Source: Clostridiaceae bacterium | GTDB lineage: Bacteria; Bacillota; Clostridia; Saccharofermentanales; DTU023 | Assembly (NCBI GenBank): GCA_012838795.1 | Contig: DUOO01000027.1 | Coordinates: 1 to 64,000 of the forward strand | Direction: 5' to 3' | DNA length: 64,000 bases | In this document: in pieces, positions 1 to 64,000 of the stretch | How the letters are laid out: every line of letters begins with the position of its first letter | How positions within the stretch are numbered: position 1 is the stretch's first letter | Notes under the pieces: model-generated | The model's database searches: none | Told to the model about the DNA's origin: nothing | Seen by the model: the letters and a program-made list of their open reading frames with translations, nothing else | Made by a program: the position numbers and the translations under genes

Positions 1-991
1 AGCTCTTTTGTTGATATTCCGGAGTTTTTTTCGAGAAAAAGTATCTGGTACACTGCTGAAGCATATGATGATAACGGTATAAGTTATCTGTCTTTGTTAT
101 AAAGGCATTGTTCCTGGAAAGAGAGTTTAACAGCTCTTCACTGTCGGTGTTAACATTGTCCGTTTCCCAAAGATAAGCAGCCTGTTCTTTGGTAAACTCA
201 TTACTTATACCCAATAAAATTAAAAACTCTCGTTCCTCTTCGCTCAAAGGTTCCAATAAAACTTCATTAATTAAGCTGAAAATATCGGTAGACCCGGAAA
301 GCCATTTACTATTCTTTTCATATGATTTGAAATTCAGATATACTATAGAAAACCAACCTTCACTTAATGTAGCAAGTGTATCTAACTCCTCATCCGATGC
401 CTTCAATCCACATCGCTTTGCATATTCATGCAGCTCTTTTGTATTCAATCGCAAATCGTAAGCAGAAATCTCTCCAAGCAAATGCCCGAGCTTCATTCTC
501 TCCTCTTCATTGAAAATCTGATTGCGTGACAATAGTACAATATGAATTTTATTTTGCAGATTCTTAGCGAAAAACAAGATAAGCGGTGTTATTATTTTCG
601 AGGGAAGAATGTGGAGATCATCTAAAATAAAATATATGTCTTTTTTGTACTCTGATAAAGCAGCATTCAAGATCTCTGAACACAAGGCAAGTGTCTGAAC
701 ATCTCGTGGATAACCGAGTGTTATTAATTGATCGTAAAGGACGGGAGATTCTTTGAATAATTTGCAAAAGCCGGTCCAAAAATCCGTAACGGAATCAGTC
801 ATTATCATCTGTCTGAAAAACAGCGAAGATTCATTGTTTTTTGTTCTGCGGGTTGACCACCATTTAATGGCCGTAGTCTTGCCGTATCCCATAGGAGCAA
901 TCACTGTTGTTATCGGGTGACTGCCTATTTTCGAAAGTCTGTCTTTCAGACGCTGTGTTATAAAGATATCATCTAAATGCGAGGTTCCCAT
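1..991 (-). CDS. MalT/LuxR-type ATPase transcriptional regulator, 3' part cut off by the window edge
   Basis: Reading the minus strand from ATG at 991 gives 330 open codons that run off the left edge. A GAAAGGAG ribosome binding site precedes the ATG. Near the N-terminus is a Walker A motif of the MalT type, APMGYGKTT, preceded by a MalT-like stretch (ITQRLKDRLSKI), and further on a Walker B-like ILDDLH and a RYHHMLQQ segment typical of the STAND ATPase module of large LuxR-family (LAL) regulators. In this family the C-terminal part contains TPR-like repeats and a LuxR DNA-binding helix-turn-helix; that part lies outside the window, so the DNA-binding domain is inferred. It would be a cytoplasmic, ligand- and ATP-controlled activator; the ligand is unknown. 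Confidence 0.8.
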   Translation of the reverse strand, partial: MGTSHLDDIFITQRLKDRLSKIGSHPITTVIAPMGYGKTTAIKWWSTRRTKNNESSLFFRQMIMTDSVTDFWTGFCKLFKESPVLYDQLITLGYPRDVQTLALCSEILNAALSEYKKDIYFILDDLHILPSKIITPLILFFAKNLQNKIHIVLLSRNQIFNEEERMKLGHLLGEISAYDLRLNTKELHEYAKRCGLKASDEELDTLATLSEGWFSIVYLNFKSYEKNSKWLSGSTDIFSLINEVLLEPLSEEEREFLILLGISNEFTKEQAAYLWETDNVNTDSEELLNSLSRNNAFITKTDNLYRYHHMLQQCTRYFFSKKTPEYQQKS

Positions 992-1040
992 ATAGAGCTC
1001 CTTTCGCTATACAGTGCGAAGTGCATTTACTCTTGTTAAT

Positions 1041-1069
1041 ATTTTATAACTTTGCACATCTCATCTCAA
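1041..1069 (-). promoter_or_regulatory. Putative sigma-A promoter of the MalT/LuxR-type regulator
   Basis: On the minus strand TTGAGA (1069-1064) and TAAAAT (1046-1041) are separated by 17 bases and lie about 50 bases upstream of the regulator's start codon. The match to the consensus is good but was found by eye. Confidence 0.45.
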
Positions 1070-1197
1070 GTATCATCCTGAAGATTTAATCTATAATAAT
1101 CGTTATTCTGCCTTCGATTTTCTCATTCCGGTCCGGCGATAGCAGTTAATGCACAACCAAGCGAAATGATCTCATTATGTTTACACTTTTTTCAATG

Positions 1198-1380
1198 TTA
1201 AACAGCAGCCACCAATAACAATACAAGACCAATGTATATGAGTGCCGCAAGTGATAATAATGTCGATATTACCGCTAAGATTATGAACAGTGGTTTCCTG
1301 TTTTTTCGATGAAGCGAGAAAAAGATCACTGATCCAGCTACGCAGACGACAAATGCTGCTGCCACGATTCCAAATGGCAT
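1198..1380 (-). CDS. Small two-helix membrane protein, 60 aa
   Basis: A 60-residue protein with two hydrophobic segments, about residues 3-22 and 31-58, separated by a short basic turn (HRKNRKP). A GGAGG sequence lies a few bases before the ATG, which supports real translation. It lies 65 bases downstream of the HAD phosphatase gene on the same strand, so it may be the last gene of that transcript. The pattern of small hydrophobic protein with a positively charged loop predicts an inner-membrane hairpin with both ends outside. No function can be assigned; it is not recognised as a known toxin or transporter accessory subunit. Confidence 0.6.
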   Translation of the reverse strand: MPFGIVAAAFVVCVAGSVIFFSLHRKNRKPLFIILAVISTLLSLAALIYIGLVLLLVAAV

Positions 1381-1445
1381 ATTCTGTTCCTCCGTTTGTA
1401 TTTTATGTTTCCTGTCACAATTTCCGGAATGAAAATTTCAGTCGT

Positions 1446-2276
1446 TCAGAGGTTTTTTAATAATATTTTCTGAATTTGAATTAAAGCTTGCTCTATATTT
1501 GAAACATGAATAAGATTACCGTTTGATTTGATTGCTTCGGGAAAATTAATAGCAATTGCATGATGGCAAGCATCAAATAAAGGCTGGTCGTTCCATGTAT
1601 CACCGACGGCAATTGTACAAAGAGGATTAATTTCCAGCCATTTGATCAATTCGGTTACCGCTTTGCCTTTATCTATTCCGGATGGTAAAAAGTCAAAACA
1701 ATCGTTGTGCGGGAAAACTGTGATTTCCGCTTGCTCTAATTCGTCTCTGATTTCTTCGATAAATTGTTCCATTTCTGCACGAGTTCGTATATCGAAAAAA
1801 AACGGTGTTATTTCAACTTCATTCGGTTGAAGCCAGATTTTATTTCCGAATTCAGCAATAATCTTTCTTTTCAAATCAGCCAGAGCTTGTATTAATTCAG
1901 GTTTGACTTTTGCATTCAAATGGTATTCCGGAGGTATCTCAACACCAAAAACAGTTTGTATGCCGTTTTCACCAATCAACCACATCTTTGGCAAATTTGC
2001 CTGGCGGCAAAAACCCATCATATAAAAAATCGGCTTACCGGAAGCAATAGCCAAGTGATACCCGGCAGCACTTAATTCTTGCAGACACCGCAAAGTATCA
2101 GGTTCCATCGGTTTGCCTAAAGCTGCCAGAGTATTATCCAGATCGAAGACAATCAAATATTTATCTGAAGTAAGATCGATGATCTGCTGATCTTCAACCA
2201 TGATTAAGACTTCTTTATCCGTATGGTCTAAAAGCATCGTATTTTCATTATGATTTTCAAAGAATTGATTTGACAT
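1446..2276 (-). CDS. HAD-superfamily phosphatase (type IIB, Cof/sucrose-phosphatase-like)
   Basis: The protein has HAD motif I FDLDNTLAALG near residue 45, motif II-like ASGKP, and the motif III/IV block GDTWNDQPLF near the C-terminus; the middle portion fits the IIB cap of sugar-phosphate phosphatases. The open frame extends upstream to a GTG at 2291 that overlaps the stop of the amylase gene (GTGA), but an AAGGA site sits just before the ATG at 2276, so that start is preferred (276 aa); the GTG start would add five residues. Tight coupling to an alpha-amylase-family gene suggests removal of phosphate from a sugar or sugar phosphate in alpha-glucan metabolism, which is an inference. The exact substrate cannot be read from sequence. 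Confidence 0.8.
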   Translation of the reverse strand: MSNQFFENHNENTMLLDHTDKEVLIMVEDQQIIDLTSDKYLIVFDLDNTLAALGKPMEPDTLRCLQELSAAGYHLAIASGKPIFYMMGFCRQANLPKMWLIGENGIQTVFGVEIPPEYHLNAKVKPELIQALADLKRKIIAEFGNKIWLQPNEVEITPFFFDIRTRAEMEQFIEEIRDELEQAEITVFPHNDCFDFLPSGIDKGKAVTELIKWLEINPLCTIAVGDTWNDQPLFDACHHAIAINFPEAIKSNGNLIHVSNIEQALIQIQKILLKNL

Positions 2277-2287
2277 ATTTTCCTTTT

Positions 2288-3616
2288 TCACCTTTCCATG
2301 AGCCAGATTTCAGCACTGCCGGGAGACAATGTACTGCCGCCGCCAAAATCATGTAAAGTACCGGTAATTAATTCCTGAGCTTGACCGCAACCGGCATCGA
2401 AGTGAATCGTTGCAGGCTGATCGGACATATTAATTGCAACAAGAATGCGTTCCTGATCCGACTTGCGTTCAAATATAAATTGCTGATTATTGAGGTGAAC
2501 TGTGCGATAACTGCCGAAAGCCAAGGCATGACTGTTTTTACGAATTTCAATCAGTTTTTGTAAAAAATCTGTCAGTTTATTCCATTGCGGCTGCTCAAAT
2601 GCCGGTCTTAAATTCCAATCTTGTTCACCGGTATCACCATGTACACCCCATTCGGAACCGTAATAAATCGCCGGGATACCCGGTTGAGTGAACAATAGCG
2701 TATACACTAAAGGAAGATTTTTTGTATTTTGAATTATACTGGCAACCCGTTTAATATCATGATTATCTACGAATGAGATCATATTGTTCTCGCCATGATA
2801 AAGTGCCCATGGTTCTGGATTAAATTGTCTTTGTAAGGAATGGGCAATTTCAAATAAATTTTTCGCATTAAAAGCTGAAACATTTCCTTTGGCACATTCG
2901 TAATTAGTCACGGAATGACACATTTCAGTATTCATGATTTGCTTGTAATCACCATGAATCATTTCACCGATCAGGAAAAATTCCGGATCAATACTCAGAC
3001 AATGTCGGCGCAAGCGTTTCAGAAATGTTTTTTCAACCATATAAGCTACGTCAAGTCTTAAACCGGAAATTCTGTATTGCTCAATCCATTCGGTAACCGA
3101 ATCCAATAAATAATTAACTACAGCCGGGTTATGTAAATTCAACTTTACCAGATCAAAATGTCCTTCCCAGCCTTCATACCAGAATCCGTCATCATAATTG
3201 CTGTTGCGGTTAAAATCAATGAAAAACCAATCTTTATAAGGAGAATCCCATTTATTTTGTTTTAAGTCTTGAAAAGCCCAAAAGCCGCGGCCTACATGAT
3301 TGAACACACCGTCAAGCATCACGCGAATCCCTGCTTTTCTGTATTCATTGCAAATACACTTAAAATCTTCATCAGTACCGAGTCTGTGATCAATTCTGCG
3401 CAAATCTCTGGTATCATAGCCATGCCTGTCACTTTCAAATAAAGGATTAAACAGAACTATATTTACACCTAATTTTTGCAAATGAGGCAGCCAGTCCAAC
3501 AAGCGATTGATGCGCGGAAAATCCGGATCAGTAACCGATTCAGGTTTATTTGTCCGCGGCACACCGCAAAGTCCCAAAGGATAAATTTGATAAATTACTG
3601 AATTGTTATACCACAT
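2288..3616 (-). CDS. GH13 alpha-amylase-family glycosidase (maltodextrin-type)
   Basis: A 442-residue single-domain GH13 enzyme. The family's four conserved regions are visible: DGVFNHVG (region I), GLRLDVAY with the nucleophile Asp (region II), LIGEMIHGDY with the acid/base Glu (region III) and FVDNHD (region IV). There is no signal peptide, so it acts in the cytoplasm on imported maltodextrins, as neopullulanases, cyclomaltodextrinases and maltodextrin glucosidases do. The frame is open to a TTG at 3631, but the ATG at 3616 is preceded by ATAGGA at suitable distance and begins MWYNNSVIYQIYP, the usual N-terminus of such enzymes. The downstream HAD phosphatase gene overlaps or abuts its stop codon, so the two are cotranscribed. 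Confidence 0.88.
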   Translation of the reverse strand: MWYNNSVIYQIYPLGLCGVPRTNKPESVTDPDFPRINRLLDWLPHLQKLGVNIVLFNPLFESDRHGYDTRDLRRIDHRLGTDEDFKCICNEYRKAGIRVMLDGVFNHVGRGFWAFQDLKQNKWDSPYKDWFFIDFNRNSNYDDGFWYEGWEGHFDLVKLNLHNPAVVNYLLDSVTEWIEQYRISGLRLDVAYMVEKTFLKRLRRHCLSIDPEFFLIGEMIHGDYKQIMNTEMCHSVTNYECAKGNVSAFNAKNLFEIAHSLQRQFNPEPWALYHGENNMISFVDNHDIKRVASIIQNTKNLPLVYTLLFTQPGIPAIYYGSEWGVHGDTGEQDWNLRPAFEQPQWNKLTDFLQKLIEIRKNSHALAFGSYRTVHLNNQQFIFERKSDQERILVAINMSDQPATIHFDAGCGQAQELITGTLHDFGGGSTLSPGSAEIWLMER

Positions 3617-3650
3617 AATAATTCCTATCAATCTTTTAAATTATTTTGAA

Positions 3651-3687
3651 AAAATCTCCTGAAATTAAAATAAAATCAGGAGATTTT
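3651..3687 (-). terminator. Intrinsic terminator of the SDR gene
   Basis: AAAATCTCCTGA (3651-3662) and TCAGGAGATTTT (3676-3687) form a perfect 12-base-pair stem with a 13-base loop; read on the minus strand the stem is followed by a run of T. It separates the SDR gene from the amylase gene. Confidence 0.8.
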
Positions 3688-3721
3688 TAATCAGTTTTTT
3701 AATTATCTTTATTCACTTTTA

Positions 3722-4465
3722 TCAGCAGTCAACTCCGCCGTCAACTCTGAGCAATTGACCTGTAATAAATGATGAATCATCGCTGGCAAAGAATAGAGCA
3801 ACTGTACCGATTTCACGACCTACACCCAATTTTTTGAGAGGTGACATTTGTTTCATCGGTTCCATGGCATCCGCACCACCTGCGGAGTCTAACATTTCAG
3901 TTTGAATCGCACCCGGTAAAATGCCGTTAACACGAATTTCAGGTCCCAATTCTCTCGCCATGGCTTTAGTTAAACCGTTAACTGCATGTTTGGAAGTTGC
4001 ATATACACATGGACCCCATTTTGCGGCAGTACCGGCTACTGAACCGGTATTGATAATTGCGCCTGCACCTTTTTCTTTCATGATCGGGGCTACTGCTTTG
4101 GTCATTAAGAAATAAGCATCAACGTTAATTTTCATAACATTTTGATATTCTTCGTAATCCAGATCCAAAATATTTTTGAAACTTACAACACCGGCATTGT
4201 TGAATAAAATATCGATCGTACCGAAGGCTTCCATTGTTTTGTCAACAACATTTTGAATATCTTCCGGTTTGGACATATCGGCTACTACATAAATTGCGTC
4301 GCCGCCCTTTTCTTTAATTGTGTCAACAACTTCTTTAGCACGATTTTCACGTCTGCCTACTACTACAACTTTTGCACCCTCTTCAGCAAAAACATATGCT
4401 GTATCTCTGCCCATACCTGAAGTTGAACCTGTAACGATTGCAACTTTACCATCTAATCTTCCCAT
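3722..4465 (-). CDS. Short-chain dehydrogenase/reductase (classical SDR)
   Basis: A 247-residue classical SDR. The N-terminal nucleotide-binding motif TGSTSGMG is at about residue 12, the NNAG motif near residue 90, the catalytic Ser in the strand before YATSKHA, and the YxxxK catalytic pair near residue 155. The length and the C-terminal VDGG motif fit 3-oxoacyl-ACP reductase / glucose-1-dehydrogenase-like members; the acidic residue that would mark NAD preference after strand 2 is replaced by GRRENR, which suggests NADPH. CGGAGG precedes the ATG. It stands alone, with a terminator downstream and a repeat-rich spacer upstream. Substrate unknown. Confidence 0.85.
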   Translation of the reverse strand: MGRLDGKVAIVTGSTSGMGRDTAYVFAEEGAKVVVVGRRENRAKEVVDTIKEKGGDAIYVVADMSKPEDIQNVVDKTMEAFGTIDILFNNAGVVSFKNILDLDYEEYQNVMKINVDAYFLMTKAVAPIMKEKGAGAIINTGSVAGTAAKWGPCVYATSKHAVNGLTKAMARELGPEIRVNGILPGAIQTEMLDSAGGADAMEPMKQMSPLKKLGVGREIGTVALFFASDDSSFITGQLLRVDGGVDC

Positions 4466-4620
4466 TAAAACCTCCGAGATTTTTTAGATGCTCTAGGTAA
4501 ATGATTTATTTTTAAATTTCTTTAAAAGACAAATTATTTATTTAGAACACCATATATTTTGTTTTCTAAAAACTCTACTTATAATAACAAATATGACTCA
4601 ATATTAACAATCATTCTTTA

Positions 4621-4720
4621 TTATAATGTTCACTTATAATGCTCACTTATAATGCTCACTGTAACTAAAAATTATAATGTTGAATGTAACTAAAAATTAT
4701 AATGTTGAATGTAACTAAAA
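4621..4720. repeat. Compound tandem minisatellite in the 4466-4986 spacer
   Basis: Three copies of a 13-base unit, TTATAATGYTCAC, occupy 4621-4659 and are followed at once by 2.4 copies of a 25-base unit (4661-4685, 4686-4710, 4711-4720) that contains the same TATAATGTT core. The rest of the 520-base spacer up to 4775 is AT-rich with no open frame. Confidence 0.85.
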
Positions 4721-4774
4721 TGATTAAACTCAAATTTAATGTTTTTTGATCAACAAATCCGATTCCTAAATCGA

Positions 4775-4937
4775 TCTGGTGACAAAAAAGCCGGCGCTGC
4801 GGATCCGAATTTGATGTGAACCCGCAGACCCGTAAATTTTGCCACCTCCGTGCGATTTCCTAATGTTCTGGTGACAAAAAAGCCGGCGCTGCGGATCCGA
4901 ATTTGATGTGAACCCGCAGACCCGTAAATTTTGCCAC
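4775..4937. repeat. Paired interrupted-hairpin repeat, family B (two identical 71-base copies)
   Basis: Bases 4775-4845 and 4867-4937 are identical by eye, a 92-base period. Each copy can fold: outer arms GTGACAAAA and TTTTGCCAC (8 of 9 pairs), nine unpaired bases on each side, an inner stem CTGCGG/CCGCAG, and a 19-base loop. The 21 bases between the copies are unrelated to the repeat. No coding frame covers it. It is more GC-rich than its surroundings. A dispersed non-autonomous element is inferred. Confidence 0.85.
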
Positions 4938-4986
4938 AACTGGACTTGTTCTCTATAGCTCTATCTCATGATTGAATTCATTGCAA

Positions 4987-5469
4987 TTATTTGTTTGGAA
5001 TACTTACGGTTACCGGATCAAATTCTTTAATAGTTGTATAATCATCTTCCAAAAGTGAAAATACTATTTCCATAGATTTCACTTTGTCATAGTCTTCTTC
5101 TTCCAATGCAAAACCCAGTGAATAATAGTTTTCTTCAAAACCTTTCGGCTCGAGTTCTGTTGTAAATATCGGGAAAGTATCTTCTTTGCCATTATCAAAC
5201 TTTACATGTTCCATATGAACTCTAAGTTTTTTATCGGTAGAATTTTCAACTTTAAAATGATATTCAGGACCAAATAAGGCTTCCTTTTCATATTTGAGAA
5301 ATGTTATTTTTATTCCATCCTGATCAAGCAATACACCGTCTTCTTTTTTCCCTTCAGCTCCATCTTTTTTTGCATCTTTCTTACCACAACCTACAATGGA
5401 AAGCGTCAACAAAGCAATTAGAAATAAGCTGAATATTTTGATCAGATTCTTATTAATTCTTTTCTTCAT
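4987..5469 (-). CDS. Secreted lipoprotein of unknown function, 160 aa
   Basis: The protein begins with a basic segment (MKKRINKNLIK), a hydrophobic stretch and a lipobox LSIVGC at about residues 23-28, followed by a Lys/Asp-rich linker. AAAGGAG lies six bases before the ATG at 5469, so this start is chosen over an upstream in-frame codon at 5508. The remaining 120 residues look like a beta-rich extracellular domain with a FKVENSTDKKLRVHM-type segment, reminiscent of immunoglobulin-like domains found in Firmicute lipoproteins (DUF4352 and similar), but the assignment is uncertain. It is the last of three lipoprotein genes on the same strand. Confidence 0.75.
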   Translation of the reverse strand: MKKRINKNLIKIFSLFLIALLTLSIVGCGKKDAKKDGAEGKKEDGVLLDQDGIKITFLKYEKEALFGPEYHFKVENSTDKKLRVHMEHVKFDNGKEDTFPIFTTELEPKGFEENYYSLGFALEEEDYDKVKSMEIVFSLLEDDYTTIKEFDPVTVSIPNK

Positions 5470-5608
5470 TTTATTCTCCTTTAAATCTAGATATCCATTC
5501 AAAAACAAAAGTTTTCAAAAAATATATTAATTTCTTCCAATAATATCCATATCCTTTGCAAAACATAGATATGATTGATTGTTTGCAACCTGTTCTTGTT
5601 TTTTATTC

Positions 5609-6388
5609 TTATTTGCCTTGGAAGCTTTCAATGATTTGGATTACATCTGCATCTTCAAGTGAAATGCTTCCACCCGGTTTTTCTGTCCAAACATAAATTT
5701 GATATTGTTTATCACCATCTTCAGCATATAAACATGTAAGAGGAAGATCAGAACTCTTTGCTGTGAATCCGCTAAACGATTTTCCGCCAATTTCAATCGG
5801 ATCAATATCTTCAGCGTCCTCATAAAATTTCTTATCCATTTTGGTCAGAGGAATATCCGAATCACCGTATTCCAGATTTATAACCGGTGCTTTCAATAAT
5901 GCTAAGGGATCGTCCATACTTCCCTTAAACAAACTAACCTTATCCGTAGGTTGTTCGCCGTCCGAAGATTGCATTGGAGATGCAACCCAGCCTTCGGGTA
6001 CAGATACCGAGAATTCTTCATTTTCATAAACATCTCCTGTATTTTGGTCAGTATCGGCTTCTTCGGTTTCATCCGTATCCTCACTGCCTACCTCCTCGGT
6101 CTCATCAGTACCTTCAGCCTCTGTCTCTTCTGCTTTCTCGCTCTCTTCAATTTCTTCGCTCTCTTCTGCTTTCTCGCTCTCTTCTACTTCTTCGCTCTCT
6201 TCAGTCTCGGATTCTTTAGACTCCTCACTTGTTTCAACCGTTTTACTCTCTGTTGCATCAGTTTCTGTCGCTTCGGATTTTTCGTCTTTACCATTTTGAT
6301 CAGCATCATCAGCTTTTTTATTACATGCCATTAATGAAAAAGCCAGAATTAATACTAAAAGAATAATTAACCATTTGTGTTTTTTCAT
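5609..6388 (-). CDS. Lipoprotein with Glu/Ser-rich repetitive linker, 259 aa
   Basis: The ATG at 6388 follows AGGAGG and starts a signal peptide with lipobox FSLMAC near residue 22; the in-frame extension to 6445 has no good ribosome site. Residues 30-125 are a low-complexity linker made of repeated ESEE/SEKAEE units, which at the DNA level is a run of near-identical 12- to 24-base repeats and therefore prone to slippage. The last 125 residues form a folded domain starting near EEFSVSVPEGW, a pattern common in secreted Firmicute proteins (PsbP/DUF-like 'VPEGW' domains). The linker would lift this domain off the membrane. No function is known. Confidence 0.75.
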   Translation of the reverse strand: MKKHKWLIILLVLILAFSLMACNKKADDADQNGKDEKSEATETDATESKTVETSEESKESETEESEEVEESEKAEESEEIEESEKAEETEAEGTDETEEVGSEDTDETEEADTDQNTGDVYENEEFSVSVPEGWVASPMQSSDGEQPTDKVSLFKGSMDDPLALLKAPVINLEYGDSDIPLTKMDKKFYEDAEDIDPIEIGGKSFSGFTAKSSDLPLTCLYAEDGDKQYQIYVWTEKPGGSISLEDADVIQIIESFQGK

Positions 6389-6474
6389 TTTCCTTCCTCC
6401 TATACTCTGAATAAACTTCATTATGCACTTTTGTAATCTGAACATTATTAAGATAAAATCAAGACATTATTCGA

Positions 6475-7785
6475 TTACGGCAAGGAATTCAGAATCGGTT
6501 GTTCTACATCTTGTCGCTCAATTCCTCCTATGACAAAACCGAAAGGATCATTATCTCTATACTCTTGTCTTTGTAATACCATAATTAAATAGCTGATTTT
6601 CAAACCTGTATCTTCTGCCTCCAGCAAAATTTCAACTTCCCATTTTCCCGGTGAAACTTCTTCACTTGATATAATGTCGGATAAATATTTGGAATATGCA
6701 GGATAAGCGATTCTGGCAATTTCATATTTTTCATGTCGATCGGGTGTATAGTTAATTAAATAACCGTCATACTCCGGTATTTCCCGATTTAAATGTCCAT
6801 AAAGACTCAGAACATATTCATCAAACAACCATTGCTCCAGCGGTAAGGTCGGTGTGTCCGGATCCGGCTCATAGGGAAACGGCTGCTGCAGATTAACTAA
6901 TTCACATAAGCAGGACCAATAGTAATGATCTGTTTCGTAAAAATAACCGAACTTGGTATCCGCACCGAATAACAAGTATGCTTCATCATATTCAAATTGA
7001 GTATAAGCATACATTTTACAAAAATCCATAAAAGGCGAATCTATCGTTAATTCTTCAGGCTGCCATTCTTCTTTCGGAATTACAATTTCAACTTCTTCTT
7101 CTCTGCCGTTATAGGCCAAAAACCACTCTGAACGGTAATTACCTTGGGTACAAACCAAGCGGAAATTCGGGATACTTTCTGTCAAAAATCCGTAAAATTC
7201 AAAGAGATCACCTTGGTTGCCGGTTATCTGAAACACTTCCAGCGTCGGATGAAAATACCATAAACCGAAAAGATAATCGCCGTATTCCAAAGTAACAGTA
7301 ACATCGTCGGACTCAATTCTGAAACGAATCGGCCCTGCAAGTTCCGGTCCCATTGTGTTATCTAAAAAGGTAATCGCCTGATCAGCAGTATCCAAGGCTT
7401 TGAATTCTGCCGATTGTTTACTCGGAAATATTGTTATCAGATTAGGATTATCTTCAACAGCTGATTTATCACCCGGTTCAGATTTATTTGGATTTTGCTC
7501 AGTAACTTCTTCCGAGGTTTTTTCTGAAGTTTCAGGATTTTCAGATTCGGTTTCAGATTTAGTTGTTGTTTGAGTCTCAGGATAGCTTTCGGATGGAAGT
7601 TCAGGATCAGAATCAGATTCAGTTGTAGTCTGATCATTTGTTTCAGAAGTCGAAACTGTCTTTTGATCTGACTTCTCTCCGTCTTTTTTTTGTTCACCGG
7701 AACAAGAGCTCAAAGATGATATTATCAGGATTAACACCAGACATAAAACGAATACTGTCGTCACAAAATGTAATGCTTTCTTCAT
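6475..7785 (-). CDS. Lipoprotein of unknown function, 436 aa
   Basis: The start at 7785 (MKKALHFV) follows TGAGGT; the signal peptide ends in the lipobox SLSSC near residue 29. A Ser/Thr/Glu-rich linker of about 90 residues follows, and then a 310-residue domain rich in aromatic residues (for example DHYYWSCLCELV) with no family recognised. It is the first gene of a run of three lipoproteins with similar organisation (signal, acidic or Ser-rich linker, C-terminal domain). The gaps between them are 86 and 139 bases, so one transcript is possible but not shown. Confidence 0.7.
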   Translation of the reverse strand: MKKALHFVTTVFVLCLVLILIISSLSSCSGEQKKDGEKSDQKTVSTSETNDQTTTESDSDPELPSESYPETQTTTKSETESENPETSEKTSEEVTEQNPNKSEPGDKSAVEDNPNLITIFPSKQSAEFKALDTADQAITFLDNTMGPELAGPIRFRIESDDVTVTLEYGDYLFGLWYFHPTLEVFQITGNQGDLFEFYGFLTESIPNFRLVCTQGNYRSEWFLAYNGREEEVEIVIPKEEWQPEELTIDSPFMDFCKMYAYTQFEYDEAYLLFGADTKFGYFYETDHYYWSCLCELVNLQQPFPYEPDPDTPTLPLEQWLFDEYVLSLYGHLNREIPEYDGYLINYTPDRHEKYEIARIAYPAYSKYLSDIISSEEVSPGKWEVEILLEAEDTGLKISYLIMVLQRQEYRDNDPFGFVIGGIERQDVEQPILNSLP

Positions 7786-7951
7786 ACATACCTCAAAAAC
7801 AATAAATAACAAAAAATATTAAATGACAATATTATTTGATATATATTTTTTGTACTTATATTTTAGTATATATTCAAAATTATTACATCACTATCCCTTT
7901 TTCTTATTATTAATAAAGCATTAAATTTTAGAAAAATTGGTGTCTATTGTA

Positions 7952-7980
7952 TAAAAAAAAGAGTAAAATATCGTTACTCT
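7952..7980 (-). terminator. Minus-strand terminator-like hairpin in a divergent promoter gap
   Basis: Read on the minus strand: AGAGTAA, a seven-base loop, TTACTCT, then eight T residues. It lies 170 bases upstream of the 7785 start, in an AT-rich gap (7786-8077) between divergent genes, where no coding gene would need it. The rest of the gap holds only AT-rich presumed promoter sequence. Confidence 0.5.
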
Positions 7981-8077
7981 CTATCTTAAAAAATTTATTA
8001 AAAATAATATTTGTGCTAGTATTTAACCACAAAAATCACGAATACGTTGTGTAAAAATGATGGGCACGGAGTTTAAT

Positions 8078-8980
8078 ATGAAAAAAATAATGGTCATCAT
8101 TAATCCAAAAGCGGGAAAAGAAAGTTCAAGAATAATCCGGAAACAATTACTTTCTCACTTAAATAAATATTTCGATGACATTAAGATCAAAATTACAAAA
8201 AAAGCCGGCGATGCCGAATTATTTGCCGAGCAAGCAGCGCAAAATAAATATGAAGCTATTTGTTCGGTCGGTGGTGATGGTACGGTTAATGAGATTTTTC
8301 ATGGTATAGTTAATCAATCTCATCGCCCTAAGGTTGCAATTATTCCGAGCGGAACCGGTAATTTGCTGGCGAAAGTCCTCGGTATCTCCGCAATCAGATC
8401 ATGGGCCATTAAGTCTTTTGAATTTGACAAGACTAAATTCATCGATATCGGTTTATGCAACGACCGTGTTTTTAATCTGTTTGCCAGTATCGGTCCGATT
8501 CCCGAAGCCATGCATGAAACTACCATAGAAGATAAAAAATCGTTCGGTTTATGGGCATATTTGAGACCTTCCATGGAAAATTTAGTCGCCAGTGAAGAAT
8601 ATGATTTGGACATCAAAACCGACAGCGGAAATTATCAAGGTAAAGTTGATCACCTTGTCATAAGTATTACAAATAAATTAGGTTCTTTAGTTTTTACTAA
8701 AGAAAACCAAAGTATGTCTAATGGGAAAGCCAATTTATTTGTCCTGAAAGATAGAAATTTTTTTCCCCGACTAGCTACTCTTTCCAGTGCTTTAGCCGGT
8801 AATGTTGAAAAAGTCGAACAAATCGAACATTGTATCGCTTCTCATATTTCAATTGCTTCATTAGACGATCAAGAAATCTTTATTGATTTAGACGGCGAAA
8901 AAGGCCCGGCTCTGCCTGTCGAAATTCAAATCCTTCAACAACAAATCGAAGTATACCTGCCTAATACTTATAAAGATTAA
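8078..8980 (+). CDS. Diacylglycerol kinase-family lipid kinase
   Basis: A 300-residue member of the DAGK/YegS/sphingosine kinase family. The N-terminal MVIINPKAGK, the nucleotide-binding SVGGDGTVNEI near residue 67, and IPSGTGNLLAK near residue 97 are the family signatures (GGDGT and SGTxN). The start at 8078 is chosen because GGAG lies six bases upstream; the frame opens at 8057. Bacterial members phosphorylate diacylglycerol or a related lipid at the inner face of the membrane. It is transcribed alone, divergently from the lipoprotein genes. Which lipid it uses cannot be told. Confidence 0.88.
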   Translation: MKKIMVIINPKAGKESSRIIRKQLLSHLNKYFDDIKIKITKKAGDAELFAEQAAQNKYEAICSVGGDGTVNEIFHGIVNQSHRPKVAIIPSGTGNLLAKVLGISAIRSWAIKSFEFDKTKFIDIGLCNDRVFNLFASIGPIPEAMHETTIEDKKSFGLWAYLRPSMENLVASEEYDLDIKTDSGNYQGKVDHLVISITNKLGSLVFTKENQSMSNGKANLFVLKDRNFFPRLATLSSALAGNVEKVEQIEHCIASHISIASLDDQEIFIDLDGEKGPALPVEIQILQQQIEVYLPNTYKD

Positions 8981-9119
8981 ATTGTTTGATTTCTGTATCT
9001 TATGTTATGAAAATTAATGTTCATATGAGATAGAATGAGATTACTTTGAAATCGAAGTAATTATTAACCGGTACTAAAGTTTTTGTAATTGAAAAAACAT
9101 ATATAAAGGAAGGTGTAGC

Positions 9120-9668
9120 ATGAAGAAAATATTAATGGTCGTCGGTTCAATGCGCAAGGGGTCTTTTAATCAGCAGGTGGCAGAGCATATTGCTGAATTA
9201 CTGAAAAATAAAGCTGAAATATCTTTTTTAGACTACAAAGATCTTCCTTTTCTCAATCAAGATATTGAATTCCCAACACCGGATGTCGTGAAGCACGTGC
9301 GTTCAGCAGTTGATTCTGCTGACGGCTTATGGCTTGTTTCACCGGAATATAACCATAGTATTCCCGCCGTATTAAAAAATTTCCTTGATTGGATCAGTCG
9401 TCCGAATGAAGAAAATAATCCCAAAGCCGGAAAAACTTCCGCCGATAAAAAAGTAACTTTCACCGGAATAGGCGGCTCTAACGAAACAGCCGGTTGCAGA
9501 AAGAATTTATTTGATTTATGCAAATTTATCGGCATGAACGTTGTAGGCGATATGGGAACAGGTTTTAGTTTTGATCGTGATACGTTTACAACCGGCAAAG
9601 TCATATTTTCCGAAGAGGATAATGCAAAATTACTTGCACAAGCCGATACTTTTTTAGCTTCACTTTAA
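9120..9668 (+). CDS. NAD(P)H-dependent FMN reductase
   Basis: A 182-residue flavodoxin-like reductase. The N-terminal VVGSMRKGSFNQ is the FMN phosphate-binding loop, and SPEYNHSIPAVLKNFLDW (about residues 78-95) is the second flavin-contacting motif of the NADPH-dependent FMN reductase family (ArsH/YieF/AzoR-like). A strong AAAGGAAGG site lies before the ATG. The family reduces quinones, azo dyes, chromate or flavins using NAD(P)H. It stands alone with its own terminator. Confidence 0.88.
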   Translation: MKKILMVVGSMRKGSFNQQVAEHIAELLKNKAEISFLDYKDLPFLNQDIEFPTPDVVKHVRSAVDSADGLWLVSPEYNHSIPAVLKNFLDWISRPNEENNPKAGKTSADKKVTFTGIGGSNETAGCRKNLFDLCKFIGMNVVGDMGTGFSFDRDTFTTGKVIFSEEDNAKLLAQADTFLASL

Positions 9669-9728
9669 ACTTAATTTTAACAACTAAGTTATATCCATAA
9701 CTTTCTCTCCTTAAGATATTGCTCTAAT

Positions 9729-9762
9729 AAAAAGCAGATTGTGCTAAAACGATCTGCTTTTT
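9729..9762 (+). terminator. Intrinsic terminator after the FMN reductase
   Basis: AAAAAGCAGAT (9729-9739) pairs with ATCTGCTTTTT (9752-9762), loop 12 bases; the T run continues on the plus strand, and the A run makes it usable for the convergent methyltransferase gene on the minus strand. Confidence 0.85.
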
Positions 9763-9793
9763 ATTTTAACTTAAAATAATTTTGCAAGTAAAA

Positions 9794-10681
9794 TCACTGA
9801 CAATCAGAAATTTTTTGTAATATAAAGAGCCTTCTTTCAGGAAAGTCAATACTCTTTTTTAGAGTGAATTTATTACAAAAGATTTGTTCGATATTTTCAA
9901 GATCGTGATAATATTCAATAATTTGATCAAAAAAACGCAAATATTGCTTGCTGTCAGCAACTCTCTCAAAAAATGTCAGATTTGAGATTGCAATTTGTTC
10001 ATTCTCTAACCATTCATTTTCCCAAATCATCGAAACCGCAGGATTTTGTTCGCCGAATAATTTATCTGAAACAATATCATCATCGAAATTGATCAACTCG
10101 TCGGAATCGACAACACCATAATTATTCCGGAGATAATGAGAATCGCTTGGCGGCAAATCAAATTCGACAAAATATGTTTGATTGGCACGTTCTCCGAGTA
10201 AATATTCAAGCTTTAACAAATCAAAAATAAGCAGACCGTCGTTTATTAAGTTTTGCCCGGCTACAGAGAAAAAATTTACAAATTGTTCTGTGTCCAGATG
10301 ATTCAAGGTGTCTGTCATTGCGAGTAAAATATCTTGTTTTTCAGGAAAGACATATTCATTTATATCAGCTTGAATTATTCGAAGATTATCCTGAAATGAG
10401 GAAGGTAATTGCGCTTTTTTCGCTTTGAGAACCCTAAGCATTTGCTCTGACAAATCAAGCGCAGTAACCTTATAACCTTGTTGCACTAAAGCTAATGAAA
10501 AAATTCCGGTACCACATCCCAAATCAGCAATTTCAGGTTGTTGATATTGAGCTATGCTTTCCGATATTTCATTTTGCATACTTTCGATATCGGAATAACT
10601 CTGAAATTCGTCATAATATTTTGCGAGGATATGGTAAGAAAATATATTGTTTTGCATATAATCTCTATCTGTTAAAAGCAT
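9794..10681 (-). CDS. Class I SAM-dependent methyltransferase
   Basis: A 295-residue protein with the SAM-binding motif I ADLGCGTGIFSLAL near residue 55 and motif II VTALDLSEQML; a family length of about 250 with a C-terminal beta extension fits the 'AKYYDEF' type methyltransferases of Firmicutes. The ATG at 10681 overlaps the end of a truncated SDR reading frame whose stop codon lies at 10672-10674, so translation may be coupled. A second candidate start is the ATG at 10657 (MQNNIFSYH), which resembles the usual N-terminus of this family. The methyl acceptor is unknown. Confidence 0.82.
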   Translation of the reverse strand: MLLTDRDYMQNNIFSYHILAKYYDEFQSYSDIESMQNEISESIAQYQQPEIADLGCGTGIFSLALVQQGYKVTALDLSEQMLRVLKAKKAQLPSSFQDNLRIIQADINEYVFPEKQDILLAMTDTLNHLDTEQFVNFFSVAGQNLINDGLLIFDLLKLEYLLGERANQTYFVEFDLPPSDSHYLRNNYGVVDSDELINFDDDIVSDKLFGEQNPAVSMIWENEWLENEQIAISNLTFFERVADSKQYLRFFDQIIEYYHDLENIEQIFCNKFTLKKSIDFPERRLFILQKISDCQ

Positions 10682-10740
10682 GATTTGCCAATCCTTTTTA
10701 CTCCACCGGTAATTACTGCAACTTTGTTTGAATATTCCAT
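10672..10740 (-). pseudogene. 22-codon stump of a short-chain dehydrogenase gene
   Basis: On the minus strand an ATG at 10740 opens a frame that reads MEYSNKVAVITGG, then VKRIGKSCF and stop. This is the first strand and glycine-rich cofactor loop of an SDR (TGGxxRIGK, pteridine-reductase-like). The similarity stops after the GK and the frame ends, overlapping the methyltransferase start. A GGAG lies upstream. The remaining 220 or so codons of an SDR are absent, which implies a deletion that joined this stump to the methyltransferase gene. Confidence 0.65.
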
Positions 10741-10788
10741 ATTACTTAATTCTCCATACGATCCATATAAAATAATAATAATTATAAA

Positions 10789-11967
10789 TCACGAGGTTTT
10801 CTTTTTCAGGGATAAATGCATTTTGATCATCAAAACAAGCAGTGCTAACAAATACACCGGAAGCCAAGCCACATTGATATGTTTTGCTATTAATCCGAAG
10901 ATAGGCGGCATCAGCAAACTACCCAAATTGGCACTTGCCATTTGGATACCGATTAAGGCTGAAGATTTATCTGTACCGAACCGTGCAGGAGTTGAATGAA
11001 TAATACTCGGAAAGATTGGCGCACAACCTAAACCTATGATAATTAAACCAATCAGTGAGACAATTTCATGCGGAGCAAAAAATACTGCCAAGATTCCGAT
11101 ACCTATAAAACTCTGACCCAAGCTGATCATTTGATCGTCAGTGAATTTCAAAGTCAAAAATCCATTAAGCGCTCTGCCGACTGTTATCCCTATATAAAAC
11201 ACACCGGCAAAGCCGGCTGCCTGATCCGCAGGAACACCTTTATGTAAAGTTAAATAACTACTTGCCCAAAGTCCGGTCGTCGCTTCCAAAGCACAATAAC
11301 AAAAAAAGCGGAGCATGGCTTCTTTGGCACCGGTGATTTTGATTGTTTCGCGTAATGATAAGGTATGACTGATAATTTCATCTTGATTCTTCAACTCTGC
11401 ATGGCTTTCAGTTTTCCTGTCTTTTCTATTCCATAAAGGTAAACTGAAAAACAGAATTGCAACAAGAGATATTTGGATCATTCCAACGTATCTGTAACCT
11501 AAACTCCAACTATGTCCGGAAGTTAATGTATAACCCATAATATAAGGACCTATGGTAGCACCTATACTCCACATGCAATGTAACCAGCTCACATGGCGGC
11601 TTTTATAATGCAGAGTCACATAATTGTTTAAGGAGGCATCCCCGCTTCCGGCCCCAAATCCATAAGGAATTGCCCACAAACACATTAATAAAAAATTATT
11701 GGAAATTGAAAAACCGAACAAAGCAATTGCTGTTGTTGAAATGCAGAAAAATATAATTTTACCGGTTCCGAATTTTCTGTTTAATCTGTGACTCAACAAA
11801 CTGGCACTAATGGTACCTATACTAATAAGCATAGAAATAATTCCCGCATATGAAATAGGAACATCAAAATCAGGGTACATAGAAGGCCAGGCTGAACCCA
11901 ACAAGGAATCCGATAAGCCCAAATTGATAAAAACAAGATAAATGATAATTAATAAAATTTGAAACAT
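10789..11967 (-). CDS. MFS permease (fucose-permease-like)
   Basis: A 392-residue, highly hydrophobic protein with about 12 membrane segments and the internal two-fold layout of the major facilitator superfamily. Features include LGLSDSLLGSAWP in helix 1 and HCMWSIGATIGPYIMG in helix 5, which resemble the FucP/FHS branch of small MFS carriers. GAGGAG lies about 11 bases upstream of the ATG. The central loop (residues 185-205) is Glu/Lys-rich as expected for the cytoplasmic loop between the two halves. The substrate is unknown; the truncated SDR and methyltransferase downstream give no clue. Confidence 0.85.
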   Translation of the reverse strand: MFQILLIIIYLVFINLGLSDSLLGSAWPSMYPDFDVPISYAGIISMLISIGTISASLLSHRLNRKFGTGKIIFFCISTTAIALFGFSISNNFLLMCLWAIPYGFGAGSGDASLNNYVTLHYKSRHVSWLHCMWSIGATIGPYIMGYTLTSGHSWSLGYRYVGMIQISLVAILFFSLPLWNRKDRKTESHAELKNQDEIISHTLSLRETIKITGAKEAMLRFFCYCALEATTGLWASSYLTLHKGVPADQAAGFAGVFYIGITVGRALNGFLTLKFTDDQMISLGQSFIGIGILAVFFAPHEIVSLIGLIIIGLGCAPIFPSIIHSTPARFGTDKSSALIGIQMASANLGSLLMPPIFGLIAKHINVAWLPVYLLALLVLMIKMHLSLKKKTS

Positions 11968-12105
11968 CGGATTTGTAACTCCTCAAGAAAATCTTAATTT
12001 ATTATTCGTTTTTCTTTTTAAATTGCATCTTAAAAGGAAATCAATGTTTATCTTACAATTCACTTGGGGATCTTGCAAATTAAACGAATTAATGCTGTTT
12101 AATAA

Positions 12106-12819
12106 TTAACTCAATAGTTCGGCAAAGCTGACTAAAAGATGTTTTAAATCAGAACTGCCGTATTGATTATGAGAAGAATTCTTCAGAAGATTTACTTGCA
12201 GCCCTGCATTTTCCAATATTTGTTTTGTCTTAAGACTAACTAATTCATCGTTTGCTGATTGCAAAATTATCACTTTTTTATCAACGGTAAAATCATTTCT
12301 CATAATTTTATTAGTTTTACGAATTTCTTTGAATAAGGAACGAAAATTCGGAATCCATTTAAGATATTTCCAAAATCTGAGATCAGGTTCAATTCCATAG
12401 CAAGGATTAAAGCTGCCCGAAGGATTTCGTTGATAATCAATCATACTTTTTATTTTGGCAAAAAAAGACTTGATTTTGAATTTTATCTTCAACGGAACAG
12501 CAAGTAATAAAGCTGCTTTGATTTTCGGATTATTGATTCTTTGTAAAGTAAATAAAGTTCCCATCGAATGAGCAACAATAAAAATTTCAGAATACTTTTG
12601 GCTTAATTCTGTAAGTGTAAAATCTACTTGGTTCTGCCAATCCTGCATTTTAGCTTTGCTGAAATCATCTACGCTTCCGCCATGACCATTGAGCAAAATC
12701 GTATGTTTTTCATAATCATTCGGGATCACAGGATAAAAATCCTGAAATTGATTGGGATGACCAAGAATCCCATGGAGGAACAAAATTACTTTTTGGGGTT
12801 TTGTTTGTAAATGTTCCAA
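12106..12819 (-). CDS. Alpha/beta-hydrolase (lysophospholipase/carboxylesterase-like)
   Basis: A 237-residue alpha/beta-hydrolase. FLHGILGHPNQF carries the oxyanion-hole HG, the nucleophile elbow is AHSMGT near residue 90, the acid is probably in ANDEL near residue 195 and the catalytic His in SSHNQYG near residue 218. The start is TTG at 12819, with GGAG about 12 bases upstream; no ATG exists near the conserved N-terminal strand. No signal peptide, so cytoplasmic. Substrate unknown, with short acyl esters or monoglycerides typical for this fold. Confidence 0.82.
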   Translation of the reverse strand: MEHLQTKPQKVILFLHGILGHPNQFQDFYPVIPNDYEKHTILLNGHGGSVDDFSKAKMQDWQNQVDFTLTELSQKYSEIFIVAHSMGTLFTLQRINNPKIKAALLLAVPLKIKFKIKSFFAKIKSMIDYQRNPSGSFNPCYGIEPDLRFWKYLKWIPNFRSLFKEIRKTNKIMRNDFTVDKKVIILQSANDELVSLKTKQILENAGLQVNLLKNSSHNQYGSSDLKHLLVSFAELLS

Positions 12820-12918
12820 TTACTGATAATACTCCTCAAAAATCTTTCGATGATCTTTCTATTCGATGATCTTTCTAATAAATTATACTATGTCTGCACA
12901 AATCTTTCTTCAGATAAA

Positions 12919-12949
12919 TGAAAAAAGCGTGACTTCATCAATCACGCTT
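12919..12949 (-). terminator. Intrinsic terminator of the HTH-family paralogue cluster
   Basis: On the minus strand AAGCGTGA (12949-12942), nine-base loop, TCACGCTT (12932-12925), followed by T residues. It closes the run of three paralogous genes that ends at 13016. Confidence 0.8.
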
Positions 12950-13015
12950 GCATAATATATCTTTAATGTATTTGATTTCAGCAAAACAACTCGTCAAATT
13001 TGAAATTGAAACATT

Positions 13016-14209
13016 TTATAAAGAAATGTTTTTACTATAAATTGAATCAAAATAATGATAAAAAGCCTTTGCCAGTTCTTCATTGATTACTTCATTGGCA
13101 ACTCTTGATAAACTGTAAATTTTATTGACATTAGTTCTGATTAAAAACGTGTGCTTCGGCTCGCTGTATATCATGACGTTCGGTATCTCAACATTCGCGG
13201 ATTTTCCGCTGTCAAGGACCAATGTTTTTGTTCTGACAAATTTTTTAGACAATTGATCAATGTCTTCCAGAAAATAATTTTTATATTTTTCTAATTGCAT
13301 AACACTGCCATGCACTTTGACAAATCCATGTTCAAAGGCATCAGATAATGCTTTAGAAGCGATAATAAACCTCGCATCTTGGACTTTTTCGTTATTCATG
13401 AAGAAATGAAACAAACTCCATATTTCGTATTCCGTACGATCAATCGCATTTTCTCTGTACATTTTTTCTTTTAGTTCTTGGCTGCCCATATAAAGATAAA
13501 TATGCGGTAAATATACATAAGCGGGAATTTGTTCTTCCCGGTTTTTTAAAACGTCGATAAAATCGGTAAATTTTTCTTTTACTGACATTGCTTTTTTACG
13601 ACGAGAAAAAGATTCGTGCAATTCCTGTAAACTCAACTCGCCGAGTTTATCGTTCAGACAGAAATATAATCCGTCCAAACGATCTTTTTCACAAAAACCT
13701 ATACCGTTTACTACATCTTCATAAGAAAAAAGAGCTATTGATTTCTTTTCTTTTGCCTCGTATATTTCAACATCAAAAGCCGGTATTTGGGAGATCAAAC
13801 GCAACAAATTATGAATATATAAATCAGAACGCTCACTGTCACGTTCATAATTAACAAATTCTTCATTTAATACATAGCTTAAATTAATACGGATCGGTCG
13901 TTCGACACGTATATTGGTTCGTTCACAGAGAAAGGACCAAATGTTATCATTAAAGTCTCCATCATAATAAAAGGAAAAGGGTTTTTCCCCTTTTGTCATT
14001 TGTTCTAATATATATTGAACCATTGGATGAAAATCATTGGTTTTTTCTATACTTACCTTCGTTTCATCAGCAATATTTTCCAGAATTTCATTCCAAATTT
14101 GAAGGACTCTGCTTTCTCCTGCCGAACTTTGTGTGTTTATTGTATGTTCTAATGTTTCCAGATAATCATCTTTCACGTTTAAAACAAATAAGCCTTTTTG
14201 ATTTTGCAT
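13016..14209 (-). CDS. Paralogue of the adjacent HTH proteins, without the HTH domain, 397 aa
   Basis: This protein aligns with the two genes upstream over their C-terminal four fifths. Shared blocks include LLRLISQIPAFDVEIYEAK (compare FFRLTSQLSF and SYFRLISSLPFLDLEIYEAK) and LPHIYLYMGSQELKEKMY followed by TEYEIW (compare TPRLYLYYGSDELREQM, then KEYELW). It lacks the N-terminal YDRSYISKW helix-turn-helix of its neighbours and starts directly near the middle domain; no remnant of the HTH was seen upstream. The ribosome site is weak (AGGTC). A cytoplasmic soluble protein of unknown function; it may form hetero-complexes with the HTH-bearing paralogues. Family not recognised. Confidence 0.75.
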   Translation of the reverse strand: MQNQKGLFVLNVKDDYLETLEHTINTQSSAGESRVLQIWNEILENIADETKVSIEKTNDFHPMVQYILEQMTKGEKPFSFYYDGDFNDNIWSFLCERTNIRVERPIRINLSYVLNEEFVNYERDSERSDLYIHNLLRLISQIPAFDVEIYEAKEKKSIALFSYEDVVNGIGFCEKDRLDGLYFCLNDKLGELSLQELHESFSRRKKAMSVKEKFTDFIDVLKNREEQIPAYVYLPHIYLYMGSQELKEKMYRENAIDRTEYEIWSLFHFFMNNEKVQDARFIIASKALSDAFEHGFVKVHGSVMQLEKYKNYFLEDIDQLSKKFVRTKTLVLDSGKSANVEIPNVMIYSEPKHTFLIRTNVNKIYSLSRVANEVINEELAKAFYHYFDSIYSKNISL

Positions 14210-14359
14210 ATATGACCTATTTCTATTAACATTTTATTGTTACATATATTTTTTTGTATCTTGTTAAATCTATATTAACCCAGAATATTTTCTATTTAAA
14301 GGAGTGAATCCTACCTTCACATTACTTTTTTATCTCTTACAGATGATTTACGCAAGAAA

Positions 14360-15766
14360 CTATAAAACAAAATTATTATTTTCGATAAAACGTAATTCAC
14401 CAAGATAACGATAAACGATATCGGATAAAGCAAGATCGTTTATTTTATAGAAAAATTGTCCGGTGACAAATGCATTGATTTGATTAGTTTGCAAATAAAA
14501 AGCGGTGACACCGTCGGAATATATACCATTTAACGGCAAGCGATCACTATTCTGTATCTGATTAGGAATCATATAAAAAATTCCTTTGGCTTTTCTCTCT
14601 TCTAACATAATTCGGATTTCAGCATTATAAGCCAATCTATCTTGATCATTTAATCGGAGAAATCCCTCACTTGTTCTGACTACACCTTCTTGCATGACAC
14701 GTTCAATTCCGAATTCCGGTATTAAAATGACTGCTTTTTGAATTATTTCTCCTTGACTTAAATCTGAAATGTCTTGCCAGACTTCATAATCCAGTCGTGA
14801 AATGAGTTTTTTTGCATATAATCTTTCACGTAAATCTTGTCCTGCCCAGTATAAAGGCAACGCCGGCAAATAAAAGAAACCTTTGTTTTCTGTTTGTTCT
14901 TGATTCGCCCATTGTAAAAATTTATCTGTGGACGGTTCAAGTTCAATCAACGGAGGTATATTAGAAAAATATTCTTCTAATTTTCTTTTGCCTTTTTCAA
15001 AAATGTGCGGATTATGCGTTATAAAAATCTTGAAATCATTATCCGGGGAAACGACAGTACCATAAAGATAGAAAACTTCATCCAAAGCACATTGGAAGTC
15101 CTGAACATCATCACGTATATAGGGAATAAATTCCAAAAATGACAGTTGTGAAGTAAGCCGGAAAAATTTGTGAATTTTCTTGATTGATTCATTTCTGTAA
15201 TTTTTTAACAAGCTTGAATCTGTTACAAAATGCAGTCGAAAATTATTATTGCTCGTATAAGGAAATTTCAATGCATCTATTCTTTCCGGTGTTAAAGCAT
15301 TAAAGACATCTCCTTGAAAATAGATATCTTTGGTAACTTCTGCACTGGTTGCCGCTTTATCAATGACATCAAACATAAAGGAAATGAATTCATCAGGACC
15401 ATTAAGCATCAAAGATATATTGGATGCATTAAAGAAATATTCTTTGGGATAAGTATCCAAATAGCTGGTGTTGAAAGCATCATCCAGTAAAGATTTGAGC
15501 AATTGTCTGTCTGAAGCTGTAGTACGCTCTGTTTTTATGCGAGGATTATTTATCGCAAGCTCCGTAAAATGCTCTTCTGACATTTTTTCAGAAAAATAGT
15601 CTGCTAATTGCGGGCTGATCTCATCCCAAACTTCTGCCGACGGAAGAGCTTTGCCATTATACCATTTACTGATATATGATCTGTCATAAGCAATAATTCT
15701 GGCAATGTCGGTAATTGTGGAATCGGTCATGTCGACCAACCTGCAAAATAAGTCGTTAAAATCCAT
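14360..15766 (-). CDS. HTH protein of an unrecognised paralogous family, 468 aa
   Basis: The first 45 residues form a helix-turn-helix (ITDIARIIAYDRSYISKW then YNGKALPS), of the lambda-repressor/XRE kind. The other 420 residues match no domain I recognise. They share with the neighbouring genes a segment of the form 'FFRLTSQLSFLEFIPY', a segment LPALPLYWAGQDLRERLY followed by DYEVW, and a C-terminal beta-rich part. The mid region (about residues 130-230) has the strand-helix pattern seen in PLD-like sensor domains such as the TrmB C-terminus, but this is only a resemblance. CGGAG precedes the ATG. Gap to the upstream paralogue is 77 bases, so cotranscription is likely. Probable role: ligand-sensing DNA-binding regulator. 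Confidence 0.8.
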   Translation of the reverse strand: MDFNDLFCRLVDMTDSTITDIARIIAYDRSYISKWYNGKALPSAEVWDEISPQLADYFSEKMSEEHFTELAINNPRIKTERTTASDRQLLKSLLDDAFNTSYLDTYPKEYFFNASNISLMLNGPDEFISFMFDVIDKAATSAEVTKDIYFQGDVFNALTPERIDALKFPYTSNNNFRLHFVTDSSLLKNYRNESIKKIHKFFRLTSQLSFLEFIPYIRDDVQDFQCALDEVFYLYGTVVSPDNDFKIFITHNPHIFEKGKRKLEEYFSNIPPLIELEPSTDKFLQWANQEQTENKGFFYLPALPLYWAGQDLRERLYAKKLISRLDYEVWQDISDLSQGEIIQKAVILIPEFGIERVMQEGVVRTSEGFLRLNDQDRLAYNAEIRIMLEERKAKGIFYMIPNQIQNSDRLPLNGIYSDGVTAFYLQTNQINAFVTGQFFYKINDLALSDIVYRYLGELRFIENNNFVL

Positions 15767-15843
15767 TTTGTTCTCCGATATTTTACACTTAATCTGCTAT
15801 TATAAGCTGTCCGCTATTATCTGCTGTTTTCTGCAACCTTCAC

Positions 15844-17247
15844 TTATTTTAAGAAGTTTTCATTTTCTATATTCATGATCGCTTTTAGCCAGTCATAAAT
15901 TAAATTAGTAAAAGTCTCATTTTTTGATTCATAAAGAATATTTCTTGTTTCATAAGGAGTCATCTGATTAAACTGCATGGCATAAGAACCGGTTTGATCA
16001 CCATATACGACGGACATAGGCAGACGACGCACATTCAAAATTTTCTCATCATCGAGAATAATCATGTTTTCTCGCTGAAACAATAAAAACAGGTCTTCCA
16101 TATATTTTTTATAATGATCACCGAAAAGTTGGAGGCCGCCATTACTCTGATAAATCCAGCCACGAGCAAAAGTGTCATTAAAAGAACTCCTCGTAATGAT
16201 GATTTTTGCCTGAGGTATCCCCGGTCTTAACAATATCGTCCGTATTTTCCCCCATAACTCATATTCCTTAATATTAATAAAACGATCTTCCAGCATCTGC
16301 TCTCTTAACTCGTCGGAACCATAATAAAGATATAGTCGAGGTGTATATAAAATAGGTGTGTTCGCCGGTAAATTCTTATCCATTTCCGTAAATTTTTCTA
16401 CAAAATTATCCAGTAAAGATAAAATCGGATTCTTTTCTTCGAAGAATTTTCTTAAACTCAGATGGCTTTCGTCAACGTTCTCCTTATTTTCGACAATAAA
16501 AAGAATTTCCGGTATTTCATTGATTAAGTCAAATCCCCAACCTGCCATCTTCCCTTTTTGGGCCATTCTTATAATATTATCTGTATTTCTTTTCGCTTCA
16601 TAAATTTCTAAATCCAGAAACGGCAGGCTGGAAATTAAACGGAAATATGAATTGATAAAATTTAATTTTTCATGATTGTCATTTAGCAGAAAATCCATAT
16701 TTATCGCAAATTTAACTTTGATACTATTCGGACTTATATAGTTAATGTAGATATTATCCAAAAGTCTGTTATTAAAACAACGAACAATATTACCGGTATA
16801 GTAAAATGTTGTATTATCCGACAGATCGCGGACATTCTGTGTCAAATAATTTATCAGATAATTTACCACATCTTCCGCACCTGTAAGAGTAATGGCGGAA
16901 GACTGCTCTTCATTTTTTCTTATTTCATCTCTGCTGGAAGTTCGGACATAAGACTTTTCCAGTAAATCAGCAATTAATTCTGCTTTAGATTGTTCTTTAT
17001 CACTATAGACAAGAGCTTGAATATAAGGATATTGGATTGACAAATACTCCATATCATTGACAGAAAGTTTTGCATCCAAAAATTTTGTCATATTTTCTTT
17101 TGTTTCCTGCCAGCCACTTAAAGAAGGCAACGCTCTGTCATTCACCCATTTGGAAATATAGGATCGATCATACAGAATGGCATTCGCAAACTCCTGAATA
17201 CTTGTATTCGATAAATATAGTAAGATATTTAGAATTTCACTAAAAAA
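15844..17247 (-). CDS. HTH protein of an unrecognised paralogous family, 467 aa
   Basis: Starting at ATG 17247 the protein has 467 residues, almost the same as its neighbour (468), and begins MFFSEILNILLYL before the helix-turn-helix IQEFANAILYDRSYISKW. The frame stays open to an ATG at 17304, but that extension is encoded inside a 31-base direct repeat and has no counterpart in the paralogue. YDRSYISKW is identical between the two. The rest is the shared unknown effector region, with SYFRLISSLPFLDLEIYEAK near residue 195 and YLYYGSDELREQM near residue 310. It is the first gene of the three-paralogue run on the minus strand. Function unknown; a regulator is inferred from the HTH. Confidence 0.8.
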   Translation of the reverse strand, partial: FFSEILNILLYLSNTSIQEFANAILYDRSYISKWVNDRALPSLSGWQETKENMTKFLDAKLSVNDMEYLSIQYPYIQALVYSDKEQSKAELIADLLEKSYVRTSSRDEIRKNEEQSSAITLTGAEDVVNYLINYLTQNVRDLSDNTTFYYTGNIVRCFNNRLLDNIYINYISPNSIKVKFAINMDFLLNDNHEKLNFINSYFRLISSLPFLDLEIYEAKRNTDNIIRMAQKGKMAGWGFDLINEIPEILFIVENKENVDESHLSLRKFFEEKNPILSLLDNFVEKFTEMDKNLPANTPILYTPRLYLYYGSDELREQMLEDRFINIKEYELWGKIRTILLRPGIPQAKIIITRSSFNDTFARGWIYQSNGGLQLFGDHYKKYMEDLFLLFQRENMIILDDEKILNVRRLPMSVVYGDQTGSYAMQFNQMTPYETRNILYESKNETFTNLIYDWLKAIMNIENENFLK

Positions 17248-17264
17248 CATCGAGAAATCCCACC

Positions 17265-17356
17265 CTGCTTCTCTATCTCCCGGGGATAATTCACCTTCGC
17301 ACATAAGCGTGAGGATAGAAACCTACTGCTTCTCTATCTCCCGGGGATAATTCACC
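17265..17356. repeat. 31-base direct repeat upstream of the first HTH paralogue
   Basis: Bases 17265-17295 and 17326-17356 are identical (each begins CTGCTTCTCTATCTCCC and includes the CCCGGG core). The period is 61 bases. One copy touches the ribosome-binding region of the 17247 start. The remaining part of the 17248-17621 gap is AT-rich, with TATAAT at 17535-17540 as a possible -10 box for the SDR gene. Confidence 0.85.
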
Positions 17357-17621
17357 GTTTCAGTTACCTTGAATAAATATTATAAAACAAATTACCCGGA
17401 ATTCACAGGTTTCAAGTTCTTCTTTTTCCATCGGATACGTAAAAATTTTCCGCTAAGTATATTTTATTATTATAAGACAGAGTTCTCAACTATTAATAAT
17501 TTTACAACTTCGCAAGTATGAGTTAATCTTAAGATATAATTTATATAAACAAACGAGACAACTTATGCGATACGGGAAATATGAGCTTGAAATTGACACT
17601 TATGAAAAGGAATGTGTACTG

Positions 17622-18365
17622 ATGAATATTCTGCAAAATGTTTTTTTGAAAGATAAAGTTGTAATCTTAACAGGTGCCACCGGGGGTATCGGACAAGTAA
17701 TTGCCAAAGCCCTGGCCGCAAGGAATATGCGATTAATGCTTACCGGCAGAAATCCGGGTAAACTGCAGCAACTTGCGGAAAGCGTTCGGGCAATCGGCGG
17801 TGATGCGGCAACCTGTATAGCTAATCTGTTTGATCCAGAGGCCATTGATTTAATTATTAATGCAACTTTAACAGTATTCGGCAATATTGATATGTTGATC
17901 AATAATGCAGGGCTGGCTCAAAATACAGCTTTTGCAGATGTTACAGCCGAAGAATATGATCGCATTGTAACCTTAAATACAAAAGCCCCGTATTTTTTAA
18001 CTCAAAAGGCTCTGCCTCATCTGTTAAAATCCGATTTTGCTACAGTCATCAACATTGCTTCGGTTGTTGCCCATAAAGGATATGTTCAACAAAGTGTGTA
18101 TGCCGCCAGCAAAAGTGCTTTGCTGGGTTGGTCTAAATCTCTGGCAGCAGAGTATTATAAGAAAAATTTAAGAGTACACGTTATTTCACCCGGCGGTGTT
18201 TATACTGAAATGGTTGCATTGTCCAGACCGGATTTGATGCCTGACGAAATGATTCAACCTGAAATTATTGCCGATACTATTTTATTCCTGCTGGAACATC
18301 GTCATACTAATGCTGTAATTGATGAAATAGGGATCCATCGGGCAAATAAAGAACCGTTTTTGTAA
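17622..18365 (+). CDS. Short-chain dehydrogenase/reductase
   Basis: A 247-residue SDR from ATG 17622 (MNILQNVFLKDKVVILTG), preceded by AAAAGGA; the frame is open from 17565, which would add 19 residues without an evident ribosome site. The cofactor motif is TGATGGIG, then NNAG, a catalytic Ser in NIASVV and the YAASK motif. GRN after strand 2 suggests NADPH. The C-terminus lacks the usual GGxxxx-end motif and is slightly short. It ends five bases from the convergent DUF503 gene. Substrate unknown. Confidence 0.82.
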   Translation: MNILQNVFLKDKVVILTGATGGIGQVIAKALAARNMRLMLTGRNPGKLQQLAESVRAIGGDAATCIANLFDPEAIDLIINATLTVFGNIDMLINNAGLAQNTAFADVTAEEYDRIVTLNTKAPYFLTQKALPHLLKSDFATVINIASVVAHKGYVQQSVYAASKSALLGWSKSLAAEYYKKNLRVHVISPGGVYTEMVALSRPDLMPDEMIQPEIIADTILFLLEHRHTNAVIDEIGIHRANKEPFL

Positions 18366-18370
18366 GGCTT

Positions 18371-18667
18371 TTAATAATCTTCCGGCGAAAACAAATCCCA
18401 GTCAAAAGACAAAATTTCTCCATTTACTTCGTCAAAAATAAATTGCTCGAGTTTTTCCCGCATTTCAATTGCTTCACTTTTTTTCAAAGCAGTAAACGAA
18501 ATACCCAGAACAAAACTTTGCCATTGATCCTGATCGGCAACTTCTCGTACAGACAAATTGAATTTTTTCTCCAATCTGTCGATCAGGCTGCGTACTTCTT
18601 TGCGCTTATCTTTCAATGAATGGATATACGGAAAATATATTTGAACTTTTATTCCTAAAATAAGCAT
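18371..18667 (-). CDS. ylxP: DUF503 family protein (YlxP-like)
   Basis: A 98-residue protein with the DUF503 signature IHSLKDKRKEVRSLIDRL near the N-terminus and VREVADQDQWQSF in the middle. Members are small cytoplasmic proteins usually found in the nusA-infB-rbfA operon and are linked to ribosome biogenesis. Here the gene is away from that operon, between an SDR and citrate synthase. The ribosome binding site is poor, and a short direct repeat containing TAAGCATAATT flanks the start. Confidence 0.85.
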   Translation of the reverse strand: MLILGIKVQIYFPYIHSLKDKRKEVRSLIDRLEKKFNLSVREVADQDQWQSFVLGISFTALKKSEAIEMREKLEQFIFDEVNGEILSFDWDLFSPEDY

Positions 18668-18789
18668 AATTCACTATCTAAGCATAATTTGTTATCACAA
18701 GGTTAAACTCCACAATCAGCAAGAAATACCTATCAATATATCAACAAAAAAATATATGAAATAACCTGGACATTTATCGTCTAATGATA

Positions 18790-20124
18790 TTAATCGTTGA
18801 AGTAATGTCCTACAAATTTTCCTGCAGGTCTGACAATTCTGTTAATGTTGATTTTATCTTCCAGAATGTGTGCCAACCAGCCGATTGCTCTGCTGATAAC
18901 AAATAACGGTGTAAACAAATCCTCGGGAATTTCCAGCATGTGATAAATAAATCCGCTGTAAAAGTCAACATTTTCACAAATGTTTTTACCTTTAATTTTT
19001 CCAATGTAACCGCAAGCTATTTCAGCAAATCTTTGATAGAATTTTAATTCTTTGGCATAACCTTTCATCCGGGCTACTTCAGCGGCATGTTGACGTAATA
19101 GCAAACTTCTCGGATCGGAGATCGTATAAACAGCATGTCCCATTCCATAGACCAAACCCGAATTATCAAAATATTCCTTGTTCAGCATCTTCTTAATAAC
19201 ATCGAGAATTTGCTCATAGGTTGCATCCAGACCGATATCTTCTATTACTGTTTGCATCATGTTGCGGCAAGTGATATTGGCGCCGCCGTGACGAGGACCT
19301 TTTAAGGATCCGACAGCCGCAGCAAAAGAAGAATATAAATCTGTTTGAGTTGAAGATACAACGAGGCTGGCAAAAGTCGAATTATTGCCGATACCGTGAT
19401 CTGCATGGAGAATCATCATTAAATCCAGAACAGAGACTTCTTCCTGAGTGTAATTGCCTTCACCTCTTAAGAGATATAGGAAACTCTCTGCTAAATCTAT
19501 GTCCTGTCTGATCGGATGGATAACCAAGCTCTCATTACCCAAAATATGAGCTTTGGCCTTATAACAATAAACACAAATCGCCGGTAATTTTGCTATGACT
19601 GAAAGTCCTTGGCGCAACGTATTATCAATACTCGGATCATCCGGATTTTCATCTTCACCGAACATTAACAGAATAGATCTTTGAATTTTATTCATGATAT
19701 TAATCGAGGGTGAACGCAAAATATTGCGTGACAGATATCCTTCCGGCAGAGTATACTCGGAGCGTAAGAAATCTTTGAATGTTTTCAGCTCTTGATTGCT
19801 CGGCAAATAACCGTTGAGTAACAGGAAACAGACTTCCTCATAACCGTTATTGTCACTGGCGGCTACTTTATTGTAAAGTGCTTCCAAAGGAAATTCTCTA
19901 TAAAAAAGTTCGCCCGGAGCATCAACTTTATTACCGTTTTCATCAACTGTATAACCGACAACATCACAAATGCGGGTTAAACCTACAACAACACCGGTAC
20001 CGTTTTCATTACGTAAACCTTTTTTTACTTTATATTCCGAATATAAATGATTCGGTATAGTGTTGCGATTTTCCGCCTTATGAAAAATATCTAAGATTTG
20101 CTGTATATTATTCATTGATTTGAT
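18790..20124 (-). CDS. gltA: Citrate synthase
   Basis: A roughly 444-residue citrate synthase: condensation of acetyl-CoA and oxaloacetate. Motifs of the family are visible: LMMILHADHGIGNNSTF with the first catalytic His, GSLKGPRHGGAN, and YGMGHAVYTISDPR with the second catalytic His. Starts at 20124 (MIKSMNN) and 20112 (MNNIQQ) are both possible; AAAGGA lies 1 and 13 bases upstream respectively, so neither spacing is ideal. It is divergent from aconitase with a shared promoter gap of about 180 bases, so the pair likely supplies the oxidative branch from oxaloacetate to isocitrate. Isocitrate dehydrogenase is not in the window. Confidence 0.92.
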   Translation of the reverse strand: MKSMNNIQQILDIFHKAENRNTIPNHLYSEYKVKKGLRNENGTGVVVGLTRICDVVGYTVDENGNKVDAPGELFYREFPLEALYNKVAASDNNGYEEVCFLLLNGYLPSNQELKTFKDFLRSEYTLPEGYLSRNILRSPSINIMNKIQRSILLMFGEDENPDDPSIDNTLRQGLSVIAKLPAICVYCYKAKAHILGNESLVIHPIRQDIDLAESFLYLLRGEGNYTQEEVSVLDLMMILHADHGIGNNSTFASLVVSSTQTDLYSSFAAAVGSLKGPRHGGANITCRNMMQTVIEDIGLDATYEQILDVIKKMLNKEYFDNSGLVYGMGHAVYTISDPRSLLLRQHAAEVARMKGYAKELKFYQRFAEIACGYIGKIKGKNICENVDFYSGFIYHMLEIPEDLFTPLFVISRAIGWLAHILEDKININRIVRPAGKFVGHYFND

Positions 20125-20305
20125 CATATCCTTTCTAAGTATCCGGTGCGTAAGTTTCAAAAGCTCCGCCGGCTTCGAGGGAATCATTATACATTAATAA
20201 AATCACGTAATTTTTGCAACTTCTGCAACTCGGTATTTTACTTAACTAAGTTTTTCACATATTATATTATTGTTAAAATAAAATACTAAAGTGAGGTGAA
20301 TAATT

Positions 20306-22219
20306 ATTAGTAGTTTAGCATATAAAATTATTAAAAAACATCTGGCAGAACCTACAGAATTGAAAGCCGGGAATACCATTCGCTTGGTTATTGACAATAC
20401 TTTAACCCAAGATGCTACCGGAACCATGGCATATCTGCAATTTGAACAAATGGGTGTTGATAAAGTTAAAACAAAAGCTGTCAGTTATGTTGATCATAAT
20501 ACGATGCAAACCGGTTTTATGAATGCTGATGACCATAAGTATTTACAATCTGTCGCTAACCGTTATGGTGTGTTGTATTCCAAAGCAGGCAACGGTATTT
20601 GTCATCAGGTACAATTGGAGCGTTTCGATAAACCGGGTGAAACATTGTTGGGATCAGATTCTCATACTCCAACCGGGGGCGGCATGGCAATGATCGCAAT
20701 CGGTGCCGGCGGTTTAGATGTTGCTTGCGCCATGGCAGGCATTCCTTATACGATGACTTTGCCGGAAGTTATTAATGTAAAACTGACCGGAGAATTAAAA
20801 TCGGGTGTCAGTGCCAAAGACATCATTCTCAAAGTTTTGGAGCTCAAAACGGTTAAAGGCGGTGTGAACAAAATTTTTGAGTATAGCGGTGAAGGCATCA
20901 AAAGTCTGAGTGTTCCGGAACGCAGTACCATTACTAATATGGGTGCAGAACTCGGTGCTACAACTTCTATTTTTCCTTCAGATGAAAGAACCAAGGAATT
21001 TCTGGAAAAACAAGGTCGCGGTGAAGACTATATTCCTTTGGCAGCTGATGAAGATGCTGAATATGATGAAGTTATAGAGATTAATTTGTCCGAACTGGAA
21101 CCTCTGTTAGCAGCACCACATTCTCCTGACAATATAAAAAGAGTTTCCGAAGTTGCCGGTACTAAAATCGATCAGGTCTGTATCGGTTCATGCACCAATA
21201 GCAGCTATACCGACTTAATGAACGTTGCCAATATTCTTAAAGGCAAAAAAGTTCATCCGGACGTTTCGTTAACGATTTCTTTCGGATCCAAACAAGTGCT
21301 GAACATGTTAGCCCAAAGCGGCGGTTTGTCAGATATTATTGCCAGCGGTGCCCGCCTTTTGGAAGCAGCATGCGGACCATGTATCGGTATGGGACAATCT
21401 CCGCCGACTGACGGAGTTTCATTACGTACTTTTAACCGTAATTTTTACGGCAGAAGCGGAACCATGAGTGCCGGAGTTTATCTGGTTTCTCCTGAAACAG
21501 CTGCAGTTTCCGCAATTAATGGCTATATCAGCGACGCCACTCAAGCAGAGTACGAAAAAGCAACATTGCCGGATAGTTTCCTGATTGATGATTCGGGAAT
21601 TCTCCAACCGGATTGTGATTTCGATAAACCGTTAATTAAAGGTCCTAACATTAAAGATGTTCCGGTCGGCAAACCCTTGGCTCCCATAAGTAAAAATGTA
21701 ATGATCAAAGTTGAAGATAATATTACCACCGATCATATCATTCCGGGCGGATCCACTGTTCTGCCGTTCAGGAGCAATATCGAGAAAATATCTGAATTTA
21801 CTTTTTCACAAATTGATCCGGAATTCGCATTACGTTGTTTGAACAATGCTGGCGGTATCATTGTCGGCGGTGAAAATTACGGTCAAGGCTCTTCGCGTGA
21901 ACATGCAGCTCTGGCTCCGTTATATTTAGGCATCAAAGCAGTCATCACTAAATCATATGCCCGTATTCATAAACAAAATCTGATTAATTCGGGAATCATA
22001 CCCTTAGTTTTCGTCAATAATTCAGATTATGATTCAATTGATTTGTTAGATCAATTAGAAATCGCTGACATTGAAAATATGGCAATTGATAAACAATATA
22101 CTGTTTTGAACAAAACTAAAAATACTCAATTTAAAGTCACTCATGACTTGACTGAAGAACAAATCGAAATTATCAAAAACGGTGGTTTATTGAATACCAT
22201 AAAAAAAGGCAATGTCTAA
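20306..22219 (+). CDS. acnA: Aconitate hydratase with an apparent ATT start
   Basis: A 637-residue aconitase of the LeuC-LeuD-fused type. The GSDSHTPTGGGM block, the iron-sulfur cysteines in IGSCTNSSYTDL and AACGPCIGMG, and the swivel-domain motif QGSSREHAALAP are intact. The family N-terminus (AYKIIKKHL ... TLTQDATGTMAYLQFE) is present in frame, but no ATG, GTG or TTG precedes it after the in-frame stop at 20297-20299. A GAGGTGA site (20293-20299) sits six bases before ATT at 20306, which would read (M)SSLAYKII. The first regular start is TTG at 20360, which would delete 18 conserved residues. A G-to-T change of an original ATG, or real ATT initiation, would both explain this. Confidence 0.9.
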   Translation: MSSLAYKIIKKHLAEPTELKAGNTIRLVIDNTLTQDATGTMAYLQFEQMGVDKVKTKAVSYVDHNTMQTGFMNADDHKYLQSVANRYGVLYSKAGNGICHQVQLERFDKPGETLLGSDSHTPTGGGMAMIAIGAGGLDVACAMAGIPYTMTLPEVINVKLTGELKSGVSAKDIILKVLELKTVKGGVNKIFEYSGEGIKSLSVPERSTITNMGAELGATTSIFPSDERTKEFLEKQGRGEDYIPLAADEDAEYDEVIEINLSELEPLLAAPHSPDNIKRVSEVAGTKIDQVCIGSCTNSSYTDLMNVANILKGKKVHPDVSLTISFGSKQVLNMLAQSGGLSDIIASGARLLEAACGPCIGMGQSPPTDGVSLRTFNRNFYGRSGTMSAGVYLVSPETAAVSAINGYISDATQAEYEKATLPDSFLIDDSGILQPDCDFDKPLIKGPNIKDVPVGKPLAPISKNVMIKVEDNITTDHIIPGGSTVLPFRSNIEKISEFTFSQIDPEFALRCLNNAGGIIVGGENYGQGSSREHAALAPLYLGIKAVITKSYARIHKQNLINSGIIPLVFVNNSDYDSIDLLDQLEIADIENMAIDKQYTVLNKTKNTQFKVTHDLTEEQIEIIKNGGLLNTIKKGNV

Positions 22220-22275
22220 TATATCCTTTTAAATAATCATAGATCATTGATCAAAATGTTTATCAACCATCAGCC

Positions 22276-22299
22276 CAACTTTCTCATACGGGAAAGTTG
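22276..22299. other. Hairpin between aconitase and yjbQ
   Basis: CAACTTTC (22276-22283) and GAAAGTTG (22292-22299) form an 8-base-pair stem with an 8-base loop. No T run follows, so it may be a weak terminator or a processing/stability element upstream of yjbQ. Confidence 0.4.
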
Positions 22300-22330
22300 A
22301 GTACCATTTATCCTAGGGAGAGTACTGTTT

Positions 22331-22747
22331 ATGAAAAGTTATCGTAAAGAATTATGGTTTAACATTCCGCAAAGAAGAGGCTTGGTGAATATCACACCGG
22401 ATGTCCGGCAGGCAATCAGAGAGAGCGGTATCACTGAAGGTCTTTGCCTGGTTAACGCAATGCATATTACTGCAAGTGTATTTATCAATGATGATGAATC
22501 CGGTTTGCATCGTGATTATGAACGTTGGTTAGAAAAACTTGCTCCCGAAAAACCCTATGAGCAATATGACCATAACGGTTTTGAAGACAATGCGGATGCC
22601 CATTTAAAACGTACTATCATGGGACGTGAAGTTGTAGTCGCAATCACTGACGGAGAATTAGACTTCGGCCCTTGGGAACAAATCTTCTATTATGAATTAG
22701 ATGGCAAACGTAACAAACGTGCTTTAATAAAATTGATCGGAGAATAA
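22331..22747 (+). CDS. yjbQ: YjbQ family protein (UPF0047)
   Basis: A 138-residue protein that covers the whole UPF0047/YjbQ family: [19 protein letters not shown] near residue 15, the conserved His in [12 protein letters not shown], a second His in [13 protein letters not shown], and the [18 protein letters not shown] ending. Family members are small trimeric beta-barrel proteins; some have weak thiamine-phosphate synthase activity in vitro, but the physiological role is not settled. GGGAGAG lies upstream of the ATG. A structured repeat pair follows the stop codon. Confidence 0.92.
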
Positions 22748-22774
22748 ATCTTTTTATGACAAGAAAATCTGATC

Positions 22775-22922
22775 GTGAAAACTGCTCACTTTTTCGAGGT
22801 CTGCAAACAGAATCTTACACAGCTCAATATTTTGAGCAAAAACGGGTGCCTCAACCGTGAAAACTGCTCACTTTTTCGAGGTCTGCAAACAGAATCTTGC
22901 ACAGCTCAAAATATTGAGCAAA
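22775..22922 (+). repeat. Paired interrupted-hairpin repeat, family A (copy pair 1)
   Basis: Two tandem copies start at 22775 and 22857, an 82-base period. Each has outer arms CTGCTCA and TGAGCA, and a degenerate inner stem around GTCTGCA / TGCACAGC. The spacer in the first copy ends in CGGGTGCCTCAACC. The reverse complement of the locus at 51.7 kb is the same family, with the same 82-base period and nearly the same spacer. Confidence 0.85.
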
Positions 22923-22974
22923 TATAGATGATATAATTATTCACAATAAATGAATGTTAAGCAAAGGAGTACAA

Positions 22975-24180
22975 ATGATCCCTGATTTAGAAAAACAATT
23001 TGACAATTTATATTCTTCATTTAATAAGCAAAATTATCCTTTGGAAGATATGATTGTTACTGTCAGAATTAATCCGGATAAATGTGTCTTTGCTTTGCAT
23101 GGTAATAAGCCGGAACCGGCATCAAAAGAACAATTCTCAGCACAATTTCCGCTATTAGCAAAAATTTTTGCTGAAAAATCAGATCGGGACGTGATTATTA
23201 TCGCTAAACCGAAACATTCTTTGCAAGCAATTGCGAAATGTTGTGATATTTTGCCGGTACTGGATGACTTACCGCAAATTGTCGGTTTACAAGCTAAACT
23301 CTGTGATGGTAACAACACTGAACAAATCTTATCAGTTCTGGAAAAACAAGATGCTTGTTTATTAGCAAATCATGCCGAGTACGGCAATGCCGTATTGGCA
23401 ATCGGAAGCTCTCTTGCTGCTATTTCAACTACCGTGGCAATTGTTGAAAAGAGTTCTCAAGCAATGCTTGAAGGAGAACTTATAGGTGGTGCCAAACCGT
23501 TGTCTTTAGAAATTTGTAATTTTTATCGTGAATTGTATTTGTCCCGCTATTCAAAAATGGACAAGAGCATTGAATCTTTGGCTTCTGCTGATTATCAAAG
23601 AAAAATCCCTGATTATGAAATAAATTTGCGTCAGGAATTAGTTGACTATGGTAATTACCTGGTCGAAGAAAATCTGACTCAGGGTACCTGGGGAAATCTT
23701 TCCGTCAGACTTGATGATCAATATATGCTGATCACACCTTCAGGTATGGCATATAGCCGATTAACACCTTATGATATGGTCCGTGTTGATTATCATAATA
23801 TGACTCATGAAGGAAAACTCGCTCCCAGTGTAGAACAAGGATTTCATGCAGCAATTTATCGTGAACATGAAAATATTAACGGAGTAATCCACACACATTC
23901 ATTGAATTGCAGTGTGTTTGCTGCGGCAAATCAAGCATTAACGATCACTCTGCCCGAAGCCGCTGCATTGCTGGGTGACTGCTCAGGTTATTGTCCATAT
24001 GCGAAAGCCGGTTCCGATGAATTAGCCGCCGGAGTTTGCTCTGCAATTACTGACGATGTTTGGTCATGTATTATGGGCAATCATGGTATGACCGTTTGCG
24101 GCTCAAGCTTACCTGATGCATTTAATCGAACCGTCTTAATGGAGAAAGCCGCAAGATATTATTTGGACGAGCTTTCTTAA
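22975..24180 (+). CDS. Class II aldolase/adducin-family protein with a degenerate N-terminal copy of the fold
   Basis: The C-terminal half (about residues 200-401) is a class II aldolase/adducin domain: GTWGNLSVR, ITPSG, the VEQGFHAAIY glutamate region, the zinc-binding HTHS, and a final His in MGNHGMTV. The N-terminal half lacks the HxH ligands but contains ACLLANHAEYGNAVLAIG, which resembles the C-terminal end of the same fold (compare CIMGNHGMTVCG), so the protein looks like a duplicated aldolase whose first copy has lost its metal. Start at 22975 is set by AAAGGAG eight bases upstream. Likely substrates are sugar phosphates such as fuculose- or ribulose-phosphate; which one is open. Confidence 0.82.
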   Translation: MIPDLEKQFDNLYSSFNKQNYPLEDMIVTVRINPDKCVFALHGNKPEPASKEQFSAQFPLLAKIFAEKSDRDVIIIAKPKHSLQAIAKCCDILPVLDDLPQIVGLQAKLCDGNNTEQILSVLEKQDACLLANHAEYGNAVLAIGSSLAAISTTVAIVEKSSQAMLEGELIGGAKPLSLEICNFYRELYLSRYSKMDKSIESLASADYQRKIPDYEINLRQELVDYGNYLVEENLTQGTWGNLSVRLDDQYMLITPSGMAYSRLTPYDMVRVDYHNMTHEGKLAPSVEQGFHAAIYREHENINGVIHTHSLNCSVFAAANQALTITLPEAAALLGDCSGYCPYAKAGSDELAAGVCSAITDDVWSCIMGNHGMTVCGSSLPDAFNRTVLMEKAARYYLDELS

Positions 24181-24188
24181 ATAAAAAA

Positions 24189-24244
24189 GTGACAACATTG
24201 CAGCTTTTGTCAAAATCCCATGGCATAAGTTACTGAGTTGTCAC
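24189..24244 (-). terminator. Terminator-like inverted repeat between convergent genes
   Basis: GTGACAAC (24189-24196) and GTTGTCAC (24237-24244) pair across a 40-base loop; read on the minus strand the second arm is followed by six T residues, so it would serve the cyclophilin gene. Confidence 0.55.
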
Positions 24245-24283
24245 CTTTAATTTGATCAAAATTTTATTAACTATACCTTTTGA

Positions 24284-24811
24284 CTATACCTTTTCGGGTT
24301 CGGCATATTCTATATCGAAAGTGTCAACTGTGATTTGTTTGATTTTTTGATCTTGATTCGGTCTGTCTTGCATATTACGCGGTGCATTGGCAATTGTATC
24401 CACAACATCCATTCCCTCCAGCACTTTGCCGAAAGAGGCATATTGGCCATCCAGATGCGGTGAATCCTGATGCATGATAAAAAACTGACTTCCGGCGGAA
24501 TTCGGTGACATAGCTCTTGCCATAGACAAAACACCTCGGGTATGTTTCAGATTATTCGGATAATGATTGATGGCAAATTCACCGGAGATTGAATAGCCGG
24601 GACCGCCCATACCTGTTCCGTCAGGACAACCGCCTTGAATCATAAAACCGGGAATTACCCTATGAAAAATACAACCATCGTAAAATCCTTTTTTAATCAA
24701 AGAAATAAAGTTATTTACCGTATTCGGAGCAATTACCGGATACAGTTCGGCTGTAATTACTCCGCCATTTTCCATCTCTATTGTTACAACAGGGTTTTGT
24801 TTTTCTGACAT
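24284..24811 (-). CDS. Cyclophilin-type peptidyl-prolyl isomerase
   Basis: A 175-residue cytoplasmic cyclophilin. The core motifs FHRVIPGFMIQGG (with the catalytic Arg), GSQFFI and a DGQYASFGKVLEGMD segment are intact, and there is no signal peptide. AAAGGAG precedes the ATG. It catalyses cis-trans isomerisation of prolyl bonds to help folding. It is transcribed divergently from the copper operon and has its own terminator. Confidence 0.95.
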   Translation of the reverse strand: MSEKQNPVVTIEMENGGVITAELYPVIAPNTVNNFISLIKKGFYDGCIFHRVIPGFMIQGGCPDGTGMGGPGYSISGEFAINHYPNNLKHTRGVLSMARAMSPNSAGSQFFIMHQDSPHLDGQYASFGKVLEGMDVVDTIANAPRNMQDRPNQDQKIKQITVDTFDIEYAEPEKV

Positions 24812-24955
24812 TAAATTACTCCTTTAAAATTATTTGTGACATTTATTCGGTATCAAATTAAACTTCTCATTCTCAAAGTCACTTGATTCTTGCACTATGC
24901 ACTAATTATAGAATAAAAATATCAATAGCTAAAGTTTTACTTTTTCTATCTTCGC

Positions 24956-24984
24956 TTGTCAAAAGGTAAATATAAAACTATTAT
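24956..24984 (+). promoter_or_regulatory. Promoter of the copper-efflux operon
   Basis: TTGTCA (24956-24961) and TATTAT (24979-24984) are separated by exactly 17 bases. The operator begins five bases downstream of the -10 box, so a repressor bound there would cover the transcription start. Confidence 0.75.
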
Positions 24985-24989
24985 ATATA

Positions 24990-25010
24990 CACCACCCTGG
25001 TGGGGTGGTG
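24990..25010. promoter_or_regulatory. CsoR-type operator
   Basis: CACCACCC (24990-24997), a five-base centre and GGGTGGTG (25003-25010) form a perfect inverted repeat of G/C tracts, the arrangement bound by CsoR-family copper repressors. A csoR gene lies at the end of the operon it would control. Confidence 0.8.
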
Positions 25011-25085
25011 CGAGAGCTACGAATTTTTTTGAAAACCTTTTAAATTATATGAAAACAACTATTTGAAAAATATGGGAATTACAAG

Positions 25086-27743
25086 ATGAAAAATAAATTC
25101 ATAATAACAGGAATGACTTGTTCAGCCTGTTCGCAGGCAGTTGACAGAGCAGTAAATAAGTTAGACGGTGTAACTGAAGTCAGTGTTAACTTGTTAACTA
25201 ATTCAATGCAGGTTGGTTTTGATGACAATAAAACTAATGCAGAGCTAATTATCCAAGCTGTGCAAAAAGCCGGGTATGATGCAATTCCGGATATTCCCGC
25301 TCCTAATTCCTCTGAGGGAAATGTAATAATCAAGACAAATTCATTAGAGGCTCAATTAGTATTGGATCTGAAAAGACTTAAAAAGAGATTTTTCATTTCA
25401 TTAATCTTTTTGGTACCTCTGATGTATATCGCAATGGCTCCGATGCTCGGCTTGCCTGCTTTAAGCATATTTGAAGGTCCGGAAAATTCAGTGATTTTTG
25501 CATTTAGCCAAATGCTCCTTACTTTACCCGTCATTATTATCAATCATAAATATTTCACTAACGGTTTTAAAACTTTAATTAAAAGACAACCCAATATGGA
25601 CTCCCTGATCGCCTTAGGCTCATCTGCCGCTTTCATTTATGGAATTTTTGTCATATATCGTTTGGCTTATGCATTAGGACATAATCAGCCTGAAGTTATT
25701 CAGCATTATGCACATTCGCTTTATTTTGAATCGGCAGCCATGATTTTAACCTTAATAACTTTGGGCAAATTTTTAGAAGCTAAATCAAAAGGCAAAACTA
25801 CTGATGCAATTAAAAAGTTAATGGATTTAAGCCCTAAAACCGCAATTCGATTAGAGGACGGCAAAGAAATTGAAATTCCGATAGAGCAAGTTAAAGTCGG
25901 TGATATTTTAGTTGTTAAACCCGGTTCTGCCGTACCGGTAGATGGCAGAATTGTTAGTGGTCAAGGAGCTTTCGATCAATCTGCAATTACGGGTGAATCG
26001 ATTCCGGTCGAAAAAGGACCTGACCAAGAAATAATCGGTTCAACTATTTTGAAACTCGGTTCAATTACAATGCGTGCAGAAAAAATCGGCAATGACACAA
26101 CTATCGCCAAAATCATTCAGCTGGTCCAGGACGCAAACGCAACAAAAGCTCCCATCGCACAATTAGCAGATAAAGCAGCAGGTGTTTTTGTACCGGTCGT
26201 CATCGGTATTGCTACTCTGGCAACTATCATCTGGTTATTTAGCGGCCAATCTTTTGAATTTGCTTTAACCATCGGAATCTCTGTCTTAATCATTTCCTGT
26301 CCTTGTGCTTTAGGCTTGGCAACCCCGGTTGCAATTATGGTCGGTACAGGCAAAGGTGCAAGCAACGGAATTTTAATCAAATCAGCGGAAGCTTTGGAAA
26401 CTCTACATGAAATTGAATCAATTATTTTAGACAAGACAGGAACGATCACTGTCGGAAAACCGGTAGTCACAGATGTTATTTTGCTTTCAGATTTAAAACA
26501 AAATGATTTTGTACAAATTGCAGCTTCTTTGGAAGCTCCTTCGGAACATCCGCTCAGTCTGGCCATTCTGGAGTATGCAGACAATATTGGTATAAATATT
26601 TTGCCGGCCGATAATTTTTTCAACACATTGGGCAAAGGGATCGAGGCAACAATTAATGAAAAACGCTATATCGCCGGAAACCAAACATTTATGGTCGAGA
26701 ACGGTTTGGATATTACACCTACAGATAAAATATTTATTGAATTATCACAAGCGGGAAAAACCGTGCTTTATTTTGCTGAAGAAAATCAATTACTCGGGAT
26801 GATTGCAGTCGCCGATCCGATCAAAACTAATTCCAAACAGGCAATTAAACTATTACATGATCAAGGTCTTAAAATCTATATGTTGACCGGGGATAATCAA
26901 AGAACCGCTGATGCTATAGGTAAAGAATTAGGTTTGGATCAAGTTATTGCCGAAGTTTTACCCCAGGACAAAGAAAAAATGGTTCGTCAAATTAAGCAAC
27001 AAAGCAGCAAGGTCGCCATGGTAGGTGACGGTATCAACGATGCACCCGCCCTGGCGAGAGCCGATGTCGGAATTGCAATCGGTGCAGGCACGGATATTGC
27101 AATTGAAGCTGCCGATATCGTTTTGATGAAATCTGATTTGCTTGATGTAGTAAACAGTATTGAGCTCAGTAAACGGACCATTCGTAATATTAAACAGAAT
27201 TTATTCTGGGCTTTCTTCTATAATATTATTCTAATTCCTGTAGCGGCGGGAGTACTTTATTTGCCGTTCGGAATAATTTTGAATCCGATGATCGCCTCGG
27301 CATCCATGTCTTTATCCTCGGTCTTTGTGGTAACCAACGCTCTGAGATTAAATCGTTTCAAACCACTGGTTCAAGTTAATGATGATCTGAATGAATCGGA
27401 GAGATCAGACAATGCAGATATTATAATTAAAACAATCAACTCAGATGGTTCGATAAAATCAGTTGATTCAGGAATTCAAGCTGATTCAAATGATTTTGAC
27501 ATAAATAAAACTCAAAAAGGAGATTCGGAAATCATGAAAAAAATCATTAAAATTGAAGGTATGTTTTGTCCTCATTGTTCAAGTCGGGTAGAAAAAGTAT
27601 TAAATCAAATTGAGGGTGTATCTGCCGCTGTAGATTTGGAAAACAAACAAGCAAAGGTCAAATCAAAGCACAATATCGATAATCAAGTATTGATCGATAT
27701 AATAACTGATGCCGGTTATGAAGTGGTGGAAATTACAGAATAA
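25086..27743 (+). CDS. copA: Copper-exporting P1B-type ATPase fused to a CopZ-like chaperone domain
   Basis: An 885-residue CopA. An N-terminal heavy-metal-associated domain carries GMTCSAC (Cys12, Cys15); eight membrane segments include the ion-binding CPC in ISCPCALGLATP; catalytic motifs are TGES, DKTGT, SEHPLS and GDGINDAP. Usual CopA proteins end soon after the last helices; here an acidic, Ser/Asp-rich linker of about 65 residues is followed by a second heavy-metal domain (EGMFCPHCSSRVEK, residues 817-885), which is the size of a free CopZ chaperone. The protein pumps Cu(I) out of the cytoplasm. The gene is first in an operon with csoR, behind a promoter-operator. Confidence 0.93.
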   Translation: MKNKFIITGMTCSACSQAVDRAVNKLDGVTEVSVNLLTNSMQVGFDDNKTNAELIIQAVQKAGYDAIPDIPAPNSSEGNVIIKTNSLEAQLVLDLKRLKKRFFISLIFLVPLMYIAMAPMLGLPALSIFEGPENSVIFAFSQMLLTLPVIIINHKYFTNGFKTLIKRQPNMDSLIALGSSAAFIYGIFVIYRLAYALGHNQPEVIQHYAHSLYFESAAMILTLITLGKFLEAKSKGKTTDAIKKLMDLSPKTAIRLEDGKEIEIPIEQVKVGDILVVKPGSAVPVDGRIVSGQGAFDQSAITGESIPVEKGPDQEIIGSTILKLGSITMRAEKIGNDTTIAKIIQLVQDANATKAPIAQLADKAAGVFVPVVIGIATLATIIWLFSGQSFEFALTIGISVLIISCPCALGLATPVAIMVGTGKGASNGILIKSAEALETLHEIESIILDKTGTITVGKPVVTDVILLSDLKQNDFVQIAASLEAPSEHPLSLAILEYADNIGINILPADNFFNTLGKGIEATINEKRYIAGNQTFMVENGLDITPTDKIFIELSQAGKTVLYFAEENQLLGMIAVADPIKTNSKQAIKLLHDQGLKIYMLTGDNQRTADAIGKELGLDQVIAEVLPQDKEKMVRQIKQQSSKVAMVGDGINDAPALARADVGIAIGAGTDIAIEAADIVLMKSDLLDVVNSIELSKRTIRNIKQNLFWAFFYNIILIPVAAGVLYLPFGIILNPMIASASMSLSSVFVVTNALRLNRFKPLVQVNDDLNESERSDNADIIIKTINSDGSIKSVDSGIQADSNDFDINKTQKGDSEIMKKIIKIEGMFCPHCSSRVEKVLNQIEGVSAAVDLENKQAKVKSKHNIDNQVLIDIITDAGYEVVEITE
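27534..27743 (+). other. Possible internal start producing a free CopZ-like chaperone
   Basis: Inside copA, in the same frame, an ATG at 27534 is preceded by AAAAAGGAG about 11 bases upstream. Starting there gives 69 residues, MKKIIKIEGMFCPHC and onward, the normal size and start of free CopZ. The arrangement suggests a once separate copZ gene joined to copA with its translation signal kept. Whether the short product is made is not known. Confidence 0.5.
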
Positions 27744-27818
27744 GATGCTATGCTGATTATGTTAATGTTTTACTAAGAGGGCAGAGAATATTTATTAAAT
27801 TATTGTTGAGGTATAAAA

Positions 27819-28085
27819 ATGCAAGCTGATTCAAAAAAGGTGTTAAATCGGTTAAAAACTGCTCGCGGTCAAATTGACGGAATCATCCGCATGGTTGAAG
27901 AAAATCAATATTGTATAGATATTTCAAATCAGATTTTGGCAGCTCAAGCTGTATTGCAATCAACGAATAAGATGATTTTACATGCCCATTTGGATCACTG
28001 TGTCCGAGAATCCTTTGCCAACGAAAAAGATCGTGATGAAAAATTAGCCGAAATTCAAACCGTAATTGATAAGCTATTGAGATAA
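27819..28085 (+). CDS. csoR: CsoR-family copper-sensing repressor
   Basis: An 88-residue all-helical protein with the start RLKTARGQIDGIIRMVE typical of the CsoR/RcnR (DUF156) family. The Cu(I) ligands have the CsoR spacing: Cys32, His57 and Cys61 (25 and 4 residues apart). The protein represses in the metal-free state and releases DNA on binding Cu(I). Its target is most likely the inverted repeat at 24990-25010 in front of copA, making the operon self-regulated. TGAGGT precedes the ATG; the gap to copA is 75 bases. Confidence 0.92.
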   Translation: MQADSKKVLNRLKTARGQIDGIIRMVEENQYCIDISNQILAAQAVLQSTNKMILHAHLDHCVRESFANEKDRDEKLAEIQTVIDKLLR

Positions 28086-28136
28086 ATCTCTTGAATATAT
28101 TAGTTAACTAAGGGAATTCCGGCCTCTTATCAAAAA

Positions 28137-28155
28137 TGCCGGACAATGTCCGGCA
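28137..28155 (-). terminator. Hairpin terminator between csoR and the convergent lipoprotein gene
   Basis: TGCCGGAC, three-base loop, GTCCGGCA. Read on the minus strand it is followed by TTTTTG, so it ends the lipoprotein transcript; it may also act on csoR. Confidence 0.7.
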
Positions 28156-28200
28156 AATTGACTTAATTCCATTATTCAGAACTTGTGATTTCAGGAGAAG

Positions 28201-29001
28201 TTAATTAATTTCTTCCATTGTTATGTTAATTTCAATGACATCACCGCGACCGTCAATGTCTTTAAGGATCATTCTGTCATTTGCTGTCCGGGAGTTTTCC
28301 GGACCTTCAAGCAATAAGGAAAAACGCAATGGTTTAACACTGCCCATATCGTAGTCATCTCTTAAAGCAAAAAACTCGGATTCGACTTCAAAAACCAGAA
28401 GATTATTATAGACTGTTGCATCATATTCCATTGGGCCTTGTCTGATTTTTGTTGAATCTAATGCTTGCTCATCATGGACAATTGAAAGCGGAGTAAGATA
28501 CATTTTGAAATTGTTTTCTATTACTTTGCCAAATTCAACCTTACATTCTATTTTTGATTGCCACTCTCGAGCCAAGGTACCCCGTAAAATATTTCTATTT
28601 CGTGTAATTACCAAAGACATATTCCATTTACTGACAATTTCATAGTCGGGTGTGGTGGGTTGAGGTTGGGTTGTTGTCGGTGACGTTTCAGGCACAGTCG
28701 TATCAGCCGGCACAGTTGTATCAGCGGGCACAGTCGTTGCATCCGGTGATGTGGTAGTTTCCGTTGCGGTTGCAGAAGTAAAAGTGACAGTATTGTACTG
28801 CTTTTTTGGTCCGGTTGAACTACTATAATAATTCGTTCTTGTCAGATCCGGATTTTTTAGATTATTATTTTGTGTCGGTTTATTACAACCGGAATTGATT
28901 GTACATAGACTGACAATAAAAACTAATAATATAAAATATCGCACAATACTGTTCACATTGAGTCTGCGAATATTTAATTGTTTGTTTTTAGCAAAATACA
29001 T
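28201..29001 (-). CDS. Lipoprotein with Thr/Pro-rich linker, 266 aa
   Basis: A signal peptide (IVRYFILLVFIVSLCTINSGC) ends in a lipobox near residue 39, followed by a Thr/Pro linker with three PADTTV or PETSPTT-type repeats, and then a 150-residue domain beginning near KWNMSLVITRNR with a conserved-looking beta-rich pattern. AGGA lies six bases before the ATG. The layout matches the three lipoproteins at 5-8 kb. No function can be given. It follows the subtilisin-like gene on the same strand, with a long palindrome between them. Confidence 0.72.
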   Translation of the reverse strand: MYFAKNKQLNIRRLNVNSIVRYFILLVFIVSLCTINSGCNKPTQNNNLKNPDLTRTNYYSSSTGPKKQYNTVTFTSATATETTTSPDATTVPADTTVPADTTVPETSPTTTQPQPTTPDYEIVSKWNMSLVITRNRNILRGTLAREWQSKIECKVEFGKVIENNFKMYLTPLSIVHDEQALDSTKIRQGPMEYDATVYNNLLVFEVESEFFALRDDYDMGSVKPLRFSLLLEGPENSRTANDRMILKDIDGRGDVIEINITMEEIN

Positions 29002-29013
29002 AATAGTCCTATG

Positions 29014-29052
29014 CAGATCTTTTCAAAATAATTGACTATTATTTTGAAAAGA
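29014..29052. repeat. Perfect 17-base inverted repeat before the lipoprotein gene
   Basis: GATCTTTTCAAAATAAT (29014-29030), five-base loop, then its exact reverse complement (29036-29052). It lies just upstream of the ribosome site of the 29001 start and below the stop of the protease gene. No T run follows the stem on the minus strand, so operator or mRNA-stability hairpin is as likely as terminator. Confidence 0.8.
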
Positions 29053-29120
29053 TCATTTGTTTTAATCTGTTAATATATTTGCTATTGTATCATTTTTTTT
29101 AAATGTTCATCTATCAATTA

Positions 29121-32100
29121 TCAGTGAGTAGGTACCTCATCTTCAAAATATTCATAGAACATTTCATTAATCGGTGTTATTACGCCATTGGAGTATTTTA
29201 AGACTTTCCATAAGGTTCCCGGTTGATTAGGTACTTCAAAGGTCTGAACTCCCGAAGAAGTATATGCCGTAATCGTAGCGCCTGATTCCGCCAATCCGTT
29301 TGAGGTGTCTTTGAGAGCGTTAGAATAGTCATGAACATAGATGATATAATCGCCTGATTGCTCTTCCAGTATGGTAATGGTTTCCGGACCATAACTGCTT
29401 GTATCATCAACGTCTAATTCATACTTGTTTTCTCCGCTGTCCGGATAGACTTTGTCATACCAGTAAACATGTCCGTATTCATCTCCGCCACTTCCCGGAC
29501 CTTTAATATGTAAGTCTAAATCATATGGTTTCTCGCCCCAACTGAGAACAAACCTTGCTTGTTCTGAAGTAATGTTCGGACTGAGAATCAGGTTTTGATT
29601 ATCCGAATTGGTATCCGCGACTGAAACTACCTCAGTCTCATTATCAATGTAACCTTCTTTGGTACCAACCATTCTGTATGTACCTTGCGGCAATTCAATT
29701 GAATAATTGCCTTCGCCGTCAACATTTAATTCTTGAACTTGTGAGTCACCGGAGAAGAATGTGAGTTTAACACCCGGTAAACCTTCGCCGTTAACTGCAT
29801 CGATTACTTGTCCTGATACCGTACCTGCAGTTGATTCCGGAGTCATTAATATATCCGGTAAAGCCAATGTACGACCTTCACCCATTGTGCTGAATTGTGT
29901 GACCTCTTCATCGTTATAACCTTCTGCACTAAAGACAAATTCATACGATCCGGGCATTAAAGTTTCAGAATATTTACCATTTCTATAAGTTCCCGATATA
30001 TCCGGCACATCATAGGCTGTAGCTAAAACATCAAACTCTGCAATCGGTTCAAGTGTGTTGGCATCCAAAACATTTGCCGTAACTGTATCAGTCTTGACTG
30101 CATCAGCCTGAACCGCCAAAGCAGCATTCACTACCGGAATTGCCCTTCCATCGTAATCCGGTGAAAATGTATCCGTTTCTTCCATCAAAATTCTCTTAAC
30201 CTGATCTGATGTATATTCCGGATTGGCGGCATAAATTAATGATGCCACACCTGCAGCATTAGGTGCTGCCATGGATGTCCCCGACATCAAGCCATATTCA
30301 TGATATGGAAGAGTATTGAAAATATCTGTTCCGGGAGCCGCTACATCGACCACTTCTCCGTAATTACTGAAATAAGATAACTCGTAACCTGCAACAGCCG
30401 GATATTTTGTGTCACTAAACGAATCGGGTGACACTTTTGTATTTTCGATTGAAGCAACTATCAACGTATGTCGCTTGCCGGCTTCTGTTCCGATTAAAGT
30501 GCGATTACAAAGAAATCCTGATGCGTCTTTAGCTTCATTACCTGCCGATTTAACCAATAAAAAGTCATAACCCAGTTCTTCCATGCGAGTACATAATTCA
30601 CCATAGCTATCCGTTTCCATTTGCTCCCAAGGAATCTGACCGGGTTCAGTTGTAACTCTATATCCAATACTATAATTAATTACACGACAGTCTAAACTTG
30701 CAAGTGTGACAATTGAAACATGAAATTCAAATGTACTTATTTCAGGATCATAATCGACATAATCAATAATTTCACGGGTTTCCGGATCCAAGTAAAAATG
30801 CCAGTAATGGAAAAAATACATCTCACAATCCCGGTTAACACCGGCGACGCCCAGACCGTTATTGGTTATAGCTCCGATTGTACCGGTGACATGAGTTCCA
30901 TGCTGCAAAAGACCCATATATCTCTCACCCGGTTCATTCGTTCCTTTTGCCCGGTAACGAACTAAGTCCTCCATATTGCGAATGTTCGGTGAAGGATGAA
31001 TGTAAACATTCTCAACCGGAATTAACAAGTCCTCGTGTTCGTACTGTAAACTTCCGTCTATGACACCGGCTTTAACATGTCCAAATTCCGGACCTTCCTC
31101 ATAAGCCTGCGGAACACGCATTACTTCCAGTCCCCAATTGTTGCCATCGGGATTTGTCAAATCCCAGCTATCCAAAAGACTATCATCGGGATAACTCGAG
31201 CCTTCAAGTTTGTGGACCATATTAAATACGGCAAATTCAACTTCCGGCTCTGCAGAAATATCTGCCTGCAATTGATTCAAATCAATATTCGGATCAGTAA
31301 AACGTAACTGATATTCGTTGATCAAAGGGATTTCACCAACTATTTCCGCACCGTATTTAAGGGCTATACTCTCCATATCTGCCCTGGTCGCATCCGCCTT
31401 CAGCAAAACTAATAATTCGTTGGCGATAATTGATGTTTCCTGATCGATTTCTTGTTTCGAACCTTCTTCATAAGGTGAAGAAAAACCTACATGTCGGGTC
31501 AAAACCAATTTTTCCGGTTGTGAATTGCCGAACAGTGTTTTTGTGTAAAGATAAAGAGTATTATTTCCTGTTTCTAAAGGTAAATTTCTTAAGTTAATTG
31601 TTTTCTCAAAAAAACCTCCTGTAGCGGAAACAGGCAGATACGAATTCAGATCATCCGGATTCTCAGGATTAAGTGCATAAAAAACTTCTCTGACTCCTTG
31701 ATTACATTTAACTTCAACATTATACTCGGCAAGCTGTTCACCGGTTGTTGACGGATCATCTTCACTTTCATAACTTAGTTTTCTGGGAAAGAGCAAGAAT
31801 GCCAAGACTGCTAAAATGACTGCTAAAGTACATAAACTGACAATTAAGCCTACTCGTTTTTTCTTTTTGGGAGGCTGTTCAGGCATAAGCGGCATCTGCT
31901 GCATCGGTTGCATCGGTTGCTGCATTGGTTGCATCGGCGGCTGCATCGGTTGCTGCATATAAGGCTGTTGAACCGGAGGAACACCGTAACTGTCCGATGG
32001 CGGTTGCATCGGTTGCTCCATATAAGGCTGTTGGCCCATTGGTTGTCCGGGGCTTCCATATCCCGGAGCTCCCTGCTGCATCGGAGGTTGCGAATAACCA

Positions 32101-32297
32101 CTCATCGGTTGTTGATCCGGTGGTTGTTGATCCGGTGGTTGTTGAGCTGCCGGATCAACATAGCCGGATGGCTCAGGACTGCCGGAAGCTTGCGGAGAAT
32201 CATTCGGATCGGCAGCTTGCGAAATCAATTTATTACCGCAATTAGAACAAAATGCCGCATCAGGTAAATTTTCAAAGTTACAATTATTACACTTCAT
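29121..32297 (-). CDS. Membrane-anchored subtilisin-like protease with N-terminal zinc ribbon
   Basis: A 1058-residue protein, start set by AAGGAG before ATG 32297. Order of parts: zinc ribbon (CNNC ... CSNCG, residues 3-22), Pro/Gln/Met-rich region to about 145, one membrane helix (VGLIVSLCTLAVILAVL), a pro-region (ELLVLLKADATRADME), then an S8 protease domain with Asp in AGVIDGSLQ, His in HGTHVTGTIG, and Ser in MSGTSMAAPNAAGVA, two carboxypeptidase-regulatory-like beta domains (for example GQVIDAVNGEGLPGVKL), and a C-terminal beta domain with LSWGEKPYDLDLHIKGPG, as in DUF2135/YfaP proteins. The zinc ribbon would sit in the cytoplasm and the protease outside. Confidence 0.85.
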   Translation of the reverse strand: MKCNNCNFENLPDAAFCSNCGNKLISQAADPNDSPQASGSPEPSGYVDPAAQQPPDQQPPDQQPMSGYSQPPMQQGAPGYGSPGQPMGQQPYMEQPMQPPSDSYGVPPVQQPYMQQPMQPPMQPMQQPMQPMQQMPLMPEQPPKKKKRVGLIVSLCTLAVILAVLAFLLFPRKLSYESEDDPSTTGEQLAEYNVEVKCNQGVREVFYALNPENPDDLNSYLPVSATGGFFEKTINLRNLPLETGNNTLYLYTKTLFGNSQPEKLVLTRHVGFSSPYEEGSKQEIDQETSIIANELLVLLKADATRADMESIALKYGAEIVGEIPLINEYQLRFTDPNIDLNQLQADISAEPEVEFAVFNMVHKLEGSSYPDDSLLDSWDLTNPDGNNWGLEVMRVPQAYEEGPEFGHVKAGVIDGSLQYEHEDLLIPVENVYIHPSPNIRNMEDLVRYRAKGTNEPGERYMGLLQHGTHVTGTIGAITNNGLGVAGVNRDCEMYFFHYWHFYLDPETREIIDYVDYDPEISTFEFHVSIVTLASLDCRVINYSIGYRVTTEPGQIPWEQMETDSYGELCTRMEELGYDFLLVKSAGNEAKDASGFLCNRTLIGTEAGKRHTLIVASIENTKVSPDSFSDTKYPAVAGYELSYFSNYGEVVDVAAPGTDIFNTLPYHEYGLMSGTSMAAPNAAGVASLIYAANPEYTSDQVKRILMEETDTFSPDYDGRAIPVVNAALAVQADAVKTDTVTANVLDANTLEPIAEFDVLATAYDVPDISGTYRNGKYSETLMPGSYEFVFSAEGYNDEEVTQFSTMGEGRTLALPDILMTPESTAGTVSGQVIDAVNGEGLPGVKLTFFSGDSQVQELNVDGEGNYSIELPQGTYRMVGTKEGYIDNETEVVSVADTNSDNQNLILSPNITSEQARFVLSWGEKPYDLDLHIKGPGSGGDEYGHVYWYDKVYPDSGENKYELDVDDTSSYGPETITILEEQSGDYIIYVHDYSNALKDTSNGLAESGATITAYTSSGVQTFEVPNQPGTLWKVLKYSNGVITPINEMFYEYFEDEVPTH

Positions 32298-32579
32298 CGT
32301 ATTTCTCCTTATTTTAAAAATAGGACAATAAATTCTGTTACTCAAAGAATCGACTGAAAACTCTATTTCATATTTTCAGAACTCTACTTCTATTCTATAA
32401 TATTTTAATTTTTTGTGTATTAGTTTTTTCAAACTTTTTGATTAAGAAAGATAAAGTTACGTCTGATATAATTATAAACTAAAATCATTAATTTGAATAA
32501 TCTTTACAGATATTTGTCAATGTCAAATGTTGTCACAAAATATGGTATGCCAATCATCTCATTCAAATCCGATCAATTG

Positions 32580-34436
32580 TTAATCCGTATATCCGGATTG
32601 TTCTGCCAATGCTTTCAGATAACGATTCAAACCGGTTACACTGAGTTGATGTTGAAATCTGATTAATAAATGCGGTTTGCTCATTTTTCGTAATAGTATT
32701 GTGTGCTTGTTAAATGAAAGTGCATGCAGGTTTTTGAAAGGTGAAGTATGTAAATTAATTACTTTGAGATTCGCAAATTCTTTCTGATATTTGTGCAAGG
32801 AATCCAGGCCAATTTGAAATTGTTCTCGAGAAAGCTTGATTATTTTAACATCGTTAGTGTGTGGCAACAAGACTATCAGGTCGGATCTGACTTGGTCATC
32901 AAACGGACCAATCAAAAATATCTCGCCTCTTGTCAGAAACTTCTTAAGAATCAGCCGGAGCTTTTCATTTTCAGTCAGAATTAAGCTAACGGTTCGGTTA
33001 TCCAAATTCGTTGCAGACAGGATTTCTTTGATAAAAATATCCGGGAAAAAACACATCGGAATCGTCGGATATAACAATATAACTTGATCTGCTTCTTCTT
33101 TTGCCGATTTATTGATTCCTTCTTTTTGCCATGTTTTAATAATTTCTTCACTGAATATGGCATCAGATTTGTAGAAATACATGATCGGTTCGGAGATTCT
33201 TTGCAACTGTTCAAATTGATCGCTCAGGTCTTTTAATTTATTGTACGAAGTATAGTAATGATACTCGCTTTGATCTTCCGCCCCTCTGATCATCTCAGCA
33301 TTAATCGCAGCATTGCCTGCATCTATAAATAATGTTTTAACCAATGGATTTCTATTCCCGCTGAGATTCAGACTGTCACAAGTATAGGCGGTAACATTGA
33401 CATTCATATGCAAAGGCAACCATTTTTCAATACCTAAGGTGATTTCTTCCGGAGAACGTCCTAAATAGTGAATGATTTCGATTTCATGACCTTGCTTAAC
33501 AATTGTATTCATGCAGATTAACCAGGTTTGCATGAAATTTTTGTCGGTTGCCAACCAATCCATTTCCTGATTTGAAAACAACTGAAGTTTTCTCTTCTCT
33601 TCACTTAAAATTATATCTGTGAAAAATCTTATGACTGCTTCACGCAAGCCGGCAATCCCACGGTATGATTCTTGTTTCTTTACCGCGCCGAGAGTTTGAA
33701 AGTAAACAGAGTCCGGTTGAATCAATTCTAATTTATTGCCATGCCAATCATTGATTTTATCCAATATGTTTTTCACATTTTGTTGCACAACAATTGATTC
33801 ATTTTGAATTGACAAAAACCAAGAAGCAAGATTCTCTGCCGTATTAAAAGCGGGACCTTTCTCTATGAAAGCGATAAAATGTTGCTGTGGCATTGTAAGT
33901 TTATAGTTTTGTTTTTTTTCAATAATATTTGTGAAATAATTAATCATTGTTTCCAGTGCAGGATTGTCATTTTTCAGCAATCTTGCTCCGTTACGCCAAC
34001 GGCTGATCAGTGAATTGTCCAAATTAAGAGCATTCGCCAAACGAGCATTTGATATCGAAAAAGTTTGCATAAAAAAATCCAGTTTTCGATCAAAGTCAGG
34101 TACATAGTTTTCCGGTCGGGTTGTATCATCATCAATTTCCTTCAGGAAAAACGATTCGGAAATCTTTAACAACTCATTGAATAATTCTGATTTGTTATGT
34201 GCGTATTGTTGACATTCAACAAGTTCACATAGTTCCGAAATTTGATTGCGTTCTTCTGCCAATTTAATAATTCCCGAAACAATCCGATTTAAGTGATCCT
34301 GATTATTAACCGGCGATCTCGCCCCGCGACGATAACGACTGATTGTACTGGCATGGATTCCTGAGCAATCAGCTATCTCAATATTTTTGAATTTTAATTT
34401 GTTTTGTATTTGGTTTAACCAATCAGAAAACCGCAT
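32580..34436 (-). CDS. Large protein with two N-terminal helix-turn-helix motifs, related to the 13-17 kb paralogues
   Basis: Starting at ATG 34436 (AAGGTGG upstream) the protein has 618 residues. Two HTH motifs follow each other: IEIADCSGIHASTISRYRRG (about 18-37) and ARLANALNLDNSLISRWRNG (about 120-139). A middle domain reads LREAVIRFFTDIILSEE, then KLQLFSNQEMDWL and a GHEIEIIHY block with GIEKWLPLHM; the same order occurs, more divergently, in the HTH proteins at 14.4-17.2 kb. The C-terminal 200 residues are unrecognised. The domain type is found in other clostridial HTH proteins to my knowledge, but its ligand is unknown. Probably a DNA-binding sensor. Confidence 0.72.
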   Translation of the reverse strand: MRFSDWLNQIQNKLKFKNIEIADCSGIHASTISRYRRGARSPVNNQDHLNRIVSGIIKLAEERNQISELCELVECQQYAHNKSELFNELLKISESFFLKEIDDDTTRPENYVPDFDRKLDFFMQTFSISNARLANALNLDNSLISRWRNGARLLKNDNPALETMINYFTNIIEKKQNYKLTMPQQHFIAFIEKGPAFNTAENLASWFLSIQNESIVVQQNVKNILDKINDWHGNKLELIQPDSVYFQTLGAVKKQESYRGIAGLREAVIRFFTDIILSEEKRKLQLFSNQEMDWLATDKNFMQTWLICMNTIVKQGHEIEIIHYLGRSPEEITLGIEKWLPLHMNVNVTAYTCDSLNLSGNRNPLVKTLFIDAGNAAINAEMIRGAEDQSEYHYYTSYNKLKDLSDQFEQLQRISEPIMYFYKSDAIFSEEIIKTWQKEGINKSAKEEADQVILLYPTIPMCFFPDIFIKEILSATNLDNRTVSLILTENEKLRLILKKFLTRGEIFLIGPFDDQVRSDLIVLLPHTNDVKIIKLSREQFQIGLDSLHKYQKEFANLKVINLHTSPFKNLHALSFNKHTILLRKMSKPHLLIRFQHQLSVTGLNRYLKALAEQSGYTD

Positions 34437-34713
34437 TGAAAACCACCTTGCTCTATTAATACAATGCTGCTTAACCTTAAGTATACAATTTAATCCCAAG
34501 TTCATTCAAACAAAGAACGAGATTACAAATATTAACAGGAAATCAGAACTTATTATTTTTCAGTATTCTTATTTTCAGGTTATTTGGAAAATATAATATA
34601 TAGATTGCTGAAATATAATATAATATATTGTAATATTTACAGAGTATATATTATATCGTAAGAATAATAACACTGCTAATTACTTATAACAAATTATCAT
34701 GCTCTGAGCATAC
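34437..34713. other. AT-rich divergent promoter gap
   Basis: A 277-base spacer between the double-HTH gene and the divergent CapA-like gene. It is extremely AT-rich (for example 34615-34660) and holds many TATAAT-like strings, but no single promoter or operator can be picked with confidence. Confidence 0.4.
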
Positions 34714-36150
34714 ATGAAAGAGAATAAAATTATGACAATTAATAAAATATTAAATCAGAAAACACTACAGAAGAGAATAATTATTTTTATTATTACACTT
34801 TGCTTTATCTTAGTTTTGCCGGGATGTAGTAAAAAGGATACAAAGTCTGAAGACTCTCAGCAATCGAATACAGAACTGAATGAAAATAATATTGCACAGA
34901 ACGAATCAACTCCACACGCTTCACAAAATGAAACAAATGATACTGAGGTCGATATTGAACATAATCCGATATCGCTTGAAGTTTTAGCGGAAGAAGCAAA
35001 TCGGGATTTATCCGCTTCTTTTACTATCGGCATGATCGGTGACGTTCTGTTCCATGATTGGCTGATTTTAGGCGGCTTGCAAGAGGACGGTACCTATAAT
35101 TATCCTTATATTTACGAATATTTGGAGCCTGATGTTAATAATCTCGATTTTGCTATGTTCAATATGGAGGGTACCTTGGCCGGACCTCCCTATGCCGGAT
35201 ATCCGTGTTTTTCCGCACCGTCTGAACTGGCAAACTCCATGGCGGAAAAAGGCTTTGATTTGGCTACGACCGCCAGTAATCACAGCGTCGATCGCGGTGT
35301 TGAAGGAATGTACGCGACAATTGATTCATTGCGCAGTGCCGGATTGGAAAACCTCGGAACACGCAAAGAGGGTGATCCGCCATATTTTTCTACAGAATTG
35401 AACGGGATTAAAGTTGCAATAAGTACATCCACTTACACTACACCGAAAATCGACGGACTGGTCAGTTTAAACGGTATCCCGGTTCCGGCGGAAGCCGAAC
35501 ATCTGATTGATACCTTCAGTTTGGAAGAAGCATATATGTACGATGATATGGCAAAACTTCAGCAACGTGCCCGCACTATGCGTGAAGACGGTCATGAAGT
35601 TGTTATCTTCATCATGCATTGGGGAACTGAATACAGTTTAGAGGAAGATTGGTATCAATCACTCTATGCACAGGCTTTGGCGGACGCGGGAGTAGATATG
35701 GTTTTCGGCATGCACCCCCATGTTGTTGAACCGATAAAAACCATAAAATCCGAAGACGGCAAACACAATATGCTGGTTTATTATTCTCTCGGTAATTCGG
35801 TTTCCGATCAATCTTATGATACCGCAGGCATGATGGGACATTGCCAAGACGGCTTGATGGGAATTGTTACTTTTAATCGAGATAAGGAAGGTGCAATCAG
35901 TATCAGTGAATGCGGTTATATGGCAACTTATTGTCATATGATCAAAATTGCTGAGAATGCAACGCAGAGTCAGGTCATCCCGGTCAAAAGAGCTTTGGAA
36001 AACCCTGAAGCTTACGGGATTTACGACATTTCATTAATTCAAGGTTCAGCCGAACGGACTGCCAATATCATGAGCAATAATTCGATTGATGGTCTTGAAT
36101 TTAAAGAATATGATTCGGTACCGGCCTTTAAAATTGAGTCTGCGGATTAA
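34714..36150 (+). CDS. CapA-family lipoprotein (poly-gamma-glutamate capsule-type metallophosphatase fold)
   Basis: A 478-residue protein with a lipoprotein signal ending in LVLPGC near residue 38, then a Ser/Asn-rich linker and a PGA_cap (CapA) domain: TIGMIGDVLFHDW, DFAMFNMEGTLAG, TTASNHSVDRG, IMHWGTEY and VFGMHPHVVEPI, the metal-binding motifs of this calcineurin-like family. Start could also be ATG 34732 (MTINKIL), which has AAAGAG upstream. CapA proteins are needed for extracellular polymer attachment or degradation in Bacillus; the rest of a cap operon is absent here, so the role is open. The lipoate ligase gene starts 33 bases downstream. Confidence 0.85.
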   Translation: MKENKIMTINKILNQKTLQKRIIIFIITLCFILVLPGCSKKDTKSEDSQQSNTELNENNIAQNESTPHASQNETNDTEVDIEHNPISLEVLAEEANRDLSASFTIGMIGDVLFHDWLILGGLQEDGTYNYPYIYEYLEPDVNNLDFAMFNMEGTLAGPPYAGYPCFSAPSELANSMAEKGFDLATTASNHSVDRGVEGMYATIDSLRSAGLENLGTRKEGDPPYFSTELNGIKVAISTSTYTTPKIDGLVSLNGIPVPAEAEHLIDTFSLEEAYMYDDMAKLQQRARTMREDGHEVVIFIMHWGTEYSLEEDWYQSLYAQALADAGVDMVFGMHPHVVEPIKTIKSEDGKHNMLVYYSLGNSVSDQSYDTAGMMGHCQDGLMGIVTFNRDKEGAISISECGYMATYCHMIKIAENATQSQVIPVKRALENPEAYGIYDISLIQGSAERTANIMSNNSIDGLEFKEYDSVPAFKIESAD

Positions 36151-36183
36151 TTATAAAATTAAATATATTAGATTGGATTTTTC

Positions 36184-37176
36184 ATGAAATATTTTATCAG
36201 TGATACAAACGATACCGCTTATAATGTTGCTTTAGAAGATTATGCTTTTAATCATTTAACCGATGTGGATGAAATTTTTATGCTTTGGATTAATGAGCCG
36301 TCAATTATCATCGGTAAAAATCAAAACGCTCTGGCTGAGATTAACAGTGACTTTGTCAAAGAAAACAATATCCGGGTCATCCGTCGCATATCCGGCGGCG
36401 GTGCGGTATATCATGACTTAAACAATTTGAATTATACTTTGATCGCTCCGCGCAAAAATGAAAATGCTTTTGATTTCAAGGCATTCTCCCAGCCGGTAAT
36501 TCGTACTTTGGCAAAATTGGGAATCTCGGCTACATTCAGCGGACGCAACGACATAGAAATAGACGGGCAAAAGTTCTGCGGCAATGCCCAGGCTTATTCC
36601 AAAGACCGGGTTCTCCACCACGGCTGTTTGATGTTTGATGTGGATGTTTCGGTCTTGAGTAATGCTTTGAATGTCAAAGAAACCAAAATCAAATCTAAAG
36701 GCATTAAATCCGTACGCAGTCGCGTCACCAACATCAAACCGCATCTGACTCAGGAAATGACGGTTGAAGATTTCAAACAAGCTTTATTCGACGAAATGAA
36801 AACCACCCGTCCTGACCTTGAACCTTATATTTTAAGCGAAGCTGATCAGGCATCAATCCGTAAACTTGCACTCAAAAAAGCAAGCTGGGATTGGAATTAC
36901 GGCAAAGCTCCGGCTTATGATTTGCGTAAAGAACTTAAATATTCTTTCGGCAGTATTGAGGTACTGTTGGAAACTTCAAATTCAATCCTCAAGCAAGTCA
37001 CATTTTATGGCGACTTTTTCGGTGTGCGTGACGTAAGCGAATTAGCAGAAGAATTAAAAGACCTGGCTCTTGAAGAATCGGCAATTAAAACCAGAATCGA
37101 ATCCCTGCCCTATCCTGTTTCCGATTATTTCACCGGATTGAGCAATCAGGAATTCTGTGAATTGTTATTACCTTAG
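36184..37176 (+). CDS. lplA: Lipoate-protein ligase A
   Basis: A 330-residue ligase with the family motif RRISGGGAVYHD near residue 62, the GRNDIEIDGQKFCGNAQ lipoyl-AMP binding region with the catalytic Lys in this segment, and the C-terminal accessory domain beginning near KASWDWNYGKAP. It joins free lipoate to a lysine of E2-type lipoyl domains using ATP. The only lipoyl-domain protein in the window is the E2 at 55963-57381 (Lys43 in ETDKATFD), so the two probably work together although they are 19 kb apart. Confidence 0.95.
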   Translation: MKYFISDTNDTAYNVALEDYAFNHLTDVDEIFMLWINEPSIIIGKNQNALAEINSDFVKENNIRVIRRISGGGAVYHDLNNLNYTLIAPRKNENAFDFKAFSQPVIRTLAKLGISATFSGRNDIEIDGQKFCGNAQAYSKDRVLHHGCLMFDVDVSVLSNALNVKETKIKSKGIKSVRSRVTNIKPHLTQEMTVEDFKQALFDEMKTTRPDLEPYILSEADQASIRKLALKKASWDWNYGKAPAYDLRKELKYSFGSIEVLLETSNSILKQVTFYGDFFGVRDVSELAEELKDLALEESAIKTRIESLPYPVSDYFTGLSNQEFCELLLP

Positions 37177-37201
37177 AGCAATCAGCTGTTTGATAAATTT
37201 A

Positions 37202-37247
37202 CGTTGCCCGGTTGAACTTTCCTGCTAAGGTAAGTTTTCCGGCAACG
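37202..37247. terminator. Hairpin between the convergent lplA and sugar-kinase genes
   Basis: CGTTGCC (37202-37208) and GGCAACG (37241-37247) pair, with further pairing inside (GAACTT region with AAGTTTTC). No long T run is present, so termination is likely but not certain. Confidence 0.5.
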
Positions 37248-37293
37248 CATCTTTAATTTCAATCTCGCCGATAATATGAATTTTATACTACAA

Positions 37294-38238
37294 TTATTGG
37301 TCAAATGTTCTCAGATTGACCCTGCTCAGCAAATTGACTATTTTGCTGTAATCAGGGGTGGATGTGCCTGCAGTATTTACCATGGCCGTTGCAGCTGCAA
37401 TGGCAAACCTGAGAGTTTCTTCAATACTCTGTTTTGTTTGCAGTCCGAAAGCAAAAGCTGCAACCATCGAATCACCTGCGCCAACCGGACTTTTTACTTC
37501 TATATCGATGGAATCAAGAAGATATTTTTGCTCAGCACTTGTGTAAAAAGCACCTTTTGCCCCGAGTGAAACCAGAATATGCCGTACGCCTCGATTAAGC
37601 AAAGGCTCGGTCGCCTGATCAATCTCCGCAATTGTGTTGAGCTGTTTGCCGGTTAATTGTTCCAGTTCCAAAAGATTCGGTTTAATAAAATACGGTTTTT
37701 CTTTGCCGGAAAGACAGGATTGTAAATTTTTTCCATCCGCATCCAGAATAATTTTACATTTCCGTTGATTAAAAACATTAATCAATTGTTGATACGTATC
37801 CGGCGGAAAATTCTGCGGAATACTGCCGGATAATACCATAATATCTCCGGGGCTTACCTGATCAAGCATTTTTTCAACCATTATTTCCAGATATTGCAAA
37901 GGAACTTCCGGACCGGTTTGATTGATCTCGGTCAATGAATCCAGGCTCTGATCAACAATTTTCAGATTGGTGCGAATTCTTTTATGCGGAACTATTACAA
38001 AATAATCTGCCAGATTGAACTCCCGCATTGAGTTGATAAACTCAGTTGAACCGTTTTCCGGCAGTAAGCCGAAGACCCGGGATGATCCGCCTAACACTTC
38101 AATCATTTTGGAAACATTGATTCCTTTGCCGCCAATATCCTGACGCGTATCAATTGCCCGATTTAAAGCATTTATTTGAAATTTCTCACAAACAATTGTC
38201 TGATCAAAAGAAGGATTTAAGGTTACCGTGTAAATCAT
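37294..38238 (-). CDS. PfkB-family sugar kinase, 1-phosphofructokinase/tagatose-6-phosphate kinase type
   Basis: A 314-residue kinase starting MIYTVTLNPSFDQTI, the characteristic N-terminus of the FruK/LacC/PfkB phosphosugar kinases. The first signature is IGGKGINVSKMI near residue 38, and the second SPVGAGDSMVAAFAFG near residue 250, with the catalytic Asp in GAGDS. GGAGGAAGT precedes the ATG. Substrate may be fructose-1-phosphate or tagatose-6-phosphate; there is no PTS gene next to it. It lies 69 bases downstream of the FAH-family gene on the same strand. Confidence 0.88.
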   Translation of the reverse strand: MIYTVTLNPSFDQTIVCEKFQINALNRAIDTRQDIGGKGINVSKMIEVLGGSSRVFGLLPENGSTEFINSMREFNLADYFVIVPHKRIRTNLKIVDQSLDSLTEINQTGPEVPLQYLEIMVEKMLDQVSPGDIMVLSGSIPQNFPPDTYQQLINVFNQRKCKIILDADGKNLQSCLSGKEKPYFIKPNLLELEQLTGKQLNTIAEIDQATEPLLNRGVRHILVSLGAKGAFYTSAEQKYLLDSIDIEVKSPVGAGDSMVAAFAFGLQTKQSIEETLRFAIAAATAMVNTAGTSTPDYSKIVNLLSRVNLRTFDQ

Positions 38239-38307
38239 ACTTCCTCCAAAACATCTTATCTATCTGTTAATTAACCTTGATAAAATATCAATTATCTTGT
38301 TCGTATT

Positions 38308-39237
38308 TTAATCAATCAATTTTATCGTGTTGGTCAGTTTTCCGATTTGCTCAATTTCAAATTCAATCAAGTCGCCGGACTTGAGGAATTGCGGCGGATT
38401 CATTGCAATGCCGACACCGGCCGGGGTCCCGGTTAAAATAATGTCGCCCGGAAACAAAGTCAAGCCACGAGATAAATCTGCCAGCAAAGCCGGAATATCA
38501 AAAATAAATTCTTTCGTATTCGATTTTTGTCTGAGCTCGCCATTAATTTTTGCCGAAATATTTAAATGCGGCGGAAATGTGATCTCATCACTACTTACGA
38601 TCCACGGTCCTAACGGTAAAGAATTATCCAGGCTTTTACCCCTGAACCATTGTTTCCGCTCATTTTGCAAATCACGTGCCGAAATGTCATTGCCGATTGC
38701 ATAGCCGAAAATATAATCAGCAGCCTGAGCCGGTTCAATATCACAACCTGTTTTGCCGATAATCACTGCCAGCTCAACTTCATAATCCAATTTCTGTGCC
38801 AAATCCTTGCGGACAACAATCGGTTCTTGATCAGCCAACAGCCGATTAGTCGCTTTGCTGAAATAAATCGGATGTTGCGGCAATTCTGCCGAAGCCTCAT
38901 TCGTAAACTGTGTAACTTCCAAGGCATGATCTTTATAATTTTTGCCGACACTAAATATATTTCTTAGCGGATAATGAATCGGCGCAAGCAATTTCACCGA
39001 ATCCGGAGAAATCGCTTTATCTGTCAAATCAGGCAATGCTGATTTAATCTGAGTGTTTAAGGTATTCCCGTACTTCCGGATAAAAGACAACAAATCTTGC
39101 GGAACCTCTCTGTCATTTTTCGTGTTCGAATTGAGATTTAATATTTCCCAAACATCAAACATCGAAAACAATAAATTATCAGTATTCATCACACCATAGT
39201 CAGTTTTATCCTGATATAAATAAGAAAGAAATTTCAT
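38308..39237 (-). CDS. Fumarylacetoacetate hydrolase-family protein
   Basis: A 309-residue FAH-family enzyme. FSVGKNYKDHALE, DYEVELAVIIGK with the metal-binding Glu residues, GNDISARDLQ, WFRGKSLDNSLPLGPW and DIILTGTPAGVG are all present. Family members are hydrolases, decarboxylases or isomerases of 2-oxo acid intermediates such as acylpyruvates or oxaloacetate. TGAGGTGA precedes the ATG. No catabolic partner adjoins it other than the sugar kinase downstream. Confidence 0.9.
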   Translation of the reverse strand: MKFLSYLYQDKTDYGVMNTDNLLFSMFDVWEILNLNSNTKNDREVPQDLLSFIRKYGNTLNTQIKSALPDLTDKAISPDSVKLLAPIHYPLRNIFSVGKNYKDHALEVTQFTNEASAELPQHPIYFSKATNRLLADQEPIVVRKDLAQKLDYEVELAVIIGKTGCDIEPAQAADYIFGYAIGNDISARDLQNERKQWFRGKSLDNSLPLGPWIVSSDEITFPPHLNISAKINGELRQKSNTKEFIFDIPALLADLSRGLTLFPGDIILTGTPAGVGIAMNPPQFLKSGDLIEFEIEQIGKLTNTIKLID

Positions 39238-39402
39238 AGTTCACCTCAAAACAATGTTACTTTCGAATTCTTTGGCATTCGTCAGCCAAATGTATTTTTT
39301 ATCATAAATTATAAAAATTACACTTATTCTATTTTATCATCTATCAGATATAATAAGACATGTAAACTAAATACTTTCCAAAAAAGATAAAAATTAATTT
39401 GA

Positions 39403-39867
39403 ATGTATGAACAAATGAATAATTATTGTTATATTACACTAAGAGAAGTCCCTCATCTGAGGGAATATGCCGCTGAATGGTTCCATAGTAAGTGGGGCAT
39501 ACCGTATGAAGCATATTTGGAATGTATAAACTTATATCTTAGCGGTGAAACCGAATATGGCTGGTATCTCTGCCTGGACAATGACAAAATAGCAGGCGGA
39601 TTAGGTGTTATCGAAAATGATTTTCACAATAAAAAAGATCTGAGACCAAATGTCTGTGCTGTATACACGGAAGAAGAACACAGATGCCGCGGTATTGCGG
39701 GAAAACTGCTTAATCTGGTTGTTGAAGATCTGAGATCAAAAGCCATTTCTCCTGTCTATCTGGTATCAGATCATATCGGTTTCTATGAAAGATATGGCTG
39801 GGATTTTTTATGTATGGTTCAGGACGATGGAACCGGAGAGATGACAAGAATGTATATCCATCGATAG
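39403..39867 (+). CDS. GNAT-family N-acetyltransferase
   Basis: A 154-residue GNAT protein with the acetyl-CoA pyrophosphate loop RCRGIAGKLL near residue 106 and the closing HIGFYERYGWDF motif. The ribosome site is weak; ATG 39415 is an alternative start. It is the first of a run of plus-strand genes that have the look of an accessory region. The substrate is unknown; it may be an amine or an aminoglycoside-like compound. Confidence 0.85.
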   Translation: MYEQMNNYCYITLREVPHLREYAAEWFHSKWGIPYEAYLECINLYLSGETEYGWYLCLDNDKIAGGLGVIENDFHNKKDLRPNVCAVYTEEEHRCRGIAGKLLNLVVEDLRSKAISPVYLVSDHIGFYERYGWDFLCMVQDDGTGEMTRMYIHR

Positions 39868-39932
39868 AAGCATGAGATAATAACGGAACAGATTCCACGT
39901 AATACAATCAAATGAGAAATGAGGTTAAAGTA

Positions 39933-40520
39933 ATGGATTGGCAGAAGCTCGAAACTTATTTTCGTTCATTGGATCGTTCTTTGTTTGTCGGAAATGACAT
40001 GAAAAAACACGCAAGTCATGACATGCCTTTGCCCATAGGCTTCGGACAAACAATTTCGCAACCCAGCCTTGTACTGGAAATGACACAGCTGCTGGAACCG
40101 GAAAATGACAGCAAGGTGTTGGAAATTGGAACCGGTTCAGGTTTTCAAACAGCTCTTCTTGCAAAAATGTCAGCGGAAGTTTATACGGTCGAAAGGATTA
40201 ATAAATTGGCGGAAGAAGCCAAAAAGAGATTAGATGCCTTAAATTTTTCGAATATCTATTATAAAATCGGAGACGGCAGCACCGGATGGCAAGAACATGC
40301 TCCCTATGACAGAATTATGGTAACTGCTGCAGCAGGTCTTTTGCCGGATGAATTGGTCAATCAATTGGCAAACGGCGGCAGGATGGTTATTCCGATCGGT
40401 CCATCAACTTTTCAGGAACTTAAACTTATTACCAAGACAGATCATGGCGAAATAAATATCAAAACAGTAGAGTGGGTTCGATTTGTAGAACTTAAAGGGC
40501 CGTACGGTTGGGTAGAATAA
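39933..40520 (+). CDS. pcm: Protein-L-isoaspartate O-methyltransferase-like protein
   Basis: A 195-residue methyltransferase of the PCMT family: SLFVGNDMKKHASHDMP, PIGFGQTISQPSLV (the family's substrate-binding segment), SAM motif VLEIGTGSGFQTALLA, and GGRMVIPIG. The start at 39933 is set by GAGGTTAAA eight bases before; the frame opens at 39912. PCMT repairs isoaspartyl residues in damaged proteins. The gene is short of the usual 210 residues by a little at the N-terminus. It sits 72 bases before the metallo-hydrolase. Confidence 0.9.
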   Translation: MDWQKLETYFRSLDRSLFVGNDMKKHASHDMPLPIGFGQTISQPSLVLEMTQLLEPENDSKVLEIGTGSGFQTALLAKMSAEVYTVERINKLAEEAKKRLDALNFSNIYYKIGDGSTGWQEHAPYDRIMVTAAAGLLPDELVNQLANGGRMVIPIGPSTFQELKLITKTDHGEINIKTVEWVRFVELKGPYGWVE

Positions 40521-40592
40521 AAAAATTAGTTAAATTATTTGTCTCTGCTTAAAATAACGAAAAATGTGGCTCGAGAGAAAGAAGGAAGTGTA

Positions 40593-41564
40593 ATGCGAGA
40601 GGTTTATCACAATATTTTTATAGAAGAGCTTCTTCTTCCGAATAATCCGCTTAAATATCTAAATGTTTTCATCATCAAAGGTGAAAGCAGATCGATGATC
40701 ATAGATTGCGGTTTCAACATGGAAGAAACAAAGGAAATAATACTGAACATTTTCGAAAAACATGGTCTTGATTTTGACAATACAATCCTATATTTGACCC
40801 ATCTTCATTCCGACCATGTTGGCCTTGCAACATTTTTACGGGAAAAAGGTGTTGAGGTCTATATAAGTCAGGTTGACGGAGATATATTGAACAATCCCGA
40901 TGCTACTTGGGATGCTACCTATAAAAATGCCATGCTTCAGGGACTATCGGAAGATAACTTTAAAATAGAAGAACATCCCGGTTACAAATACGCAATTACA
41001 GGAAAGCTTGATTATACCGAAGCTGTTATCGGTGACTCCCTGAAAATAGGTGACTATGATTTTGAAATCATTGACCTTTCAGGGCATACGCCGGGGATGA
41101 CGGGTCTTTATGAAAAAGAACATCGCCTGCTCTTTTGTGGTGATCATATTTTGCAAAGGATTACGCCGAATATTACATTCTGGGGCTTTGAATACGGTGA
41201 CAGCTTAGGCACTTATTTTAAGAATCTGGATAAAGTATATGACATGGAGATTGTGCATCTGTTTTCATCGCACAGAGAATTGGTCAAAGATCATAGAGAG
41301 AGAATCGATGAGCTGAAGCTTCATCACGAAAAGAGATTGGACGAAGTGAGGAATGCCCTAACACTCAAGAGGTACTCAAGCATCAGAGATGTTACCAAAC
41401 AATTACACTGGGACATCAGGAGTAATAACTTTGATGAATTTCCTCAATCTCAGAAGTCCTTTGCAACGGGGGAAGCTCATGCCCATTTGGAACACCTCAG
41501 ATACAGAGGAGAAGTCGATTACATTCAGAAATTCGAAAAGTTGTATTATTTTTTGATGATTTGA
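40593..41564 (+). CDS. Metallo-beta-lactamase-fold hydrolase
   Basis: A 323-residue MBL-fold enzyme with the zinc motif THLHSDHVG near residue 75, the second ligand His in LSGHTPGMTG and the Asp in CGDHIL, followed by a C-terminal helical region of 110 residues with HHEKRLDEV, as in the glyoxalase-II-like branch of Clostridia. The start at 40593 has AAGGAAG upstream; the open frame begins at 40539. Substrate not known; a thioester or phosphodiester hydrolase is likely. A degraded reading frame continues in frame directly behind its stop codon. Confidence 0.86.
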   Translation: MREVYHNIFIEELLLPNNPLKYLNVFIIKGESRSMIIDCGFNMEETKEIILNIFEKHGLDFDNTILYLTHLHSDHVGLATFLREKGVEVYISQVDGDILNNPDATWDATYKNAMLQGLSEDNFKIEEHPGYKYAITGKLDYTEAVIGDSLKIGDYDFEIIDLSGHTPGMTGLYEKEHRLLFCGDHILQRITPNITFWGFEYGDSLGTYFKNLDKVYDMEIVHLFSSHRELVKDHRERIDELKLHHEKRLDEVRNALTLKRYSSIRDVTKQLHWDIRSNNFDEFPQSQKSFATGEAHAHLEHLRYRGEVDYIQKFEKLYYFLMI

Positions 41565-41741
41565 CGGCTGAATATTCAAAGCCTGATTGACGAATTAAAA
41601 TCTGAGAAACACTTATGCACTATCAAGAATTATCCGGTTGGAAGAGTATCGCAACACAGAATTATAGAATTCTTGGTTTCTATTTGTGATAATGAGCCGG
41701 AAAATGGTGTGAAATACCAGTACGTAAAGGCAAAGAATTAG
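41565..41741 (+). pseudogene. Open 58-codon fragment without a start, after the MBL-fold gene
   Basis: Directly after the TGA of the MBL-fold gene and in the same frame, 58 codons stay open until TAG at 41739. They read like protein (for example KNYPVGRVSQHRIIEFL and ending [10 protein letters not shown]) but no start codon with a ribosome site exists. It could be the end of another gene lost by deletion, or a former C-terminal part of the MBL gene. No family is recognised. Confidence 0.35.
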
Positions 41742-41799
41742 TTATTATCGTATAATTATTACTACGGTTGTTATTATCAATAACGAGGAGGAATATAAA

Positions 41800-43359
41800 A
41801 TGGCAAACAAACGAGAATTAGAAAGAGCGGAACTTCATCGCACTATCTGGAATATGGCGAATGATTTAAGAGGTTCCGTAGACGGCTGGGATTTCAAACA
41901 ATATGTTCTCGGCATGCTGTTTTATCGATATATTTCAGAAAATATTACCGCCTATATAAATGAAGGAGAACACGAAGCAGGAGATAAAGACTTTGACTAT
42001 GCAATATTATCCGATGAAGAGGCAGAAGTTGCCAGAGATGATTTAGTTAAGACCAAAGGTTTTTTCATTTTACCAAGTGAATTATTTCATAATCTAAAAC
42101 TGAGAGCAAAAGATGATCCTAATTTAAATGAAACTTTGGAAACTATCTTCAAAAACATCGAGAACTCCGCTCAGGGTACGGAGAGTGAAGATAATTTCAA
42201 AGGTCTGTTTGACGATATGGATGTTAACTCTAATAAGCTTGGCAGCAGTGTTCCCAAGAGAAATGAAAAACTGGTTAAACTCATCAACTCTGTAGCTGAA
42301 ATGCAACTCGGTAACTATCAAGATAATTCCATCGATGCTTTCGGTGATGCCTACGAATTTCTGATGGGCATGTATGCTTCCAATGCAGGAAAATCCGGCG
42401 GTGAATATTTTACACCGCAAGAAGTCTCTGAACTTCTGACAAGATTGGCTTTAGTCGGAAAAACCGAAGTTAATAAAGTATATGACCCCGCATGCGGTTC
42501 AGGCTCCCTACTTCTGCAGTCAGCAAAAATCCTAGGCAAAGAGAATGTCAGACAAGGATTTTTCGGTCAGGAAATAAATATTACTACCTATAACTTATGC
42601 AGAATCAATATGTTCTTACATGATATAGATTATGACAAATTTGATATTGCTCATGGAGATACATTAAAAGACCCGGTTCATTGGGACGATGAACCTTTCG
42701 AAGTAATTGTTTCCAATCCGCCCTATTCAATCAGATGGGACGGAGATGCAGACCCGATACTGATCAATGATCCGAGATTCTCACCGGCAGGAGTATTGGC
42801 TCCCAAATCCAAGGCTGATTTAGCCTTTATTATGCATAGTCTTGCATGGCTGGCTACCAACGGAACAGCTTCAATTGTCTGTTTCCCGGGAGTTCTTTAC
42901 CGAGGCGGAGCAGAACAGAAAATCAGACAGTATCTAATTGATAACAACTATATCGATACGATTATTCAGTTGCCGGACAATCTATTCTTTGGCACTTCTA
43001 TTGCCACATGTATCATGGTTTTAAGGAAATCTAAATCAGACAATTCAACGTTGTTCATTGATGCATCTAAAGAATTTATCAAGATAACCAACAACAATAA
43101 ATTAACTAAAGAGAATATTGAAAAAATTGTAGGCATATATGAAAGCAAAGAAGAAATACAATATGTATCTAAATTAGTTCCAAATGAAGATATAGCCGAA
43201 GAAGATTACAATCTTTCTGTTTCAACTTATGTGGAAATTGAAGATACAAGAGAGAAAATCGATATCAAAGTTCTTAATAAGGAGATCGAAGAAATCGTAA
43301 AGAAACAGGAAGAACTCCGCAAAGCAATAGATGAGATTGTGGCTGAAATTGAGGGATAA
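41800..43359 (+). CDS. hsdM: Type I restriction-modification DNA methylase subunit HsdM
   Basis: A 519-residue N6-adenine methylase. The N-terminal helical domain ([32 protein letters not shown]) is that of HsdM; SAM motif I is [13 protein letters not shown] near residue 225 and catalytic motif IV is VSNPPYS near residue 305. A C-terminal coiled coil ([20 protein letters not shown]) would bind HsdS. GAGGAGG lies before the ATG. It forms an M2S methylase and an R2M2S nuclease with the next two genes. A 217-base gap separates it from hsdS, unusual for such an operon. Confidence 0.97.
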
Positions 43360-43360
43360 T

Positions 43361-43384
43361 GATGGAATGATGGAATGATGGAAT
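43361..43384 (+). repeat. Three perfect tandem octamers after hsdM
   Basis: GATGGAAT occurs three times in tandem, beginning two bases after the hsdM stop codon. Octamer tracts of this kind change length by slippage, but this one lies outside the coding frame. Confidence 0.85.
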
Positions 43385-43397
43385 AGATAAAATTCTC

Positions 43398-43422
43398 AAC
43401 TACCGAGGATTTCTCGGTAGTT
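43398..43422 (+). other. Perfect 10-base-pair hairpin between hsdM and hsdS
   Basis: AACTACCGAG, loop GATTT, CTCGGTAGTT. No strong T run follows. It may partly terminate hsdM transcription or limit hsdS/hsdR expression. The other 150 bases of the gap show no reading frame. Confidence 0.7.
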
Positions 43423-43576
43423 CAAATATCGGTATTTCAAAAATAAGTTACCTGCTTAAAAAGTGGTTATTTCCGAAATGGAAACAACTACTCAATGAAA
43501 ACTATATAACTAAAAATACAAACACTATGTTTTGATAAATAAGTAAAAAAGCTACTCAGCGAAGGTGGTGAAAATA

Positions 43577-44836
43577 GTGAGTAAACTTAATAGTTTGATA
43601 AAAGGATTGTGTCCGGAGGAGGTGGAATATAAAACATTAGGAGAATTAGGTTTTTTCTATGGTGGATTATCAGGAAAAAATAAAAATGATTTTGTAGATG
43701 GTAATAGCAAATTTATAAGTTATATGAATGTTTTTTCTAATCCCGAAATAGATTTAACTACAAATGATAAAGTTCTAATAAAAGAAAATGAAAAACAAAA
43801 TACTCTTGAATTCGGAGATATTATTTTTACAGGTTCTTCGGAATCTTTATTTGAAAGTGGAATGTCATCAGTTTTAACAGAACGTACTGATGATAAACTT
43901 TATTTAAATAGCTTTTGTTTCGGATTTAGATTGAATAATAGAAATTTATTGTTACCGGCATTTTCAAAACATTTATTCAGGTCCTTAGATATTAGAAAAC
44001 AAATCATTAGACTTGCAAATGGAGTAACAAGATTTAATTTATCAAGAAAAAAGATGGAAAAAGTGCAAATCCCCATCCCACCTCTCCCTATCCAAGAAGA
44101 AATCGTCCGTATTCTGGATACGTTCACAAAGCTTACGACAGAACTTAAAGAAGAACTAACAGCAGAGCTTACAGCTAGAAAAAAACAGTATGAATATTAT
44201 CGAGATGAATTATTAACTTTTGGAGATGAAGTTGAGTGGAAGACATTAGCTGAAATTGGAGAATTAATAAGAGGTACCGGTCTTCAAAAATCTGATTTTA
44301 AAGAAGAAGGTTTTCCATGTATTCATTATGGACAACTTCATACTTATTACGGTACAAGTGCTAGTGAAACAATATCGTTCGTTTCACCCGAACAATCTAA
44401 AAAATTAAAAAAAGCTCAAAAAGGAGATGTGCTTATCGTGGGTGTAAGTGAGAACATCGAAGATATTTGTAAACCTTTAGCATGGCTTGGTGAGACTATA
44501 TGTATCAGTGGAGATATGTTCGCTTTTAGACACAATCAAAATACTAAATATATAACCTATTTATTACAAACTTCAGATTTTAGCAGATATAAAGAACGGT
44601 ATGCTCATGGTGCAAAAGTAACAAGACTAAGACAAGATAAGCTATTGTCTTATAAAATCCCCATCCCTCCCCTCGCCGAGCAAGAACGTATCGTTTGTAT
44701 TCTGGACAAATTTGATGCTCTTGTTAACGATATTTCCATAGGTTTACCGGCTGAAATAGAAGCCAGACAAAAACAATACGAATACTATAGAGAGAAACTG
44801 CTATCCTTTAAAGAATTAAAAGTGAAAGAGGCTTAG
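43577..44836 (+). CDS. hsdS: Type I restriction-modification specificity subunit HsdS
   Basis: A 419-residue HsdS from GTG 43577 (SKLNSLIKGLCPEEVEYKTL, the classical N-terminus); GAAGGTGG lies nine bases upstream, which favours this GTG over the GTG at 43565. Two target-recognition domains, about residues 18-170 and 225-375, are each followed by the conserved helix with IPIPPLPIQEEIVRILD or IPIPPLAEQERIVCILD and the ARKKQYEYYRDELL repeat. It sets the bipartite DNA target of the complex. One base separates its stop from hsdR. No second hsdS copy or invertase is nearby. Confidence 0.95.
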   Translation: MSKLNSLIKGLCPEEVEYKTLGELGFFYGGLSGKNKNDFVDGNSKFISYMNVFSNPEIDLTTNDKVLIKENEKQNTLEFGDIIFTGSSESLFESGMSSVLTERTDDKLYLNSFCFGFRLNNRNLLLPAFSKHLFRSLDIRKQIIRLANGVTRFNLSRKKMEKVQIPIPPLPIQEEIVRILDTFTKLTTELKEELTAELTARKKQYEYYRDELLTFGDEVEWKTLAEIGELIRGTGLQKSDFKEEGFPCIHYGQLHTYYGTSASETISFVSPEQSKKLKKAQKGDVLIVGVSENIEDICKPLAWLGETICISGDMFAFRHNQNTKYITYLLQTSDFSRYKERYAHGAKVTRLRQDKLLSYKIPIPPLAEQERIVCILDKFDALVNDISIGLPAEIEARQKQYEYYREKLLSFKELKVKEA

Positions 44837-44837
44837 T

Positions 44838-47800
44838 ATGAATAAAACCGTTCATTACAATATTGTTGCAAGTACAGACGATGCGACAGTCGTGGCCGAA
44901 TATGCTCCGGAATACAGAGTAGAAGGGCAAAAATATCAAAGTGAAGCCGCTTTGGAAAAGGCTTTTATTAAGCAACTTGAATCTCAAGGCTATGAGTATT
45001 TTAAAATAGCAGATGAAGCCTCTTTTATAGAAAACATCAGACAACAATTGGAAAAGCTAAATGACCTTACCTTTACGGATAGTGAATGGGAAAAATTTTT
45101 CCGTGTGTCTTTAGCGAATGCTAATGAAGGTATCGTAGAAAAAACCAGAAAGATTCAGGAAGACTACATTCAAGTTTTAAGACGTGATGACGGAACAACG
45201 AAAAACATCTATCTGTTAGACAAAAACAATATCCATAACAATAAATTGCAAGTTATTAATCAATATGAGGAAGATGCCGGTCATCGTCCAACCCGTTATG
45301 ATGTGACGATTTTAGTCAATGGTCTACCGCTGATTCATATCGAACTAAAACGAAGAGGTATTGCCATTCGGGAAGCCTTCAATCAAATTAATCGCTATCA
45401 GCGAGACAGCTTCTGGGCAGGAAATGGACTTTTTGAATATGTTCAGTTGTTTGTCATATCGAACGGTACCCATACCAAATACTACAGTAATACTACAAGG
45501 GAAGCTCATCTCAAGGAACAAAAAACATCTACCAGGCGAAAAAATAAAAAGACCTCCAACAGCTTTGAATTTACATCTTTTTGGGCAGATGCCAATAACA
45601 AGATAATTCCGGATCTGGTTGATTTTACCAAGACCTTTTTTGCCAGACATACTATCCTCAATATCCTGACAAAGTACTGCATCTTCACCAGTGAAGACTT
45701 GCTTTTAGTCATGCGACCTTATCAAATTGCTGCTACAGAAAGAATCTTGAATCGAATTATTATAGCCACTAATTACAAAAAGACCGGAACCATTGATGCC
45801 GGCGGTTACATTTGGCATACCACAGGCAGCGGCAAAACATTAACCAGTTTTAAAACCGCTATACTGGCCAGTAAAATACCGGCTATCGACAAAGTAATTT
45901 TTGTCGTTGACCGCAAAGACCTGGATTATCAAACGATGCGAGAATATGACAGGTTTGAAAAAGGAGCCGCCAACGGCAACAGTTCAACCAGAGTTCTTAA
46001 AAGACAATTAGAAAATCGAAATGCCCGAGGCGGTTATCAAGAATATAAGATAATTGTAACCACGATTCAAAAGCTGGATGTATTTATCAAGCAAAATAAA
46101 AAGCACGATATTTATAAGAAAAATATTGTCTTAATCTTTGATGAATGCCATCGTTCTCAGTTCGGACAAATGCATCGGGCTATCATCAAAAACTTTAAAA
46201 ATTATTATATATTCGGTTTTACCGGCACTCCGATCTTTGCCGACAATGCACCGGCAAGTGGAAATCCTATTTTCCGCACAACAGATCAAGTGTTTGGCGA
46301 AAGGCTTCATACATATACAATCGTCGATGCCATTAATGACGGTAATGTTCTCCCATTCAGAATTGATTTTATCAACACGATCAAAAAATCGGACGGGATA
46401 AAAGATGAACAAGTCTACGCCATCGACACGGAAAGAGCCCTTGCCGCTCCGGAGAGAATATCGGAGATCGTAACTTATATCCTGGAACATTTTGCTCAAA
46501 AAACAAAACGCCAAGCCTATTACTCTTTCACGGCAAAATGGGAAGAGGAAATCAAAGGCAGTAAAGAAACAGTTGAAAGAAAAGAAGAGAGAAGAGTTGC
46601 CGGTTTCAACTCTATCTTTGCTGTAGCCTCGATTCCCATGGCAATAAAGTATTATCGGGAATTTCAAAAACAAATTGCTGAAACAAAATCAAATCTCAAA
46701 ATTGCGACAATCTTTTCCTTCTCACCTAACGAAGAAGAAATTGACGGAATTTTACCTGACGAAGATTTGAACATGCAAGACTTAGATCAAAGCTCCCGGG
46801 ATTTTCTGGATTCAGCCATTTCAGACTACAACAATATGTTCAGCACGAACTTTGATACTTCTGCCGATAGATTCCAAAATTACTATAAAGACTTATCTTT
46901 AAGAGTAAAAAATAGAGAAATCGATATTTTAATTGTTGTAAATATGTTTTTAACAGGCTTCGATGCCACTACTTTGAATACCTTATGGGTAGATAAAAAT
47001 CTGAGACTGCATGGTTTGATTCAAGCTTTCTCCAGAACTAACCGAATCTTAAACCGAGTCAAAGCCTTCGGCAATATCGTTTGTTTCAGAGACTTAAAAG
47101 AAGAAACGGATAAGGCTATTGCTTTATTCGGCAATAAAGATGCAGGCGGAATAGTTCTTTTAAAAACCTATCAGGAGTATTACCATGGTTTCAATGAAAA
47201 CGGCACTCACCATCCGGGCTACGAGGAATTAATCAGTAAAATAAGAGAAGACTATCCTCTGGGTGAATTAATCAGCGGAGAACAAAACCAAAAAGCATTT
47301 ATCAAGCTTTTCGGTAATATTTTAAGATTAAGAAACATCTTATCTGCCTTTGATGAATTTGAAGAAGATACACTCCTGGAAGGCAGAGATTTACAAGATT
47401 ATCAAAGTATCTATATCGATCTTTATGAAGAATTCAAAAGCAAAGCCGGCGGCGACAGAGAAAACATTATTGATGATATCATCTTTGAAATCGAACTCAT
47501 TCGTCAAATAGAAGTCAATATCGACTACATACTCATGCTGGTCGCCAAATATAAGGATTCAAATTGCAAAGACAAAACTATTTTAACTACGATAGATAAA
47601 GCAATTGATTCTTCGCTCGAACTCAGAAGCAAAAAAGAACTTATCGAAAATTTTATCGAGCAAGTTAATATTTCTACTGAAATAGATGAAGAATGGAAAG
47701 AATTTATCGATCAGAGCAAAGAAGCCGATATCAACAAACTGATCGAAGAAGAAAAATTAAAAGAAGACGAAACCCGAAAATTTGTCGATAATTCCTTCAG

Positions 47801-47948
47801 AGACGGTGTCATGAAAACTACCGGTACGGATGTAGATAAATTAATGCCGCCTGTTTCAAGATTCGGCGGCGGAAACAGAGATGCCAAGAAACAAGGTATT
47901 ATTGAAAAACTGCTCCGCTTTTTCGAAAAATATTTCGGACTGGTATAA
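44838..47948 (+). CDS. hsdR: Type I restriction endonuclease subunit HsdR
   Basis: A 1036-residue motor-nuclease. The N-terminal nuclease domain has the PD-(D/E)xK elements YDVTILVNG and HIELKRRG near residues 155-175; the helicase motifs include IWHTTGSGKTLTSF (Walker A), IFDECHRSQFG (DEAD-type box) and GFTGTPIF, and NMFLTGFDATTLNTLWVDK with QAFSRTNR further down. The C-terminal coiled-coil region links to the methylase. AAAGAGG precedes the ATG, inside the end of hsdS. The full length suggests an active enzyme that translocates and cuts unmethylated DNA. Confidence 0.97.
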   Translation: MNKTVHYNIVASTDDATVVAEYAPEYRVEGQKYQSEAALEKAFIKQLESQGYEYFKIADEASFIENIRQQLEKLNDLTFTDSEWEKFFRVSLANANEGIVEKTRKIQEDYIQVLRRDDGTTKNIYLLDKNNIHNNKLQVINQYEEDAGHRPTRYDVTILVNGLPLIHIELKRRGIAIREAFNQINRYQRDSFWAGNGLFEYVQLFVISNGTHTKYYSNTTREAHLKEQKTSTRRKNKKTSNSFEFTSFWADANNKIIPDLVDFTKTFFARHTILNILTKYCIFTSEDLLLVMRPYQIAATERILNRIIIATNYKKTGTIDAGGYIWHTTGSGKTLTSFKTAILASKIPAIDKVIFVVDRKDLDYQTMREYDRFEKGAANGNSSTRVLKRQLENRNARGGYQEYKIIVTTIQKLDVFIKQNKKHDIYKKNIVLIFDECHRSQFGQMHRAIIKNFKNYYIFGFTGTPIFADNAPASGNPIFRTTDQVFGERLHTYTIVDAINDGNVLPFRIDFINTIKKSDGIKDEQVYAIDTERALAAPERISEIVTYILEHFAQKTKRQAYYSFTAKWEEEIKGSKETVERKEERRVAGFNSIFAVASIPMAIKYYREFQKQIAETKSNLKIATIFSFSPNEEEIDGILPDEDLNMQDLDQSSRDFLDSAISDYNNMFSTNFDTSADRFQNYYKDLSLRVKNREIDILIVVNMFLTGFDATTLNTLWVDKNLRLHGLIQAFSRTNRILNRVKAFGNIVCFRDLKEETDKAIALFGNKDAGGIVLLKTYQEYYHGFNENGTHHPGYEELISKIREDYPLGELISGEQNQKAFIKLFGNILRLRNILSAFDEFEEDTLLEGRDLQDYQSIYIDLYEEFKSKAGGDRENIIDDIIFEIELIRQIEVNIDYILMLVAKYKDSNCKDKTILTTIDKAIDSSLELRSKKELIENFIEQVNISTEIDEEWKEFIDQSKEADINKLIEEEKLKEDETRKFVDNSFRDGVMKTTGTDVDKLMPPVSRFGGGNRDAKKQGIIEKLLRFFEKYFGLV

Positions 47949-47968
47949 AACTGACAAAAGGTTATTCG

Positions 47969-49468
47969 ATGAAAAGACGCAAGAAAAAAAATTCAGAATT
48001 TACTTCATTTTTGAGAAACCTGCCCGAAGATGAAGTAACAACCGTCAATCACTTTTTTCAAAATTTCTCAAAACACTGTGCTCTGAACAAAAAGGGCACG
48101 GAATTGTTGCGCAAAGATTTCGAAAATGCCTTGTTGCATTATCATTCTGTCGGCACTCCCTTGGAGAAAGCTCTTGAACTGTTGAGTATCGAAAATCTCG
48201 GCGGATTCTATATACGTCCGCCAATTCTCTGGTACACCCTGGACGATGCTGCCAAAATTTATCCGTTATCCATGAAACCGGGACAAATGGAAATGTTTCG
48301 TCTGTCCGTATATTTGAAAGAGAATGTTATCCCCGTACTGCTGCAAATGGCTCTGAACTTTACAATTAAACGCTTTCCGAGCTTTGCAACAACAGTTAAA
48401 AAAGGCTTTTTCTGGCACTATCTTGATACCGCGAAGCGACGTTATAATGTAAAACCGGAAACAGGACCTCCCTGTAAGCCGCTGAATATCGCTCGCAGCG
48501 CATCTCAGACATTCCGCGTCATCTGGCACCAAAATCGTATCAGCGTAGAATTTTTCCACATCCTTACTGACGGTGCGGGCGGCATGCAATTTCTCAAAGC
48601 ACTGATCGCGGAGTATTTACGTCTGTGCGGAGTGGAAAGCGGTGAAGAAGGCATCATGAAACGAAATGATTTGCCCACAGCAGAAGAGATCGCCAATGAG
48701 TTTTTTCGTACGGAAACCACGGAAAAAGGCAATGGATTCATGGATATGCCTGCAACTCAGATGAGCGGTAAGCTCTCAAAAACTAAGCCTTGTCAAGTGA
48801 TTCATTTTCGGATGGATGCCACTTCCCTCAAAAAAGCTGCCCATGAACACGAAGCAACCATCACAGCTTATGTGTTGTCAAAAATGTTTCTGGCGACAAA
48901 AGCAACAACGGATGAGCTTGACGGAACAATCAACATTCAGGTTCCGGTCAATATGCGCAAGTATTATCCTTCTCAGACTGTGCGGAATTTCTCACTTTAC
49001 TGCGGAATCAGGTTCCCTATGACCGAAATTACAGACGGTCCCGAGCTGATCCGGCAAATCACGGAACAGTTGAAAATTAAGGGCTCCCGAGAAGCAATGG
49101 GAGAAATGATGAATTCCGCCGGAAAAATAGTGAGTATGCTGCGCTTTATACCGCTTGTGATCAAATCTCCCGTGGCCAAGGCTATCTACGGTTTTCTCAG
49201 TGACGGGATTTTCACCACGCGACTTTCCAATATGGGAGTCGTTACCATGCCGCAGAAATACGCTGACCACATTCAAAGCATGGACTTCCTCCTCGGTCCT
49301 GCCGTATTGAACAGAGCAACCTGTACCATCATCACCTTCGGCAACACAGCCACACTTTCAATTACTAAAATGACAACCGATCCGTCATTTGAAGAAGCGC
49401 TGTTCCGCTTTTTTTGCGAGGACGGAATCATCCCCGAAGTAGAAGGAAGTTCACTCTATGGAAATTAA
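47969..49468 (+). CDS. Alcohol-acetyltransferase/condensation-domain-like protein
   Basis: A 499-residue protein with the acyltransferase signature FHILTDGAGGMQFLKAL near residue 195, which fits the HxxxDG-type active site of condensation-domain and alcohol acetyltransferase (AATase) folds, and a second half containing INIQVPVNMRKYYPS and SNMGVVTMP, equivalent to the DFGWG-side of the fold. It overlaps the next gene by 11 bases. Likely an acyl-CoA-dependent esterification of a lipid or alcohol at the membrane. Base composition (mid-40s percent GC by eye) is clearly above the neighbouring genes, which hints at transfer. It follows hsdR by 20 bases. Confidence 0.78.
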   Translation: MKRRKKKNSEFTSFLRNLPEDEVTTVNHFFQNFSKHCALNKKGTELLRKDFENALLHYHSVGTPLEKALELLSIENLGGFYIRPPILWYTLDDAAKIYPLSMKPGQMEMFRLSVYLKENVIPVLLQMALNFTIKRFPSFATTVKKGFFWHYLDTAKRRYNVKPETGPPCKPLNIARSASQTFRVIWHQNRISVEFFHILTDGAGGMQFLKALIAEYLRLCGVESGEEGIMKRNDLPTAEEIANEFFRTETTEKGNGFMDMPATQMSGKLSKTKPCQVIHFRMDATSLKKAAHEHEATITAYVLSKMFLATKATTDELDGTINIQVPVNMRKYYPSQTVRNFSLYCGIRFPMTEITDGPELIRQITEQLKIKGSREAMGEMMNSAGKIVSMLRFIPLVIKSPVAKAIYGFLSDGIFTTRLSNMGVVTMPQKYADHIQSMDFLLGPAVLNRATCTIITFGNTATLSITKMTTDPSFEEALFRFFCEDGIIPEVEGSSLYGN

Positions 49469-50036
49469 AAATATCTACCCGACAGTTGAGAAACGAAATT
49501 TGGTTCGGCAAAACTTATTGTCTTATTGTAAATGGAGTTTTATCTTTGCCGGAATAATTTGTGCGGTGATTAACTATTTCACCGGCGGAAAAGCCTGGAG
49601 CATTGTTGTAATGTGGTCGATGTGGCTCGTCTGGTCGCAGCTTATTTCTCCTGACATGGTAGAATACAACCGGATCAGCCAAACCATCAAGTTCATCATA
49701 AATTCTTGTGTTCTTCTCGGGCTGATCGACGTTTTTCTGGCTCCCGGATGGTCAGTAAAGGTCATTGTCATTATTTGCTTTTCAGCCTTGATCTTGGTTT
49801 CCGTTCTCTTCTTCACTGATTTTGAAACGCAAAGACAAAACATGTTTCCGATGTTGAACTTTTGCACGCTCAGCCTTGTGGCTGCGATTGTCGGACTCCT
49901 CGTAGAACAGAGCGACGATACTTATTGGACTTTTGTCGTAATGGGATCCCTTGCCTTTTTATTGCTGCTCGCCTTCATTATTCTGCTCAGAAAGGATTTT
50001 CTGATTGAAATTAAAAAGCGGTTCAGCTCGAAATAA
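49458..50036 (+). CDS. DUF6320-type polytopic membrane protein
   Basis: A 192-residue protein with six predicted membrane helices (for example SFIFAGIICAVINYF, VVMWSMWLVW, VKVIVIICFSALILVSVLFF). It starts inside the end of the acyltransferase-like gene (11-base overlap) and is thus translationally coupled to it. Such a membrane protein next to an AATase-like gene is a known clostridial pairing; I recall it as DUF6320. The likely job is to anchor or feed the acyltransferase at the membrane, which is inference. Confidence 0.75.
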   Translation: MEIKNIYPTVEKRNLVRQNLLSYCKWSFIFAGIICAVINYFTGGKAWSIVVMWSMWLVWSQLISPDMVEYNRISQTIKFIINSCVLLGLIDVFLAPGWSVKVIVIICFSALILVSVLFFTDFETQRQNMFPMLNFCTLSLVAAIVGLLVEQSDDTYWTFVVMGSLAFLLLLAFIILLRKDFLIEIKKRFSSK

Positions 50037-50041
50037 TTGCA

Positions 50042-50091
50042 GAAATTATCAGATAAATTCATATACGGAAATTATCAAATAAACTCATATC
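50042..50091 (+). repeat. Two imperfect tandem copies of a 25-base unit
   Basis: GAAATTATCAGATAAATTC at 50042 is repeated at about 50067 as GAAATTATCAAATAAACTC, with the flanking CATAT shared. Directly after the DUF6320 stop; no other feature there. Confidence 0.6.
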
Positions 50092-50158
50092 TTGTGAGGG
50101 CAACAATTAAATTAATACAAAACCTATTTTTCAAAGATACATTATCCAAACACCTCAT

Positions 50159-50199
50159 AACCAATTATACAATAACACATTATTGCATAATTGGTTTTT
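50159..50199 (+). terminator. Probable terminator upstream of the ATPase gene
   Basis: AACCAATTAT plus CAATAA pairs with TTATTG plus ATAATTGGTT, with one bulged base on each side, followed by TTTTG. It ends 30 bases before the ATPase start. Confidence 0.6.
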
Positions 50200-50228
50200 G
50201 CATATTATAATATTTTTGAGGTGATAAC

Positions 50229-51623
50229 ATGAGATTTATTGGCAGGAACTATGAATTAGCAGAACTGAATAAAGAGTTTTACAATGATAAGTTTGCAATG
50301 TCCGTAATCTACGGAAGACGTAGAGTCGGTAAAACTTATCTGATCCAAGAATTTATCAGAGATAAGAAAGGTTCTTATTTTGTTGCCTTAGAATCAAACG
50401 ATATAGTTAATTTGAGCTTACTGTCCAAAGCTGTTTATCATGCTTGTGGAAATTTAAGCGGATTACCGGATTTTACAAATTTTGAGGATGCTTTCAGATA
50501 TTTATTTGAATTCAGTATTGGCAACAGAATAGTTTTTGTTATTGATGAGTATCCATATCTGGCTATGTCTACACCCTACATATCTTCTCTCTTACAAAAT
50601 CTCGTAGACGAATATAAAGAAAAAAGTAAGTTGTTTTTAATTCTATGCGGGTCGTCTATGAGCTTTATGGAAGAACAAGTCTTAGGCTATAAAAGTCCGC
50701 TTTATGGCAGAAGGACAAGCCAATTTAAAATACATCCGTTTAATTATTTAGATTCCGCAAAATTTGTTGAATCTTATTCTTCAAGGGAAAAAGCTATCGT
50801 TTTTGGACTTACAAATGGCATAGCTGAGTATTTGACATTTTTTAATTCAGATATTTCTTTGAAGCAAAATATTATCAACAATTATTTGAAAACCAGCGGA
50901 AGACTTTATGAAGAGCCTGCCAATTTATTGAAACAAGAATTGAGGGAGCCTAAAACATATAATGATATATTGTTTGCGATATCCTCAGGGGCAAGTAAAT
51001 TAAATGAAATTGCAACAAAACTTAATGTGCCCTCAGGAGGACTAAGTCACTATATTAATTCTTTGATAGCCCTCGGAATTATTGAAAGAAAAACCCCTGT
51101 ATTAAATAGAAAAACCAAAAGACCAATCTATGCAATAAAAGATACAATGTTTGTATTTTGGTATAAATTTGTTCAAACAAATTTAAATATGATTAATCTG
51201 GATTTAGGCGAATTGGTTTATGAAAAATATGTAGATCCATATATAAACAATTATATGGGATCTGTTTTTGAAAAAATTACGATTGAATATTTCGAAGAAA
51301 GACTTAAACAAATGAATTCTCCGTTGATACCTGTAGATTATGGTAATTGGTGGGGAAATGATCAAAGATTAAAAAAAGAATCTGAAATAGATATGATTGC
51401 ATATAATAATGAAAATGAGTATCTCTTTGTTGAAGCAAAATGGAATAACAGTAAGGTCAAGCAAACTATATTAAATGAATTAATCGAGAAATCTTTAAAT
51501 TTTCAATTTAGCAAGGCAACATATTGGCTGACAAGTCTATCCGGATTTGAAAAAATAACTCATGATAATAATGTTGAACTCATCGAATTGAGTGATATGT
51601 ATAGATGTGGTGAAGATAAATAG
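50229..51623 (+). CDS. ATPase with winged helix and C-terminal nuclease-like domain (DUF234 type)
   Basis: A 464-residue protein. Residues 1-190 are an ATPase of the archaeal-ATPase/STAND-like family: RNYELAELN, Walker A YGRRRVGKTYL and Walker B VFVIDEYPYL. A winged-helix follows (KLNEIATKLNVPSGGLSHYI), and the C-terminus carries SEIDMIAYNN and YLFVEAKWNN, a PD-(D/E)xK-type D...ExK pattern (DUF234). GAGGTGA precedes the ATG. The family is widespread in bacteria and archaea and its role is unsettled; some members accompany toxin or mobile elements. It is strongly AT-rich compared with the acyltransferase before it. Followed by a structured repeat pair. Confidence 0.88.
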   Translation: MRFIGRNYELAELNKEFYNDKFAMSVIYGRRRVGKTYLIQEFIRDKKGSYFVALESNDIVNLSLLSKAVYHACGNLSGLPDFTNFEDAFRYLFEFSIGNRIVFVIDEYPYLAMSTPYISSLLQNLVDEYKEKSKLFLILCGSSMSFMEEQVLGYKSPLYGRRTSQFKIHPFNYLDSAKFVESYSSREKAIVFGLTNGIAEYLTFFNSDISLKQNIINNYLKTSGRLYEEPANLLKQELREPKTYNDILFAISSGASKLNEIATKLNVPSGGLSHYINSLIALGIIERKTPVLNRKTKRPIYAIKDTMFVFWYKFVQTNLNMINLDLGELVYEKYVDPYINNYMGSVFEKITIEYFEERLKQMNSPLIPVDYGNWWGNDQRLKKESEIDMIAYNNENEYLFVEAKWNNSKVKQTILNELIEKSLNFQFSKATYWLTSLSGFEKITHDNNVELIELSDMYRCGEDK

Positions 51624-51657
51624 ATCGGCTAGTTATCAGAATCGTCAGAGCCGGTTT

Positions 51658-51797
51658 CTGCTCAGAATTCTGTGCTGTGCAGATTTTCCTTTGCACAGCT
51701 GCGAAAAGTGAGCAGATCTCGAGGTTGAGGCGCCCGTTTCTGCTCAGAATTTTGAGCTGTGCAGATTTTCCTTTGCACAGCTGCGAAAAGTGAGCAG
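51658..51797 (-). repeat. Paired interrupted-hairpin repeat, family A (copy pair 2, opposite orientation)
   Basis: Two 58-base copies, 51658-51715 and 51740-51797, period 82. Each reads CTGCTCA, 8 bases, GCTGTGCA, a 10-base loop, TGCACAGC, 8 bases, TGAGCAG, so outer 7-pair and inner 8- to 9-pair stems flank a symmetric 8/8 internal loop. On the minus strand the spacer contains CGGGCGCCTCAACC, nearly the same as in the 22.8-kb pair. A short open frame over it (minus strand) is an accident of the repeat. Confidence 0.88.
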
Positions 51798-51844
51798 TTT
51801 TCAAGACCGGAAAAATCTCTTTTTAATAGCTTTCAGTAATATAA

Positions 51845-51879
51845 AAAAGTCATCCGAGATCAATCCCCGGATGACTTTT
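51845..51879. terminator. Bidirectional terminator between the ATPase and the E1 gene
   Basis: AAAAGTCATCCG (51845-51856) pairs with CGGATGACTTTT (51868-51879); A and T runs on both sides let it work for the plus-strand ATPase and the minus-strand PDH operon. Confidence 0.88.
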
Positions 51880-51939
51880 GTTTTTTGATTATGTAGTCTA
51901 TATGCCCGATATAGAATCTATTAAACCTCTAACGTACCA

Positions 51940-54423
51940 TTAAACTCCTAAAGTGCTGCGTCTGCGAATTTCGCCGTCGGTGAAATTGTGGGTCGGTGTG
52001 TAACCGGCAATCGGTGCGATTCTTTGATGATAGAGATCAATGAACCAATCTGCTTGCGGGAAGAAATCGTTTTCTAATTCATAAGCAGGTGTAATCCAGT
52101 TACGTGAACCTAAGATTTGAACCGGTGCATCGAGGTAGTCAAAGGCCAGGTTTTGAATATTTTGTGCCAAATCGTTGAGATAAGATCCTCTGGCTGTTGC
52201 ATCACCCGCAACGATGATTTTTCCGGTTTTCTTGACTGATTCAATAACCATATCATAGTTAAACGGTACCAGTGTTCTGGCATCAATGACTTCGGCTGAA
52301 ATTCCATATTCTGCCTGCAATTGATCGGCAGCTTCTAATGCACGATACAATGTGGCACCGATTGTTAAGAACGTTACATCGCTGCCTGTTCTGCGCATTG
52401 CAGGTTCACCGATGGTAACCTCGTACGGTTCTGCCGGAACGCCTTCTTTAACAAATTGTTCGCCGACATCGTACAGTCTTTGACTTTCAAAAACGACTAC
52501 CGGATCAGTACCGTTGAGGGCTGATGTTAAGAGACCTTTGACATCGTACGGAGTTGCCGGGAAGACAACTTTAATTCCCGGAATATGTGCTACCAGTGAA
52601 GTCCAGTCTTGTGAGTGTTGCGCACCATATTTAGAACCGACTGAAACACGGATAACTACCGGCATTTTGAGGTAACCGCCGGACATCGCTTGCCATTTCG
52701 GTAATTGGTTAAATACTTCGTCACCGGCACGGCCTAAGAAGTCACAATACATCAACTCTACTAATGCTCGACCGCCGGCCATTGCATAACCGATTCCCGA
52801 GCCGACAATTGCCGCCTCTGAGATCGGCGAGTTGAAGAAACGGTGATACGGAACAGCTTCCGTCAATCCGCGATAAGCGGCGTAGGCACCGCCCCAGTCA
52901 CGTAAGTCTTCACCATAAGCAATCAAGGTTGGATCTTCGTAGAATTTTTCGATAACAGCTTCAAAAATTCCGTCACGGAATTGATAACGTCTGTTCGGAC
53001 TCAGAAGTTTGCCGTCTTCATCATAAGCATAACGCTCACGACGGGCAATTTGTTTAACTCTGACATTATCTTTTAATTCTTCTCTGGTTTGCAGCATATC
53101 AGGTTCAGCATCCGAGAATGATGCAACTTTTTGATTAGAGAACATCAAATCTTCAATTGCTCTGGGTTCTGCTTGCAGATCCATACGCGGTGAAATGACC
53201 GGATCAATCGCTAATTTAACAGTTTGAATAATTTTCTTCACAACATATTCATCGATTGCATCAATTTCAGCTTGTGTTGCAACACCTGCCTCAATCAATT
53301 GCTCAGGATATGTTTTGAGCGGATCATGCTCTCTCCAAGCATCTTTTTCTTCTTCTGTCCTGTAGGAGTCTGCATCGGACGGAGAGTGACCGAAGAATCT
53401 ATATGTTACCAATTCTAAGAAAATCGGTCCTTCTTTGTCTTCAATGTTTTTCATTTTACGTTTATAAGCATCGATAACTGCTAACGGGTTGTTGCCGTCA
53501 ACTGCTTCCGCATGCATTTGTCTCGGATTGCAAGCAGCGCCGATACGTGCAGGGTTGCCATATCCCATGGTTTCACCTCTGGTTTGTCCCCCCATACCGT
53601 AATGGTTGTTATTTATATTAAAGATTAAAGGCAAGCCGCCTTTCATGTCACCTTCCCATAAGGTTTCATATTGATCCATGGTTGCCATAGCCAGAGCTTC
53701 CCAAACCGGACCGCAACCCATGGAACCATCACCGAAGTTACCGATTACAATACCGGGTTGACGATTTACTTTTTTGTATAAAGCTGCTCCTAAGGCGATA
53801 TCGGCAGAACCGCCGACGATAGCATTGTTCGGGAAAATTCCGAGAGGTGTAAAGTAGCTGTGCATTGATCCGCCAAGACCTTGATTGAATCCGGTTTCTT
53901 TTGCGAAAATTTCTGCTAATATACCGTACAATATATAGCTGGTTGCTAATTCTGCAACTGATTCTTCATTTTCACGAATGGACTCAATAGCTTTAAGCTG
54001 TTTGCCATCCATAAATGATTCCATGATTTCCATCAATTCTGCATCATCTAATTTGCGAATAGCTGAAAATGCTTTAGCCAAAACTTCACCATGGCTGCGG
54101 TGTGAGCCGAAGATAAAGTCATTTTTGTCTAAATAGAAAGCTTGACCTACTGCTGCGGCCTCTTGACCTACAGACAAGTGAGCCGGACCCGGATTGTTAT
54201 ACTCCAGACCATTGTATGCATTAGTAGTCTTGATTGACATCAGCATTTCTTCAAATTCACGAATCAAGCGCATATCGCGATAAATATTCATGAATTCTTC
54301 TTTGGTGAAATTGTCTTTTTCGTCTTTAACGGTTTTTTGATACTGATTTACCGGAATATCTTGTAACTCAATCATGCGCGGCGCACGAGCTTCTTCCGGA
54401 TTAATAGGTAATGATTTTGTCAT
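51940..54423 (-). CDS. pdhA/pdhB fusion: 2-oxo acid (pyruvate) dehydrogenase E1, alpha and beta subunits fused
   Basis: One 827-residue protein carries both E1 chains. Residues 20-400 are the alpha part, with the thiamine-diphosphate motif GNFGDGSMGCGP and the closing INNNHYGMGGQT; residues 450-827 are the beta part, with DPTLIAYGEDLRDWGGAY, FNSPISEAAIVGSGIGYAM and the C-terminal VIDARTLVPFN. Usual E1 alpha and beta are separate proteins of about 350 and 330 residues, so nothing seems lost. AAGGAGA precedes the ATG. It is the last gene of the E2-E3-E1 run (gap to E3 82 bases). Pyruvate is the likeliest substrate, but branched-chain oxo acids or acetoin are possible. Confidence 0.9.
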   Translation of the reverse strand: MTKSLPINPEEARAPRMIELQDIPVNQYQKTVKDEKDNFTKEEFMNIYRDMRLIREFEEMLMSIKTTNAYNGLEYNNPGPAHLSVGQEAAAVGQAFYLDKNDFIFGSHRSHGEVLAKAFSAIRKLDDAELMEIMESFMDGKQLKAIESIRENEESVAELATSYILYGILAEIFAKETGFNQGLGGSMHSYFTPLGIFPNNAIVGGSADIALGAALYKKVNRQPGIVIGNFGDGSMGCGPVWEALAMATMDQYETLWEGDMKGGLPLIFNINNNHYGMGGQTRGETMGYGNPARIGAACNPRQMHAEAVDGNNPLAVIDAYKRKMKNIEDKEGPIFLELVTYRFFGHSPSDADSYRTEEEKDAWREHDPLKTYPEQLIEAGVATQAEIDAIDEYVVKKIIQTVKLAIDPVISPRMDLQAEPRAIEDLMFSNQKVASFSDAEPDMLQTREELKDNVRVKQIARRERYAYDEDGKLLSPNRRYQFRDGIFEAVIEKFYEDPTLIAYGEDLRDWGGAYAAYRGLTEAVPYHRFFNSPISEAAIVGSGIGYAMAGGRALVELMYCDFLGRAGDEVFNQLPKWQAMSGGYLKMPVVIRVSVGSKYGAQHSQDWTSLVAHIPGIKVVFPATPYDVKGLLTSALNGTDPVVVFESQRLYDVGEQFVKEGVPAEPYEVTIGEPAMRRTGSDVTFLTIGATLYRALEAADQLQAEYGISAEVIDARTLVPFNYDMVIESVKKTGKIIVAGDATARGSYLNDLAQNIQNLAFDYLDAPVQILGSRNWITPAYELENDFFPQADWFIDLYHQRIAPIAGYTPTHNFTDGEIRRRSTLGV

Positions 54424-54505
54424 GATCTTCTCCTTGATTTAAAACTGGTATTTTCATTTATTTCTTAATATTTTAATTAAAAATCTACGTGTTCAACTAT
54501 CCGTG

Positions 54506-55867
54506 TTATAGTGCAAAAATTGCTTCGCGAATTACTTCACCGACTGTCGGATGCGGGAAGATGAATTCTTTTATTTCATTGATTGTCATCTGTTTTTCAA
54601 TCATCATGCCCAGAGGAGTTACTAATTCCGATGCGTAACTGCCCAACATATGAGCTCCGATCAAATAATTGCGTTTGTTATCGACCAATAATTTGATCAC
54701 ACCGTTGCCGCCTTCAACTTCCGCAACATAGCGACCGCTATATGCCAGAGGAAGGGTTAATGCTCTATAATCTAATTCTTTTGCTTTTGCACTTTCTTCA
54801 GATTCACCGACAAAACACATTTCAGGATTAGTATATAGAACTGACGGCATCGCCTCATAGCGCATTACATCTTTTTTTCCGAGAATTGTATTGATTGCAA
54901 CTTCCGCTTCACGATATGCAGCATGTGCCAACATCCATTTGCCGTTTACATCGCCTATCGCATAAACATTCGGGATATTAGTCAACATTTGTTCATCGAC
55001 TTTGATATTGGCGCGATCACATTCAACACCGATATTCTCTAAACCGATATCTGCTGAAACTGCACGTCTGCCAATCGAAATCAAGCAATAATCTGCATTA
55101 ACCTTTTCTTTCTTGCCTTCAAATTCATATTCAACATAATTATCACCAAAAGCGGTAACTGTTGATTTCAATTTAAATTCCAAACCCTTGGCTTCAAAAT
55201 TCTTCTGCAGTAATTTACCCAATTCGGCATCGACTGTACCGGCAATATGATCAAGCATTTCGATTACGGTAACTTTAGTACCTGCTGTTTGGAAATAACT
55301 TGCCATTTCCAAGCCGATAACTCCGCCGCCGACAATTACCATTTTTTCCGGAATAACTTCAAGATCCAGAATTTCCCGGCTGGTTAAAACAAAACCTTTT
55401 TCTAATTGTTCTTTCAGACCGTCAATTGGCGGTTTCACAACTTCGGAACCGGAAGCGATAATCAAATTTTTGCCTTGATATTCTTTGCCGTCGGCTTCGA
55501 CTGTAATCACACCGTTTTGGCGACTTTTAATTGTAGCCTTAGCCTCAACTACATCAACCTTATTACGCTTCAAGGTCATTGCCACGCCGCTGACCAACTT
55601 TTTAACTACTTTATTTTTGCGTTTGATTACTTTAGCCTGATCGATTTTGGCATTTTCCGCCGTAACGCCGTAAGCGGATCCGTCAGCTGCATGTTCATAT
55701 ATTTTTGCTGAATTCAAAAGCGCTTTGGATGGGACACATCCTTCATTTAAACAAACTCCGCCAAGATTTCTTTTTTCAAACAGGCAAGCTTTTAAACCGT
55801 TTTCTCCGGCTCTTTGGGCTGCCAGATAACCACCCGGACCGCCACCTATTACTAAAACATCGTACAT
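54506..55867 (-). CDS. lpdA: Dihydrolipoyl dehydrogenase (E3)
   Basis: A 453-residue flavoprotein disulfide reductase. The FAD motif GGGPGGYLAAQRA, the redox pair GGVCLNEGCVPSKAL (two Cys five apart), the NAD motif VIVGGGVIGLEMA, and the C-terminal FPHPTVGE with the catalytic His-Glu pair are all present. GAGGATAA precedes the ATG. It reoxidises the lipoyl group of E2 with NAD. It lies 95 bases after the E2 gene. No lipoyl domain is fused to it. Confidence 0.95.
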   Translation of the reverse strand: MYDVLVIGGGPGGYLAAQRAGENGLKACLFEKRNLGGVCLNEGCVPSKALLNSAKIYEHAADGSAYGVTAENAKIDQAKVIKRKNKVVKKLVSGVAMTLKRNKVDVVEAKATIKSRQNGVITVEADGKEYQGKNLIIASGSEVVKPPIDGLKEQLEKGFVLTSREILDLEVIPEKMVIVGGGVIGLEMASYFQTAGTKVTVIEMLDHIAGTVDAELGKLLQKNFEAKGLEFKLKSTVTAFGDNYVEYEFEGKKEKVNADYCLISIGRRAVSADIGLENIGVECDRANIKVDEQMLTNIPNVYAIGDVNGKWMLAHAAYREAEVAINTILGKKDVMRYEAMPSVLYTNPEMCFVGESEESAKAKELDYRALTLPLAYSGRYVAEVEGGNGVIKLLVDNKRNYLIGAHMLGSYASELVTPLGMMIEKQMTINEIKEFIFPHPTVGEVIREAIFAL

Positions 55868-55962
55868 ATATTATCCTCTATTTCTTAGTTTCGTTTTTTT
55901 ACGAATAAAATCCGTTCTGCTTATTTCTATCAATTAATTATATCTAATTATATCGCTTTCGA

Positions 55963-57381
55963 TTATCCCATCAGGAAAAGATCAAAGTTCTCCAGAGTCT
56001 GAACCAGGGCTTGTAAGAATACTGCGCCCGGGGCTCCGTCAATAGCTCTGTGATCTATGGTTAACGAGATGGTCATAGCAGGGTATAATTCGATTCCGCC
56101 GTCTTTGCCGCTGCGTACTTTCTCATAGGTTGAAGATACTCCCACGATACAGGTTTCAGGCGGATTGATTACCGGAGTGAAACTCTCTATGCCCGATCTG
56201 CCCATATTAGTTATCGTAATGGTGCTGCCGGATATCTTGTCGGGATTGATTGCTCCTTCCATACATTGCATTGCCAAATCTCTTGCTTCTGCCGAGATTT
56301 GACTGATCGATTTCAGATCTGCATTTCTGACAACAGGTACCATTAAGCCACGTGGTGTATCTACTGCCACTCCCAGGTGAACTCTGTTGAAATGACGGAA
56401 GATATTTTCATCTGCCAGGTAGTGAGCATTGCAGTCAGGATATTTTTTGACTGTTCTCGATACCGCATAGAGAATAATATCGTTGATTGTCGGTACTCGT
56501 TGCAGAATTGCCAAACCGAGTTTCTCGTCCATGCCTTTTTCTTTCAAAGCTTTCAGACGATTTCTCCAGGCTAAGATATTGCTTGCGTCAAATGAAGCAT
56601 TCAAGGTAAGCTGTGCCATTTCAGACAATGAGGCATGCATTGAACGAGCGATTACTTTACGGATATTCGTAATCTTATCATCAGTATATTCAACTTCATC
56701 AAGACCTGCTACAGCTTGATCTACTAATGCTGCTCCTTCCAGATTTTGTAATTCAGGTAATTTTGAAAGGTCTTCTACACGAACCGCTCCGCCGATTCCG
56801 CTGCCTGCTATTCCGGCTGCATAATCCTGACCGGCTGCTGTTGTTGCTACCAAACCTGCATCGATTGCTGCTTCCACATCTCTTTCAATAATTCTGCCAT
56901 TGGGTCCGGTTGGCGCTGTTAAACGTAAATCAACGTTGTGCTTTGCTGCCAAACCTTTCGCTCTCGGACTTACCGGATGTTCTCCCGCAACACTCGGTGC
57001 AGTTACTACGGTTGCTGCAGGTGCTGCTTCCGCTTTTGCTGCGGCTTCCGGTACTGATGCTGCTTCTGCCGTTGCAGCTGCAGCGCCCGCGCCTGCTCCA
57101 TCCGCTGTGGCGCCTTCAGGTATGAACTCTTCCCAGCTCTCACCGGCTTCTCCGATTACTAAGACATTCAATAAACATGGTACATCATCACCTTCTTCAA
57201 AAAATACAGCTATGATCTCACCATCTGCCGGTGCTTCTTCATCAAATGTCGCTTTGTCTGTTTCATAGGTAAAAAGCTTATCGCCTGCGCTTACTTTATC
57301 GCCTTTCGCTACATGCCATTCTCCTATGATACAGCTTTCTACTGATTGCCCTTGTCTTGGCATTATTACCGCTACTGCCAT
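55963..57381 (-). CDS. pdhC: Dihydrolipoamide acyltransferase (E2)
   Basis: A 472-residue E2. One N-terminal lipoyl domain with the lipoylated Lys43 in ETDKATFDEEAP, an Ala-rich flexible linker (about 100-135), a subunit-binding domain (VSPRAKGLAAKHNVDLRL ... GRIIERDV), and a catalytic core ending in the active-site SLTIDHRAIDGAPGA (DHRxxDG). It transfers the acyl group to CoA and forms the core of the complex. Strong AAGGGGG site before the ATG. First structural gene after the DeoR-type regulator (81-base gap). The linker is GC-rich and repetitive. Confidence 0.94.
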   Translation of the reverse strand: MAVAVIMPRQGQSVESCIIGEWHVAKGDKVSAGDKLFTYETDKATFDEEAPADGEIIAVFFEEGDDVPCLLNVLVIGEAGESWEEFIPEGATADGAGAGAAAATAEAASVPEAAAKAEAAPAATVVTAPSVAGEHPVSPRAKGLAAKHNVDLRLTAPTGPNGRIIERDVEAAIDAGLVATTAAGQDYAAGIAGSGIGGAVRVEDLSKLPELQNLEGAALVDQAVAGLDEVEYTDDKITNIRKVIARSMHASLSEMAQLTLNASFDASNILAWRNRLKALKEKGMDEKLGLAILQRVPTINDIILYAVSRTVKKYPDCNAHYLADENIFRHFNRVHLGVAVDTPRGLMVPVVRNADLKSISQISAEARDLAMQCMEGAINPDKISGSTITITNMGRSGIESFTPVINPPETCIVGVSSTYEKVRSGKDGGIELYPAMTISLTIDHRAIDGAPGAVFLQALVQTLENFDLFLMG

Positions 57382-57462
57382 TTCTGTGCCCCCTTATTAA
57401 TTAATTTTCTTCATTTTTCTATATTATCTAACATTTAAATTAGATTGTTTTACTACCGGATT

Positions 57463-58248
57463 TTACTCCGGAATGAGTACTTCTATACCCAGCTTTTCAA
57501 TTTGGTGCAGATTCTTTTGTTTTGACTGTACATCAGTAACTAAATAATCAATTGCTTGTATATCCGAAACTTGCGAAAAAGCCGTATGTCCGATTTTGGA
57601 ATGATCTGCTGCAACAATTGCCAGCGAAGCTCGCCTCAACATCTGATCACATAAGTCTGCTACTTCATGATGATAAGTAGTAATTCCGTTATCAATATCT
57701 ATGCCGTCTGCAGAAAGTATAGTTTTATCAACTTGATATTTATTCAATTGATGCATCGTATCATCACCGTGAGTAAACATATATTGGTAATTCAGCAGAC
57801 CGCCCAATAAGATTACTTCAATGTCTTTATCTTCAGCAAATATTTCTGAAATTTGAATAGAATGAGTAATTATCCGAATATTCTTTTTTTGTCTTAATTC
57901 CAAAGCGATATAATAGCAAGTGCTGCCTGAATTAATAATAATATTATCCCCGTCACGAACTAATTTTGCCACAAGCTCCGCTATCTGCAATTTTTCATTC
58001 TTACGTTCCTCAAGACGTTCCGATGCATTAAGCGCATAATAATTTCTGACGGTTTGAACTGCTCCGCCATGAACTCTTTGCAAAATTCCGGAATTTTCCA
58101 GCTCCGCCAAATCACTGCGAATCGTAACTTCGGAAGTTGATAATAATTCACTTAAATCGGATACTCTGACATTACCGTCAATTTTCAACTTTTGGATTAT
58201 TTGTTGACGACGCTCCGCCTGTGAAAATTGTTTGATCGTTTGAGTCAT
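57463..58248 (-). CDS. DeoR-family transcriptional regulator
   Basis: A 261-residue regulator from ATG 58248 (GAAGGTAT upstream; the open frame begins at 58272). The N-terminal winged helix reads SQAERRQQIIQKL, then RVSDLSELLSTSEVTIRSDLAELE and VHGGAV, the DeoR signature. The C-terminal DeoRC domain (residues 80-261), with IIINSGSTCYYIA and GVDKT-like segments, binds sugar-phosphate effectors in this family. It sits directly upstream of the E2-E3-E1 genes on the same strand, behind the kinase gene, so it may control its own transcript and possibly the neighbouring sugar genes. Confidence 0.9.
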   Translation of the reverse strand: MTQTIKQFSQAERRQQIIQKLKIDGNVRVSDLSELLSTSEVTIRSDLAELENSGILQRVHGGAVQTVRNYYALNASERLEERKNEKLQIAELVAKLVRDGDNIIINSGSTCYYIALELRQKKNIRIITHSIQISEIFAEDKDIEVILLGGLLNYQYMFTHGDDTMHQLNKYQVDKTILSADGIDIDNGITTYHHEVADLCDQMLRRASLAIVAADHSKIGHTAFSQVSDIQAIDYLVTDVQSKQKNLHQIEKLGIEVLIPE

Positions 58249-58338
58249 ATACCTTCTTTCATACAAAATCACGAAAATGCTTGAGGCTTTTTGTTGACTT
58301 TGTCTTTTCTTCGTTTATCAAGCTTATGTTTTGTTTTA

Positions 58339-58359
58339 ACTTTCGTTTCACTTTCGTTT
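58339..58359. promoter_or_regulatory. Direct-repeat operator of the DeoR-type regulator
   Basis: ACTTTCGTTT occurs twice, at 58339-58348 and 58350-58359, an 11-base period, i.e. one helical turn. Tandem CTTTCG-type repeats are the usual DeoR-family target. They abut the -10 box, so binding would block initiation. Confidence 0.7.
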
Positions 58360-58388
58360 ATTCTATATTATCCTGATATACTTGTCAA
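58360..58388 (-). promoter_or_regulatory. Promoter of the DeoR-type regulator (and probably the E2-E3-E1 genes)
   Basis: On the minus strand TTGACA (58388-58383), 17-base spacer, TAGAAT (58365-58360). A perfect -35 box with a good -10 box, 112 bases upstream of the regulator start. Confidence 0.75.
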
Positions 58389-58462
58389 CTTTTTTACTAT
58401 TATTTTACTTATGGTTAATCATTCTCTCACTTGTTTTTATTAAGCAGGAACAATAATACCGA

Positions 58463-59950
58463 TCAGCGCAAGTTTTCAAGTTCGTTCATTACTTTTTGTA
58501 AGCCTAAATAACTATCCTTAAACAATGGTTTGTATTGATCATAAATTTTTACATTATCAGGATTTGCCGTTGTCTTTTGTTTCATTTTCAAAAATTTATC
58601 CAAGCAGGAGAAATCTTCATAATAACCGCAGCCGATCCCGGCCATAATTGCCGCAGCAATACTGGTACTCTCTTGAATATTTTGCGGAACTGTAAATTCC
58701 ACATTAAAGATATCCGCGAAAATTTGCCGCAAAATCGGTGAGATTGCTCCGCCACCGGTTATAACCATATGATCGATTTGTTTTGATTTACGGAAAGATT
58801 GTAAAATCCATTCCAAGTTGAAAGCAATTCCTTCCAAAACCGCTCTGATATAAGCCGGTTTTTGATGTGTGGTCCGCATCCCGATGAATGCCCCGCTTGC
58901 CCTCGGATTCCAGATCGGACTTCTTTCACCTATGAGATAAGGTAAAAAAATCAAACCGTTTGATCCGGGTTGAACCTGAGCAGCAAGTTGATCATAATCT
59001 TTGGCAGATAAAGATTCATCTTCAAATAAAAGTCTCAGATATTTATATGAAGTTCCGGCAGCCTGCATTGTACCGAGCGGCATAAATTTCCCCGGAATAA
59101 TATGGGCAAAGCAAAACAAGGCTCGATCCGGATCAAATACCGGTTGGTCGGTTGTACCGCCAATCCAGGCAGATGTTCCGTAAGTTAAATAAAACTCATC
59201 ACTATTTACACAACCTGCACCGACTGTAGCGCAAGGTCCGTCACCGCCGCCTGTCACAACTACAGTTTGCGGAGAAAGACCCGTTTGCTTCGCCATTTCA
59301 GGTAAAAGTTCGCCCACCGGCTCAATCGAATTTATGATCTCCGGAAATAAGTTGCGATTAACTCCGGCAGTTTCGATAATCTCCGCTGACCATTGCCCTT
59401 GATTAATATCATAAGCACCGGTACCTGATGCATCTGAATGATCGGTTGTAATTCTGCCCGTCAACTTAAAGCTGACATAATCTTTTGCTTGCAACATCTT
59501 ATCAGCCGAATTATAAATTTCCGGCCAATTATCACGGATCCACATCAATTTATACAAGCTGTAATTGGCACTGGGTCGATTTCCGGTCAGTTCATAGATA
59601 TAATCAAAACCCAATTTTTCAATTAAAGCCTGAGCTTGTTCTTCAGCTCTGGTATCTGCCCAAATAAACGTATCATGTAAGGGCTTTCCATTTTTATCAA
59701 TCAGCAAACAAGCATTCATTTGTGCACTGAAAGACAAAGCTAAAATATCATTTGCTTCTACTGTTTCAGCTAATTGACGTGAACCGGCTAAAACCGCATT
59801 TAACAAAATTTCCGGATTCTGAGTTGCCTCACGTCCTTTAAAATCGGCTTCATATTCTTGAATTACGCTTTTTACCAGTTCACCATCTGCGGAAAACAAA
59901 CTGCTTTTCAGTCCTGAAGTTCCTAAATCATGTGCTATAAAATATTTCAT
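58463..59950 (-). CDS. FGGY-family carbohydrate kinase (xylulokinase-like)
   Basis: A 495-residue FGGY kinase. N-terminal phosphate loop HDLGTSGLKSSLF, ALSFSAQMNACLLID (the place of the sgQMHG motif of xylulokinases, here QMNA), the TTDHSDASGTGAYD segment with the catalytic Asp, TGGGDGPCATVGAG, and the C-terminal MVITGGGAISPI. The MNA in place of MHG suggests a substrate other than D-xylulose. GAGG is nine bases upstream of the ATG. It phosphorylates an imported sugar or polyol. It lies upstream of the DeoR gene, same strand. Confidence 0.88.
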   Translation of the reverse strand: MKYFIAHDLGTSGLKSSLFSADGELVKSVIQEYEADFKGREATQNPEILLNAVLAGSRQLAETVEANDILALSFSAQMNACLLIDKNGKPLHDTFIWADTRAEEQAQALIEKLGFDYIYELTGNRPSANYSLYKLMWIRDNWPEIYNSADKMLQAKDYVSFKLTGRITTDHSDASGTGAYDINQGQWSAEIIETAGVNRNLFPEIINSIEPVGELLPEMAKQTGLSPQTVVVTGGGDGPCATVGAGCVNSDEFYLTYGTSAWIGGTTDQPVFDPDRALFCFAHIIPGKFMPLGTMQAAGTSYKYLRLLFEDESLSAKDYDQLAAQVQPGSNGLIFLPYLIGERSPIWNPRASGAFIGMRTTHQKPAYIRAVLEGIAFNLEWILQSFRKSKQIDHMVITGGGAISPILRQIFADIFNVEFTVPQNIQESTSIAAAIMAGIGCGYYEDFSCLDKFLKMKQKTTANPDNVKIYDQYKPLFKDSYLGLQKVMNELENLR

Positions 59951-60090
59951 TTAAATAAACCTCGACTTTTACTAATTAATATCGTTGTTTTTCTTTTTAA
60001 TTACTGAGCGGATTAGTACAAAACACAAGATAAAATAATGATTAATTTCATCATGCAATCATCTGCTCTTTGAATCCGGCCAATGCTTTT

Positions 60091-61335
60091 TTATTTTGCC
60101 TTGAAATAAGCCACACGATCTTCAACTTTTGGAAAACGTTTAATAATTGACTCGGCAAAAAAGGTCTCGCCTGTTCCTTGTTCAGCTTCTTTCTCATGAG
60201 CTATTAATGCCCGGGTAGAATCAATTAAATTGCTGAATTCAGGATTTTCCATTGCATAACAAATGAAATCTTGGCGTGGCGAGTTAATATCTTCTCCTGA
60301 AATTTGAAATTTATTATGCCTTACACACAGTTTTTTCAATCTGGCTATCTGCTCCGGTGTATTGCGAGCCGGCATATAGGTTACTGCATTAATGCCTTTT
60401 TCATCCAGAAAATCGAATAATTCATCCAAATAAGCATCTTCAAACGCTTGAGCTGCTTTATCACCGGTAACGGAATCGGTAACATCACCTAAATAGGCAT
60501 AACATGCAATGGCCTCAATTTCTTTACTTAATTCCACAAATTGATCTATTGTACATAATTCTTCATCCGCATCAATATATATTTGAGGAACAAAAGACGC
60601 TTTGAGAATACCCAATACATCATATTCATAAAATTCGTAGTCAACATCTTGTAATTTCGCCAGGTCGCCGGCGGATAATTCAATCCCTTGCTCCCGTAAA
60701 AACTTAATTGTCGGTTCTCCTCTGCCCAGTTTAGCTGAGATTTTCTTGGCAAAAGCATACATTAAATGTCTTTCGGTTATACTGCCTCCATCTTTAATTT
60801 CTGACAAAGGCATTACATCTTGCACAAAATCTATTTGCATTTCTCGTGACAATTTCTGATTTAAATTTTCAATCATTTTGATATTTCTTTGATTACGTTT
60901 CTCACGCAGCGGAACCAGAAACTCTTCTGCTTTTGAAAAATATTTAGCTGCAACTCCTTGCATTGTCATATAAGCAACCCCGTCCTGATCGGGATTATTA
61001 ATTCTCTGTTTGCCGAAAGGGCTGTCTTTCCATGAAACTCTTAATTCAAAACCGCAAGTCACCGGCAAATTCAAAATTTCTGCTGCCGCTAAAAACTCAC
61101 TTGCCCCGCCAATACTGTCATGATCAATAATTCCCGCGGTACATAAACCGGCTTTCGCTGAAGCATAAACTGCAGCGGTCGGAGAATATGGTGAGAATGA
61201 GTAGATGGTGTGAATATGATTGTTTATGTAACGCGGATCACGATTTGGAAAATCAGTCTCTTTTGCAATTTCTTGCAATTCCGATAAACGCTTCTTTGCT
61301 GAATTTTGGTTAAGTAATTCAAGAATTTTTGCCAT
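60091..61335 (-). CDS. PHP-domain phosphoesterase
   Basis: A 414-residue PHP protein. The first metal motif is NNHIHTIYSFSPYSP near residue 40 (HxH), the second GIIDHDSIGGASEF near residue 70, then a catalytic Glu in TCGFELRVSW. It is larger than the usual small PHP domain (about 270) and includes an inserted helical region (residues 150-260). TGAGGTGT precedes the ATG. PHP proteins hydrolyse phosphoesters such as histidinol phosphate or nucleotide-type substrates; with sugar genes on both sides, a sugar phosphate is plausible but not shown. Confidence 0.85.
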   Translation of the reverse strand: MAKILELLNQNSAKKRLSELQEIAKETDFPNRDPRYINNHIHTIYSFSPYSPTAAVYASAKAGLCTAGIIDHDSIGGASEFLAAAEILNLPVTCGFELRVSWKDSPFGKQRINNPDQDGVAYMTMQGVAAKYFSKAEEFLVPLREKRNQRNIKMIENLNQKLSREMQIDFVQDVMPLSEIKDGGSITERHLMYAFAKKISAKLGRGEPTIKFLREQGIELSAGDLAKLQDVDYEFYEYDVLGILKASFVPQIYIDADEELCTIDQFVELSKEIEAIACYAYLGDVTDSVTGDKAAQAFEDAYLDELFDFLDEKGINAVTYMPARNTPEQIARLKKLCVRHNKFQISGEDINSPRQDFICYAMENPEFSNLIDSTRALIAHEKEAEQGTGETFFAESIIKRFPKVEDRVAYFKAK

Positions 61336-61492
61336 AAAGACACCTCACAAAAAATTTTCTGTATTGTATAATATAGAACAACAAATTCAATTATGTGTTA
61401 GACTGTTTTTCAAAGAATACACACAAATAACCTGAATTTGTATAGTATTAATATATCACATTACATAGTTAATTAGAAAAAGGAGAGCAAAA

Positions 61493-62707
61493 ATGGCTAC
61501 AATTTCTTTCAGTGATTATCTGACTCAATATCAAAATTTTTCGGAAGAACAAATTGATCTGATTATGCAATATGCACCGGCAATCAGAATGCTCAGAAAC
61601 AACAAAAGTACAAGGTCAATAGTGCAGTCATATCCATATTCCGACTCTTTAAATTTGAATCCTGAAGCAACTCTGAAGCTTGGCAATCAGGACTGTCCTG
61701 TCGAAGCTTATGCAAAATATGTTTCCGGACAGCAAAAAGATCCTGCCTATGTAGTACTAAACAAGGAAATTGTTTTTTGCATTGGTGATGACATTAAAAG
61801 TGCGCAAACAAATTATTTGATTGCAACAGGTCAAATTAATGCGGATTTAGCCCAAGCAACCAAGGATTTGCCTCGTTTTGCGCCTTCCGTTTATAATAAG
61901 GTTTGTTTTGTTACAGGTGCAGCTCAAGGTCTGGGCCAAGGAATTGCTCTGGATATTATCAAAAAAGGTGCTTATGTTATTGTCGCCGATCTCAATGGTG
62001 AAGGTGCAGCTTCCGCTGCAGAAGAATTTAATGCCGAATTCGGCAGCGGTACAGCCATACCGGTTAAAATCAATGTAGCTGATGAAGAGGATGTCCGGAC
62101 TGCTTTAAAATTAGCCGTTGCCTATTATGGCGGACTCGATGTACTGATTTCGAATGCCGGAATTGTCAGAGCAGGTAATGTTGATGAACTGAGTGTCCGG
62201 GATTTTAACCTCGTAACTAATATCAACTATAACGCCTACTTCATTTTAGTAAAATATGTTTCAAAAATAATGAAAGTCCAGCATAAAGTTAATCCTGAAT
62301 ATTGGATGGATATTATCCAAATCAATTCCAAATCAGGCTTGGTCGGCAGTAAAAATAATTCAGCTTATGCCGGCAGTAAATTCGGCGGTATCGGATTAAC
62401 TCAAAGTTTTGCTTTAGAATTGGCTGATTTTAAAATTAAAGTAAATGCTATTTGTCCGGGCAATAATCTTGACGGTCCGTTATGGTCGGATCCGGTAAAC
62501 GGCCTTTATGTCCAATACTTAAAATCCGGTAAAGTAAAAGGAGCCAAGACAGTCGAGGATGTTCGCAATCATTACTTAGGACTTGTTCCGATGCGCAAAG
62601 GTGTTCAACCTGAAGATTTAGGCAAAGCAGTCTGCTATCTGGTTGAACAGGAAAATGAAACCGGCCAGGCACTTCCTGTTTCCGGCGGACAAGAAATGTT
62701 AAATTAA
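61493..62707 (+). CDS. SDR with an N-terminal extension, sorbitol-6-phosphate dehydrogenase-like
   Basis: Residues 140-404 are a classical SDR: FVTGAAQGLGQGIAL, SNAGIVRAG, an active-site INSKSG and YAGSKFGGIG, ending with VSGGQEMLN. The PGNNLDGPLW segment resembles SrlD-type sorbitol-6-phosphate 2-dehydrogenases. The first 135 residues are an extra domain; its stretch DPAYVVLNKEIVFCIGDDI resembles the last strands of class II aldolases as seen in the aldolase-SDR fusion RhaD-like enzymes, so it may be the remnant of such a fusion. AAAAAGGAGAG before the ATG. An AEC transporter gene follows 16 bases later. Confidence 0.82.
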   Translation: MATISFSDYLTQYQNFSEEQIDLIMQYAPAIRMLRNNKSTRSIVQSYPYSDSLNLNPEATLKLGNQDCPVEAYAKYVSGQQKDPAYVVLNKEIVFCIGDDIKSAQTNYLIATGQINADLAQATKDLPRFAPSVYNKVCFVTGAAQGLGQGIALDIIKKGAYVIVADLNGEGAASAAEEFNAEFGSGTAIPVKINVADEEDVRTALKLAVAYYGGLDVLISNAGIVRAGNVDELSVRDFNLVTNINYNAYFILVKYVSKIMKVQHKVNPEYWMDIIQINSKSGLVGSKNNSAYAGSKFGGIGLTQSFALELADFKIKVNAICPGNNLDGPLWSDPVNGLYVQYLKSGKVKGAKTVEDVRNHYLGLVPMRKGVQPEDLGKAVCYLVEQENETGQALPVSGGQEMLN

Positions 62708-62723
62708 ATAAATTAAACCGGTT

Positions 62724-63647
62724 ATGTACATCTATACAATTCTTAGTTTATTATTCAGGATTTTTGTTCTGGTCGGTCTCGGTCTTTTTCTAAAGAAAAT
62801 CAACTTGATCGATGACAAAATCCAACAAGGTTTATCCAAACTTCTGGTAAATGTGTTTTTGCCGGCAAGTGTTCTTGTTTCCGCTTCAAATCCATTTGAA
62901 GCGGAAATGGTAAATGAAATTATTGTGACCGGAATCGTATCACTGATTTATTTCGGATTAATTTCACTCCTTTTTATTTTTGTCTTGCGTAAAATACCAT
63001 TTAAAATGAGTAAAGATAAGCAAAACGTCTTTTCAGTTTTAATTATTTATGCCAACACTGCTTTCTTAGGATATCCGTTGACAGAGAACCTTCTGGGATC
63101 CAAAGCAATAATTCTCGGAGTTATTCATAATATCCTTTGGAGTCTTTTTTTCTTCACTATAGGAATATCTATCATTAAGGGTGAGAGTTCGGTAAAGTTT
63201 TTATCTATTATAAAAAATCCGGTAACTATCAGTGCAATTCTTACCTTGATTATATATCTGTCACCTTCACGTTTGCCTGCCATCATTAATACTGTACTTA
63301 CTGACATCGGCAATCTGGTAACGCCACTTTCAATGATGCTGGTTGGCGCAACCTTGAGCGGCACTACGCTCAAAGCATTGTTGCGAGATCCATATAGTAT
63401 TCTGGTTGCCGTTTTTCGTCTTTTGATTATTCCGATTTCAGCAATCTTTTTACTCAAAATATTCAATATTCCTGAATTAGCCTATAAAACTCTGATTATT
63501 ATGTTGGCACTGCCCAGCGGATCAATGGTCGCTATTCACGCATCTCTCTTTAATAAAGAAGCCGACTTTGCAGCAAGCTCAGTTTCACTTAATACAGCTT
63601 TATTTGCTGTAACTTTTCCCTTAATCTTATTCTTGATGAATTTATGA
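62724..63647 (+). CDS. AEC-family (auxin efflux carrier) transporter
   Basis: A 307-residue protein with about ten membrane helices, matching the AEC/malate permease family in length: ALLFRIFVLVGLGLFLKK-like N-terminus, NTAFLGYPLTEN in the first half, and IMLALPSGSMVAIHASLF in the second half, the two crossing regions of this bile/auxin-type carrier fold. It begins 16 bases after the SDR, so the two are cotranscribed. Substrates in the family are organic acids. The ribosome site is weak, consistent with coupling. Confidence 0.88.
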   Translation: MYIYTILSLLFRIFVLVGLGLFLKKINLIDDKIQQGLSKLLVNVFLPASVLVSASNPFEAEMVNEIIVTGIVSLIYFGLISLLFIFVLRKIPFKMSKDKQNVFSVLIIYANTAFLGYPLTENLLGSKAIILGVIHNILWSLFFFTIGISIIKGESSVKFLSIIKNPVTISAILTLIIYLSPSRLPAIINTVLTDIGNLVTPLSMMLVGATLSGTTLKALLRDPYSILVAVFRLLIIPISAIFLLKIFNIPELAYKTLIIMLALPSGSMVAIHASLFNKEADFAASSVSLNTALFAVTFPLILFLMNL

Positions 63648-63655
63648 TGTCTAAA

Positions 63656-63686
63656 AAAGGAATGTCTCATAAAGAGACATTCCTTT
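63656..63686. terminator. Bidirectional terminator after the AEC transporter
   Basis: AAAGGAATGTCTC (63656-63668), five-base loop, GAGACATTCCTTT (63674-63686). It separates the plus-strand AEC gene from the minus-strand binding-protein gene. Confidence 0.85.
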
Positions 63687-63748
63687 CATTTCATTTAACA
63701 ATCTGATTGTTCTGATTATTTTATAATTGAATTATCTGAATCCCTCGA

Positions 63749-64000
63749 TTATTCGTAAACTAATACGTCGATTTCAGGATCACTTAAGTTTTCTGCATTA
63801 TAGAATTTTGCACCTGTGTCGATATCTTCAACAGCTTCGCCTTTAGCAGCTTTAATGGCTAATTCAACAGCTTTGTATCCAATTTGAACCGGATCTTGGG
63901 TGATTGCACCAAAGAGAGTTCCATTTTCAACAGCTTCTCTTTGAAGTTTACCTGCATCAAAACCGATTCCCCAAACTTTGCTGTCATCTTCAGCTCTGTT
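63749..64000 (-). CDS. RbsB-type sugar-binding protein, C-terminal part, cut by the right edge
   Basis: On the minus strand 83 codons before a TAA at 63749-63751 read VWGIGFDAGKLQREAVENG, ITQDPVQIGYKAVELAIKAA and end DPEIDVLVYE. The pattern 'GFD ... ITQDPxxIGYKAVE' is the closing part of periplasmic-binding-protein-like sugar receptors (Peripla_BP_4, RbsB type). The rest of the gene and the ABC subunits lie beyond the edge. With the kinase and SDR it suggests uptake of a sugar or polyol. Confidence 0.85.
   Translation of the reverse strand, partial: NRAEDDSKVWGIGFDAGKLQREAVENGTLFGAITQDPVQIGYKAVELAIKAAKGEAVEDIDTGAKFYNAENLSDPEIDVLVYE

Follow-up and report, generated by a model that had tools for sequence, protein, structure and literature searches.

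Palindromic repeats with helix-step spacing between the genes of one clostridial genus and their likeness to REPINs and BIMEs

Integron attC sites are imperfect palindromes in which an outer stem, a mismatched middle and an inner stem follow one another, and VNTRs of the MIRU type are dispersed intergenic tandem arrays with units of 50-100 bp and copy-number alleles. The usual view of palindromic repeats in bacteria is that they are hairpins which a single enzyme family (RAYT) mobilises. According to the available portion of the paper describing them (PMC3116915), the REPINs of Pseudomonas and other bacteria are doublets of REP sequences which form hairpins, with preferred spacings of 71 and 110 bp. 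BIMEs and REPs are bound by proteins, as stated in the available parts of two further sources (PMC2817692, PMC3733652), and Firmicutes is not among the host phyla named for GTAG and CGTC repeats, a word which is absent from the available text (PMC3733652).

The array described here lies in a stretch of 64,000 nucleotides from a Clostridiaceae bacterium (contig DUOO01000027.1), hereafter called the window, in which an initial annotation made from the sequence alone had reported two identical copies of 71 nt. The pair at 4775-4845 and 4867-4937 indeed has 100% identity and a start-to-start offset of 92 bp, and the proper repeat unit of the array is 67 nt (4779-4845 and 4871-4937) followed by a spacer of 25 bp. 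The array and its flanking genes are composed as follows:

3722-4465, minus strand: SDR-type gene, name read from the translation
4755-4778, no strand: degenerate spacer-like stretch left of unit 1, GATTCCTAAATCGATCTG compared with GATTTCCTAATGTTCTG in the spacer, read from the sequence
4779-4845, plus strand: family B unit 1, a 67-bp imperfect palindrome
4779-4804 (GTGACAAAAAAGCCGGCGCTGCGGAT) and 4820-4845 (inverted): half-sites of unit 1
4846-4870, no strand: 25-bp spacer joining the two B units, one of the lattice lengths
4871-4937, plus strand: family B unit 2, same sequence as unit 1
4987-5508, minus strand: small lipoprotein gene, name read from the translation

The array is intergenic, as had been proposed, with the SDR-type gene on one side and the small lipoprotein gene, the stop codon of which is 49 bp from the array, on the other. 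No ORF of 60 or more amino acids in the ORF list of the 64,000-nt window covers the copies and no Rfam covariance model matched them above threshold. Imperfect tandem repeats of 13 and 25 bp (TTATAATGTTGAATGTAACTAAAAA) are present at 4621-4720, upstream of the SDR gene and adjoining the B array. The block of lipoprotein-like genes at 4987-7812 is absent at the matching place in the sibling genome G001, where a diacylglycerol-kinase-like gene comes straight after the SDR gene, and the window locus therefore gives no empty-site comparison there.

Family B is not limited to the window. A profile built from 47 units and searched on sequence only located about 85 units, spread over about 33 places, in the source genome (assembly G000, 63 contigs, 96% complete), after 141 rows had been reduced by merging the matches of the palindrome on both strands, so that the possibility of a family found nowhere else, allowed for at the outset, no longer holds. 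Searching the same assembly with the B sequence at the DNA level gave 37 matches, and with at most 3 mismatches allowed the B half-site pattern was matched 176 times, compared with 2 times for the reversed pattern. Beyond the source genome, the search for B covered the genus genome-wide with the profile and 59 relatives at the level of DNA similarity; in six congeneric species the profile identified one site, in G001 only, which is orthologous to site L026 of the source genome. The B 67-mers are 88% alike within an array and 68% alike between arrays, in keeping with the recent duplication or gene conversion by which the identity of the two window copies had been explained. No member of the class was found in phages, plasmids or viral contigs. 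A 24-nt half-site pattern searched across 84,980 species gave 7 single matches in unrelated genomes, all lacking the partner half, and these were judged to be due to chance. The genomes are draft assemblies with many contigs, and 39% of the source genome was read without bias.

Families A, B and C are present in the source genome and a fourth, D, in its siblings, which supports the initial suggestion of a class with several families, whereas its definition by hairpin shape was not borne out. Families C and D turned up in G001 in a scan for imperfect palindromes which used no sequence model. The members of families A and C in the window are:

22783-22838, plus strand: family A unit 1, 56 bp, TGCTCA...TGAGCA
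22865-22920, plus strand: family A unit 2, spacer 26
24189-24244, minus strand: family C unit, 56 bp, GTGACAAC...GTTGTCAC, single
51659-51714, minus strand: second A array, unit 1
51741-51796, minus strand: second A array, unit 2, spacer 26

Each unit is built from a pair of bipartite half-sites, inverted with respect to each other and about 26 bp long, which contain a variable outer word and a more conserved inner word, GCT-N-TGC-G. The inner words are similar (B CGGCTCTGCGG, A GAGCTGTGCAG, C CAGCTTATGCC, D AAGCTTATGCAG) and the outer words unlike (B GTGYCA, A TGCTCA, C GTGACAAC, D TGCACAC). With the outer words as end points, the units are 56 bp long in A, C, D and a short form of B, and 67 bp in the long form of B; a chimera in which a B half is fused to an A half (L017:1783-1838) is also exactly 56 bp. 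That B does not match A, as first noted, is correct for nucleotide searches but not for the structure of the elements, since the two families have the frame and the inner motif in common.

Among 38 genomes of the bacterial family, the A profile found members in G000, G005, G001 and G004, and the D profile gave at least 149 rows in G005, 147 in G001, 25 in G004, 1 in G003 and none in G000. Neither profile found a member in 31 genomes of six other genera, and A, B and D had no match in G002 and G006, two of the seven congeners. The scope for family C was the sampled contigs only. The class is confined to one bacterial genus. A tandem repeat near a gene end in G015, of another genus (L199:8590-8720, CTAGTCAACGAAAGCTTTTGCCAGTCACAG), has one similar word and a different frame, and was rejected as a member.

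The constant of the class is element length together with helix-step spacing, not a conserved hairpin. Spacers were 15, 25/26 or 35/36 bp long in 79 of 80 cases. The D units of G001 and G005, most of which are outside this first set of spacers, were 56 bp in 117 of 118 cases and were separated by 73 spacers of 35-37 bp and one of 15, with one gap of 107 bp corresponding to 15+56+36. All five length classes (15, 25/26, 35/36, 56 and 67 bp) fit 15.0 + 10.34k bp, and a free search for the period gave 10.3 bp as the best value, random sets of five lengths fitting equally well in about 0.3% of trials (~0.003), a fit which leans on few distinct length classes. Separate families share particular steps: that of 15 bp is found in A, B and D, that of 26 bp in A, B and C, and that of 36 bp in B and D. 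The sequences of the 25-bp spacers of 20 B arrays were on average 44% alike, and in 14 of these arrays spacer likeness was 45%, compared with 30% after shuffling. A spacer which is held in length and is nearly free in sequence argues that the DNA is bound in double-stranded form, from a single face of the helix. Phased A-tract curvature was considered as a common property and rejected, being strong in several B arrays and missing from both the window array and family A; the high curvature values are inflated, the shuffles ignoring tandem structure.

The order of segments in the predicted fold of the window copies is that given initially, with an outer stem of 9 bp, a 4x4 loop, 3 bp, a 2x2 loop and an inner stem (equal to the 9/9 internal loop first described). 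The fold of a copy was strong on the minus strand (-32.5 kcal/mol, z -5.3) and unremarkable on the plus strand (-18.4 kcal/mol, z -1.35). A functional fold would be expected to leave co-variation at its paired positions. In the B alignment the share of paired cells was 80.4%, compared with 81.7% in shuffled columns (499 of 500 shuffles reached or exceeded the observed share), RNAalifold gave no consensus hairpin for B, and with one unit taken per site neither B nor D had pairing in excess of shuffles. The arms of family A were more complementary than shuffled arms (0.685 compared with 0.646, p about 0.001), and the folded form may matter in A. The mismatched stretch is placed differently from family to family. 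Since co-variation is lacking in B and D and the mismatches shift, the palindrome was read as two putative inverted binding sites, the fold possibly having an additional role in A. An RNA element was rejected, Rfam being empty, a consensus fold missing and B being without compensation.

The elements sit just 3' of genes. From simple ORF calls, 36 intergenic sites in three species comprised 9 convergent and 27 co-directional gaps and no divergent one, even though 18% of the intergenic length belongs to divergent gaps. The element was nearer to the upstream stop codon at 22 of the 27 co-directional sites, the median distances being 58 and 255 bp.

The same sites are used by different families in different species. 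Of 46 sibling sites tested, 25 could be placed on sequence of the source genome. Six of the nine distinct source loci matching sibling sites were occupied, compared with 7% of gaps at least 100 bp long (p about 7e-6); this count refers to contigs fetched regardless of repeats, the other source sequence having been chosen for its B or A units, and one of the six occupied loci carries half a C element only. At L014, L023, L024, L026, L050 and L055 siblings carry D and the source genome B; at L024, D is present in both G001 and G005. The site at window position 22783 has two A units here and four D units plus half an A element in G005 (L255), and G005 has a C unit at the same site as that at 24189-24244 (L255:240-297). 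At L016, G001 and G004 carry C then D and the source genome half a C element then B, and at L028 an intact C in G001 corresponds to half a C element followed by three B units. A half-site of another family was found within 120 bp at 7 independent sites of the source genome, where about 0.1 would be expected. The retained half mostly terminates close to the middle of the old palindrome, and its distance to the new array varies. This was taken as a lead to a mechanism, either breakage or insertion around the palindrome's midpoint, rather than as proof of one. Two contig ends of the source assembly (C48:18886-18941 and C58:752-1083; L054, L055) hold allelic versions of a single site, one having 1 B unit and the other 4, with flanks 98% identical, and consequently either the assembly mixes strains or array length varies. 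Neither a target-site duplication nor a clean empty site was seen at orthologous sites, which align too poorly at the junctions.

No candidate for a linked transposase, recombinase or binding protein emerged from searches of the Y1, tyrosine and serine families. The REP-associated tyrosine transposase Y1 (PF01797) was found in none of the seven congeneric genomes, the same search being positive in 5 of 14 control genomes. The source assembly has a single tyrosine recombinase of about 348 amino acids (C49:58997-59491, L216) with close matches in all congeners; it was taken as Xer, which suggests a single-recombinase Xer system, and no integron integrase was recognised in the source genome. One serine resolvase gene (L223; C5:16614-17412 of G000) has no visible link to the repeats. 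A 69-bp imperfect palindrome lies about 120 bp upstream of it and is possibly its own recombination site. Solo half-sites paired around an ORF, as the ends of an autonomous element would be, did not occur in about 1.4 Mb of sampled DNA of the genus. The contigs read contained no dispersed multi-copy IS, just local gene duplications and the arrays themselves.

A large class without RAYT, with helix-step spacing kept despite sequence drift, points to binding of double-stranded DNA by a multimer. The interpretation preferred here, which is considered about evenly balanced between right and wrong, is that of a genus-restricted class of palindromic repeats similar to REPINs and BIMEs, in which half-sites are bound as double strands by a multimer and arrays recombine. 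A multimeric sequence-specific protein would bind the half-sites, all on one face of the helix, arrays would grow and shrink through recombination between units, and new families would enter the sites of older ones by recombination or by insertion near the old palindrome. The protein might be an enzyme which mobilises the repeats or one of the host's architectural proteins; the first choice is that a non-autonomous repeat is being mobilised. The main competitor, possible though rather unlikely, is that the arrays serve the host from fixed chromosomal positions 3' of genes, where a nucleoid, insulator or roadblock protein would use them as its platform, the recognition word changing between species along with the protein while the positions stay. 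It would account for the filling of the same sites with another family in siblings (D instead of B at six loci, D instead of A at 22783), for strict spacing despite diverged spacer sequence and for divergent gaps being empty of elements. However, array length differs between alleles, the system looks dispensable in that G002 and G006 have no match to A, B or D, and the relics of older families beside newer ones would also be given by invasion of old elements. A related proposal, put forward only tentatively and improbable as it stands, has chromosome-wide, helically phased arrays at fixed addresses, the word of which is swapped per species by conversion (D to B, D to A, C plus D to C plus B) in co-evolution with a putative multimeric protein and with no known transposase; if true, this would be a bacterial 'dialect' system of DNA sites.

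Strict single-strand hairpins, with the fold recognised by a Y1 transposase as for REPs and REPINs or by an integrase as for attC, are unlikely to explain the class: a window copy does fold strongly on one strand and the arms of A are complementary beyond shuffling, but Y1 is absent from all seven congeneric genomes, the sole tyrosine recombinase of the source genome is Xer-like, no consensus fold exists, mismatch positions vary by family, and separate hairpins would need no helical spacing. Plain VNTR turnover by slippage and unequal crossing-over without selection, already disfavoured, is very unlikely. The greater likeness of units within arrays than between them and the alleles of 1 and 4 units would follow from it, whereas neutral indels would scatter the spacer lengths, 79 of 80 of which take three values with B spacers 44% alike, and a 56-bp frame is common to four families. 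Also very unlikely are bidirectional intrinsic terminators or RNA elements of 3'-UTRs, with which the location after stop codons and the GC stem of B adjoining a T run agree; separate terminator-like hairpins were read from the sequence beside several arrays (L010, L011, L055), the combination of GC stem and T run is missing from A, C and D, no RNA family matched and the helical spacing would be left unexplained. Sibling species are before-and-after pairs for repeat turnover, and with four families, one frame and the same sites in different species the turnover of interspersed repeats becomes directly testable.

Compared with the known systems, the class is like attC in its imperfect palindrome of outer stem, mismatched middle and inner stem, but no integrase was recognised, no gene cassettes lie between units and the spacers are only 15-36 bp. 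Dispersed intergenic tandem arrays with copy-number alleles are a likeness to MIRU-type VNTRs, from which palindromic units, several families and helix-step lengths set it apart. A CRISPR array, in which unique spacers are expected, was rejected, the spacers here recurring within an array. As in the available text on REPINs, conserved words form inverted doublets with preferred spacing, intergenic and in many copies, with several families per genome (PMC3116915), and tandem arrays and clusters arise there through insertion into or beside existing elements (PMC3116915). The same portion of text has REPINs accompanied by a RAYT (Y1) gene (PMC3116915), of which the seven congeneric genomes of this class have none, and has their hairpins carrying compensatory changes (PMC3116915), which B and D lack and A has weakly; it makes no mention of helical quantisation, a feature of this class (PMC3116915). 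No description of helix-step spacing in such repeats was found in a small literature search. The half-site alignments contain no GTAG or CGTC tag, and none of 7 consensus half-sites folds clearly better than shuffles into a small stem-loop. The elements are high-copy extragenic inverted doublets with preferred spacing, by which REPINs are recognised; with the RAYT gene and the tag both missing, they were classed as interspersed palindromic repeats and not as REPINs. Regularly spaced palindromic words of alternating orientation in extragenic DNA are also what the available parts of the sources describe for BIMEs and REPs (PMC2817692, PMC3733652). The nearest kind is the REPIN/BIME group, with which the class shares its architecture, its division into families, its tandem arrays and the nesting of its elements.

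Follow-up and report, generated by a model that had tools for sequence, protein, structure and literature searches.

A predicted Bacillota regulator combining two XRE-type HTHs with a putative non-catalytic PLD-fold body, and its apparent distant kinship with a three-gene cluster

A stretch of 64,000 nucleotides from a Clostridiaceae bacterium (the window) was analyzed around the minus-strand gene for P0001. This protein is probably a one-component regulator, in which two HTHs would be joined to a non-catalytic, two-lobed PLD-fold sensor body, and would be distant kin of the proteins encoded at 13–17 kb. Relatives of P0001 are called branch A and proteins of the P0002–P0004 type branch B. The features of P0001 are as follows.

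32580–34436, minus strand: P0001, 618-aa predicted regulator with two XRE-type HTHs and a two-lobed PLD-fold region; the longest frame has 641 codons, from 34505
34251–34436, minus strand: HTH 1, residues 24–85 of the 641-aa frame (family HTH profile, E 1.2e-9)
33912–34100, minus strand: HTH 2, the HTH common to the family, residues 136–198 (family HTH profile, E 8.5e-26)
33183–33683, minus strand: PLD-fold lobe 1, model residues 252–418, with LFSNQ, GHEIEIIHY, and GIEKWLPL
32598–33182, minus strand: second lobe, putatively PLD-like, model residues 419–613, DSSP order as in lobe 1

P0001 is a real reading frame and its homologues are not due to chance. The frame at 32580–34505 (minus strand) contains 641 codons from the ATG at 34505 and 618 from the ATG at 34436. 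The shorter version was preferred because AAGGTGG, a good ribosome-binding site, lies six bases 5ʹ of the ATG at 34436, and because the frame of the closest relative (L100 in genome G003, 53–56% identical) begins three residues before the 618-aa start. Domain scans covered 19 and 26 branch-A members with Pfam, 26 with NCBIfam, 19 with PHROGs (first 25 of 36 families), and P0001–P0004 with PADLOC. Among the matches listed, no model fell on the approximately 400 residues beyond the HTHs, which several members have in common; Pfam and NCBIfam recognized the HTHs alone, weakly, and one more NCBIfam line (E 0.17) was noise. The sole PADLOC match of P0001, to RmrA, falls in the HTH, as does the RmrA match of P0003, and this assignment was rejected. 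When P0001 alone was used as the query, a first scan of genome contigs gave no relative. Two patterns searched against viral contigs gave 47 matches, none of which was confirmed as encoding a relative; a phage origin of the family is therefore unsupported by the patterns used.

The initial annotation described two HTH motifs in series in the 618-residue protein, and both were recovered by the family HTH profile at the E values given above and are helical in the AlphaFold model. Pfam HTH_3 matched HTH 1 at E 0.0012, under the cut-off, and the HTHs of P0001 stay below the Pfam cut-offs (19.2 vs. 23 bits). Across branch A, the XRE HTH was detected as HTH_3 in 14 of 19 and 22 of 26 members (Pfam, E <= 0.1), the best at 5.3e-8. 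Model residues 1–101 matched DdrO (Z 8.5) and residues 1–97 matched P22 c2 (Z 8.4), while HTH 2 contains the most conserved columns, D163, S165, and S168. According to the family HTH profile, 19 of the 64 branch-A proteins carry two HTHs and 45 are without the second, including two with no HTH at all, L049 (cut by a contig end) and L079. A quick, unrooted tree was built from 63 rows with the HTH 1 columns removed and the fragment L040 omitted, and its branch support is by SH-aLRT only, with no bootstrap. On this tree, the two-HTH members fall in a single group of 19 rows (SH-aLRT 97), and the HTH-number label changes twice, compared to a shuffled mean of 15.9. From these sequences, the two-HTH members appear to form one clade with one loss, in L041.

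The structure of the body was predicted with AlphaFold2 from P0001 and 25 relatives (mean pLDDT 80.4, pTM 0.58). Upon comparing lobe 1 with known structures by VIA-align, we obtained Z scores of 14.9 for TrmBL2 (5bpi_C; rmsd 2.5, 137 aligned), 14.3 for human PLD4, 14.0 for Nuc (1byr), 13.7 for TrmB (2f5t_X), and 13.0 for FAM83B (5qhm). The top Foldseek match of the P0001 body was also TrmBL2 (5bpd_C, E 7.6e-5), and the structure search further matched NucT, PLD3, and the PLD-type restriction enzymes BfiI and NgoAVII. In the model, residues 252–418 thus have a PLD fold, nearest to archaeal TrmBL2 and then to TrmB, and the earlier proposal of a PLD-like fold as in TrmB holds for P0001's own body. 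Profile searches of the P0001 family against PDB sequences found no match to the body.

By DSSP, the elements of the second lobe come in the order seen in lobe 1: strand, helix, strand, helices, strand(s), helix, four strands, helix. PLD3 and F13 chains aligned with residues ~250–617 of P0001 over 239–260 residues at an rmsd of 16.1–16.6; such high values would be expected if both lobes match in a different mutual orientation. The two lobes compared by hhalign were weakly positive (P 19, E 0.0012). The order of elements and the loose alignments suggest that lobe 2 is also PLD-like.

In PLD enzymes, a strand pair carries HxKxxxxD...GS. We take residues 388–406 of P0001 (LVKTLFID) to be its counterpart, and the columns there show no conserved H, K, or D. 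The HxKxxxxD motif, searched anywhere in the sequence, was found in none of the 64 branch-A members. The string occurs in 3 of 21 branch-B and group-C rows (one a duplicate row), at one site in P0004-type proteins, and was rejected as a catalytic motif, as it sits in a predicted helix. H346, R350, W362, and P364 are conserved in 67%–81% of branch-A members and might line a pocket.

The proteins at 13–17 kb to which P0001 was compared are the following.

15844–17304, minus strand: P0004, distant relative with one HTH (branch B)
14360–15766, minus strand: P0003, distant relative with one HTH (branch B)
13016–14209, minus strand: P0002, distant relative without HTH (branch B)

P0004 is clearly homologous to P0003 (24% identity, E 2e-42) and to P0002 (E 4e-29). 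BLASTP of P0001 against the three gave HTH-level or chance matches alone, with nothing outside the HTH. A first comparison of branch-A and branch-B profiles with the HTHs included (P 96.2) was mostly driven by the HTHs and was therefore redone without them. Small first alignments then gave P 31.7–62.5. With larger HTH-free hhalign profiles (A, 64 rows, of which 62 were kept; B, 11 rows; C, 8 sequences), A matched B at P 93.4 and E 2.5e-7 over 259 columns, A matched C at P 96.5 and E 7.4e-10, and C matched B at P 93.1 and E 3.2e-7, while five reversed profiles and 15 comparisons with five unrelated neighbour families stayed at P <= 0.5% and E >= 0.11. Group C (L090–L097) consists of one-HTH proteins, 478–525 aa long, which connect branch A with branch B when profiles are compared; all eight were found with the B profile and seven also by the A profile (E <= 1e-6). 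These HTH-free profiles support distant kinship of P0001 with P0002–P0004, probably through a common ancestor over the post-HTH region, and agree with the earlier claim of distant membership, taken at the level of one superfamily.

The signal sits in the second lobe, as the second part of A matched B at P 84.4 and C at P 96.9. The middle domain of A alone showed no significant similarity to B (P 0.4%, E 0.14) or to C (P 0.5) by hhalign. The initial annotation had named a lack of significant profile similarity between the middle domains as grounds for refuting its claim, and this test is negative at the sequence level. The register of the middle domain alone against B equals that of the long alignment, and the A–B profile alignment is collinear over 320 columns, placing KLQLFSNQ against TTFYYTGN, the EIEIIHYLGR strand against VKFAINMDFL, and IEKWLPL..VNVTAYT against FRLISSLPFLDLEIYE. 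LFSNQ, GHEIEIIHY, and GIEKWLPL lie at residues 309, 339, and 358 of P0001 (641-aa numbering). P0002, P0003, and P0004 contain none of them, and the looser patterns W[LM]PL and GHxIx[IV]IH are likewise missing from all three. The described parallel with the 13–17 kb proteins is therefore one of element order only, which is in register in the profile alignment but is accompanied neither by shared strings nor by similarity of the middle domain alone. A model of P0004 from three sequences only (pLDDT 45.4) was too poor to use, and its weak structure matches (Z <= 3.8), many of them to PLD chains, were counted as a hint only.

The family was previously said to hold four members in the window with zero, one, one, and two HTHs and to be expanding in this genome. 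The counts are correct (P0002, P0003, P0004, and P0001, respectively), but the expansion is not upheld: the genome has one branch-A gene and one inherited branch-B cluster of three genes, of which the group-C profile recovers just two. This cluster (13016–17304) runs P0004–P0003–P0002, that is, HTH, HTH, no HTH, and the three are possibly subunits of one complex. It is whole in G022 and G053 and has two genes in G005, which makes 4 of 148 genomes including its own; the flanking genes differ between the window and G005. Because of this distribution, the 13–17 kb set is inherited or transferred, with no recent local expansion.

With P0001 as the query, homologues were found in 19 of 148 related genomes (its own counted; in G004 a short remnant only), and the A5 profile likewise placed branch A in 19 of 148. 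The A1 profile matched 40 of the 341 class-level genomes (in some, through the HTH alone), and a scan of named genomes gave 28 branch-A loci. Branch-A loci occur in metagenome-assembled genomes labelled Clostridiaceae, Fastidiosipila, and Oscillospiraceae and in strains of Clostridium, Tissierella, Lutispora, and Paenibacillus, and the match in L127 (Parvularculaceae) is by the HTH only. In L040 (8173–10068; G010, and L101, Fastidiosipila), a branch-A gene is interrupted by in-frame stops or frameshifts and is either a pseudogene or an assembly error. Among the matches listed for open PMC text, there was no paper on such an HTH and PLD-fold family.

Downstream of P0001, the window contains a cassette on the same strand.

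32513–32527, minus strand: candidate operator or −35 region TTTGACATTGACAAA, between regulator and subtilase, suggestive only
29121–32345, minus strand: cassette partner, zinc-ribbon membrane subtilase (Pfam, pattern and TM scan, synteny)
28201–29001, minus strand: cassette partner, 266-aa putative lipoprotein without Pfam match
28137–28155, minus strand: terminator-like hairpin 3ʹ of the last cassette gene

P0001 is followed by the subtilase, the putative lipoprotein, and the hairpin. The protein at 29121–32345 has an N-terminal zinc ribbon, a Pro/Gln-rich stretch, one TM, a subtilase (S8) domain, and CarboxypepD_reg, and its gene likely starts at the ATG at 32297. Its translation shows what we take to be the D, H, and S motifs typical of subtilases. 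Regulator, subtilase, and lipoprotein occur together in G000 and G003, where a 365-aa frame of G003 partly matches the lipoprotein. G004 has kept the subtilase and lipoprotein, with the regulator reduced to residues 588–641 or 591–641 and ~2.2 kb extra before an 88-aa gene. In G001 and G005, the 88-aa gene and CapA stand 379 and 73 bases apart, respectively, with no cassette gene between them; G002 and G006 have no syntenic CapA and are uninformative on the site. The cassette is present or absent as a block in the lineage near the window, and its presence, absence, and regulator loss are all seen within one genus (28137–34436, L156, L157, L158, and L100).

The subtilase was found in 14 and the regulator in 19 of 148 genomes, and both in five (G000, G003, G004, G045, and G053). 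The regulator or its remnant adjoins the subtilase in all five, in two gene orders: it follows two and three subtilase genes in G045 and G053, compared with its position before one elsewhere. Upstream of the regulator, zinc-ribbon subtilase genes form tandem arrays, of three in L042 (2866–11998) and of two in L043 (11635–18200). The link is not obligatory, since 14 of the 19 branch-A genomes are without the subtilase (E <= 1e-30) and a relative of the subtilase occurs in nine genomes that lack the regulator. A block similar to TTTGACATTGACAAA, which overlaps a −35-like hexamer, is present in G003 and G004. Searching the window for it at <= 2 mismatches gave two matches, a number also reached in 18 of 100 shuffles and so no higher than chance. 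The gaps that precede the regulator and the subtilase share repeats of 9–11 bases only, in a comparison made without a control.

The wider neighbourhoods were assessed for 64 branch-A loci, after 65 had been examined and L055 gave no match at the threshold; G004 and most copies were excluded, and L112 is a copy of L052. Proteins with an N-terminal zinc ribbon made up 9 of 122 immediate neighbours vs. 5 of 594 other genes (p 8.7e-5), a count that is not independent because the idea arose on the first 40 neighbourhoods. After splitting, the 35 earlier loci gave 7/66 vs. 2/323 (p 8e-5), and the link was not replicated in the 28 later loci (2/54 vs. 3/266, p 0.20), where the neighbours in L161 and L164 are on the opposite strand and have two TMs. 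With four related or duplicate loci dropped, the figures were 6/114 vs. 4/559 (p 0.002). Zinc-ribbon neighbours were rejected as a family-wide rule, having failed in the 28 new loci; it stands firm in the clade near the window and, because of the split test, is unproven for the family. Predicted TM proteins made up 65 of 122 immediate neighbours vs. 206 of 594 other genes in the 64 loci (p 1.0e-4) and 25/54 vs. 92/266 in the 28 later loci (p 0.07). In L039 (10089–10997, G056), a 302-aa zinc-ribbon, one-TM non-protease replaces the subtilase beside a close P0001 relative. Neighbours at other branch-A loci include MatE, CNNM, a chemotaxis receptor, and EF-G. A chemotaxis receptor lies near the regulator in eight loci (L116, L117, L119, L120, L122, L124, L125, and L126), adjoining it in five and on the opposite strand in all except L126; the L116 receptor is an MCP with dCache (Pfam), and the other seven were assigned by similarity.

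For P0001, we infer both a ligand and targets. The two N-terminal XRE-type HTHs would bind DNA, and the C-terminal two-lobed, non-catalytic PLD-fold region would serve as the sensor and oligomerization body, by analogy with TrmB. A ligand meeting this body would alter DNA binding, as in archaeal TrmB. The nearest target is probably its own cassette, the downstream zinc-ribbon membrane-anchored subtilase and the lipoprotein, because their adjacency is conserved and they are jointly present or absent. A bolder version, which we consider quite improbable, and more so after the split test, is that the PLD-fold body docks the regulator on the zinc-ribbon tail that the neighbouring one-TM protein, here a subtilase, would have in the cytoplasm; an event outside the cell would then reach the promoter through release of the regulator. 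If true, this would constitute a signalling cassette of regulator and zinc-ribbon anchor, gained or lost as a unit in this lineage, with an outer domain that senses or cuts.

The main rival to a sensor role is that the body acts as a scaffold, either architectural or for binding proteins, in the manner of TrmBL2 or the pseudo-PLD FAM83 proteins, so that P0001 would be an adaptor-like or structural DNA-binding protein. We regard this as unlikely, though it is retained because PMC4877046 reports TrmBL2, the best structural match, to be without the sugar-binding subdomain of TrmB. FAM83B also matches the body, at the Z score given above; a review (PMC6008594) refers in its title to FAM83 proteins as pseudo-PLDs and anchors for CK1 isoforms. 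However, a family with one to three matches per genome, absent in most relatives and lost in sister genomes, is unlike a chromatin protein, and the conserved H346, R350, W362, and P364 might line a pocket.

A common origin with the 13–17 kb proteins could also be spurious: P0001 and these proteins may be unrelated beyond the HTH, as independent fusions of XRE HTHs to PLD-like bodies or through a profile artefact. The near-zero probability for the middle domains alone, the unusable branch-B model, and the modest scores of the small HTH-free alignments are in its favour, whereas the larger HTH-free alignments, the consistent bridge through group C, the 20 low-scoring controls, and the collinearity of the A–B alignment make it improbable. 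Least credible is that the members are HTH-bearing enzymes of the PLD type (nucleases or phospholipases), acting in defence, for instance. The fold does match Nuc, NucT, PLD3, BfiI, and NgoAVII, but the absence of HxKxxxxD from all 64 branch-A members and the confinement of the only PADLOC match to the HTH render an enzymatic role highly improbable. The non-catalytic regulator remains our preferred reading.

Compared with known systems, P0001 shares with XRE/Cro-C1 repressors (DdrO, P22 c2, and RstR) the HTH domains but differs in that these precede a PLD-fold body of ~400 residues. With the PLD superfamily (Nuc, PLD3/4, and vaccinia F13) it shares the lobe-1 fold and, with PLD3 and F13, two lobes per chain, whereas the P0001 family is without the HxKxxxxD of the enzymes. 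What appears new is the joining of a motif-less, two-lobed PLD-fold body to XRE-type HTHs, of which one clade carries two. An unnamed, broad family of Bacillota regulators thus appears to carry the PLD fold minus its catalytic motif, which offers structure-based hypotheses for many proteins otherwise named only "XRE family", and the presence, absence, and regulator loss of the cassette in one genus make function testable. TrmB and TrmBL2, the archaeal sugar regulators and chromatin protein, resemble P0001 in combining an N-terminal HTH with a PLD-like body. According to PMC4158304, PF01978 is the DNA-binding domain of TrmB proteins, and TrmB and TrmBL1 also possess the effector domain PF11495. 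Neither family matched P0001 (E <= 1) or was among the families listed for the 19 and 26 members (E <= 0.1; 25 of 28 families for the 26), and P0001 is therefore most likely TrmB-like in plan but not a member of the TrmB family. TrmB has a PF01978 HTH and is found in Archaea, whereas P0001 has XRE-type HTHs (two in its clade) and two lobes per chain and belongs to Bacillota; the P0001 family would thus be a bacterial counterpart to TrmB, assembled from other DNA-binding parts.
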